Origin: Rhodospirillales bacterium
GTDB taxonomy: Bacteria; Pseudomonadota; Alphaproteobacteria; UBA828
Reading direction: 5' to 3'
DNA length: 45,449 nucleotides
Assembly (NCBI GenBank): GCA_028818565.1
Contig: JAPPNV010000029.1
Coordinates: forward strand, 1-45,449
Positions 1 through 45,449 of this stretch are shown piece after piece. Within the stretch, counting starts at the first letter, position 1; each line of letters starts with the position of its first letter. Below the pieces are notes generated by a model. It was not told the DNA's origin and ran no database searches. It saw only the letters and a program-made list of their open reading frames with translations. The position numbers and the translations under genes are program-made.

Positions 1-172
1 AGACCAGCCACCAGACCTCGTGCAGGCCCAAGCGCTTGAGCGCCAGCAGGCTGATGTGACGATGCCCCTCATGGGCCGGGTTGAAGGAGCCGCCGAGCAG
101 GCCGACCTTGCGGCCCGACGGCCGTGCGGGCGAGGCGTCGCCAGGCACCGGCCGCGACCGCCGGCGGCGCAT
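1..172 (-). CDS. nadD: nicotinate-nucleotide adenylyltransferase, N-terminal part (runs off window start)
   Basis: Reverse-complement reads ...[38 protein letters not shown], a NadD nucleotidyltransferase motif (GGSFNPxHxGH); sits downstream of proA. Confidence 0.85.
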
Positions 173-186
173 GGGCACGAGAGTGG

Positions 187-1472
187 TCAGGGGCGAACCT
201 GTCCGTTGCCGTAAACCTTGTACTTGTAGGTGGTGAGCTGCTCGACGCCCACCGGCCCCCGCGCATGAAGCTTGCCGGTGGAGATGCCGATCTCGGCCCC
301 CATGCCGAACTCGCCGCCGTCGGCAAACTGGGTCGAGGCGTTGTGCAGCACGATCCCGCTGTCGACGCCCTCCATGAAGCGCTCGGCGGCGGCGGCATCC
401 TCGGTGATGATGCTGTCGGTATGGTGGGAGCCATGCTCGTTGACGTGGGCGATCGCCGCATCGAGCCCGTCCACCACCCCGACCGAGATGATTGCGTCGA
501 GATACTCGGTTCCCCAATCGTCGTCGCCCGCCGCCACAACGCGCGAGTCCATCGCCTGCACGCGTGCATCGCCCCGCACTTCGCAGCCGGCTTCGAACAG
601 CGGCTCGAGGATCGCGGGCAGCGTGTCCGTCACGGCGTCGTCGACCAGCAGGGTCTCGGCAGCGCCGCAAATCCCGGTCCGCCGCATCTTGGCGTTGAAG
701 GTCACGTCGCGCGCCTTTTCCGGGTCGGCGCCGGCATGCACGTAGACGTGGCAGTTGCCATCGAGGTGGGCCATCACCGGCACCCGGCTCTCCGCGAGCA
801 CTCGCTCGATCAGCGAGCGGCCGCCGCGCGGCACGATCAGGTCGAGCACTTCGTCCATGCCGAGCAAGATGCCGACGGCCGCGCGGTCGGTCGTGGGCAC
901 GGGCTGGATGCACCCCGTGGGCAGCCCCGTCTCGGCAAGCGCAGCCCGTAGCGCGGCTGCGATAGCGCGCGAGGAGTGCCAGCTCTCGGAGCCGCCGCGC
1001 AAAATTGCCGCATTACCCGCCATGAGGCAGAGCGCGCCGGCATCGGCGGTCACGTTGGGCCGCGATTCGTAGATGATCCCGATGACGCCGATCGGCACCG
1101 AAACCCGGCGGATGCGAAGCCCGTTGGGCCGCTCCCACTCGCCCAGAAGGCGGCCAAGCGGGTCGTCGAGAGCGGCCACCTGCTCGACACCCGCTGCCAT
1201 GGCTTCGACCCGGCCGGGATCGAGGGCAAGACGGTCAAGCAGGGCGCTGCTCAGGCCGGACGCCTCAGCGGCCGTCATGTCCCTGGCGTTCGCCTCCAGG
1301 ATGGCGGCTTCGTCGCCGCGAATGGCGGACGCTGCAGCCTTGAGCGCACGTCGCCTGTCCTCGGTCGAACTTGCCGCGAGCACCCGCGCCGCCGCGCGCG
1401 CCTCGACGCCGAGCGCATCCATCTCCGCCCGAATGTCGCGGTTCTCGTCGCGGCTCTGCGCCTGGGCGATGC

Positions 1473-1476
<4 letters not shown>
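187..1476 (-). CDS. proA: gamma-glutamyl phosphate reductase
   Basis: 429 aa ORF with [42 protein letters not shown] overlap with proB. Confidence 0.95.
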
Positions 1477-3667
<2,191 letters not shown>

Positions 3668-3925
3668 TTACGCGCTCGGCTCGACCGAGACGACCATCTT
3701 TCCGCCGCTGCGCCGCGCGAATTTCACTTGGCCGTCGGTCAGCGCAAAGAGCGTGTGATCGCGCCCGATCCCGACGTTCTCGCCCGGGTGCCACTTGGTG
3801 CCCCGCTGGCGCGCGATAATGTTGCCAGGGATCACCGCCTCGCCGCCGAACTTCTTGATGCCAAGCCGGCGACCCGCCGTGTCCCGGCCGTTGCGCGAAC
3901 TGCCGCCCGCCTTTTTGTGCGCCAT
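3668..3925 (-). CDS. rpmA: 50S ribosomal protein L27
   Basis: 85 aa [28 protein letters not shown]...; TGATG overlap with rplU stop. Confidence 0.97.
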
Positions 3926-4602
3926 CAGCTTTTCTCCTCCGCCGGCTCGTCCGCAGGTGACTCAGCGGTCTCCTCGACCGGCGTGTCGGTCGTCTCGTCT
4001 GCAGAGGGCTCATCCGCCTCGGTCGCCGGCGCCTCGGCTGCCGCATCGGCCGTCTCCTCTGCCATCGGAGCAGCGGCCTCTTCCACCGGCGGCTCGGCAG
4101 GCTCTGGGGTCGCCGCTTCAGCGGGCGCGGGTGCGGTCTCTTCGGGCGTCTCGTCCTTGGCGGCCGGCTTCTTGCGGGTCCTCGGCTTGGCAGCGGCCTT
4201 CGCTCGCGTCGACCTCTTGGGCTTGGCGCCGGTTGCCTCTTCACCTTCCGCCGCCGCCTTCTTCCGCCGGCGCGCCTTCCGCTTCTGCCCTGCCGCCAGA
4301 ATCTCGTCGATGCGGAGCACCGTCAGTTCCTGCCGGTGCCCGCGCTTGCGGCGATGGTTCTTCCGCCGCTTCTTGCGGAAGACGATGATCTTCTCGCCGC
4401 GCGTGTGCTCGACAACCGTGGCCGCCACCCGCGCGCCCTCGACCAGCGGCTGGCCGAGCGAGACGGTCTCGCCGTCGCTCATCGCCAGCACTTCGCCGAG
4501 CTCGATCGCCTCACCGGCCTCGGCCTTCAGCCGTTCCACCCGGATAACGTCGTCCGGCGCGACGCGGTATTGCTTCCCGCCAGAGCGAACCACAGCGAAC
4601 AT
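3925..4602 (-). CDS. rplU: 50S ribosomal protein L21 with ~120-aa C-terminal extension
   Basis: [14 protein letters not shown]...[24 protein letters not shown] core, followed in frame by a Lys/Arg-rich then Ala/Glu/Pro-rich tail. Start at 4602 fits L21 better than the ORF start at 4611. Confidence 0.95.
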
Positions 4603-4649
4603 GACAACCATCCGTTTTGGGGGCGCGGGGCACGTCCCGCGGCGGGCGC

Positions 4650-4677
4650 ACTATAGGCCGGACGTCCCCGGTGTCAA
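4650..4677 (-). promoter_or_regulatory. sigma70-type promoter for rplU-rpmA(-obgE-proB-proA)
   Basis: Minus strand TTGACA (4672-4677) - 16 nt - TATAGT (4650-4655), about 48 nt upstream of the rplU ATG. Confidence 0.7.
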
Positions 4678-4811
4678 TCGGTGGTAGGGCCTGATCATAT
4701 CCCTCGGGCGCCGGGCGCTCGCGTGGCTACGCCCCTCTCGGCGCGCGGCGCAGTCGCGCCGTTCGGGCCCGACGGCCCGGCTCTCTTCATTCTCTACAAG
4801 CTTGGGGTTTC

Positions 4812-5702
4812 TCAGTCCAGCCATCGCCGGTGCAGCCATAGCCATTGTGCGGGCCGATCCCGGATCCAATCCTCGAGCGTGCGATTGATGGCGACCGTGA
4901 TCGCGCGGATGCGCTCCTCCCGCGTACCCTCCTCAGGCATGGCCAGCTTGGGATACACGGTGACTCGGAACGACGCGCCGGTGAGCCGCTCCACCCTGAC
5001 CGGCCACACCGGGCAGTCGTAGCGCAGCGCGAGAGTCCCCACGGCCGGCGCGGTCATGGCATCGCGGCCGAAGAAGGGGACCGGGATGCCGGTGTTGAGT
5101 TTCTGATCCACCAGGAGAGCGGCGTGCCCGCCGGCGCCGAGCGTGCGCACCAGCTCGCGCGTGCCGTCGTGGCCCTTGGGCACGAGGTGCTGCATGACCG
5201 CACCCCTGATCCGCGAGATCATGCGGTCGACGATCGGGTTGTTCGCCGCCCTGTAGACGACAGTTGCCGGTATTCCGCCCTGCTCCAGCGTGAGCGCTGC
5301 GATCTCCCAATTGCCGATATGGCCCGAGAAGAAGATTCCGCCGGTGGGGGAGCGCTTGGCCTCTTCCAGGTAGGCGCGCCCGACGAGCTCGACCCGCCCG
5401 CCCGGCGCGTCGACAGAAAAGCGGTGGAGATGCGGGTATTCCGCAGCGACACGGCCGAGATGGCGCCACATGCGGCGGGCGCAACGCCGGACCTCGGCGG
5501 GTGAAAGCTCGGGCAACGCGCGAGCGAGATTGTCGAGGCCCTGCCGGTGCACCGGGAGCATCGGTCCGATGGAACCACCCAGAACGGCACCAAGAGCCGA
5601 CGCCCATCCCACAGGCAGCGCGCCGAGAAGCCCGAAGAAGACATGGGCGGCGGCGGCCTCGCAGACGTGCCGCGCCGTGCGCGCCGGCCCCCGCTTAGCC
5701 AC
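4812..5702 (-). CDS. LpxL/HtrB-family lipid A acyltransferase
   Basis: 296 aa; GIFFSGHIGNWEIAALTLEQGG (HX4-5 acyltransferase motif), LVDQKLNTGIPVPFFGRDAMTAPA, PAQWLWLHRRW C-terminus. Confidence 0.85.
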   Translation of the reverse strand: MAKRGPARTARHVCEAAAAHVFFGLLGALPVGWASALGAVLGGSIGPMLPVHRQGLDNLARALPELSPAEVRRCARRMWRHLGRVAAEYPHLHRFSVDAPGGRVELVGRAYLEEAKRSPTGGIFFSGHIGNWEIAALTLEQGGIPATVVYRAANNPIVDRMISRIRGAVMQHLVPKGHDGTRELVRTLGAGGHAALLVDQKLNTGIPVPFFGRDAMTAPAVGTLALRYDCPVWPVRVERLTGASFRVTVYPKLAMPEEGTREERIRAITVAINRTLEDWIRDRPAQWLWLHRRWLD

Positions 5703-6687
5703 GGCGGCAGCGCGTCACGAGCGGCGCCAGCAGGGATCGCGGCTCGGCCGGGTCGCGCCAGGCGAGAGTGACGGAGAGCGTGCGAACCGCCGCTCTTGAG
5801 TCCAGCGGCAGCCGCACATGGTCCTTTTCGGTCGTGACCGGCACGGCGTCCCGCTCTTTCGCTTGGTCGACGATGGCCGCAATCTCTCCCGGCTTATAGC
5901 GGTGGTGGTCCGCGAAGGCATGCTGCGCGATCACATTGCAGCCGTTTTCTGCCAGCGTCTCGAAGAACTTCTCCGGCCGCCCGATCCCGGCGAAGGCGAC
6001 GATTGGCTGCTCTCGGAGCGTCCGAATTTCGTCGCCAGGCATCAGCGAAGCCTCGATCACGGGCAGGTCGTGCGGCCCGAGCGCCGCGAGTACACCCTCT
6101 CGGTCGACACCGACAAGAACCAACGCATGCGCCCGGCCGAGCCCACAGGCGAGCGGCTCGCGCAACGGCCCGGCAGGCAACAGACGGCCATTGCCGAAGC
6201 CGGCGCCGCCATCCACGACCGCGAAGCAAAAGTCCTTCGCCAGGCCCGGCGTTTGCATGCCGTCGTCCATGAGCAACACGTCAGCGCCTGCGGACGCCGC
6301 AGCGGCGGCTCCCGCCGGCCGGTCGCGGCACAGCCAGGTTGGCGTTTCCCGCGCCAGCAACAACGCCTCGTCGCCGACCGCGTCTGCCGTGTGGTGGGCG
6401 GGATCGACCCTGAGCGGGCCCCGCTCGCTGCCGCGATAGCCGCGCGTGAGGATGTGCGGGCGAACGCCCTCCTCGGCCAGCAGCGCAGCGAGGGCGAGAA
6501 CGGTGGGGGTCTTGCCCGTACCGCCCACCGTGAAGTTGCCGACGCAAATCACCGGACGCTCGGCTTTCGACGGCCGAGCCAGAGCGGCGTGGCTCCGCGC
6601 GCCCAGGCGATAGAGCCAGGAGAGCGGCGTCAACGCGGCGGCGGCAACACCGCCGCTCTCAGCCGCCCAGAAATTCGGCGCGCGCAT
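5695..6687 (-). CDS. lpxK: tetraacyldisaccharide 4'-kinase
   Basis: MRAPNFW start; VICVGNFTVGGTGKTPTVLALA Walker A, LTRGYRGSERGP, LLMDDGMQTPGLAKD. Confidence 0.93.
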   Translation of the reverse strand: MRAPNFWAAESGGVAAAALTPLSWLYRLGARSHAALARPSKAERPVICVGNFTVGGTGKTPTVLALAALLAEEGVRPHILTRGYRGSERGPLRVDPAHHTADAVGDEALLLARETPTWLCRDRPAGAAAAASAGADVLLMDDGMQTPGLAKDFCFAVVDGGAGFGNGRLLPAGPLREPLACGLGRAHALVLVGVDREGVLAALGPHDLPVIEASLMPGDEIRTLREQPIVAFAGIGRPEKFFETLAENGCNVIAQHAFADHHRYKPGEIAAIVDQAKERDAVPVTTEKDHVRLPLDSRAAVRTLSVTLAWRDPAEPRSLLAPLVTRCRRG

Positions 6688-7972
6688 CGTCGCCACTGGG
6701 TTCGAGGTGATCGCGGATCAGGTCGAGCGTCGCTTCGGCCGCACCGGCGAGCGCAGCCGCGGCCTCGCGCGCGGCGGCCGCGCGCGAGGATTGCGCGCTC
6801 TCTTCTTCGAGCAAGGCGCGCACGGCACCGGCGAGCGCATCCGGGTCGCTCACCCGGTGGAGCGCATCGGCGTCCTCCAATGCGGCGTATGCCTCAGCGA
6901 AATTCTCCGTGTGCGGGCCCGCAATGAGCGCGCAATCGAGCCGCGCCGGCTCCAGCGGGTTGTGCCCACCGTGGGGCGCAAGCGAGCCGCCGATGAACGC
7001 GATATCTCCGAGGCGGTAGACCAGGCCGAGTTCGCCCAGCGTATCGACGAGGTAGACGGCGGTCGACGGTGTGATCGCGCCATTCGCCGAGCGCCGGGCG
7101 GTGGCGAGGCCACTGCGCTCCAGCATCTCAGTTACTAAGGCGCCCCGCTCCGGGTGACGCAGCGCCAGGATCGTCAGCAAATCGGGGAAGATTCGACGCA
7201 AGGCAGATGCCGCCTCGGAAATGGCCGCCTCCTCGCCCTCGTGGGTGCTCGCCGCGATCCAGCGAGGCCGCCCGCCGATGGCCTGCTTGAGGTCTTTGAC
7301 GGCATCCACGTCAGCCGGCAGAGGCGGTGCGTCGTTCTTGAGGTTTCCGCGAACCGCGACGTTGCGCGCGCCGAGCGCGCGAAAGCGTGCCGCATCTGTC
7401 TCCGTCTGCGCCAGGACGCCGGTGAAGGCTGCGAGCAGGGGTTGGCACAAGTGCGGCGCTCGCCGCCAGCGCTCGCCGGAACGGGCGGACATGCGCGCAT
7501 TGACCAGCAGCATGGGGATACCGCGCCCGGCGGTCTCCAGGATGAGGTTGGGCCAAAGCTCCGATTCCACCCAGACCGCAAGGTCCGGTCGCCAGTGCCC
7601 GGCGAACCGCCGCACCGCGGCAGGCCGGTCGACCGGCGCAAATTGATGGATAACCCCGACCGGAAGTCGCTCGTCCAGTAGCCGCGCGGATGTGACGGTA
7701 CCGGAGGTAATCAAGACGTGAACGTCGGGAAACGCTTCGCGCAAGCGCTCGACCAGCGGCAGCAAAGACAGGCTCTCGCCGACGCTCACTGCATGCATCC
7801 AGACCAGCCTGCCATCGGGACGCGGCATGCCAGGCCGACCGAGCCGCTCACTGAAGCGGGCGCGGTCTTCCTTGCCTCGGCGTCGACGGTGGGCAAGCCA
7901 GGCGTGGACGACCGGTGTGGCGAGCACGCTTGCACAGCGATAACTGCGCGGCGTGATCAGAGCCTCGATCAT
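6659..7972 (-). CDS. waaA: 3-deoxy-D-manno-octulosonic acid (Kdo) transferase
   Basis: 437 aa; LVWMHAVSVGESLSLLPLVERL, WVESELWPNLI, FIGGSLAPHGGHNPLEPA. Confidence 0.93.
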   Translation of the reverse strand: MIEALITPRSYRCASVLATPVVHAWLAHRRRRGKEDRARFSERLGRPGMPRPDGRLVWMHAVSVGESLSLLPLVERLREAFPDVHVLITSGTVTSARLLDERLPVGVIHQFAPVDRPAAVRRFAGHWRPDLAVWVESELWPNLILETAGRGIPMLLVNARMSARSGERWRRAPHLCQPLLAAFTGVLAQTETDAARFRALGARNVAVRGNLKNDAPPLPADVDAVKDLKQAIGGRPRWIAASTHEGEEAAISEAASALRRIFPDLLTILALRHPERGALVTEMLERSGLATARRSANGAITPSTAVYLVDTLGELGLVYRLGDIAFIGGSLAPHGGHNPLEPARLDCALIAGPHTENFAEAYAALEDADALHRVSDPDALAGAVRALLEEESAQSSRAAAAREAAAALAGAAEATLDLIRDHLEPSGDDARAEFLGG

Positions 7973-8721
7973 TGGCGCGCCACGGCCGGCGCCGCACCGG
8001 CGCGGCGTTCGCGCGTTCGCGCGACCTCTCCGGCTGGCTCGATTGGCTCCGCGCCCACCATTCGATCGGCTTCGGCGGTAAGCTCGTTGAGCCGCTCTTC
8101 CAGGGTCAGGCGCGCGCTCTCCCGCGCGGACTCATCGGCATCCGCAGCGACATGGAGCGGCGGCCCCCACAGATAGGCGCCGCGGCCGAAGGGCAGGGCG
8201 ATCACGAAGCGATCCCAACTGTTTGCCGCCGCGCGCCGCGAGACTGCATAGGTGTATGGCACGATTGGCGCGCCGGAGAGTCGCGCCAACGCGATGATTC
8301 CAGGCTGAACGCGCATCCGGGGGCCGCGCGGCCCGTCCGGGCTGATGGCAACATAGCCGCCCCCCTTCAGCACGCGGAGCGAGGCACGACCTGCCGCCAT
8401 GCCACCCCGCGTGCGCGAGCCGCGGATCGGCACCACGCCCACATGCCGTGTTGCGCGCGCAATGCTTTCGCCGTCACGGTGGCGGGAAATCATGACGTGA
8501 ATCGGCGTACCCTTCGGCCAGCCATGCGGCGCCAGCATCAGCCGACCGTGCCAGAAGGCGCAGATAAAAGGTTGGCCCGCGCGTATCAGCGCTTCGGCGT
8601 CCTCGCGACCGCGAATCCGCCAGCGGGTCGTGGCGAAGACGAAGCTCGCAAACCGCGCGTAGAGCCAGACGAGCACAGCGCGCCCGAACCGGCTCTGCGA
8701 AACGCGCTTGCCGAGAGACAT
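7969..8721 (-). CDS. DUF374 lysophospholipid acyltransferase-family protein
   Basis: 250 aa; ICAFWHGRLMLAPHGW, MISRHRDGESIARATRHVGVVPIRGS, ISPDGPRGPRMRVQPGIIALAR (DUF374 signatures); located between msbA and waaA. Confidence 0.88.
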   Translation of the reverse strand: MSLGKRVSQSRFGRAVLVWLYARFASFVFATTRWRIRGREDAEALIRAGQPFICAFWHGRLMLAPHGWPKGTPIHVMISRHRDGESIARATRHVGVVPIRGSRTRGGMAAGRASLRVLKGGGYVAISPDGPRGPRMRVQPGIIALARLSGAPIVPYTYAVSRRAAANSWDRFVIALPFGRGAYLWGPPLHVAADADESARESARLTLEERLNELTAEADRMVGAEPIEPAGEVARTRERRAGAAPAVARQ

Positions 8722-8723
8722 GC

Positions 8724-10526
8724 CTATTCGGCGGCCATGCCCGCGGTAAACTGCACGGCATGAAGCCGCGCATAGACCCCGCCCGCTGCCAGCAGCGAGC
8801 GATGCGAGCCCGTTTCCGCGAGTCTGCCGCCCTCCAGGACGTAAATCCGGTCAGCCTCCTGGACCGTGGAGAGACGGTGGGCGATGACCAGGGTCGTGCG
8901 GCCCTGCATCAGGCTACGCAATGCGGTCTGAACCTGCCGCTCGGATTCGGCGTCAAGCGCGCTGGTCGCCTCGTCGAGCAGCAGGATGGGAGCATCCTTG
9001 AGCATGGCGCGGGCGATGGAGAGCCGCTGCCGCTGCCCGCCGGAGAGTTTGACCCCGCGCTCACCGATGATCGTGTCGTAGCCGTCGGGCAGCTCCCGAA
9101 TGAAGCGATCGGCGCCCGCCGCTTGCGCGGCAGCCACGATGTCGTTTTCGCTGGCGTCGATACGCCCGTAGGCGATGTTGGCGCGGACGCTCTCGTCGAA
9201 CAGCACCGCCTCCTGGCTCACCAGCCCCACCGCGTCGCGCACGCTCTCGATCGTCGCCGTGCGGACGTCGATCCCGTCGATGCTGACCGTCCCTTCGTCC
9301 ACGTCGTAGAACCGGGGGATCAGGTTCAGCACGGTGGATTTCCCTGCGCCGGAAGGGCCGACGAGCGCGACCGTCTCTCCTGCCGGGACATTCAGGCTCA
9401 CTTCGAGAAGGGCATGCGTGCCGTTCGGGTAGGAAAAGCTCACGCCCTCCAGCGCGATGGCACCGCCCGTGACCTTGAGCGGGCGTGCATCCGGGGCCTC
9501 GGCGACGCGGGGCTCGGTGTCCAACAGGTCGAACACGCGCTGGCTGGCGGCGAGGCCTTCTTGCAGGCTGGCGTTGAGATTGGCGAGCGCCTTGAGCGGC
9601 CGATAGGCGAGCAGCATGGCTGTGACGAAGGCGAAGAAGGCGCCGGGCGTGAGCGCGCCCTCGATCACCTGCCAGCCGCCATAGAGGATCAGCAGGGCGA
9701 TGAATAGGCCACCGAGCGTTTCCATGATCGGCGTCGCGGCGGCGCGCACGCGCTGCTGCTTGAAGATCAGGCGGAAGACGCTCTCGATCAGGCGGTCGGT
9801 GCGCGCGGATTCGAAGCGCTCGCGGTTATAGGCCTTGACGTGGCGCGCGCCCTGAAACGTCTCGTTGAGCCGCGCGGTGAAGAGGCCGAGCTCGTTGAGG
9901 GCGGAGGTCGAGACCTTGCGCATGCGCCGGCCGATCTTCGAAATCGGGTAGATCGCGACGGGGAAGACCACACAGGCGATCAGCGCAAGCTTCCAGTCCT
10001 TCTCGAACATCACGCCGACCAGGAACAACAGGGTCAGCGAATCCTTGACCATGCCGGTGAGCGCGTTCGAGACGGCGTTGCGCATCATGTTGACGTCGTT
10101 GGTGAGCCGCGAGACCAGCCGGCCGGACGCCGTGTCCTGGAAGAAGGCGAGGTCGAAGCGAAGGATGTGGGCAAAGACCCGGCTCTGCAGGTCGGCGATG
10201 ATGCGCTGCCCGACGAAGGCCATCAGCACCGCTTGCCCGTAAGTGGCGGCACCCCGGATCAGCGTGATCCCGATGACCGCGATGGGCACCACGATGAGCA
10301 GCGTGCGGTCCTTCTCAAGGAAGATCTGGTCCAGCACGGGCTCCATGAGGTAGGCAAGCGCTGCCGTGGAGCCGCCTGCGAACACCATGCAAATCCCCGC
10401 GAGGAGCAAGCGGCCCACATGGGGGCGCACGTGATCGCGCACGAGGCGCACCAAGAGGTGCCTCGTCGAGCCTGGTCGCTGGGGCGGGTCAGGTCGTTCC
10501 ACGGCTTTCGCCCAGCACTGGGGCAA
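8724..10526 (-). CDS. msbA: lipid A export ABC transporter ATP-binding/permease (MsbA-like)
   Basis: 600 aa; TM domain plus ABC: GPSGAGKST, LSGGQRQRLSIARAMLKDAPILLLDEATSALD; in lipid A cluster. Confidence 0.88.
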   Translation of the reverse strand: MPQCWAKAVERPDPPQRPGSTRHLLVRLVRDHVRPHVGRLLLAGICMVFAGGSTAALAYLMEPVLDQIFLEKDRTLLIVVPIAVIGITLIRGAATYGQAVLMAFVGQRIIADLQSRVFAHILRFDLAFFQDTASGRLVSRLTNDVNMMRNAVSNALTGMVKDSLTLLFLVGVMFEKDWKLALIACVVFPVAIYPISKIGRRMRKVSTSALNELGLFTARLNETFQGARHVKAYNRERFESARTDRLIESVFRLIFKQQRVRAAATPIMETLGGLFIALLILYGGWQVIEGALTPGAFFAFVTAMLLAYRPLKALANLNASLQEGLAASQRVFDLLDTEPRVAEAPDARPLKVTGGAIALEGVSFSYPNGTHALLEVSLNVPAGETVALVGPSGAGKSTVLNLIPRFYDVDEGTVSIDGIDVRTATIESVRDAVGLVSQEAVLFDESVRANIAYGRIDASENDIVAAAQAAGADRFIRELPDGYDTIIGERGVKLSGGQRQRLSIARAMLKDAPILLLDEATSALDAESERQVQTALRSLMQGRTTLVIAHRLSTVQEADRIYVLEGGRLAETGSHRSLLAAGGVYARLHAVQFTAGMAAE

Positions 10527-10613
10527 TGCCTAAACGCTTGAAATCAGTCCAATAGCATGGCGAAGCCGCAGGCTCCAGCCGGGGCATACGGGATGAGGCC
10601 GCGCCGTCGGTGC

Positions 10614-11963
10614 TCAGCGGCCCGCCACGGTCATGCCATCGATGCGCACGGTCGGGCTGTCGACCCCATAGCGGAACTCAAGATCGCTGGCTGGTGTGAG
10701 GTGGCGGAACATCTCCCTGAGATTGCCGGCGACGGTGACCTCGCTCACCGGATAGGCGATCTCGCCCTGCTCGATCCAGAAGCCTGCCGCACCCCGGCTG
10801 TAGTCGCCTGTCACCATGTTCACGCCCATGCCGATCAGTTCGGTCACGTAGAGACCGCTGGTCACGCCGCCGATCAGGGCCTCTGCGCTCTCAGCGCCGG
10901 GTTCCAGCCAAAGGTTGCTGCATGAGGGCGAAGGCGGCCCGCTGGTCCCGCGCGAGGCATGGCCGGTGCTGGCAAGGTCGAGCTGGCGCGCGGAGCGGCT
11001 GTCGAGCAGCCAGGTTTGCAGCACGCCGTCAGCGACGATCGCACGCCGTTCCGTCGCCACGCCCTCACCGTCAAAGGGTCGTGAGCGCAGCCCCCGCGCC
11101 CGATGCGGGTCGTCCACGACGGTGGAGCCGGACGCGAACACCGCGGTCTCCAGCGCGTCCTTCAGGAAGCTGGTTCCGCGCGCGATCGACGGGCCGGAGA
11201 TTGCGCCGGCAAGGCGGGAGAGCAGCCCGCCCGAGATCCGAGTGTCGTAGACCACCGGCACCTGGCCCGATCGCGCCTTGCGGGCGCCGAGGCGGCGCAC
11301 CGCGCGCTCTCCGGCGCGTCTGCCGACGGCCGTGGGGTCTTCCAGATCGGCTTCGTGCACCGCCGACGACCACCAGTAGTCGCGTTCCATCCCGGTGCCT
11401 TCTCCGGCCAGCGCCGCGGCGCTCACCGAATACCGACTGCTCGCGTAGCCGCCGGCGAAGCCGTCGCTGGTCACGAGCATCGCCTCTGACCGGCCCCAGC
11501 CGGCTCCAGCGCCTTCGGAGTTGGTGACACCGGCGACGGCGCGGGCCGCGTCCTCGGCCGCCAGTGCTCGCTCCATCAGTTCGTCCGGGCCGGGCTCCCC
11601 CGCATCGGCGAGGTCGAGGGAGGGCCAGTCCCGGGCGAGCCGCGCCGGATCGGCGAGTCCGGCATAGGGGTCCTCCGGCACCGCCCGCGCCATGGCGATC
11701 GCCCGCTCGGCGAGAGGTGCGAGCGCGCCTTTCGAGATGTCGGTGGTGGAAACGTTTGCCTGCCGGGCGCCGACAAAGACGCGCAAGCCGAGGTCGCGGC
11801 TCTCCGCCCGGGTGAGTTCCTCCGGCTCGCCCAGGCGACATCCAGCGTCGAGCGTGCTGCTCTTCAGCAGCACGGCGTCGGCGGCGTCAGCGCCGAGACG
11901 ACTTGCCAAGGCGATCAGCCCCTGCAGCAGGTCCAGGGGCTCGGCGGCTTCAGAGATTGCCAT
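10614..11963 (-). CDS. pmbA: TldD/PmbA-family metallopeptidase subunit
   Basis: MAISEAAEPLDLLQGL start at 11963; GLRVFVGARQANVSTTDIS, NLWLEPGAES, LIGMGVNMVTGDYSRGAAGFWIEQGEIAYPVSEVTVAGNLREM. Confidence 0.92.
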   Translation of the reverse strand: MAISEAAEPLDLLQGLIALASRLGADAADAVLLKSSTLDAGCRLGEPEELTRAESRDLGLRVFVGARQANVSTTDISKGALAPLAERAIAMARAVPEDPYAGLADPARLARDWPSLDLADAGEPGPDELMERALAAEDAARAVAGVTNSEGAGAGWGRSEAMLVTSDGFAGGYASSRYSVSAAALAGEGTGMERDYWWSSAVHEADLEDPTAVGRRAGERAVRRLGARKARSGQVPVVYDTRISGGLLSRLAGAISGPSIARGTSFLKDALETAVFASGSTVVDDPHRARGLRSRPFDGEGVATERRAIVADGVLQTWLLDSRSARQLDLASTGHASRGTSGPPSPSCSNLWLEPGAESAEALIGGVTSGLYVTELIGMGVNMVTGDYSRGAAGFWIEQGEIAYPVSEVTVAGNLREMFRHLTPASDLEFRYGVDSPTVRIDGMTVAGR

Positions 11964-12012
11964 CAGCGCAGAAGTACGGTCGCGGGCTCTCGCAGAGAAT
12001 CGGCGACGCCGG

Positions 12013-12486
12013 TCAAACGCGGAAGAGGCCGGCGTGGATGCGCCGGTTCTTCTCGAAGTACTGCTGGTGGTAATCCTCGGCCATCCAGAATTCCGCGGCA
12101 GGCTCAATTTGAGTCGCGATGGGGTGCCCCGCAGCCACGAGCTTCGCCTGGCTCGCTTCTGCGGCCTCTTTCTGCGCCTCAGAGCGGTAGAAAATGACCG
12201 TGCGATACTGGGTGCCGATGTCGGGCCCCTGGCGGTTCACCTGGGTCGGGTCGTGGACCTGCCAGAAGAGCCCCAGTAGCTGCTCGTAGCTCACCCGCTC
12301 GGGGTCGAAGACGACCCGCACCACCTCCGCATGGCCGGTCTGGCCGCTGCACACGTCGTAGTAGCCAGGCTCGGCCGTGTGGCCGCCAGCGTAGCCGACC
12401 GCAGTCTCGACGACGCCATCGACCCGGCGAAACGCGGCCTCGACGCCCCAGAAGCAGCCCGCTCCGAATATCGCCGTCTCAGTCAT
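12013..12486 (-). CDS. msrA: peptide-methionine (S)-S-oxide reductase
   Basis: [25 protein letters not shown] catalytic GCFWG motif; start at 12486. Confidence 0.95.
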
Positions 12487-12569
12487 CTCGCCCTCATACC
12501 CGTTTCTTCCTTGTGTGTTAGATAGCACCTCGCGGAGATGCGGCAAACAAAAGCGGCAGGAGTCACGGC

Positions 12570-13832
12570 ATGGTGAACGGAATTGAGACGGCGAGCGACT
12601 ACGAGGCCTACCGCAAGCGGGTCTTCGACTTCCTCTGGCGGGAGGTCGAGCCCCGGGCGAGCGAGATGGAGCGCACGGGCAAATTCCCGCAGGACGCGCT
12701 CTTCCCGCAGTTCCGCGACCACGGCCTCTTCGGAGCGGTCATTCCGGAGGAATACGGCGGTATCGCGCTGAGCTGCACCCAGTACCTGCCGCTGCTCGCC
12801 GAGTTCTCGAAGGTCTCGGGCGTTGTCCGGGTGCTGCTGCACGTCCACAACACGAGCGCGCGGGCGATCGTCGCCTACGGCACCGAGGCGCAGAAGAGGG
12901 CGCTGCTGCCGGCGCTCGCGACCGGCAAGCAGTCGCTCACCTTCGCCATCACCGAGCCCAATTCCGGGAGCGGCATGGATGTCGGCACCCATGCCAGGCG
13001 CGAGGGCGACCACTGGATCGTGAACGGCGCGAAGCACTACATCACCAATGCCGACTTCGCGACCGGCCACCTGATCTGCTGCCGCACCGGCGCGCGCGGC
13101 GACCGCCGCGGGCTCACCGCGCTGGTAGTGCCCACCGGCGCACCCGGCTTCACCATCGAGCCCATGCCCGACATGATGGGCAACAATGGACCGCCCCACG
13201 GCATCCTGCGCTTTCAGGACACGCCGGTGCCGGCGGATAGCATGGTGGGTGCCGAGGGCGACGGCCTCGACGTCTTCCTCGGCGAGCTGGAGCCGAGCCG
13301 CGTCTTCGTCGCCGCGAGCTCGCTCGGCACCGCCGAGCGCGCGCTGGAGATCGCCCTCCACTTCGCGGGCGAGCGTATCACCTTCGGCCGGCCCATCGCC
13401 GCGCGGCCGTCGGTGCAATCGGAGCTCGCCGACATGGCTCGCGACGTCTATGCGCTTCGCCTCATCCTGGACGATGTGGCCGCCAAGATCGACCGCGAGG
13501 AGCCGTGCGCGGTGGAGGCCTCCATCGCCAAGCTGTTCGGGCTCGAGACCGTGATGCGGGTGACCGACAAGGCGATGGACGTGGTCGGCGGGCGCGCCTA
13601 CTTCACCGACTACCCCTATCCGCTGGAGCGGCTCTACCGCGAATGCCGGATCAACATGCTGGAGGAAGGCACGCCCTCGATCCAGCGGCTGGTCATCGCG
13701 CGCAGCCTGCTCCGTCAGCCGGTGCCGCTCGATATCGGCACGCTTGGCGCGCCCTATCAGCCGGCGGGCACCGATCCGGCTCTCGGCGACCGGCCGCCGC
13801 ACGACCTCACTTACGCCCACGCGGAGGAATAG
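12570..13832 (+). CDS. acyl-CoA dehydrogenase
   Basis: 420 aa; [55 protein letters not shown]. Confidence 0.92.
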
Positions 13833-13856
13833 CGGCGTAACGATGCTCTGCGGGGG

Positions 13857-14480
13857 TCAGAGCGCGGGGCCGTGGTCCGCGATCAGGCGCTCGGCCTCGG
13901 CCAGGTCGTCTTCGCGGTTGGCGTTGAAGAACGGGTCTACCGGAGCACAGGGGAAGGCGACCTCCACCAGTCTGTGACTTGCGGTCCAGCGGTCGATCTT
14001 GCGTTCGCCCTGCTCCACCAGGGCGTCGCGCAAGTCGGCGCGGAGCTCCACCGGCCAGAGCCCGAACACCGGATGCGTCCGCCCGCCCGAGGCGGCGCAG
14101 GCAAGATCGGCGCCCGCAAGGTCGCGGGCCTCCACCATCGCCTCGACCAGATCACGCGGCAGGAACGGCGCATCGGTAGCGAAACTGGCCACCAAGGGGT
14201 GGTGGGGTGCGTGTTCCGCCGCCCAGTCGAGCGCGGTCAGGATACCGGCGAGCGGGCCAGCGAAACCTTCCACCACATCGGCCACCACCGGCAGGCCGTA
14301 TGACGCGAAGCGCGCGGGATCGCCGTTGGCGTTGAGGATCAGCGGGCCAACCTGGGGGGCTGTGCGCGCAATCACCCGCGCGAGCAGAGTCTCGCCGGCA
14401 AGGGGCCTCAGGCACTTGTCGCCGCCCCCCATGCGCCGCGCCAGGCCGCCGGCGAGCAGCACTCCCGCAACTGCCGTCAT
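13857..14480 (-). CDS. mobA: molybdenum cofactor guanylyltransferase
   Basis: [27 protein letters not shown] nucleotidyltransferase signature; [12 protein letters not shown]. Confidence 0.9.
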
Positions 14481-14639
14481 GGGCGGCACACCACCCGCTG
14501 TTGTTGCCCCAAGACTTCTGACATTCGCCGATGGTCGCCGGTTTGCTCGCGCTTGAAAAGCGCTCAGGCTCAATCCATCTCACGCTGTAGGGAGCGCACG
14601 CCTCCATGGCATACTGACGTCCAGATGGGGAGACTGCCG

Positions 14640-14936
14640 ATGCAGACCGACAGCCATATTCTGGACGACGTGGCCCGGGTCGCCACCGGGGCGATGGGGG
14701 CTGCGAGCGGCCTCAAGGGCGAGCTCGATGCCATGGTCAAGCGGCGCCTCGAAGGGATCCTGGCAAGCATGGATCTGGTCCCGCGGGACGAGTTCGACGC
14801 CGTGAAGGAGATGGCGGCGCGCGCCCGAAGTGAGAGCGAGGCGCTGGCCGAGCGCGTCGCCCAGCTCGAAGCGAGGCTCGCGGCGGCCGGAGCCGCGTCG
14901 CAGGCCGGCGCCGGGGAGGCAGACGATGGACGATAA
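14640..14936 (+). CDS. UbiK-family accessory factor (BMFP domain, YqiC-like)
   Basis: MQTDSHILDDVARVATGAMGAASGLKGELDAMVKRRLEGILASMDLVPRDEFDAVKEMA + C-terminal coiled coil. Confidence 0.8.
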   Translation: MQTDSHILDDVARVATGAMGAASGLKGELDAMVKRRLEGILASMDLVPRDEFDAVKEMAARARSESEALAERVAQLEARLAAAGAASQAGAGEADDGR

Positions 14937-15228
14937 GACCCAGATCGAGCTGGAGGCCGCCGCCTTTCGCACCCTCGTCGCGCATCTGCGCGAGCGCACG
15001 GACGTGCAGAACATCGAGTTGATGAACCTCGCCGGCTTTTGCCGCAACTGCCTCTCCAAATGGTACCGCGCCGCCGCCGAAGAGAAAGGCCTCGACATGG
15101 ACCTGGAGGAGGCGCGACAGCTGGTCTACGGCATGACCTACGCGGAGTGGAAGGAGCACTTCCAGACCGAGGCGACGCCCGAGCAGAAGGCCAAGTACGC
15201 CGAGGAGGCCGCGAAGCACGGCTTCTGA
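14926..15228 (+). CDS. DUF1244 domain-containing protein
   Basis: LVAHLRERTDVQNIELMNLAGFCRNCLSKWYRAAAEEKG...YGMTYAEWKEHFQTEAT; overlaps upstream gene by 11 nt. Confidence 0.85.
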   Translation: MDDKTQIELEAAAFRTLVAHLRERTDVQNIELMNLAGFCRNCLSKWYRAAAEEKGLDMDLEEARQLVYGMTYAEWKEHFQTEATPEQKAKYAEEAAKHGF

Positions 15229-15341
15229 TTGGCCCAATCTGTCTTCTCAGTCGCCGGGCGCTCGCTGCGCTCGTCAGTGCCACCGCTGGACGACGCAACC
15301 AATTTCAAATGGGTGTTTGGTCTTGGGGCGATGGCGGCGTA

Positions 15342-15650
15342 TCAACCCGAAGCCTGCATTCGGTCGCTGTCATGCAACGAAGGCAGGCGTGCAATATCCG
15401 CGCCGTGCTTCTGCTCGGCGCGTCTCAACTCGTAGAGCTTTTGCAGGTTGAGCCAGAATTCCCCCGACGTCCCGAAGAAATGCCCCAGCCGCAGTGCCGT
15501 GTCGCCGGTGACGGCGCGGCGGCCGTTGAGGATTTCGGTAATGCGATTCACCGGCACCTCGATCCGCCGCGCGAGTTCCGCGGCGCTCATTTCGAGGGCG
15601 TCGAGATCCTCACGCAGCGTCTCACCCGGATGAATAGCCTCGCGAGACAT
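15342..15650 (-). CDS. higA: HigA-family antitoxin (XRE HTH)
   Basis: MSREAIHPGETLREDLDALEMSAAELARRIEVPVNRITEILNGRRAVTGDTALRLGHFFGTSGEFWLNLQ; 14 nt downstream of a HigB-like ORF. Confidence 0.9.
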   Translation of the reverse strand: MSREAIHPGETLREDLDALEMSAAELARRIEVPVNRITEILNGRRAVTGDTALRLGHFFGTSGEFWLNLQKLYELRRAEQKHGADIARLPSLHDSDRMQASG

Positions 15651-15664
15651 GTCGTGCTTCCTTC

Positions 15665-15946
15665 TCAATGATAGTCGACGATTTCCACCTTGGCCGGGCC
15701 AGGGCTTCCCTCCGGCCATTCGAAACAGATGCGCCACTGGTCGTTTATCCTGATACTCCACTGCCCCTTGCGACGGCCCCTCAGGGCTTCAAGCCGGTTG
15801 CCGGGGCGCATAAGGTCACGCAGTCCCGTGGCCGCGTCGAGCTGGTCCAGCTTGCGCGACGCGGTGCGAGCGAATCCAGAAAAGGCTGGCACCCTGCGGC
15901 CACGATAGAAGTCCTCCGTTCTCTTGTTCGCAAAACCGACTATCAA
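15665..15946 (-). CDS. higB: HigB/RelE-like toxin (TTG start)
   Basis: (M)IVGFANKRTEDFYRGRRV...LDAATGLRDLMRPGNRLEALRGRRKGQWSIRINDQWRICFEW; in-frame TTG at 15946, no upstream ATG before a TGA stop. Confidence 0.88.
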   Translation of the reverse strand: MIVGFANKRTEDFYRGRRVPAFSGFARTASRKLDQLDAATGLRDLMRPGNRLEALRGRRKGQWSIRINDQWRICFEWPEGSPGPAKVEIVDYH

Positions 15947-16184
15947 CGTGCTTTTGTACGTCCGTGGCCACCGTTTTCAGCGTAAGGAGAAAATCCGCGT
16001 TACGTCAAGCATAATGCCGGCGCCGAGCCTTCAGGCACTTTTCATCTGCTCGGCCGGCGGTTTGGCCCTATTCAGATCTAATGCCCGGTGGCTGCCGGTT
16101 GCGGTTGTACGTCCGGCGCCTGTAGTAAGAACGCCAACGAGGGCATGACGCCCCGCACAACTTCCTTCGAGAGCGAGGCCGTCG

Positions 16185-17273
16185 ATGACGAAACCGGTCG
16201 GCATCGGGTTCCTGGGTTCGCAGTTCGTGAGCGGAATTCACGCCCGCGCGCTGGTGCGCAACCCCCATGCGACACTCATCGGCGTGGCGTCGCCCACACC
16301 CGGCAATGCCGGGACCTTCGCCCAGACTTATGGCCTGCCCCACCACTGGACCGACCACCGCCCGCTGCTCGCGCGCGACGATATCGACATGGTGGTCATC
16401 GGCACGCCCAACGACACCCATTGCCCGCTGGTGCTGGACTGCGCGGCTGCCGGCAAGCACGTCGTGCTGGAGAAGCCGATGTGCCTGAGCATGGCCGAGG
16501 CCGACAGCATGATCGCCGCCTGCGCCGATGCCGGCGTGCTCTTCATGTATGCGGAAGAGCTGTGCTTCGCGCCCAAGTACATGCGCTTGAAGTCTCTACT
16601 CGACGCCGGTGCGCTCGGCCGCCCCACTCTCGTCAAGCAGTCCGAGAAGCATGACGGCCCTCACGCGCCCCACTTCTGGGATGTCGAGCGCGCAGGCGGC
16701 GGCGTGCTGGCGGACATGGGCTGCCACGGCATCGCCTTCGCCCGCTGGATGCTGGATCGCGCGCCGATCGTCTCGGTCTACGCCCAGCTTTCGACGCAGG
16801 TGCACGGCGACAAGACCAGGGGCGAGGACAACGCGCTGCTTATCCTGGAGTTCGAAGGCGGCTGCTTCTTCCTCAACGAGACCAGCTGGACCAAGCTCGG
16901 CGGCATGGACGACCGGGCCGAGGTGCACGGCTCCGAAGGAGTGGCTTACGCCGACCTGCTCCACGGCAACTCTATCGAGACCTACAGCAGCGGAGGCTAC
17001 GACTACGCGGTGGAGAAGGCGGGCGGCACCCAGGGCTGGAGCTTCACCATCTACGAGGAGGAGTGGAACTACGGCTTCTGGGGCGAGTTCGACCACTTCG
17101 TGGATTGCGTGCAGAACGGTACGGCGCCGCTAGTGACCGGGGAGGACGCGCGCGCGGTGCAGGAGGTGCTGTTCGCGGCTTACGAGTCCGCGCGCACCGG
17201 CGCCAGGGTCGCGCTGCCGTTCAGGTCCAGCGCGGCCAAGCCCTGGGATCTGTGGCAGGGCGGCGCGGGCTAA
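16185..17273 (+). CDS. Gfo/Idh/MocA-family oxidoreductase
   Basis: 362 aa; GIGFLGSQFVSGIHARAL Rossmann, VVIGTPNDTHCPLVLDCAAAGKHVVLEKPMCLSMAEAD. Confidence 0.9.
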   Translation: MTKPVGIGFLGSQFVSGIHARALVRNPHATLIGVASPTPGNAGTFAQTYGLPHHWTDHRPLLARDDIDMVVIGTPNDTHCPLVLDCAAAGKHVVLEKPMCLSMAEADSMIAACADAGVLFMYAEELCFAPKYMRLKSLLDAGALGRPTLVKQSEKHDGPHAPHFWDVERAGGGVLADMGCHGIAFARWMLDRAPIVSVYAQLSTQVHGDKTRGEDNALLILEFEGGCFFLNETSWTKLGGMDDRAEVHGSEGVAYADLLHGNSIETYSSGGYDYAVEKAGGTQGWSFTIYEEEWNYGFWGEFDHFVDCVQNGTAPLVTGEDARAVQEVLFAAYESARTGARVALPFRSSAAKPWDLWQGGAG

Positions 17274-17277
17274 ACCG

Positions 17278-18006
17278 GTGCGCGTTACTGTCCTGCCGGA
17301 CCGGGAGGCGCTGGATCGGGAAGCGGCGGCGCTCATTTGGGAGGCGGCGGAGGCCAAGCCTGACCTCTTGATCTGTCTCGCGAGCGGGGGGACGCCGACC
17401 GGCACCTACGCGTTGCTGACCGCTGCGCCCGAGCGGCTCGGGAGAGCGCGCTTCATCCAGCTCGACGAGTGGGCGGGCCTCGGCCCGGAAGATCCCGCGA
17501 GCTGCGCCAACTACCTGGAGCGCACGGTGCGCGGTCCCCTCGCAGTGTCACCAGAGCGCTGGACCGGATTTTGCGGCGATGCGCCCGGTGCAGCCGCCGA
17601 GTGTCAGCGGGTGGCAGCAGCGCTGGAGGATGCGGGGCCCATCGACCTCTGCATTCTGGGGCTCGGGCTGAACGGTCATCTGGCGCTGAATGAACCGGCC
17701 GAATGCTTCGATCCCTTCTGCCACGTCGCCACGCTTGCGGCGCAGTCTCGCACCCATCCGATGCTGGTCGAGACCGCCGCTCCGGTCCGCCAAGGGCTGA
17801 CGCTCGGTCTGGGCGACATCCTGCGCTCCCGCCGCATCCTGCTGATGGTATCCGGCGGCGCCAAGAGGGCACCCCTCGCGCAGCTTGCGGCCCGGCGTGT
17901 CACGCCGACGCTGCCCGCGTCGTTCCTGTGGCTCCACGGAGACGCCCACTGCCTCTGCGACCGGGAAGCGGCGAAGGACACCGGCCTCGAGGGTGCGGGC
18001 CAATGA
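17278..18006 (+). CDS. NagB/galactosamine-6-phosphate isomerase-like protein (GTG start)
   Basis: LASGGTPTGTYALL, FIQLDEWAGLGPEDPASCANYL, LCILGLGLNGHLALNEPAE, LPASFLWLHGD: NagB-type motifs. Confidence 0.82.
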   Translation: MRVTVLPDREALDREAAALIWEAAEAKPDLLICLASGGTPTGTYALLTAAPERLGRARFIQLDEWAGLGPEDPASCANYLERTVRGPLAVSPERWTGFCGDAPGAAAECQRVAAALEDAGPIDLCILGLGLNGHLALNEPAECFDPFCHVATLAAQSRTHPMLVETAAPVRQGLTLGLGDILRSRRILLMVSGGAKRAPLAQLAARRVTPTLPASFLWLHGDAHCLCDREAAKDTGLEGAGQ

Positions 18007-18914
18007 GCCGCTACGCCCTCGGCGTCGACATCGGTGGCACCAAGATCGCCGTCGGCGCGGTCGATGGAACAGGCGCGGTGCATGCGCGGCGGACCATTGC
18101 GACCGACGCCGAGGCGGGCTTCGAGGCAGGGCTTGAGCGGCTCACCCGGGCCATCGACGAGACCCTGGCCGAGGCGAGCATCGATGTTGCTACGCTTGCA
18201 GGCATCGGCCTCGGCTGTCCCGGCCCCTTCGACGAAGCGAGCGGACGGATTGAGAATTTCTACACCCTCCCGGGTTGGGAGGGGAACGACATCGTGAGCC
18301 CGCTCGTCGCCTGCTTCGACACGCCGGTGCAGCTCATCAACGACGCGGATGCGGCGCTGCTGGGCGAGGCGCTGGCCGGCGCGGCCCAAGGCGCCCGCGT
18401 CGCGCTGATGCTGACCATCGGCACCGGCATCGGCGGCGCGGCGCTGATCGACGGCGCGATCCTCAGGGGTGCGGCGCGCGAGCATCCTGAGATCGGCCAT
18501 CTGATCGTCGACCCGACCGGGCCGGAGTGTTACTGCGGCAACCGAGGCTGCCTCGAATCCCTCGCCGCAGGGCCCGCGCTCGCGCGCGCGGGCGCGGAGT
18601 TCGGCTACGCGGATGCCGAGGCCGTCTTCGCCGCCGCCGAAGCCGGGGCGGACTCCGCCAAGGCGATCATCGTCCGCAGCACGGACGCGATGGAGACGGC
18701 GGCCTGGAGCCTTGTGCATACCCTCCTGCCCGAGGTGCTCCTCATCGGGGGTGGCATCGGCGAGCGCCACTTCGCGCTCTATCGCGAGGCTGCCGAGCGT
18801 GCCATCGCGCGCGCCGTGCTCCCTCCCGCCGGCGCGATCCGCGTGGTCAAGGCTGCGCTCGGCAACGATGCGGGCATGGTGGGCGCCGCGGCGTTGATGC
18901 TCGACGATGCCTGA
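18003..18914 (+). CDS. ROK-family sugar kinase
   Basis: ALGVDIGGTKIAVGAVD, LTIGTGIGGAALIDG, GHLIVDPTGPECYCGNRGCLES (ROK Zn-binding motif); ATGA overlap with NagB-like gene. Confidence 0.92.
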   Translation: MSRYALGVDIGGTKIAVGAVDGTGAVHARRTIATDAEAGFEAGLERLTRAIDETLAEASIDVATLAGIGLGCPGPFDEASGRIENFYTLPGWEGNDIVSPLVACFDTPVQLINDADAALLGEALAGAAQGARVALMLTIGTGIGGAALIDGAILRGAAREHPEIGHLIVDPTGPECYCGNRGCLESLAAGPALARAGAEFGYADAEAVFAAAEAGADSAKAIIVRSTDAMETAAWSLVHTLLPEVLLIGGGIGERHFALYREAAERAIARAVLPPAGAIRVVKAALGNDAGMVGAAALMLDDA

Positions 18915-18983
18915 TCTCCATCGGGTTCAGGACTGGGTCGATCCCAGCTTGACACCGGCGCTGCGGACTACGCATCTCGGCTG

Positions 18984-20630
18984 ATGAGCAACTCTTCGGT
19001 TCGAAAAGTGAGCGGAAGCGGTCGGCGCTCCGCTGTTGCGCCCGACTTCGATGCGATCGTGGTTGGAGCGGGCTTTGCCGGGCTCTACATGCTCCATCGG
19101 TTGCGCTCGATGGGGCTCTCGGTGCGCGTCTTGGAGCAGGGCGGCGGGGTCGGCGGCACTTGGTACTGGAACCGTTACCCTGGCGCCCGCTGCGATCTCG
19201 ACAGCGTCGAGTATTCGTACCAATTCTCCGATGCGCTTCAGCAGGAGTGGCGGTGGAGCGAGCGCTTCGCCGCCCAGCCGGAGATTCTGCGCTACCTGGA
19301 GCATGTGATGGACCGGTTCGACCTCCGCCGGGACATCCGCTTCGGCACGACTGTCACCGAGGCGGCCTTCGACGAGGCGGCGGGGTGCTGGCGCATCGCC
19401 ACCGGTGACGGCACGCGGCTCAGTGCCACCTACTGCATCATGGCGACCGGGTGCCTCTCAGTCCCCAATCGGCCGGCTTTCGATGGTTTGGACCGATTCG
19501 CCGGCGAGTGGTACCACACCGGCGCCTGGCCTCATGACGTAGTTTCTTTCACCGGCAAGCGTGTCGGCATCGTCGGTACCGGCTCATCGGCAGTTCAGGC
19601 GATTCCCGTGATTGCGGCTGCGGCACGCCACCTCACCGTCTTTCAGCGCCAGGCGAGCTACAGCATCCCGGCTCGCAATGCGCCCCTGGGCGAGGCGGAA
19701 TACGCCGCCATCAGGGAACGATACGGGGAGCTGCGCCGCCAGGCGCGAAATACGCCGAGCGGATGCTGGTGGTCGGCGAACCTTGTCGCTGCCGCGGAGA
19801 TGAGCGCCGAGGAGCGCGAGCGGGAGCTTGAGGCCCGATGGCGGACGGGCGGCCTCTGCTTCTACGGCGTCTTCAAGGACGTTCTGGTCAATACCGAGGC
19901 GAACGATATCGCCGCCGAGTTCCTCCGCGGCAAGATCCGCGCGCAGGTCCGCGTTCCCGAGGTAGCCGCCCTGCTGACCCCTCGCTCCGTCGTCGGCTGC
20001 AAGCGCATCTGCCTCGACACCGACTATTTCGCGACCTTCAACCGGCCCAATGTCACGCTGGTCGATGTCAGTGCGGCGTCGATCGAGGAGATCACGCACA
20101 CCGGCCTGCGCACCGGCGGCGACCATTACGAGCTCGACACGATCGTCTTCGCCATCGGCTTCGACGCGATGACCGGGCCGCTGCTGCGCATCGACATTCG
20201 CGGTAGAGGCGGGCAGTCACTGAAGGCGAAGTGGGCCGACGGACCGCGCACCTACCTCGGTCTTGCGATCGAGGGGTTCCCCAACCTTTTCACGATCACG
20301 GGGCCGACCAGCCCTTCGGTGCTCGCCAGCATGGTTCCCGCCATCGAGCAGCACGTGGAGTGGATCGCCGACTGCATCGCATATGCACGTGCACACGCCC
20401 GTCCGCGCATCGAGGCGACAGGCGAGGCAGAAGCCGAGTGGATTGCCCATCACGACGAGGAGGCGGGCCACACGCTCTTCCCCGCCTGCAATTCCTGGTA
20501 CGTCGGCGCCAATGTCGACGGCAAGCCGCGCCAGGTGATGCCCTACACGGCCGGGTTCTCGGCTTACGTCGAGAAGTGCGATGCGGTTGCCGCCAACGAA
20601 TACGAGGGATTCTCGCTGAGCGCCGCGTGA
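18984..20630 (+). CDS. Baeyer-Villiger-type flavin monooxygenase, copy 1
   Basis: GAGFAGLYMLHRL, GGTWYWNRYPGARCD, and fingerprint FAGEWYHTGAWP (FxGxxxHxxxWP); 548 aa. Confidence 0.92.
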   Translation: MSNSSVRKVSGSGRRSAVAPDFDAIVVGAGFAGLYMLHRLRSMGLSVRVLEQGGGVGGTWYWNRYPGARCDLDSVEYSYQFSDALQQEWRWSERFAAQPEILRYLEHVMDRFDLRRDIRFGTTVTEAAFDEAAGCWRIATGDGTRLSATYCIMATGCLSVPNRPAFDGLDRFAGEWYHTGAWPHDVVSFTGKRVGIVGTGSSAVQAIPVIAAAARHLTVFQRQASYSIPARNAPLGEAEYAAIRERYGELRRQARNTPSGCWWSANLVAAAEMSAEERERELEARWRTGGLCFYGVFKDVLVNTEANDIAAEFLRGKIRAQVRVPEVAALLTPRSVVGCKRICLDTDYFATFNRPNVTLVDVSAASIEEITHTGLRTGGDHYELDTIVFAIGFDAMTGPLLRIDIRGRGGQSLKAKWADGPRTYLGLAIEGFPNLFTITGPTSPSVLASMVPAIEQHVEWIADCIAYARAHARPRIEATGEAEAEWIAHHDEEAGHTLFPACNSWYVGANVDGKPRQVMPYTAGFSAYVEKCDAVAANEYEGFSLSAA

Positions 20631-20687
20631 GCTGCGCTCCTTCCCGGCGGCGGGGCCTGATGGCCGGGTGCGAAGCAAGGACGATTC

Positions 20688-20707
20688 GCGCTAAACTCCG
20701 TTAGCGC
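20688..20707. repeat. inverted repeat GCGCTAA-ACTCCG-TTAGCGC between the two BVMO genes
   Basis: Perfect 7-bp arms with 6-nt loop, 19 nt upstream of the second BVMO ATG. Confidence 0.75.
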
Positions 20708-20726
20708 AGGCAAGCGGCCACGGGCC

Positions 20727-22373
20727 ATGAGCACCTCTGCGACAGGGAGCAAGACCGGGAACGGCGGGCGCGGCGCGACAGCGCCGGACCTGGATGCGGT
20801 TGTCGTAGGCGCCGGATTTGCAGGCCTCTACATGCTCTACCGGCTGCGCGGAATGGGGCTTTCGGTCCGCGTCTTCGAAAAGGGCAGCGGGGTCGGTGGC
20901 ACCTGGTACTGGAACCGCTATCCCGGCGCCCGCTGCGACACCGACAGCGTCGAGTATTCGTACCAGTTCTCCGACGCGCTCCAGCAGGAGTGGCGCTGGA
21001 CCGAGCGCTTCGCCACGCAGCCGGAGATCCTGCGCTATCTGGAGCATGTCGCGGACCGGTTCGATCTTCGCCGCGACATCCGGTTCGAGACCGCCGTCAC
21101 CGAGGCGGCTTACGACGAAGCGGCGGGATGCTGGCGGATTGCCACCGACGACGGCACCCGGCTCTCTGCCACCTATTGCGTCATGGCCACGGGGTGCCTC
21201 TCGGCGGTCAACCGCCCCGAGTTCGACGGTTTGGAGCGTTTCGAGGGCGAGTGGTACCACACCGGCGCCTGGCCTCACGAGGCGGTCTCTTTCTCCGGCA
21301 AGCGCGTCGGCGTCGTCGGCACCGGCTCCTCCGCGATCCAGTCGATTCCGGTGATCGCGGCGGAGGCCAGCCACCTCACCGTCTTCCAGCGTCAGGCGAA
21401 CTACACCATCCCCGCCCGCAATGCGCCGCTTGACCCGGTGGAATACGCCGAAATCAGGGAGAATTACGGGGAGCTGCGGAAAGAGGCGAAGAAGACCCCG
21501 ACAGGCTGCTGGTGGACCGTGAATCCGGCCACCGCCGACGAGATGAGCGCCCGCGAGCGTCGGCGCGAGCTGGAAGCCCGGTGGGCAAAGGGCGGGCTCT
21601 GCATGTACAGCGTCTTCGCGGACGTGCTGATGGACGACGAGGCCAACGGAATCGCAGCGGCCTTCGTCCGCGAGAAGATCCGCGAGTTGGTACACGACCC
21701 CGAGGTGGCGGCGCTGCTCTCGCCGCACTCCCTCATCGGATGCAAGCGAATCTGCCTCGATACCGACTACTACGCGACCTTCAACCGGCCCAATGTGACA
21801 CTGGTCGATGTCAGCGGCGCACCGGTCGAGGAGATCACGCGGACCGGCCTTCGCACCGGCGGCGAGGATTACGAGCTGGATACAATCGTCTTCGCCATCG
21901 GCTTCGACGCGATGACCGGGCCGCTGCTGCGGATCGACGTCCGCGGCAGGGGCGGGCGGACGCTGAAGTCAAAGTGGGCCGATGGCCCGCGCGCCTATCT
22001 CGGGCTTGCGATCGAGGGATTCCCAAACCTGTTCACGATCACGGGGCCTGTCAGCCCCTCGGTCCTGACCAACATGGTCCCCGCCATCGAGCAGCACGTC
22101 GAGTGGATCGCCGACTTCATCGCTCACGCGCGCGCCTGCGGGCGGCCTCATATCGAGGCGAGCCTGGCGGCGGAGGACGCGTGGCTCGCCCATCACGACG
22201 AGGTCGCGAACGGCACGGTCTTCCCCGGCTGCAACTCCTGGTACGTCGGCGCCAATGTCGCCGGCAAGCCGCGCCGTGTGATGCCCTACACTGGCGGCTT
22301 CCCCGCCTACATCGAGAGGTGCGAGGAAGTGGTCGCCAACGGCTATGAGGGGTTCACGCTGACCGCTGCGTGA
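20727..22373 (+). CDS. Baeyer-Villiger-type flavin monooxygenase, copy 2
   Basis: 548 aa, same length and closely similar to copy 1 end to end; GGTWYWNRYPGARCD, FEGEWYHTGAWP. Confidence 0.92.
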   Translation: MSTSATGSKTGNGGRGATAPDLDAVVVGAGFAGLYMLYRLRGMGLSVRVFEKGSGVGGTWYWNRYPGARCDTDSVEYSYQFSDALQQEWRWTERFATQPEILRYLEHVADRFDLRRDIRFETAVTEAAYDEAAGCWRIATDDGTRLSATYCVMATGCLSAVNRPEFDGLERFEGEWYHTGAWPHEAVSFSGKRVGVVGTGSSAIQSIPVIAAEASHLTVFQRQANYTIPARNAPLDPVEYAEIRENYGELRKEAKKTPTGCWWTVNPATADEMSARERRRELEARWAKGGLCMYSVFADVLMDDEANGIAAAFVREKIRELVHDPEVAALLSPHSLIGCKRICLDTDYYATFNRPNVTLVDVSGAPVEEITRTGLRTGGEDYELDTIVFAIGFDAMTGPLLRIDVRGRGGRTLKSKWADGPRAYLGLAIEGFPNLFTITGPVSPSVLTNMVPAIEQHVEWIADFIAHARACGRPHIEASLAAEDAWLAHHDEVANGTVFPGCNSWYVGANVAGKPRRVMPYTGGFPAYIERCEEVVANGYEGFTLTAA

Positions 22374-22390
22374 GTAACCGCAGCAAACTC

Positions 22391-22831
22391 CTAAGCGTCC
22401 TCGCGACATCCCGGCGGCGGATCGCAGGGCTCGGTGCCCATGTCGGCAGGCACGGAGACTTCGATCAGGTCGAACGTCTCCGAGGTCGCGATCTCGTTGT
22501 GCGGTGTGCCGCCCGGGATGTAGAGCGAATCCCCTTCCTCGATCCGGATGGTCTCGTTCTCGAAGGCGAGGTCGATCCAGCCGTTCAACATGTAGACGAT
22601 CTGCCCCTCGCAGATGTGCGTGTGCCAGCCGGTCGGCCGCGTAAGTCCGGATTTGGCCGTGGTGATCTGCGCGCGGATGCGCCCGCCGCTCGCCGCCGTG
22701 ACGCCGAGGTCACGGTAGGTCATGAAGTCGCGCCGCCCCGGCACGAAGGTGGGGTCGTCCTTCCTGACGAGGGTAAAAGGCGGCTCTGGCGTGGCCGGGC
22801 TTGCGGCCGCAGCAGTCTGGGCCTTGGTCAT
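22391..22831 (-). CDS. cupin-domain protein
   Basis: GWHTHICEGQIVYMLNGWIDLAFENETIRIEEGDSLYIPGGTPHNEI cupin motifs 1 and 2. Confidence 0.85.
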   Translation of the reverse strand: MTKAQTAAAASPATPEPPFTLVRKDDPTFVPGRRDFMTYRDLGVTAASGGRIRAQITTAKSGLTRPTGWHTHICEGQIVYMLNGWIDLAFENETIRIEEGDSLYIPGGTPHNEIATSETFDLIEVSVPADMGTEPCDPPPGCREDA

Positions 22832-22959
22832 GGCGTGGGCTCCTCTCCGCCGGGCGGTAGCCGAGTATGGTAGGAAGCACCGGCTGGCGTGACAAGGCGG
22901 TCGCCGCGGTTCGGCGTGCCGCTACGATCCGAAACCGTCTCGATTGCGCGGCGCCCGCT

Positions 22960-23526
22960 TTACTGTGTCCGGGGTCGCTGCGACTCCCCGAGCTGGGCGG
23001 GAGTGAGCTGGAACCCGACCAGCGTTTCGTAGCTCACACCGAATTCCCCCGGCCCCAGGGGGATCCACTGCTCGATCTCCTCCACCGTCTGCGCGCTCGC
23101 GCTGTCGGCCTCGAAGGCGATCTGCGCCGTGAAGACCTCTTTGGCGATGATTTGACGGGTCGGGTCGGCAATTGCGACGAAGAAGGGCACGCTCACCCGG
23201 TCGCTCGCGGCCGCGGGCCCGCGCGTTGCGCGGATCGGCAGCGCGAACGTCACCTCCACGCCGCCGCCCTGGTCGCCAACATCGTAATCGCAGTCGGAGC
23301 TCACGCTGCGAAGCTCCAACACGAAAGCCACGTCGGACGCTTCGCGCCCCGGCCCGTCGCCGTAGAGAGTGAGTAGGCGCGCTTCCTTCAGAATGCTGAC
23401 CCTGGGGCAGGGCGGCGGATCGGCGAACGGGTTGCAGCCGGCAAGCGCGACCAGCACGCTGGCGGCGAGAAGTGTCGCCCCGAGGCGTGCCGCCCGGTAA
23501 CGCCGCTGCCGAGACCCGTTGACCAC
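22960..23526 (-). CDS. putative lipoprotein of unknown function (GTG start assumed)
   Basis: LLAASVLVALAGCNPFADPPP lipobox LAGC; remainder soluble domain, 188 aa. Confidence 0.7.
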   Translation of the reverse strand: MVNGSRQRRYRAARLGATLLAASVLVALAGCNPFADPPPCPRVSILKEARLLTLYGDGPGREASDVAFVLELRSVSSDCDYDVGDQGGGVEVTFALPIRATRGPAAASDRVSVPFFVAIADPTRQIIAKEVFTAQIAFEADSASAQTVEEIEQWIPLGPGEFGVSYETLVGFQLTPAQLGESQRPRTQ

Positions 23527-23552
23527 GGGCTGTCCTGTTGGCGGACGCGTAC

Positions 23553-23792
23553 TCAGAGCGTGTTGTGAGTACCGTCGCAGTGCGGCTTGCTCCCGGTCTG
23601 CTTGCAGCCGCAGAGCCACGCGGTCTCGCTCTCCTCGGCGGTGAAGACGATCGGGCGGATATCGGTCACCTTGTGGGAGCCGTCGCAGAATGGCTGGGTC
23701 GCGCTCAAGCCGCACGCGCACCAGAAGTATTTCTCCCCGGCAACGAGCTCGGTTTCGTAGGGTTCCGCCTGGGCGACGACGGGTTCGCTCAT
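23553..23792 (-). CDS. CDGSH iron-sulfur domain protein (two CDGSH motifs)
   Basis: FWCACGLSATQPFCDGSH and WLCGCKQTGSKPHCDGTH: two CxCx(n)CDG(S/T)H clusters. Confidence 0.92.
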   Translation of the reverse strand: MSEPVVAQAEPYETELVAGEKYFWCACGLSATQPFCDGSHKVTDIRPIVFTAEESETAWLCGCKQTGSKPHCDGTHNTL

Positions 23793-23942
23793 GGTGGGCT
23801 GCCTCGACAGTCGTAAGGGTCCGATCAAGTGAGACTGTAGCCGCGCACCCTGCGGCGAACAAGGCTGCCCAAGGGCACCGCTTGATCAGCGCCGGGGTCG
23901 CGAGCTAGTGTGCGCCGCTCTTGATTGGGGGCGTGGGGTGCC

Positions 23943-24965
23943 ATGACAGCCGTACCGGGTTTCGTTGAACTGATCGGAAACACGCCGCTGATCCGCCTGC
24001 ACGGCCCCTCCGAGGCCACCGGCTGCGAGATCCTCGGCAAGTGCGAGTTCCTGAACCCCGGCGGCTCGGTCAAGGACCGGGCTGCGCTCTTCATCGTGCG
24101 CGATGCCGAGCGGCGGGGCGTGCTGAAGCCCGGCGGGACCATCGTCGAGGGCACTGCCGGCAACACCGGCATCGGCCTCGCGCTCGTGGGCAATGCGCTC
24201 GGCTACCGCTCGGTGATCGTGATTCCGGAGACCCAGAGCCAGGAAAAGAAGGACATGCTGCGGCTCTGCGGCGCGGAGCTGATCCAGGTGCCGGCGGTCC
24301 CCTATCGCGATCCCAACAACTACGTGAAGTATTCGGGCCGTCTTGCCGACGAGCTTGCCGAGACGGAGCCGAACGGCGCGGTCTGGGCCAACCAGTTCGA
24401 CAACGTGGCCAACCGCCAGGCCCATGTCGAAACGACCGGGCCCGAGATCTGGGAGCAGACCGGGGGCAAGGTCGACGGCTTCATCTGCGCTGTCGGCACC
24501 GGCGGCACGCTCGCCGGGGTCGGTATGGCGCTCAAGGAGCGCAAGCCCTCGGTGACGATCGGCCTCGCGGACCCCATGGGCGCGGCGCTCTACAACCACT
24601 ACGCACACGGTGAGCTCAAGGCGGAAGGCAGCTCCATCACCGAAGGGATCGGCCAGGGTCGGATCACCGACAACCTCGAAGGCGCACCGATCGATGTGCC
24701 GTTCCAGATCCCGGATGCGGAGGCGCTGCCCGTGATCTTCGATCTGGCGCAGAACGAAGGCCACGTCATGGGCGGCTCGACCGGGATCAACATTGCCGGT
24801 GCGATTCGGCTGGCCCGGGAGATGGGCCCCGGACACACCATCGTTACCGTGCTCTGCGACTACGGCACCCGCTATTTCAGCAAGCTCTTCAACGCCGCGT
24901 TCCTGCGCGAGCGCGACTTGCCGGTACCGCCCTGGCTCGATGACGCTCCCGATGTCGCCGACTGA
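23943..24965 (+). CDS. cysK: cysteine synthase A-like PLP enzyme
   Basis: ELIGNTPLIRL, NPGGSVKDRAALFI, VEGTAGNTGIGLALV, AVGTGGTLAGVGMALKE. Confidence 0.9.
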   Translation: MTAVPGFVELIGNTPLIRLHGPSEATGCEILGKCEFLNPGGSVKDRAALFIVRDAERRGVLKPGGTIVEGTAGNTGIGLALVGNALGYRSVIVIPETQSQEKKDMLRLCGAELIQVPAVPYRDPNNYVKYSGRLADELAETEPNGAVWANQFDNVANRQAHVETTGPEIWEQTGGKVDGFICAVGTGGTLAGVGMALKERKPSVTIGLADPMGAALYNHYAHGELKAEGSSITEGIGQGRITDNLEGAPIDVPFQIPDAEALPVIFDLAQNEGHVMGGSTGINIAGAIRLAREMGPGHTIVTVLCDYGTRYFSKLFNAAFLRERDLPVPPWLDDAPDVAD

Positions 24966-25671
24966 GCCGCTGTTTCGCACCGAGCCCTACGCGCGCACCT
25001 GCGAGGCACAAGTCAGCGCGGTTGACGGCGATACGGTGCGTCTCGACCGCACGGTCTTCTACCCCGAGGGCGGCGGCCAGCCCGGCGATACGGGGATCTT
25101 GCGCACAGACGACGGCACCGAGTTCGCGGTGCGCGATACGCGCAAGGGCGAAGACGCCGATGACATCCTCCATCTGATCGACCCTGACACGCCACCGCCT
25201 GCGCCGGGAAGGCGTGTGATTGCCGAGGTTGACTGGGAGCGCCGCTATCGCCACATGCGCATGCATACCTGCTTGCATTTGCTGAGCGCCGTGATCGATG
25301 CACCGGTGACTGGCGGGCAGCTTTCGGCAGAGAAGGGGCGCCTCGACTTCGATGTCGATACCAAGCTGGAAAAGGCTGCGATTCAGGAAGAGCTCAACGC
25401 GCTCATCGCGCGGGACTTCCCAGTTGCCGCGCGCTGGATCAGCGACGAAGCGCTCGCAGCGCAGCCGGAGCTGGTCAAAACCATGCGGGTGAAGCCCCCC
25501 ACTGGCCATGGGCGGGTCAGAGTGATCGATGTCGAGGGGATCGACCTGCAGCCTTGCGGCGGCACCCATGTCGCGCGAACCGGCGAGATCGGGCCGGTCA
25601 CCGTCCGCAAGATCGAGAACAAGGGCCGGCACAACCGGCGCGTCACGCTCGCGTTCGGAGAACCGGCATGA
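24952..25671 (+). CDS. alanyl-tRNA editing protein, AlaX-like
   Basis: VFYPEGGGQPGDTG, HMRMHTCLHLLSAV (HxxxH), LQPCGGTHVARTGEIG (C..H Zn motif). Start may be 24940 or 24952. Confidence 0.92.
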   Translation: MSPTEPLFRTEPYARTCEAQVSAVDGDTVRLDRTVFYPEGGGQPGDTGILRTDDGTEFAVRDTRKGEDADDILHLIDPDTPPPAPGRRVIAEVDWERRYRHMRMHTCLHLLSAVIDAPVTGGQLSAEKGRLDFDVDTKLEKAAIQEELNALIARDFPVAARWISDEALAAQPELVKTMRVKPPTGHGRVRVIDVEGIDLQPCGGTHVARTGEIGPVTVRKIENKGRHNRRVTLAFGEPA

Positions 25672-26537
25672 GCGGGGACGAGACGCCACTGATTGTGCCC
25701 CCGAGCTGGCTCGCCGCCGATTTGGGCGCGGATAACGCCGTTCGAGTGCTTGACGGCTCCTGGCACCTGCCGCCGCTGGGACGCGACCCAGCCGCCGAGT
25801 TCATGGAAGCGCACATTCCGGGCGCCGCCTTCTTCGACATCGACGGCATCTGCGATCCGGATTCGTCACTGCCCCACATGCTGCCGTCGCCGGAACTCTT
25901 CGGGCGCAGCGTCTCGGCGCTGGGCGTCAGCAATGGCACACACGTCGTCGTCTATGACACCGTGGGCCTCTACAGCGCGGCGCGGGTGTGGTGGATGTTC
26001 CGCGTGTTCGGGCACGAGCGTGTCTCGATCCTCGCCGGCGGCCTGCCGCGCTGGCAGGCGGAAAGTCGCCCGGTCGAGAGCGGCGAGGCTGCAATCGCGC
26101 CGGGTTCGTTCACGGCGCGGGCGCCGGACGAGACGCTGGTCCGCTCCTTCGAGCAGGTCCGTGCAACCTTGAGCACCGGCAGCGCGCAGATCGTGGATGC
26201 CCGCGCCGTGGCCCGCTTCACGGGCGAGGACCCGGGGCCGAGGCCCGATCTCCCGCGCGGTCACATTCCTGGTAGCCGCAACGTGCCCTTCGACGTCGTT
26301 CTCGACGATGACGACGCTACGCTGGGCGACACTGCGGCGATCCGACGCGCCTTCGCCGACGCCGGCGTCGATCCTGCCCGGCCGGTCATCGCCACCTGCG
26401 GGTCGGGCATTACCGCATGCACACTCGCGCTCGCACTCATCGCAATTGGCGCCGAAGAGGTCGCCGTCTACGATGGTTCCTGGAGCGATTGGGGCGGCCG
26501 CGCGGACGCGCCGGTAGAAAGCGGCGGTCCCGCCTAG
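25668..26537 (+). CDS. sseA: 3-mercaptopyruvate/thiosulfate sulfurtransferase (two rhodanese domains)
   Basis: GRDPAAEFMEAHIPGAAFFDID; active-site loop CGSGITACTLALAL; ATGA overlap with alaX. Confidence 0.9.
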   Translation: MSGDETPLIVPPSWLAADLGADNAVRVLDGSWHLPPLGRDPAAEFMEAHIPGAAFFDIDGICDPDSSLPHMLPSPELFGRSVSALGVSNGTHVVVYDTVGLYSAARVWWMFRVFGHERVSILAGGLPRWQAESRPVESGEAAIAPGSFTARAPDETLVRSFEQVRATLSTGSAQIVDARAVARFTGEDPGPRPDLPRGHIPGSRNVPFDVVLDDDDATLGDTAAIRRAFADAGVDPARPVIATCGSGITACTLALALIAIGAEEVAVYDGSWSDWGGRADAPVESGGPA

Positions 26538-26549
26538 GCGCGATTATCG

Positions 26550-27539
26550 ATGAAGCGGCGACAGACCACCCTCTCCATCGTAGCCGCAATGGTGGCGGCT
26601 CTGATGTGGGCAGCAGCGAGCGGGGCTGAAGAACCGGAGCCTGTGGCTGGCGGGGCTGCGGCGCTTGAGACAGAGAGTGAGACACAATCGGGTGACATGA
26701 TCGGCGCGCTGCGCCATGTCGTCACCGCCCACGAAGATACTTTGCTCGACCTCGCGCGCGCCAACGGCCTCGGTTATGTCGAGATGATCGCGGCCAACCA
26801 GGGCATCGACCCCTGGGTTCCTGGCGAAAACACGCCGATCATTCTGCCGACCGCGCACGTCCTGCCGGATGCCGAACGCCAGGGCCTCGTCGTCAACCTG
26901 GCGGAGCACCGCCTGTACTACTTCGGGCCGGACGGCGCCGAGCCACAGACCTTTCCGCTCGGCGTGGGCAGGGAAGGGTGGGACACGCCCCTCGGCAGCA
27001 CCGAGATCGTGCGCAAGAAGGAAAGGCCGACCTGGTTCCCGCCCGAATCGATCCGTGCCAAGAAACCGCATCTACCCAAAACGGTGCCGCCGGGCCCGTA
27101 CAATCCGCTTGGCAGCCACGCGCTCTATTTCGATTGGCCAAGCTATCTCATCCACGGCACGAACATGCCGTGGGGAGTCGGGCGGCGGGTGAGCCACGGT
27201 TGTATTCGTCTCTATCCCGAGGATATCGCGCGGCTCTTCGAGATCGTGCCGGTCGGCACGCCGGTTCAGGTCATCAGTCAGGCGATCAAGATCGGCTGGT
27301 ACGACGGTGAGCTCTATGTGGAGGCGCACCCCGAGGCCGAACAGGCGGACGAGCTGGAATGGACCGGGCAAATTGAGAGCGTCGACGCGCACTCTCGCGC
27401 CGACGCCCTGTATCGGATCAAGACTCAAGTCGATGCCACCCAGGCCCGGCTGGACTGGCACCTCATTCGCAAGGTTTTCGAAGAACGGTCCGGTGTCCCT
27501 GTCCAAGTCACCGTGGACCGGTCCGTAACTCCCAGTTAG
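26550..27539 (+). CDS. L,D-transpeptidase (YkuD domain; LysM-like N-terminus, signal peptide)
   Basis: LIHGTNMPWGVGRRVSHGCIRLYPEDIARL, the HXnSHGCIR catalytic motif; YbiS/ErfK-like layout. Confidence 0.93.
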   Translation: MKRRQTTLSIVAAMVAALMWAAASGAEEPEPVAGGAAALETESETQSGDMIGALRHVVTAHEDTLLDLARANGLGYVEMIAANQGIDPWVPGENTPIILPTAHVLPDAERQGLVVNLAEHRLYYFGPDGAEPQTFPLGVGREGWDTPLGSTEIVRKKERPTWFPPESIRAKKPHLPKTVPPGPYNPLGSHALYFDWPSYLIHGTNMPWGVGRRVSHGCIRLYPEDIARLFEIVPVGTPVQVISQAIKIGWYDGELYVEAHPEAEQADELEWTGQIESVDAHSRADALYRIKTQVDATQARLDWHLIRKVFEERSGVPVQVTVDRSVTPS

Positions 27540-27547
27540 CCAGCGCT

Positions 27548-27569
27548 GGGCGGCGTGAAGGAGCCGCCC
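27548..27569. terminator. putative bidirectional hairpin terminator between convergent genes
   Basis: GGGCGGC-GTGAAGGA-GCCGCCC perfect 7-bp stem between stops of the LDT (+) and lipoprotein (-) genes; no U-tract. Confidence 0.5.
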
Positions 27570-27576
27570 GCCGGCT

Positions 27577-27885
27577 CTACTTGCGCATCCCCTTCTGGAA
27601 AATGCGGTCGGCCTTGTCCGCAGCCGCCTGCGCTGCCTCGGCTGCTGCTTCTGCTGCTGCTGCCGCTGCCGCTGCGCTCTGGCTGGCCTCGTCCACGGCC
27701 GCTCTGAGCTCATCGACGGCAACCAGGGCCTGATTGGCGGTTTGCATGGCTTCCGTGGCCATCGCCTCGGCGCCCGCTATGGCAGCGGCTGCCTGTTCCC
27801 GCTCGGCGGCGGACTGGCACCCCGCAGCAACGGCCAGCGGAAGAGCGACAATCGCAATCCGAAGCGCCCACGATCTCTTGAACAT
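27577..27885 (-). CDS. Ala-rich coiled-coil lipoprotein, Lpp/OprI-like, C-terminal Lys
   Basis: MFKRSWALRIAIVALPLAVAAGC lipobox, Ala-zipper heptads (AAAAAAAAEAAAEAAQAAADKADR), terminus FQKGMRK; strong SD GGAGGAGG. Confidence 0.82.
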   Translation of the reverse strand: MFKRSWALRIAIVALPLAVAAGCQSAAEREQAAAAIAGAEAMATEAMQTANQALVAVDELRAAVDEASQSAAAAAAAAEAAAEAAQAAADKADRIFQKGMRK

Positions 27886-28054
27886 AGCCTCCTCCCGGCT
27901 GCAGTAGGTCGCTGCGGAGTTGACGGCGATTCGGGCAATAGTGTCAAGGTGACTCTCCCAAAAAAGGGGCGATACGCTCAGTCATTTGCCTCCGAAACGA
28001 CAAATTGGGCGGTCGTGCTTTACGGGCGCGCTTGGAAGCCATTACTCTCTTGAT

Positions 28055-28636
28055 ATGACATCCTCATCCCCGTGCCGGCCGGAGACGCTTGTCGAACGTG
28101 AGGGGTCCGAATCGCCGGTCCTGTTCGATGCGGTGCTCGCGCCCAATCGCTCGCTCGGACGCGCCGGATTCATCGCGGTGATGGCCGGCGTCATCGTCAT
28201 CAGCATCGGGCTCGGCGTCTTCTTCCTGCTCCAGGGTGCGTGGCCGGTGCTGGGCTTCTTCGGCCTCGATATCGCCCTGCTTTATATCGCGTTCCGGCTA
28301 AGCTACCGCTCCGGCCGCCTGCGGGAGACCATCCGCGTCAGCGCAGACGAGGTCGTGGTCAGGCGCATTGCGCCCAACGGCCGCACGATGGAATGGCGCT
28401 TCAACCCCTACTGGCTCCGCGTCGCCCTCGACGATCCAGTCGAGCACCACAGCCAGATTACCCTTACCACGCATGGCCGCTCGCTGGTCATTGGCCCGTT
28501 CCTTGCGCCAGAGGAGCGCGCAACTCTGGTACAGGCGCTGCGTGACGCCTTGGGAGAGGCCAACCGGCGCTATGCCGGTGCCCCGCTGGAGGAGCAGGAG
28601 ATCGAGGCCAGCGAAGCGGCTACCCGGCGAAGCTAA
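28055..28636 (+). CDS. DUF2244 domain-containing membrane protein
   Basis: LFDAVLAPNRSLGRAGFIAVMAGV...two TM segments...FNPYWLRV; ...RSLVIGPFLAPEERATLVQALRDAL. Confidence 0.85.
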   Translation: MTSSSPCRPETLVEREGSESPVLFDAVLAPNRSLGRAGFIAVMAGVIVISIGLGVFFLLQGAWPVLGFFGLDIALLYIAFRLSYRSGRLRETIRVSADEVVVRRIAPNGRTMEWRFNPYWLRVALDDPVEHHSQITLTTHGRSLVIGPFLAPEERATLVQALRDALGEANRRYAGAPLEEQEIEASEAATRRS

Positions 28637-28645
28637 GAGGCGCTT

Positions 28646-29140
28646 CTAACCAATCGGCGGGGTGTGCACCGTCATCTTGCCGCGCATCGCCGCCGGTGTT
28701 TCGTCTTCGGAGACCTCGCCCGTCGCATTCGCCTGATAGGCGCGCGCGTAGGCGATGACATCGGTCGCATTCTCCGGCGTCAAATGGCTGAAGCGCACGT
28801 GGTGCTTGCCAGCAGAGCGGAAGCCCACATTGCACGGGCTCTTGCAACCGTTCAGGCAATAGACCGCGCGAAGATTGAGCGCCTCGGGCAGGGGCTCTGC
28901 CTCGATCAGGTCGCGCACCGCCTCCAGCAGGAAGGTGCCCTGGCGCTTGCCGTCGCGCTCACGCGCCGATTCCGACCAGACGCAGGAGCGGCAGACATAA
29001 AAGGTCGCCGGCGCGGCGCTGGCCGCCGCCGCCCGCCCGGCGCGAGCGGTTCGCCTGGCGTCAGCCGGCCGAGCCTTGCCCGCACCCTTGCGGGAACGCG
29101 TCTGTGCGCTCCCTCGCTTGCCCTGCTTTCGCGTCGCCAT
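28646..29140 (-). CDS. DUF1636 (thioredoxin-like/2Fe-2S) protein with basic N-terminal tail
   Basis: TFYVCRSCVW...LRAVYCLNGCKSPCNVGFRSAGKHHVRFSHLTPENATDVIAYARAY; four-Cys layout of DUF1636. Confidence 0.82.
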   Translation of the reverse strand: MATRKQGKRGSAQTRSRKGAGKARPADARRTARAGRAAAASAAPATFYVCRSCVWSESARERDGKRQGTFLLEAVRDLIEAEPLPEALNLRAVYCLNGCKSPCNVGFRSAGKHHVRFSHLTPENATDVIAYARAYQANATGEVSEDETPAAMRGKMTVHTPPIG

Positions 29141-29148
29141 GTCCCCGC

Positions 29149-29922
29149 CTAACTGAAGCTGTAATAGAGATTCAGAATTAATCCGTTGACCTGCGTCGGC
29201 TTCTCGATCGGGGTCCAGTGACCGCAACCGGGCAGCACTGCAACGCGGGAGCCCTTGATTCGGTTGCTCAACGCCTTCACCGCCGGCGGCGGCGAGACGC
29301 CGTCCTCGTCGCCGGTGATCAGCAGGGTCGGGCAGCGGATGCTGGCGAGGTCCGCGCTCGTGACTGCGGCGAGCGCCTCGCAGGTGCGCGCGTAGCCCTC
29401 CGCATCCTGGCCCATGAGAATCTCGCGGACGAAGGCGGCCGACGCTGGGTAGTGGGCTCTGGTGTCGGCCGAGATCGCGATCTCCACCAGGGTGTCCGCG
29501 ATCGGCGTCATGCCATTCTCGCGCGCCACGGCCGCGCGGTCGCGGATCGCCTGGCGGGCGGGTTCGGGCGGCTCGGCCAGCGGGCCGAGGAGCGCAAGGC
29601 TCTTCACCCGCTCAGGCTGCTCGGCGGCGATGTGCTGGCAGACGATCGTGCCCATGGAGTGGCCGCAGAGATGCGCGGTCGAAATTTCCAGCTCATCCAT
29701 GACCGCGACCATGTCGGCGGCGAAAGAGGCGATGGAGAGATCGCCCGTGGCGGGCGAGCGGCCCGAGCCTTCGAGGTCGGGCCGGACTACGCGGAAGTAC
29801 CGGGCGAGCGGACCCACCTGCGGGTACCAACTGTTGCTGGTGCCGCCGAGGCCGTGGACCATGACCACCGCGTCGCCGTCGCCATGCTGCTCGACCGCGA
29901 TGTCCTTGCCGTTGATCTCCAT
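29149..29922 (-). CDS. alpha/beta hydrolase
   Basis: VVMVHGLGGTSNSWYPQ, LCGHSMGTIVCQ nucleophile elbow, GCGHWTPIEKP. Confidence 0.9.
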   Translation of the reverse strand: MEINGKDIAVEQHGDGDAVVMVHGLGGTSNSWYPQVGPLARYFRVVRPDLEGSGRSPATGDLSIASFAADMVAVMDELEISTAHLCGHSMGTIVCQHIAAEQPERVKSLALLGPLAEPPEPARQAIRDRAAVARENGMTPIADTLVEIAISADTRAHYPASAAFVREILMGQDAEGYARTCEALAAVTSADLASIRCPTLLITGDEDGVSPPPAVKALSNRIKGSRVAVLPGCGHWTPIEKPTQVNGLILNLYYSFS

Positions 29923-30027
29923 CCCTTCGCTCCGAAATCGCGCACCCACGCCGTCAACGAGCCCAGCACATAGCACGCGGCGGCGCTGGCCGGATAGGCG
30001 TATTGCACCGCCGGCCCGGTGACGCGG

Positions 30028-31725
30028 TCAATCCGGGTGCGGCGTCTCGATCCTCTCGTATCGGGCGAGCGGCTCAAAGAACCGCTGGCCCTCGCTCTCG
30101 CCGGGCTTCGGCGGTTCCGGCGCCGCCAGCTCCTGCGCGGCGAAGAGGCGCGCGACCACCGCCTTGCGCGCATCGCCGGCGCCCCAGTCCGTGGCTGCCT
30201 CCTCAACCAGCAGGGCAGCGGCCAGGCCCTTGGCCATGCGGTCCATCAGCCGGTGGGCCTGACGCTGCGCCTCGGCTTGGTCGTCACGGATCAAGGCCGT
30301 CAGCGCAGCCACCTCCCGCCGGGCCTGAAAGATCAGCGCGCGCGCCCGCACGAAGGCCGAGTGGTTGGCGACGAAGGGCATGTTGAGAACGGCGTCGAGC
30401 CTGCCGTGAAAGGCGGCGAGCCCCGGCGAGTCCGCGCCCGCCAGACGCAGCACTTCCAGCGCCTGGATGTTGGGCGGCCCTTCCCACACGGTGAGCACCT
30501 GGGCATCGCGGTAGAGCCTGGCCGTGGGGTATTCCTCGGTGTAGCCGTTGCCGCCCAGGATTTCGATCGCACGGCTGGTCGTAGTGATCGCCCATTCCGC
30601 CGTGAGATACTTGGCGAGCGCGGTGACGAGCCGCATCCAGGGCTGCTCCGCCGGTGTCTGCTGTGCTTCGTCGAACGCGCGCGCCGCGGCGAAGGCCAGC
30701 GCCACGCTTGCTTCCACACGCACCTGCATTTCGACCAGCTGGTCCTGCACCATCGGGTATGCGGTGAGGCGGTGGCCGAACGCTTCGCGGGCCTCGGCAT
30801 GGGCGAGCGCCTCGGCGAACGCGCGCCGCTGAATGCCTGCCGACGCCATCGCGTTGTGGATGCGGCTGTAGCCGAGCGCCGCCATCATGGTCTTCAGCCC
30901 GTCCGGCGGCGGCGCCACTTCCACCGCATAGGCGCCATCCAGCTCGATCTCCCCGGTCGCGAGACCGCGGGTGCCGAGCTTGTCCTTGAGCCGCCGGATC
31001 CGGTAGCGGTTGGACGCTCCATCGGGATCACGCGCCGGCACCAGGTAGAGGCCGAGCCCGGAGCCGCTGCCCCCTGCCCCCTCGGGCCGGGCGAGAGTGA
31101 GCGCGAGCCCGCCGTCGACATTGCTGGCGAACCACTTGAGCCCGCTGAGCCGGATGCCTTCGTTGGTGCGCCGCGCCGTGGTCCGGGTGGCGCCGACGTC
31201 GCTGCCGCCCTGCTTCTCCGTGACCCAGGTGCCGCCGGTCAGTGCCTTGCCGTCCGTGCGCACAAGCCGGGGCAGGTAAGCATTCCGCACCGTCTCCGGC
31301 GCGAACCGGTCGAGCACGTGGGCGACCGCGCCGGTCAGAGTCACCGGGCAGTGAATCGAGATGTCGGATTGCGCGAGCAAGTAGCCCATCGCGAAGGTCA
31401 GCGTGTAGGGGCGCCGCGCCCCACCGTAGTTGAGCCCGACGATGCCCCGCTCGTAGACCTCGCGGTGCGCCGCGGCGCAGAGCGGATTGTGGCGGACCAC
31501 CGAACGGGGGCGGCCATCCTCGTCCAGGGTCTCGAGAACCGGCGGCGCGAAGCGGTTGGTGTAGTCGGCCTGTTCGTCGACGGCGGTTGCCACCCAGCTG
31601 CCGAAGCTGCTCAGCCGCTCGGCGTCGTCCTCGGTGAGCCACGGCGCGCTGCGGCGCAGAAGGCTCTGAAGATTCCGGTCCGCCTGGTAGGCGTTGCCGC
31701 CGAGACCGCCATTCCGGTCCGTCAT
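30028..31725 (-). CDS. acyl-CoA dehydrogenase (AidB-like architecture)
   Basis: 565 aa; WVTEKQGGSDVGATRTTA, EILGGNGYTEEYPTARLYRDAQVLTVWEGPPNIQALEVLR. Confidence 0.88.
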   Translation of the reverse strand: MTDRNGGLGGNAYQADRNLQSLLRRSAPWLTEDDAERLSSFGSWVATAVDEQADYTNRFAPPVLETLDEDGRPRSVVRHNPLCAAAHREVYERGIVGLNYGGARRPYTLTFAMGYLLAQSDISIHCPVTLTGAVAHVLDRFAPETVRNAYLPRLVRTDGKALTGGTWVTEKQGGSDVGATRTTARRTNEGIRLSGLKWFASNVDGGLALTLARPEGAGGSGSGLGLYLVPARDPDGASNRYRIRRLKDKLGTRGLATGEIELDGAYAVEVAPPPDGLKTMMAALGYSRIHNAMASAGIQRRAFAEALAHAEAREAFGHRLTAYPMVQDQLVEMQVRVEASVALAFAAARAFDEAQQTPAEQPWMRLVTALAKYLTAEWAITTTSRAIEILGGNGYTEEYPTARLYRDAQVLTVWEGPPNIQALEVLRLAGADSPGLAAFHGRLDAVLNMPFVANHSAFVRARALIFQARREVAALTALIRDDQAEAQRQAHRLMDRMAKGLAAALLVEEAATDWGAGDARKAVVARLFAAQELAAPEPPKPGESEGQRFFEPLARYERIETPHPD

Positions 31726-31844
31726 GGGTGCGCGACCTTTTGAACCGCAGGCGGTGCCTGCGGAGGTATAGTCCGCAATGTTACTCTCACTTTGATCCGC
31801 GCGGCGCAACATGTGCGATGCCTCCGCGGGGTATAAGGCAGGTG

Positions 31845-32618
31845 ATGGCGAGACTGGCGGGCAAGGTAGCGATCGTGACCGGGGCGACCAGCGGGCTCGG
31901 CGCCGCGTCGGCAGTGCGCATGGCAGACGAAGGCGCTGCGGTGCTGGTGACAGGGCGGGATGAGAGGCGCGGTCAGGCGATCGCCGACTCCATCGCCACA
32001 GCAGGCGGCACGGCCCGGTTCCAGACCCTCGACGTGACCGACGAGGCCGCCTGGAAGCTGACCGTCGAGAGCGTGGTGTCGGAGCATGGCCGGCTCGACA
32101 TTCTCTTCAACAACGCCGGCATCACGCGCGCCGAGCCGATTGCTAGTGTCTCGCTGGAGACCTGGAGGCGGATCATGGCGGTCAACGCCGACGGGGTCTT
32201 TCTCGGCACCCGAAGCGCGATCCCCGCGATGCGCGACTCAGGCGGCGGCTCCATCATCAACATGTCGTCTGTGCTCGGCATTGTCGGCACGGCGCATCTC
32301 GCCGCCTACACCGCGTCGAAGGGCGCGGTGCGCTACTTCACCAAGTGCGTGGCGCTCGAGTGCGCGCGCGACGGCAGCGGCGTCCGCGTCAACTCGATCC
32401 ACCCCGCCTTCATCCACACGCCGATGATGGACGAGACCGCGACCCGCATGTTCGGAGACCCGGCCGCGGGTCCGGAGGAATTCGGCAAGCTGCACCCGAT
32501 AGGCCATGTCGGCGAGCCCGACGACATCGCCAACGGCGTGGTGTACTTGGCTTCGGACGAGTCCAAGTTCGTCACCGGCACCGAACTGGTGATCGACGGC
32601 GGCTACACGGCGGAATAG
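31845..32618 (+). CDS. short-chain dehydrogenase/reductase
   Basis: AIVTGATSGLGAASA, NNAG, YTASKGAVRYFTK (YxxxK), VTGTELVIDGGYTAE. Confidence 0.93.
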   Translation: MARLAGKVAIVTGATSGLGAASAVRMADEGAAVLVTGRDERRGQAIADSIATAGGTARFQTLDVTDEAAWKLTVESVVSEHGRLDILFNNAGITRAEPIASVSLETWRRIMAVNADGVFLGTRSAIPAMRDSGGGSIINMSSVLGIVGTAHLAAYTASKGAVRYFTKCVALECARDGSGVRVNSIHPAFIHTPMMDETATRMFGDPAAGPEEFGKLHPIGHVGEPDDIANGVVYLASDESKFVTGTELVIDGGYTAE

Positions 32619-32645
32619 GCGCGCCGCCCGCCGGGGAGATCGGAC

Positions 32646-33428
32646 ATGGCAGACGACTTCAAGGTGTACTGGCAGCCTGGGTGCTCCAGCTGTCTCCGGG
32701 CCAAGGAGTTCCTGGCCACGCGCGGGATCGCCTACGAATCGATCAACGTCCGCGCCAGGCCGGAGGCGATGGAAGAGCTCGCCAATCTCGGCGCCCAGTC
32801 GGTGCCGGTCGTCGTGCAGGGGAAACGCTTCGTCTTCGCCCAGGACCTGGGCGACCTCGCGCGCTTCATCGGCGTGGAGTTCGACCGGCGCGCGTTGCCG
32901 CCTGCGGAGCTGGTGCAGAGAATCGACCTGATCCTCGCCGCGACCCAGCGCTATCTCGCCCAGTTCCCGGCCGCCGACCTCGACGAGGGGCTACCGGGAC
33001 GCGAGCGCAACATCCTCGATCTCGGCTACCACATCTTCGTGATTCCGGCGGCCTTTCTCGATTCCGCCCACGGCGCGCGGCTCACTTTCGACTATTTCGA
33101 GCGCACGCCCGGCCCCGACATGCGGAGCGCAGCCCGGGTCGCGGCCTACGGCCAGACCGTGCGCGACGCGCTCGCATCCTGGTGGCACGCGGCCGACGCG
33201 GGGCGCCTCGGCACGCTCGACACCTACTACGGCATTCACCCGACGGAACGCGTGCTGGAGCGGACCGCATGGCACGCGGCTCAGCACGCCCGCCAGCTCA
33301 TGGCGCTCCTGGAGCAGCGGGGCATCGTGCCGGACGGCCCCCTTGGCGAAGCCGATCTCGACGGCCTGCCGCTGCCCGAAGGGGTCTACGACGACGAGGT
33401 GAAGCTGGACGCCGACGCGGGCGGCTAA
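32646..33428 (+). CDS. glutaredoxin-DinB fusion protein
   Basis: N-terminus VYWQPGCSSCLRAKEFLATRGIAYESINV...SVPVVV (Grx, CSSC); C-terminus helical with LGYHIF and WHAAQHARQLMALLEQRG (DinB/YfiT-like His positions). Confidence 0.78.
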   Translation: MADDFKVYWQPGCSSCLRAKEFLATRGIAYESINVRARPEAMEELANLGAQSVPVVVQGKRFVFAQDLGDLARFIGVEFDRRALPPAELVQRIDLILAATQRYLAQFPAADLDEGLPGRERNILDLGYHIFVIPAAFLDSAHGARLTFDYFERTPGPDMRSAARVAAYGQTVRDALASWWHAADAGRLGTLDTYYGIHPTERVLERTAWHAAQHARQLMALLEQRGIVPDGPLGEADLDGLPLPEGVYDDEVKLDADAGG

Positions 33429-33455
33429 TCCAGGCGCGAGCGCGTCTCCCGCCGG

Positions 33456-34058
33456 CTACCAGCCGCCGGTTTCGAGCCAGCGGTCGATCATCTCCAGCCG
33501 GTCGTGCCCCCAGAACATCTCGTCGCCGACGAAGACGGTGGGCGAGCCGAAGACGCCGCGATCGAGTGCGGCATCGTTCTCGGCGCGCAAGCGGTCCTTG
33601 ATAGCCTGGTCCTGCACTGCCGCCACCAGCGCATCGCCGTCCACGCCCAGCGCCTTCGCCGCCGCGACCACCGTCTCCGGCTGGCTCAGGTCGCGGTTCT
33701 CGACGAAGTAGCCGCGATAGAGCGTCTGGGCGAAATCGCGGGCCGTGGCGGCGTCGCTATCCGCCAGCCAGTAGTAAGCGCGGCAGGCGGCGATGCTGTT
33801 GACCGGGAAGTTGTCGGGCACGTTGAAGGTAATGCCGTGCAGGCGCGCCGAGCGCAGCATGTCGTGCTGCGAGTACGGCCCCTTCATGGGCTGGTTGACC
33901 AGGGGGCTGCCGCCGATCTTCTGGAACACGGCGCCCAGCAGCATCGGCCGCCACGTTGCGCTACGCCCGTGCTTCGCCGCGATCCCGTCGATCCGCTCGG
34001 ACGCGAGGTAGCCGTAGGGCGACGAAAAGTCGAAATAGAAGTCGAGACTCTCGCTCAT
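33456..34058 (-). CDS. 2-hydroxychromene-2-carboxylate isomerase (DsbA/GST-kappa family)
   Basis: LDFYFDFSSPYGYLASERID...FQKIGG...GVFGSPTVFVGDEMFWGHDRLEMIDRWL. Confidence 0.92.
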   Translation of the reverse strand: MSESLDFYFDFSSPYGYLASERIDGIAAKHGRSATWRPMLLGAVFQKIGGSPLVNQPMKGPYSQHDMLRSARLHGITFNVPDNFPVNSIAACRAYYWLADSDAATARDFAQTLYRGYFVENRDLSQPETVVAAAKALGVDGDALVAAVQDQAIKDRLRAENDAALDRGVFGSPTVFVGDEMFWGHDRLEMIDRWLETGGW

Positions 34059-34062
34059 CGCC

Positions 34063-35214
34063 CTACTCCCGTGCGAGCGCCCGGCTGATCACCAGCCGCT
34101 GCACGTCGCTCGTGCCCTCGTAGATAGTGCAGACGCGCTGGTCGCGATAGATGCGCTCCACCGGGAAGTCGCTCAGGTAGCCGTAGCCGCCGAGCGTCTG
34201 GATCGCCTTGGAGCAGACCCGCTCGGCAGTCTCCGAGGCAAACAACTTGGCCATCGAGGCTTCCTTCAGGCAGGGCTCGCCGACATCGCGCAGCCGCGCG
34301 GCTTGAAGCGTCAAGAGCCGCGACGCCTCGATCTCCGTCGCCATGTCGGCGAGGCGGAAGCCGACCGCCTGATGCTCGATCAGCGGCTTGCCGAAGCTGG
34401 TGCGCTCCTTGGCGTAGGCCAGCGCTGTCTCGTACGCGGCGCGCATGGCGCCGATGGCCTGGGCCGACACCCCGATGCGGCCGCCCTCGAGATTGCCGAG
34501 CGCGATGGCATAGCCCTGCCCGGGCTCCCCCAGCATCAGGTCGGGGGTGAGCCGCACGTCCTCGAAGACGATCTGGCAGGTGTCGTGGGCGCGCTGGCCC
34601 ATCTTGGTCTCGTGGCTCGCGACCGTGTAGCCCTTCGACCCTGTCGGCACGAGGAAGCAGCTGATGCCCTTCTTGCCGGCGTCGGGGTCGGTCACGGCGA
34701 AGACCATCGCGACGTCCGCCCGGGAGCCGCTGGAGACGAACTGCTTGGTGCCGCTCAGCCGGTAGCCGTTGCCGTCCGGCACGGCGCGGGTGCGCAGGTT
34801 GGATGCGTCGGAGCCCGCCTGCGGTTCGGTCAGGCAGAAGCAGCCCAGCATGTCGCCGCGTGCGAGCGGGCGGAGGAAGCGCTCCTTCTGCTCCTCGGAG
34901 CCGCCCTTGAGTATGCCGGCGCAGACCAGCGAGTTGTTGACGCTCATCGCCGTCGACGTGCCGACATCGCCGGCCGCGATCTCCTCCATGGCGAGCGCGT
35001 AGGCCACGTGATCGGCGCCGGCGCCGTCCCACTCCGGCGGCACCAGCATGCCCATGAGCCCGAGCTGGCCCATGCGGGGGAGGATGTCGTCGGGGTAACC
35101 GCCGTTCAGGTCCCACCGGCCGGCATGGGGGGCGAGCTCGCCCTCGGCGAAGTCGCGCGCCATGTCGCGGATCATCCGCTGCTCGTCGGTGAGGAAGATG
35201 CCGTTCGCTGCCAT
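34063..35214 (-). CDS. acyl-CoA dehydrogenase
   Basis: FLTDEQRMIRDMARDFAEGELAPHAG; CFCLTEPQAGSDASNLRT; GGYGYLSDFPVERIYRDQRVCTIYEGTSDVQRLVISR. Confidence 0.94.
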   Translation of the reverse strand: MAANGIFLTDEQRMIRDMARDFAEGELAPHAGRWDLNGGYPDDILPRMGQLGLMGMLVPPEWDGAGADHVAYALAMEEIAAGDVGTSTAMSVNNSLVCAGILKGGSEEQKERFLRPLARGDMLGCFCLTEPQAGSDASNLRTRAVPDGNGYRLSGTKQFVSSGSRADVAMVFAVTDPDAGKKGISCFLVPTGSKGYTVASHETKMGQRAHDTCQIVFEDVRLTPDLMLGEPGQGYAIALGNLEGGRIGVSAQAIGAMRAAYETALAYAKERTSFGKPLIEHQAVGFRLADMATEIEASRLLTLQAARLRDVGEPCLKEASMAKLFASETAERVCSKAIQTLGGYGYLSDFPVERIYRDQRVCTIYEGTSDVQRLVISRALARE

Positions 35215-35225
35215 GGCCTTGGCCC

Positions 35226-35825
35226 TCAGAGCCGCTCGAAGGCGGCGTCCACCGGCGTGCACGCGACGCCGTTGATCGGGAGGATGTCCTGCGGGCAGCA
35301 GGAGAACGCAAGCACGAGGTCCATCTCCGCCCGCAGCACCACGTAGTCGCCGGGGCTCGCCACGCCGGGCTCGAAGGAGACCGAGCCACCCTCGCCCACG
35401 GGGATGTTCATCCACATGTTCCAGGGGGAGGGCGTCTTCGGCGCCTTGAGACCCAACGCCGCCAGCCCGGCATGGAGGTTGTCCTCGCAATTGTCGTGAT
35501 CGTCGCCCGCGCCCAGCAGGATGTAGCGCCAGCGGTCGCAGGCGGCGATCAGCGTGTCGTGGATGCCGGGCGAGGTGTCCTCCACCAGGGTGAGGATGGG
35601 CCGGCGCTTGTTGGTGACCATGGTATCGCCGGGCCGGGGGAAGACGCCGCCGATGGCGACACGGGAGTGCTCCATCGACATGCACTCCGCCATGTCGTCG
35701 GCGTTGAAGGCCCAGGTATCCACCACCTGGGTGCCGTGGGTGTTGATGAGGCGAAGCTGCTCGCCGGCAGCGAGCTTGGTGGCCCGGCCGCGCCGGGCCG
35801 GAATGGTCTCGCGCCCGCCCGCCAT
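35226..35825 (-). CDS. DUF1989 (urea carboxylase-associated family) protein
   Basis: TIPARRGRATKLAAGEQLRLINTHGTQVVDTWAFNADD...SMEHSR...CSCCPQDILPINGVACTPVD-like terminus (FSCCPQDILPIN). Confidence 0.85.
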   Translation of the reverse strand: MAGGRETIPARRGRATKLAAGEQLRLINTHGTQVVDTWAFNADDMAECMSMEHSRVAIGGVFPRPGDTMVTNKRRPILTLVEDTSPGIHDTLIAACDRWRYILLGAGDDHDNCEDNLHAGLAALGLKAPKTPSPWNMWMNIPVGEGGSVSFEPGVASPGDYVVLRAEMDLVLAFSCCPQDILPINGVACTPVDAAFERL

Positions 35826-35835
35826 CGCCAGCGCC

Positions 35836-37023
35836 TTAGTGGAGGCGCTCGACGGCCAGCGCCGTCGCCTCGCCGCCGCCGATGCAGAGCGCCGCAGCAC
35901 CCTTGTCGAGGCCGTATTTCTCCAGCGCCGCCAGCAGGGTGATGACGATGCGGGCGCCGGAGGCGCCGACCGGATGGCCGAGCGCACAGGCCCCGCCGTG
36001 CACGTTCACCTTCTCGTGGTCCAGGTCCAGGTCGCGCATCGCTGCCATGGCGACCACCGCGAAGGCCTCGTTGACCTCGTAGAGGTCCACGTCGTCCGCA
36101 TCCCAGCCGACTTTCTCGAACAGCTTGCTGAGCGCCGGGCCCGGCGCCGTGGTGAACCAGGCGGGCGCCTGCGCGTGCGTTGCGTGACCGTGGATAACCG
36201 CAACCGGTGTGAGCCCGCGCTTCTCGGCCTCGGAGCGCCGCATCAGCACCAGCGCGGCGCCGCCGTCGGAGATCGAGCTGGAATTGGCGGCGGTCACCGA
36301 GCCGTCCTTGGCGAAGGCCGGGCGCAGCGTCGGGATCTTGTCGAGATCGGCGGTGAGCGGCTGCTCGTCTTGGCTGACGACGGTCTCGCCCTTGCGGTGC
36401 TTGACCGTGACCGGCGTCACCTCGCCGTCGAAGGAGCCGTCCTCGATCGCCGTCTTCGCGCGGGTGAGCGAGGTTATGGCGAACTGGTCCTGCTGCTCGC
36501 GCGTGAACTGGTAGCTGCGCGCCGTCTCCTCGGCGAAGTGGCCCATCAGCTTGCCCTTGTCGTAGGCGTCCTCCAGCCCGTCGAGGAACATGTGGTCCTG
36601 CACCTTGCCGTGGCCCATGCGGTAGCCGCTCCGCGCGCGGTCCAGCAGGTAGGGCGCGTTGGTCATGCTCTCCATGCCGCCAGCGACGACGATGGCGCCG
36701 GAGCCGGCCGCGATCAGGTCGTGGGCGAACATGGTGGCCTTCATGCCTGACCCGCACATCTTGTTGATGGTGGTGCAGCCGACGTGCTCGGGGATTCCGG
36801 CGCCGATGGAAGCCTGGCGCGCCGGCGCCTGCCCCTGACCGGCCGAGAGGATGTTGCCCATGATGACCTCGTCGACCTCGTCGGCGGCGACGCCTGCGCG
36901 GCTCAGCGCGGCTTCGATCGCGGCGGAGCCCAGCTCGGGCGCCCGCGCGTCCTTCAATGCACCCTGAAACCCGCCCATGGGCGTGCGCGCCATCCCGACG
37001 ATGACGATCGGATCATCCATCAT
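35836..37023 (-). CDS. acetyl-CoA acetyltransferase (thiolase)
   Basis: 395 aa; [17 protein letters not shown] (active Cys), [52 protein letters not shown]. Confidence 0.95.
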
Positions 37024-37054
37024 GCCTTGTCTTCTCCCGGCTTCGGCGCGCCAA

Positions 37055-37069
37055 TGCTGCGCCGCAGCA
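37055..37069. promoter_or_regulatory. perfect palindrome TGCTGCG-C-CGCAGCA containing CTGC-N3-GCAG
   Basis: 31-46 bp upstream of the thiolase start codon; matches the CTGC-N3-4-GCAG form reported for alphaproteobacterial PhaR. Confidence 0.5.
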
Positions 37070-37173
37070 CACTACATAGTGCCTGCCCTGGCGAATATCC
37101 AGCCTGCGAGCCGGCCTTCCCCGCGATGGATGCCGGCTGAGTCTCGCCAACGAGCAAGACAAGGCATTCATGC

Positions 37174-37220
37174 GGGATTCATTGGGATTCAGTGGGATAT
37201 TCCGGGATGGAGCGAGGATA
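37174..37220. repeat. 10-bp phased GGGAT direct repeats upstream of thiolase operon
   Basis: GGGAT begins at 37174, 37184, 37194 and 37204 (exact 10-bp period), followed by a degenerate GAGGAT at 37214. Confidence 0.75.
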
Positions 37221-37233
37221 TAACGGCGTCTCC

Positions 37234-37249
37234 AGCGGGATATCCCGCT
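37234..37249. repeat. 16-bp perfect palindrome AGCGGGATATCCCGCT
   Basis: Self-complementary over 16 bp; shares GGGATAT with the adjacent direct-repeat tract (GGGATATTCC at 37194). Confidence 0.8.
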
Positions 37250-37406
37250 CACAGGCGGTCGGGCGCGAGAACCCCAGGATCGCCCGCTTTCCGCCCGATG
37301 CGCGGCTTTGCATGACACGTCGCATGTCGGCAGTCTGCCCCGGGCGTCCACGCTCGTCCACCGGACCATCGTGCGCTGAGCGCGCGCGGCGATGTCTGGG
37401 CCGGTG

Positions 37407-38837
37407 TCAGGCGTAGATTGGCGGTCGTTCCTGGGCCCAGGGCTGCGCCTCCTCGAGCTGGGAGGCGAGGGCGATCAGCAGCCCGTCGGCAGCGTAGCGC
37501 GCGACCAGCTGAACGCCGAGCGGCACCCGGTCCTCGCTCAGCATCGCCGGCATGCTCATCGCCGGTTGACCGGTGCCATTGTAGATGTGCGTGAAGGGCG
37601 TGAAGGCGCGCATGCGCTCCCACACCTCGTCGCCCGGATTGTCGGCGAACAGAAATCCCAATGGCGGCGGCGGGGTGGCCGTGCCGGGGGTCACCAGGAC
37701 GTCGTAGGTCTCGAAGAACGGCCCCACCTGCCGGCAGATCCGGTTGAGCTCGTAGAGTGCCCGGCACAGGTCGCGGCTCGAGCTCCGGCGCCCCTCTTCG
37801 AGCACCCAGAGATTGACGCGCTCCAGCGTATCGTTGTCGAGCGGGCGCCCCATGTGCGACGCCATGTCCTCCATGAATGTGGCGCAATGCGCCGCCATGA
37901 TGGTCACGAACGCAGCGGCGAAGCCCGGCGCATCGTAGTCGGGCGCCGCCTCCTCCACGTCGTGGCCCAGCGACGCCAGCACCCTGGCCGTCTCCGCAAC
38001 GGCCCGCTTGCAATCCTCGTGAACCGGATCGCCGCTCGCGGCGACGTCGGTGACCGCGATGCGGAGCCGGCCCGGATCGCGCCCCACCTCCTCGAGAAAG
38101 GGCCGCTCGGGCGGCGGCGCGAAGTAGGGATCGCCGACGGAGGGGCCTGCGGTGCAATCGAGCATGGCCGCCGTGTCGCGGACGCTGCGGGAAACGATGT
38201 GCTCGCTCACCATGCCACCCCAGATTTCGCCGTAGTCAGGGCCTGCCGGGTTGCGCCCGCGGGTCTGCTTGAGGCCGACCAGGTGGCAGCAGGTGGCGGG
38301 GATCCGGGTCGAGCCGCCGCCGTCATTGGCATGGGCCATCGGCACGATGCAGGCCGCCACGGCTGCAGCGGAGCCGCCGCTGGAGCCGCCCGCGGTGAGC
38401 CCGAGCTTCCACGGATTGTGGGTCGGGCCGGTAAGCACGGGCTCGGCGGAGGCGTTCATGCCGAGCTCGGGTGTGTTGGTCTTGCCGATCGTCACGATGC
38501 CGGAGGCCTTGAAGCGCGTGACGAGGTCGCTGTCGTAGTCTCGCGTGAAGCCGTCGGTCAGCCGGCATGCCCCGCCGGTCGGGATGCCGGCGTAGGAGAT
38601 CATCAGATCCTTGGCGAGGAAGGGCACGCCGTGGAACGGCCCGTCCGCCGGGCCTTCGCGCAGGACTGCCTCCGCATGGGCCTCCATCGTGTGGATGACC
38701 GCGTTGAGATCGGGGTTGAGCCGCTCGATCGCATCGAAGGCGGCGGCGACAAGCTCGCCCGGCGAGACCTCGCCCTGCCGCACCAGCGCCGCCAGCCCCA
38801 GGCCGTCGTACTGCGCGTATTCCTGAAAACCCGCCAT
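37407..38837 (-). CDS. amidase-signature-family amidase
   Basis: [50 protein letters not shown] (Ser-cisSer-Lys amidase signature). Confidence 0.94.
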
Positions 38838-38889
38838 CCTTCGTCTCCCGTTTTCTCCGGTACAGCGTCGGGGGCCGGTCGGCTCGTCC

Positions 38890-39888
38890 TTACGCGTCGC
38901 GCTCCAGGAGGCGGCGAACGATGCGGCGGGCGGCAGCACCGGGGGTGAGCGTCTGCGCCGCCACCTCGGCCTCCAGCGCCGCGACCGCGGGCGCCAGCCG
39001 CTCGTCGGCGTGAAGCGCGGCTACGAGCGAGTCCTCGACCTCGCGCCAGAGCCAGGCGGCGGCCTGGGCGGCCCGCTTGGCCTCCAGCGCGCCGTCCTTC
39101 GCCATCGCCGCCCGGTGCCTCTCCACCGCGTCGGCGATCTCGTCGAGGCCGGTTCCTTCCACTGACGAGCAGGCGATGACGCAGGGCGTCCACGGCCCTT
39201 CGCCTGCGTGGAGCGAGAGCGCAGCCTCGAAGTCCGCCTTGGCGTGGGCGGCGGGCCCTTCGAGGGCGCCGTCGGCCTTGGTGACGACGACAATGTCGGC
39301 GCGCTCGACCACACCTCGCTTGATGCCCTGCAGCTCGTCGCCGGCGCCGGGCTGCACCAGCAGCATGTAGAGGTCCGTCATGTCGGCGACAGCGGCCTCG
39401 GACTGGCCGACGCCCACGGTCTCCACCATCACGAGGTCGAAGCCCGCCGCCTCGCAGGCGAGCATGACATCGCGCGTGCGCCGGGCGACGCCGCCGAGCG
39501 TGCCGCCCGTCGGCGAGGCGCGGATGAAGCTCCTCTCGCTCCGCGCGAGCTCCGGCATCCGCGTCTTGTCGCCCAGGATCGAGCCGCCGGAGCGCTCGCT
39601 GGAAGGATCGATCGCGAGCACCGCGATCCTGCGGCCGGCCGCGATGGCGCGGATGCCGAAGGCTTCGATGAAGGTCGACTTGCCAACGCCTGGCGCGCCC
39701 GAGATGCCGAGGCGGACGGCCCTGCCCGCGTGCGGCACCAGCGCCTGGAGCAGGTCCTCCGCCGCTTCGTAGTCTTCCTCCCGCGTGGATTCGATAAGCG
39801 TGATCGCCGTGGCCAGCGCGCGTCGGTCGCCGGCGAGGATATCCGCCACCGGCGGCGCCTGGCCGGGGCCGTGCGGGCGCGCGGTCAT
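38890..39888 (-). CDS. meaB: methylmalonyl-CoA mutase-associated GTPase MeaB
   Basis: LGISGAPGVGKSTFIEAFG, AVLAIDPSSERSGGSILGDKTRM, FIRASPTGGTLGGVARRT, VMVETVGVGQSEAAVADM. Confidence 0.95.
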   Translation of the reverse strand: MTARPHGPGQAPPVADILAGDRRALATAITLIESTREEDYEAAEDLLQALVPHAGRAVRLGISGAPGVGKSTFIEAFGIRAIAAGRRIAVLAIDPSSERSGGSILGDKTRMPELARSERSFIRASPTGGTLGGVARRTRDVMLACEAAGFDLVMVETVGVGQSEAAVADMTDLYMLLVQPGAGDELQGIKRGVVERADIVVVTKADGALEGPAAHAKADFEAALSLHAGEGPWTPCVIACSSVEGTGLDEIADAVERHRAAMAKDGALEAKRAAQAAAWLWREVEDSLVAALHADERLAPAVAALEAEVAAQTLTPGAAARRIVRRLLERDA

Positions 39889-41777
39889 GGCGCCGGGTCC
39901 TCCTCGGCCACGGCCGTCGCCTCCCCGGCGCGGCTTTCCTCGTCGGCAAGCCGTTGCTCTAGCTCCTCCCTGAGCTCGGCAGTCTCCTGCTGACGCCACC
40001 ACATCTCGGCGTAGTGGCCGTCCCGCACCAGCAGCTCGGCGTGGCGCCCGCGCTCGACGATGCGCCCGCCGTCCAGCACCAGGATCTGGTCGGCGTCGAT
40101 GACCGTGGAAAGGCGGTGCGCGATCATGAGCGTCGAGCGGTCGCGGCTGACCTCCCGCAGACTCGCCTGAATCTCCTTCTCCGTCTGCGAATCGAGCGCC
40201 GATGTGGCCTCGTCGAACAAGAGAATACGGGGATTCTTGAGGATCGTGCGCGCAATCGCCACCCGCTGCTTCTCGCCGCCCGAGAGCTTGAGGCCGCGCT
40301 CGCCGACCATGCTCTCGTAGCCGTCGGGGAGTGCTGAGATGAAGTCGTGGATATGGGCGAGCCGCGCCGCCTCCTCCACCTCGTCCGCGCTCGCGTCGGG
40401 CCGGCCGTAGGCGATGTTGTAGTAGATCGTGTCGTTGAAGAGCACCGTGTCCTGCGGAACGATGCCGATGGCTGCGCGCAGGCTCTCCTGGCTCACGTCG
40501 CGCACGTCCTGGCCGTCGATTCTGACGCTGCCGGCCTCGATGTCGTAGAAGCGGAAGAGGATGCGCGAGATGGTCGACTTGCCGGCCCCGCTCGCGCCCA
40601 CGATGGCCGTCGTGGTGCCGGGCGGCACGCGGAAGGTGATGCCATCGAGGATGCCGCGCCGCTCCTCGTAGCGGAAGCGCACGTCCTCGAACTCGATGGC
40701 GCCGGCGGTGACTTCGAGCGGCGGCGCGTCCGGCGCGTCCTCGATCTCGCGCTCCACCGAGAGGATGCCGAACATCGCTTCCATGTCGGTGAGCGACTGC
40801 TTGATCTCGCGATAGACGAAGCCGAGGAAATTCAAGGGGATATAGAGTTGCAGCAAGTAGGTGTTGACCAGCACGAAGTCGCCGATGGTCATCGTGCCGG
40901 CGGCGACCTCGTAGCCCGCCATGATCGTGATGCCGGTGAGCCCGGTGGCGATGATGATTCCCTGGCCGATGTTGAGCAGCGAGAGGCTGGTCTTGCTCTG
41001 CACCGCCGCCCGTTCGTACTGCCGGCGGGAGATGTCGAAGCGCTGCGCCTCGTGCATCTCGTTGCCGAAATACTTGACCGTCTCGTAGTTGAGCAGGCTG
41101 TCGATCGCCTTGGTGTTGGCCTCGCTGTCCTTCTCGTTCATGCGCCGGCGGTACTTCAGGCGCCACTCGGTGACCGTGAGGGTGAAGGCGATAAAGGAGC
41201 CGATGGTGACGAAGGTGATCGCAGCGTACGTGATGCCGTAGAGGACCCAGAGGATGCCGCAGACCATGGTGACCTCCACCAGGGTCGGCAGGATGTTGAA
41301 CAGCATGAAGGTGAGAACGAACTCGATCCCCTTGACGCCGCGCTCGATGGCGCGGCTCAGGCCCCCGGTGCGCCGCTCGATATGGAAGCGGAGCGAAAGC
41401 TCGTGGAGATGGTTGAAGACCTGCAGGGCGACGGTGCGAATCGCGCGCTCCCCGACCTTGGCGAAGACCGCATCCCTGAGCTCCCCGAAGGCGACCGTGA
41501 GCACCCGGAGCGCGCCGTAGGCGAGCAGGATCGCCACCGGCACGACGATGACCGCCGCCGTCTCGCCCGAGAGGATATCGACCGCATCCTTGTAGAGGAT
41601 CGGCACATAGACGTTCGCCACCTTGGCGCCGATGAGAAGCAGGATCGCCAGCAGCACACGGCCCCGCATCTCCAGCGAGCCGCGCGGCCAGAGATAGGGC
41701 AGCAGCGTGCGAATGGTGTGCAGGTGCGAGCGTTCCCCCGCACCCTGCACGCGGGCCTCGCGATCGAGAGCAACCAT
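39885..41777 (-). CDS. Atm1/HMT1-type ABC transporter (ATP-binding/permease)
   Basis: 630 aa; RRTGGLSRAIERGVKGIEFVLTFMLFNILPTLVEV (Atm1-type), ABC VGASGAGKST, LSGGEKQRVAIARTILKNPRILLFDEATSALD; ATGA overlap with meaB. Confidence 0.9.
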   Translation of the reverse strand: MVALDREARVQGAGERSHLHTIRTLLPYLWPRGSLEMRGRVLLAILLLIGAKVANVYVPILYKDAVDILSGETAAVIVVPVAILLAYGALRVLTVAFGELRDAVFAKVGERAIRTVALQVFNHLHELSLRFHIERRTGGLSRAIERGVKGIEFVLTFMLFNILPTLVEVTMVCGILWVLYGITYAAITFVTIGSFIAFTLTVTEWRLKYRRRMNEKDSEANTKAIDSLLNYETVKYFGNEMHEAQRFDISRRQYERAAVQSKTSLSLLNIGQGIIIATGLTGITIMAGYEVAAGTMTIGDFVLVNTYLLQLYIPLNFLGFVYREIKQSLTDMEAMFGILSVEREIEDAPDAPPLEVTAGAIEFEDVRFRYEERRGILDGITFRVPPGTTTAIVGASGAGKSTISRILFRFYDIEAGSVRIDGQDVRDVSQESLRAAIGIVPQDTVLFNDTIYYNIAYGRPDASADEVEEAARLAHIHDFISALPDGYESMVGERGLKLSGGEKQRVAIARTILKNPRILLFDEATSALDSQTEKEIQASLREVSRDRSTLMIAHRLSTVIDADQILVLDGGRIVERGRHAELLVRDGHYAEMWWRQQETAELREELEQRLADEESRAGEATAVAEEDPAP

Positions 41778-41799
41778 GGGGCAGTAAATCCGATGGCTC

Positions 41800-41818
41800 G
41801 CCCCGCCGCCGGCGGGGC
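41800..41818. repeat. hairpin GCCCCGCC-GCC-GGCGGGGC upstream of Atm1-like gene
   Basis: Perfect 8-bp stem, 3-nt loop, 23 bp upstream of the ATG. Confidence 0.6.
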
Positions 41819-41989
41819 TCAGAGCGCGTTACGTGCGCTTGTCACATAAGCACGAAGCGGGGGCGGATCAAATGCCGGCGCCCGAACGACCCCGCCGTGA
41901 CACTTGTCAGATCGCGCCTGGCACGACCGTGACGGTGGTGGGAGCAGACGGGAGCGAGGCTCCGCGTTGCGCTGTCCGAATCACGCCTC

Positions 41990-42019
41990 GCGGGAGCGTG
42001 GGGATGACCACGCTCCCGC
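41990..42019. terminator. GC-rich 12-bp perfect hairpin downstream of small ORF
   Basis: GCGGGAGCGTGG-GGATGA-CCACGCTCCCGC, 12 nt beyond the stop of the minus-strand small ORF; no U-tract. Confidence 0.6.
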
Positions 42020-42031
42020 AGGGCCGGCCGA

Positions 42032-42223
42032 TCAGCACGGGATGCCGGGCAACAGGCAGGCGTGCGCCGGCGCCGATCCGCCGATCATCACGACGGTCGT
42101 GGCGACGACCGCGATCGCCCCGATGAAGGCGAACAAGGCGGCGTGACGCAGCCGGATTTTCCTGTGCGGGCTCCCCACGCGTTGTTCGTTCTTGCGGTTG
42201 GTGGCTTGCTCCTGCGCGTTCAT
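42032..42223 (-). CDS. 63-aa small membrane or secreted peptide precursor of unknown function
   Basis: MNAQEQATNRKNEQRVGSPHRKIRLRHAALFAFIGAIAVVATTVVMIGGSAPAHACLLPGIPC; strong SD AGGAGGT (42228-42234), 4 nt before ATG. Confidence 0.72.
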   Translation of the reverse strand: MNAQEQATNRKNEQRVGSPHRKIRLRHAALFAFIGAIAVVATTVVMIGGSAPAHACLLPGIPC

Positions 42224-42336
42224 CGTTACCTCCTGGTTGCTTCCGTTTCACCTGTCGGCGTCAGCCGGCACTATGCCGAACCGGAGGTTACGTGGAGGCA
42301 CAGAGGCATAATATCCAATACTTATTTTGTCTCTGA

Positions 42337-42356
42337 ATTATAAGATATTCATATCT
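42337..42356 (-). promoter_or_regulatory. candidate promoter -10 TATAAT with inverted repeat in the spacer
   Basis: Minus-strand TATAAT at 42337-42342, immediately downstream of IR AGATAT-TC-ATATCT (42343-42356). No clear -35. Confidence 0.4.
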
Positions 42357-42500
42357 AATTGGCCGAACTCGGGGGCGATTGAGCAGCCAGAGCGACGGAA
42401 ACCGGGAACTGCCTGCGCCGCTATTGCCCGCAGGAAGCGACGCATCCAACCGAGTGCCAGTCAGCCGCCGGGCGCGCCCCGGCGTCTGTTCCTGCGATCG

Positions 42501-44645
<2,145 letters not shown>

Positions 44646-44775
44646 GGGTCTGGGCTCCCACTCTCCCAGGCGCCCGTGCTCGGTCTTGCATCCTTCGGGC
44701 AAGGGTAGACGGCGGGGGCCGCCCGCCGCAAGGCGCAGGGCGGCCGTGGCCGCCATTTTGCCCCTGTGAACCGCC

Positions 44776-44801
44776 GCGCCTTTTCGGGTAAAAGAAGGCG
44801 C
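44776..44801. repeat. inverted repeat GCGCCTT-N12-AAGGCGC in divergent promoter region
   Basis: Perfect 7-bp arms between divergent mutase and CoxM-like genes. Confidence 0.55.
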
Positions 44802-44839
44802 CCACTAGGTGCCGCGGCAACAGGAGGAACTCCCCGCAC

Positions 44840-45449
44840 ATGAGCAGTCTACAATTCGAGGCGCCCGAGACGGTCGAGGATGCCGTCCGGCTCCTCGCCG
44901 ATGCCGACGGAGAGGCCATGCCGCTCGCCGGCGGCACCGACCTCCTGGTTCAGCTGCGCACCGATTTCGTCCGGCCCGGCCTCATCGTCGACTTGAAGCG
45001 CATCCCGGCGCTCATGGACGTGACGGTGAACGGCGATGATATCCGCGTCGGCGCGGCGGTTTCCGGCGCGACGCTGGGCAAGAACGAGGCCGTGAAGGCG
45101 GCGTGGCCCGGGGTGGTGGAGGCGCTTGAGCTGATCGGCTCGACCCAGATTCAGGGCCGCGCCTCACTCGGCGGCAACCTCTGCAACGGCTCGCCGGCTG
45201 CCGACAGCGTGCCCGCGCTGATCGCCGCCGGTGCCGTGTGCGAGGTCGCGGGCCCCGGCGGCACCCGCTCCGTTCCGGTCGAGGACGTGATAACGGGGCC
45301 CGGCCAGCTTTCCCTCGGCCCCGGCGAGATCGTGGTCTCCCTCGTCATGCCGAAGCCGCCGCCCCGCTCGGCCGACGCCTACCTGCGCTTCATTCCGCGC
45401 ACCGAGATGGACATCGCCGTGGTCGGCGCCGGCGTCGCGCTCACGCTCG
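44840..45449 (+). CDS. FAD-binding molybdopterin dehydrogenase subunit (CoxM/xanthine dehydrogenase M-like), partial
   Basis: MSSLQFEAPETVEDAVRLLADADGEAMPLAGGTDLLVQLR; GSTQIQGRASLGGNLCNGSPAADSVPAL; runs off window end. Confidence 0.93.
   Translation, partial: MSSLQFEAPETVEDAVRLLADADGEAMPLAGGTDLLVQLRTDFVRPGLIVDLKRIPALMDVTVNGDDIRVGAAVSGATLGKNEAVKAAWPGVVEALELIGSTQIQGRASLGGNLCNGSPAADSVPALIAAGAVCEVAGPGGTRSVPVEDVITGPGQLSLGPGEIVVSLVMPKPPPRSADAYLRFIPRTEMDIAVVGAGVALTL

What the first reader, a model, noticed from the sequence alone, without database searches (positions are those of the whole stretch)
42032..42223. 63-aa precursor that could release a CLLPGIPC octapeptide
Seen: basic N-terminus, one hydrophobic segment (FAFIGAIAVVATTVVMIGG), then SAPAHA|CLLPGIPC. 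APAHA fits an AxA signal-peptidase I site; cleavage would leave an eight-residue peptide with Cys at both ends and a Pro-Gly turn, suited to a disulfide ring or metal binding. If uncleaved, it is a small membrane protein with a two-Cys periplasmic tail. It has an excellent SD and its own leader, yet lies between mutase and exporter genes where annotation pipelines may skip it.
Basis: partly seen in the sequence, partly recalled or inferred. Interest (0 to 1): 0.62.

Follow-up and report, generated by a model that had tools for sequence, protein, structure and literature searches.

The report
Small exported protein with two-cysteine tail
A tiny, previously uncatalogued gene found only in a few related sponge-associated bacteria makes a 63-residue exported protein that always ends in the same signal-peptidase-like site followed by an eight-residue tail with two cysteines; whether that tail is released as a peptide or stays on the membrane is not settled.

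Summary
The ORF is real and lies on the minus strand (42223→42032). It belongs to an unnamed family: five intact copies, all exactly 63 aa, in 4 of 8 genomes of one genus (Rhodospirillales MAGs), plus one truncated copy. None was found elsewhere in the family, in several hundred class and phylum genomes, phages, plasmids or IMG/VR. AxA followed by Cys is invariant. Exactly eight residues follow AxA in every copy (CLLPGIPC, CLIFDYIC, CFFGIPCF, CFLGIPCW twice), each with a second Cys at position 7 or 8. Three orthologs at one site show purifying selection (dN/dS 0.26-0.45).

Each copy is a self-contained unit with an AT-rich promoter-like region, leader, ORF and a covarying hairpin after the stop. 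The copies sit at unrelated sites, two of which are empty in relatives. No neighbour is shared, so the mutase and the exporter are bystanders.

Both Cys are kept, but cleavage is unproven: the 20-residue hydrophobic stretch also fits an uncleaved anchor, and the Shine-Dalgarno may be held in a stem. That makes a HokB-like small membrane peptide a serious rival. Modest interest: new orphan family, function open.

The parts
42032..42223 (-). 63-aa small ORF (the copy in the finding)
   Evidence: translation; homologs; alignment
42083..42142 (-). codons 28-47, uncharged hydrophobic stretch of 20 residues (signal h-region or membrane anchor)
   Evidence: best 19-residue Kyte-Doolittle mean 2.57 from residue 29; last K/R at residue 26; helix 19-48 in a low-confidence AlphaFold model
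42059..42067 (-). codons 53-55, AHA: AxA signal-peptidase-I-like site
   Evidence: A53, A55 and P52 invariant in five copies; no lipobox
42035..42058 (-). codons 56-63, eight-residue tail CLLPGIPC
   Evidence: tail is 8 residues in all five copies with C1 invariant and a second Cys at position 7 or 8
42229..42234 (-). Shine-Dalgarno AGGAGG, 5 nt before ATG
   Evidence: sequence; AGGAGG kept in all five intact copies
42279..42294 (-). 5' arm of a predicted stem that pairs with the SD/start region (3' arm 42221-42238)
   Evidence: fold (SD unpaired probability 0.01); 45 of 48 cells paired in three leaders but only one two-sided change, so weak
42308..42337 (-). sigma-70-like promoter in the AT-rich block (TTCAGA-18-TATTAT)
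   Evidence: block conserved in copies at other loci
41984..42025 (-). hairpin of up to 18 bp just after the stop codon, no U tract (terminator or 3' stabiliser)
   Evidence: 5 pairs with two-sided changes, 0/500 shuffles reach the observed percentage paired
41885..42500 (.). accessory block carrying the unit; absent between the mutase and exporter genes of G015 and G017

Best explanation
The ORF is a real, lineage-restricted accessory gene carried as a self-contained unit (promoter-like region, leader, 63-aa ORF, 3' hairpin). Shown: coding, family, conserved AxA-Cys...Cys end, fixed tail length, scattered loci. Inferred: the basic N-terminus stays in the cytoplasm, the Sec pathway inserts the hydrophobic segment, signal peptidase I cuts after AxA, and the released eight-residue peptide is closed by one Cys1-Cys7/8 disulfide in the oxidising periplasm. 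The variable residues inside the ring would set its specificity, as in a small secreted signal or antagonistic peptide.
For: Five intact copies, all 63 aa, with P52, A53, A55 and C56 invariant and 8 residues after AxA in all. The second Cys is kept even though it shifts from position 8 to 7. The AxA site is preceded by GG and Pro, as at a helix end; the low-confidence model ends the helix at residue 48. In the gcv-site orthologs purifying selection is strong over residues 28-55 (dN/dS 0.13-0.21) and third codon positions change most. Between window and G019 the tail has about 9 nonsynonymous and <1 synonymous changes while both Cys stay. No canonical lipobox (-3 A, -2 H/N). The unit sits beside different genes each time, so it needs no dedicated partner; Sec and signal peptidase I are general machinery.
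Against: No cleavage-site predictor or peptidomic data were available. The uncharged stretch is 20 residues long and the n-region 26-27 residues, longer than usual for cleaved signals; signal anchors typically have longer hydrophobic regions than signal peptides (PMC6589146). Strong constraint on the hydrophobic segment is more than a disposable signal needs. Window versus G019 has dN/dS about 1.3 overall, so relaxed constraint cannot be excluded for that pair. Only five sequences.
Confidence: 0.45

Rival explanations
1. Uncleaved single-span membrane peptide, N-in/C-out, whose two periplasmic Cys form an internal ring or link two chains, working like HokB. The mRNA hides its own Shine-Dalgarno and ends in a stable hairpin, so synthesis would be conditional; the product would act on the membrane (type I toxin-like or stress peptide).
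For: 20-residue hydrophobic stretch and basic N-terminus. Constraint on the hydrophobic part in orthologs. SD unpaired probability 0.01 in the window and G019 leaders and 0.17 in the truncated G019 copy. Covarying 3' hairpin. Scattered copies, empty sites and one decayed copy, as known for hok loci, many of which are broken. HokB has a positive N-terminus in the cytoplasm and a periplasmic Cys46 that makes a disulfide, and RBS sequestration is a type I theme (PMC8309996).
Against: No conserved antisense promoter in the six copies. No Hok/Gef or other Pfam family above cut-off. At 63 aa it is longer than the usual <60 aa. Known type I toxins are not described with an invariant AxA-Cys site. The SD stem has only one compensatory pair and is not consistent in the gcv-site copies.
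Confidence: 0.38
2. Tiny lipoprotein: Cys56 is lipidated and signal peptidase II cuts before it, leaving a lipid-anchored octapeptide.
For: Invariant Cys directly after a hydrophobic segment and small residues.
Against: Positions -3 A and -2 H/N do not fit the lipobox [LVI][ASTVI][GAS]C, Pro is at -4, and an eight-residue c-region (GGSAPAHA) precedes the Cys.
Confidence: 0.06
3. Mainly a structured small RNA; the ORF is incidental or decaying.
For: Covarying 3' hairpin; window versus G019 dN/dS about 1.3.
Against: Frame, length, start, SD and stop position kept in five copies; synonymous excess in the gcv-site clade.
Confidence: 0.05
4. Double-glycine leader: cut after ...VVMIGG, releasing a 14-residue SAPAHACLLPGIPC peptide through a peptidase-containing exporter; the adjacent ABC exporter would be its transporter.
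For: GG at 48-49 invariant; an ABC exporter is next door in the window.
Against: The exporter has only ABC_membrane and ABC_tran domains (an SMC_N hit is below cut-off), no C39 peptidase, and no exporter recurs beside the other copies. The segment before GG is a membrane-spanning stretch, not a typical GG leader.
Confidence: 0.03

Closest known systems
HokB / Hok-Gef type I toxins
   Same: Small single-span peptide, basic N-terminus inside, periplasmic C-terminus with a disulfide-forming Cys; multi-copy with degenerate loci; RBS sequestration (PMC8309996)
   Different: No sequence similarity at Pfam level, no antisense RNA signal found, 63 aa, invariant AxA-Cys site, and two Cys in an 8-residue tail
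Sec/signal peptidase I-secreted short peptides (general class)
   Same: Basic n-region, hydrophobic h-region, AxA c-region, short product
   Different: Very long n-region, 20-residue h-region, product of only 8 residues with two Cys; no named family matches
Entericidin-like small cell-envelope lipoproteins (from own knowledge)
   Same: Tiny exported product starting at Cys after a signal sequence
   Different: No lipobox and no Pfam match
Cyclic autoinducing peptides of the agr type (from own knowledge)
   Same: 7-9-residue Cys-containing product from a longer membrane-targeted precursor
   Different: Those are thiolactones made with a dedicated AgrB protease; here there is no partner gene and no C-terminal recognition tail

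Membership tests
Membrane-associated type I toxin | Small (<60 aa) hydrophobic peptide with one putative transmembrane helix | tested here: inconclusive
   63 aa; one 20-residue hydrophobic stretch, KD 2.5-2.8
Membrane-associated type I toxin | RNA antitoxin (antisense or divergent sRNA) | tested here: inconclusive
   No antisense promoter at a shared position in the six copies by consensus scan; no Rfam RNA in the window. RNA-seq would be needed to exclude one
Membrane-associated type I toxin | Sequestered ribosome-binding site | tested here: inconclusive
   Predicted in window, G019, the truncated G019 copy and G018; not in G000:C104 and G020; one compensatory pair
Membrane-associated type I toxin | Toxic when overexpressed | not testable with these tools
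   Needs an experiment
Hok/Gef family | Sequence match to the family profile | tested here: not met
   Pfam scans of all five members list only sub-threshold unrelated families
Signal peptidase I-processed secreted peptide | n-, h-, c-region with small residues at -3 and -1 | tested here: met
   A53 and A55 invariant, basic n-region, hydrophobic 28-47
Signal peptidase I-processed secreted peptide | Actual cleavage and release | not testable with these tools
   No cleavage predictor or mass spectrometry; the long h-region makes it uncertain
Bacterial lipoprotein | Lipobox [LVI][ASTVI][GAS]C | tested here: not met
   A-H/N-A-C in all five copies
Double-glycine leader peptide with PCAT exporter | Partner exporter with C39 peptidase domain | tested here: not met
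   Neighbour exporter has no such domain; no exporter recurs beside the other copies

The most novel reading that the evidence does not exclude
A Gram-negative symbiont lineage makes ring-shaped two-Cys octapeptides from a mobile-like, RNA-controlled minimal cassette that uses only Sec and signal peptidase I, with divergent rings in different strains acting as strain-specific signals or antagonists inside the sponge.
Probability: 0.12. Interest if true: 0.7.

Novelty: new member of a known kind. Interest (0 to 1): 0.36.

Why it matters
If the octapeptide is released it would be an unusually small disulfide peptide made by a bacterium with no dedicated maturation genes, in a lineage of sponge symbionts where chemical dialogue with host and neighbours is expected but hard to study. 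If it is not released, it is a new small membrane peptide family whose anatomy and gain/loss pattern point to conditional, possibly toxin-like use. Either way it is a concrete case of a conserved small gene that no curated family searched here (Pfam, NCBIfam, PADLOC) covers.

Tried and rejected
(1) A role tied to the mutase or exporter: rejected, because the unit is in a block absent from that junction in G015 and G017, G016 has no unit in its short mutase-exporter gap, and the unit sits elsewhere in other genomes. (2) A CxxPGxPC motif search: superseded, since homologs show that only the Cys and the length are kept. (3) Wider homologs: phylum and class samples give only partial hits (e.g. residues 10-36 or 12-53), mostly inside much longer frames; IMG/VR, phages and plasmids give none. 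(4) Lipoprotein, Tat (RR only in the gcv-site clade, none in window or G019 at that place) and double-glycine routes: judged unlikely. (5) Known RNA families over the unit: none; only tandem glycine riboswitches downstream of the gcv-site copy. (6) AlphaFold: low confidence (mean pLDDT 61), only indicates a helix 19-48 and a loose tail. (8) A literature search for a comparable secreted two-Cys octapeptide in Gram-negatives gave nothing relevant.

Full report
OBSERVATION. The ORF is exactly as described but on the minus strand: MNAQEQATNRKNEQRVGSPHRKIRLRHAALFAFIGAIAVVATTVVMIGGSAPAHACLLPGIPC, with AGGAGG five bases before ATG. Upstream is methylmalonyl-CoA mutase; downstream are an ABC exporter and then MeaB. 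No Pfam, NCBIfam or PADLOC family matches above its cut-off.

FAMILY. A second copy lies in the same genome (G000:C104:19238, 50% identical). Three more lie in genomes of the same genus: G019:C173, G018:C483 and G020:C80. Public titles of the relatives' contigs are 'Rhodospirillales bacterium' MAGs, isolates APA_bin_60, RHO3_bin_58 and RHO1_bin_88; that these are sponge metagenomes is my reading of the isolate codes, not a tool result. No match was found in the rest of the family or order. Class and phylum samples give only partial hits, mostly inside much longer frames. IMG/VR, phages and plasmids give none, and the pattern scan of 84,980 species genomes finds only the same three relatives. 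As far as these collections reach, the family is restricted to 4 of the 8 held genomes of one genus; two of the carriers are only 62-67% complete, and the scans beyond the genus are samples.

CONSERVATION. All five copies have 63 residues. Without gaps, 22 columns are invariant, among them Q4, E5, A7, R10, Q14, R26, T42-V45, I47-G49, P52, A53, A55 and C56. The tails are CLLPGIPC, CLIFDYIC, CFFGIPCF, CFLGIPCW and CFLGIPCW: always eight residues after AxA, always two Cys, the second at position 8 or 7. In the three copies at one shared site dN/dS (Nei-Gojobori) is 0.29, 0.45 and 0.26, with differences by codon position of 6/7/17, 10/7/19 and 8/10/26; constraint is tight over residues 28-55 (0.13-0.21). 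Window versus G019 is different: overall 1.35, with the tail carrying about 9 nonsynonymous against 0.7 synonymous changes while both Cys stay. That could be diversification of the ring or relaxed constraint; five sequences cannot tell.

THE UNIT. Upstream, an AT-rich promoter-like block and part of the leader are conserved between copies at unrelated sites. Downstream of the stop, a hairpin of up to 18 pairs without a U tract is conserved: 90% of cells paired, five pairs with changes on both sides, 0 of 500 shuffles reach that pairing. In the window, G019 and a truncated G019 copy the leader can fold back on the SD and start codon (SD unpaired probability 0.01, 0.01 and 0.17); 45 of 48 cells pair but only one pair changed on both sides, and shuffles often reach that, so this is suggestive only. 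In the gcv-site copies it is inconsistent.

LOCI. Three copies (G000, G018, G020) sit between a PhoX gene and the gcv operon, upstream of the operon's own promoter-like site and tandem glycine riboswitches. The same gap is empty in G014-G017 and G019. On a GcvT+Mcm tree, G015, G017 and G018 group with G000, and G019 with G020, though several nodes have low support, so the gcv-site copy was lost or gained more than once. The window copy lies in a block of about 616 nt; in G015 and G017 the mutase stop is followed almost directly by the exporter's upstream region. The G019 copy lies between a DUF6064 gene and a Gp49/HTH pair. G019:C202 holds a sixth, decayed copy: leader (E 2e-8) and N-terminus present, hydrophobic segment and tail gone. 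No neighbour recurs across loci.

MECHANISM. Shown: a conserved coding gene with a fixed exported-looking end. Inferred: Sec insertion with N-terminus inside, from a net charge of +3 to +6 before residue 28 and 0 or -1 after it. For cleavage: invariant AxA with Pro and Gly before it, fixed tail length, tail divergence around fixed Cys. Against cleavage: the 20-residue hydrophobic stretch (signal anchors typically have longer hydrophobic regions than signal peptides; PMC6589146) and the constraint on that stretch. I put cleavage to a disulfide-closed octapeptide at 0.45 and an uncleaved HokB-like membrane peptide at 0.38. HokB is the closest working analogue because it too is N-in with a disulfide-forming periplasmic Cys, type I mRNAs hide their RBS, and many hok copies are broken (PMC8309996); but no shared antisense promoter and no Hok homology were found, so membership is not claimed.

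VERDICT. A real, uncatalogued, narrowly distributed small exported protein family; ordinary in kind, open in function.

Noticed in passing
L028:9567-9772 (G000:C104): Tandem glycine riboswitch aptamers before gcvT; the paralogous small-ORF unit lies directly upstream of that operon's promoter-like site in three genomes and is absent there in five.
   Followed up: partly
G019:C202:20840-21009 (L054, L098): Decayed copy of the unit with the strongest leader hairpin of all (z about -4 to -5.5), followed by an ORF start but no membrane segment or tail.
   Followed up: partly
L085 (G018:C251) and L083 (G020:C144), after the mutase gene: The mutase-exporter junction is a variable site: by eye, G018 holds a RidA/YjgF-type gene there, in G020 a molybdopterin dehydrogenase FAD-subunit-like gene follows the mutase, and in G015 and G017 there is almost nothing.
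   Followed up: no
L035:2104-2825 (G019:C173): A Gp49-like/HTH pair that looks like a HigB-HigA toxin-antitoxin module lies a few hundred bases downstream of the G019 copy.
   Followed up: no
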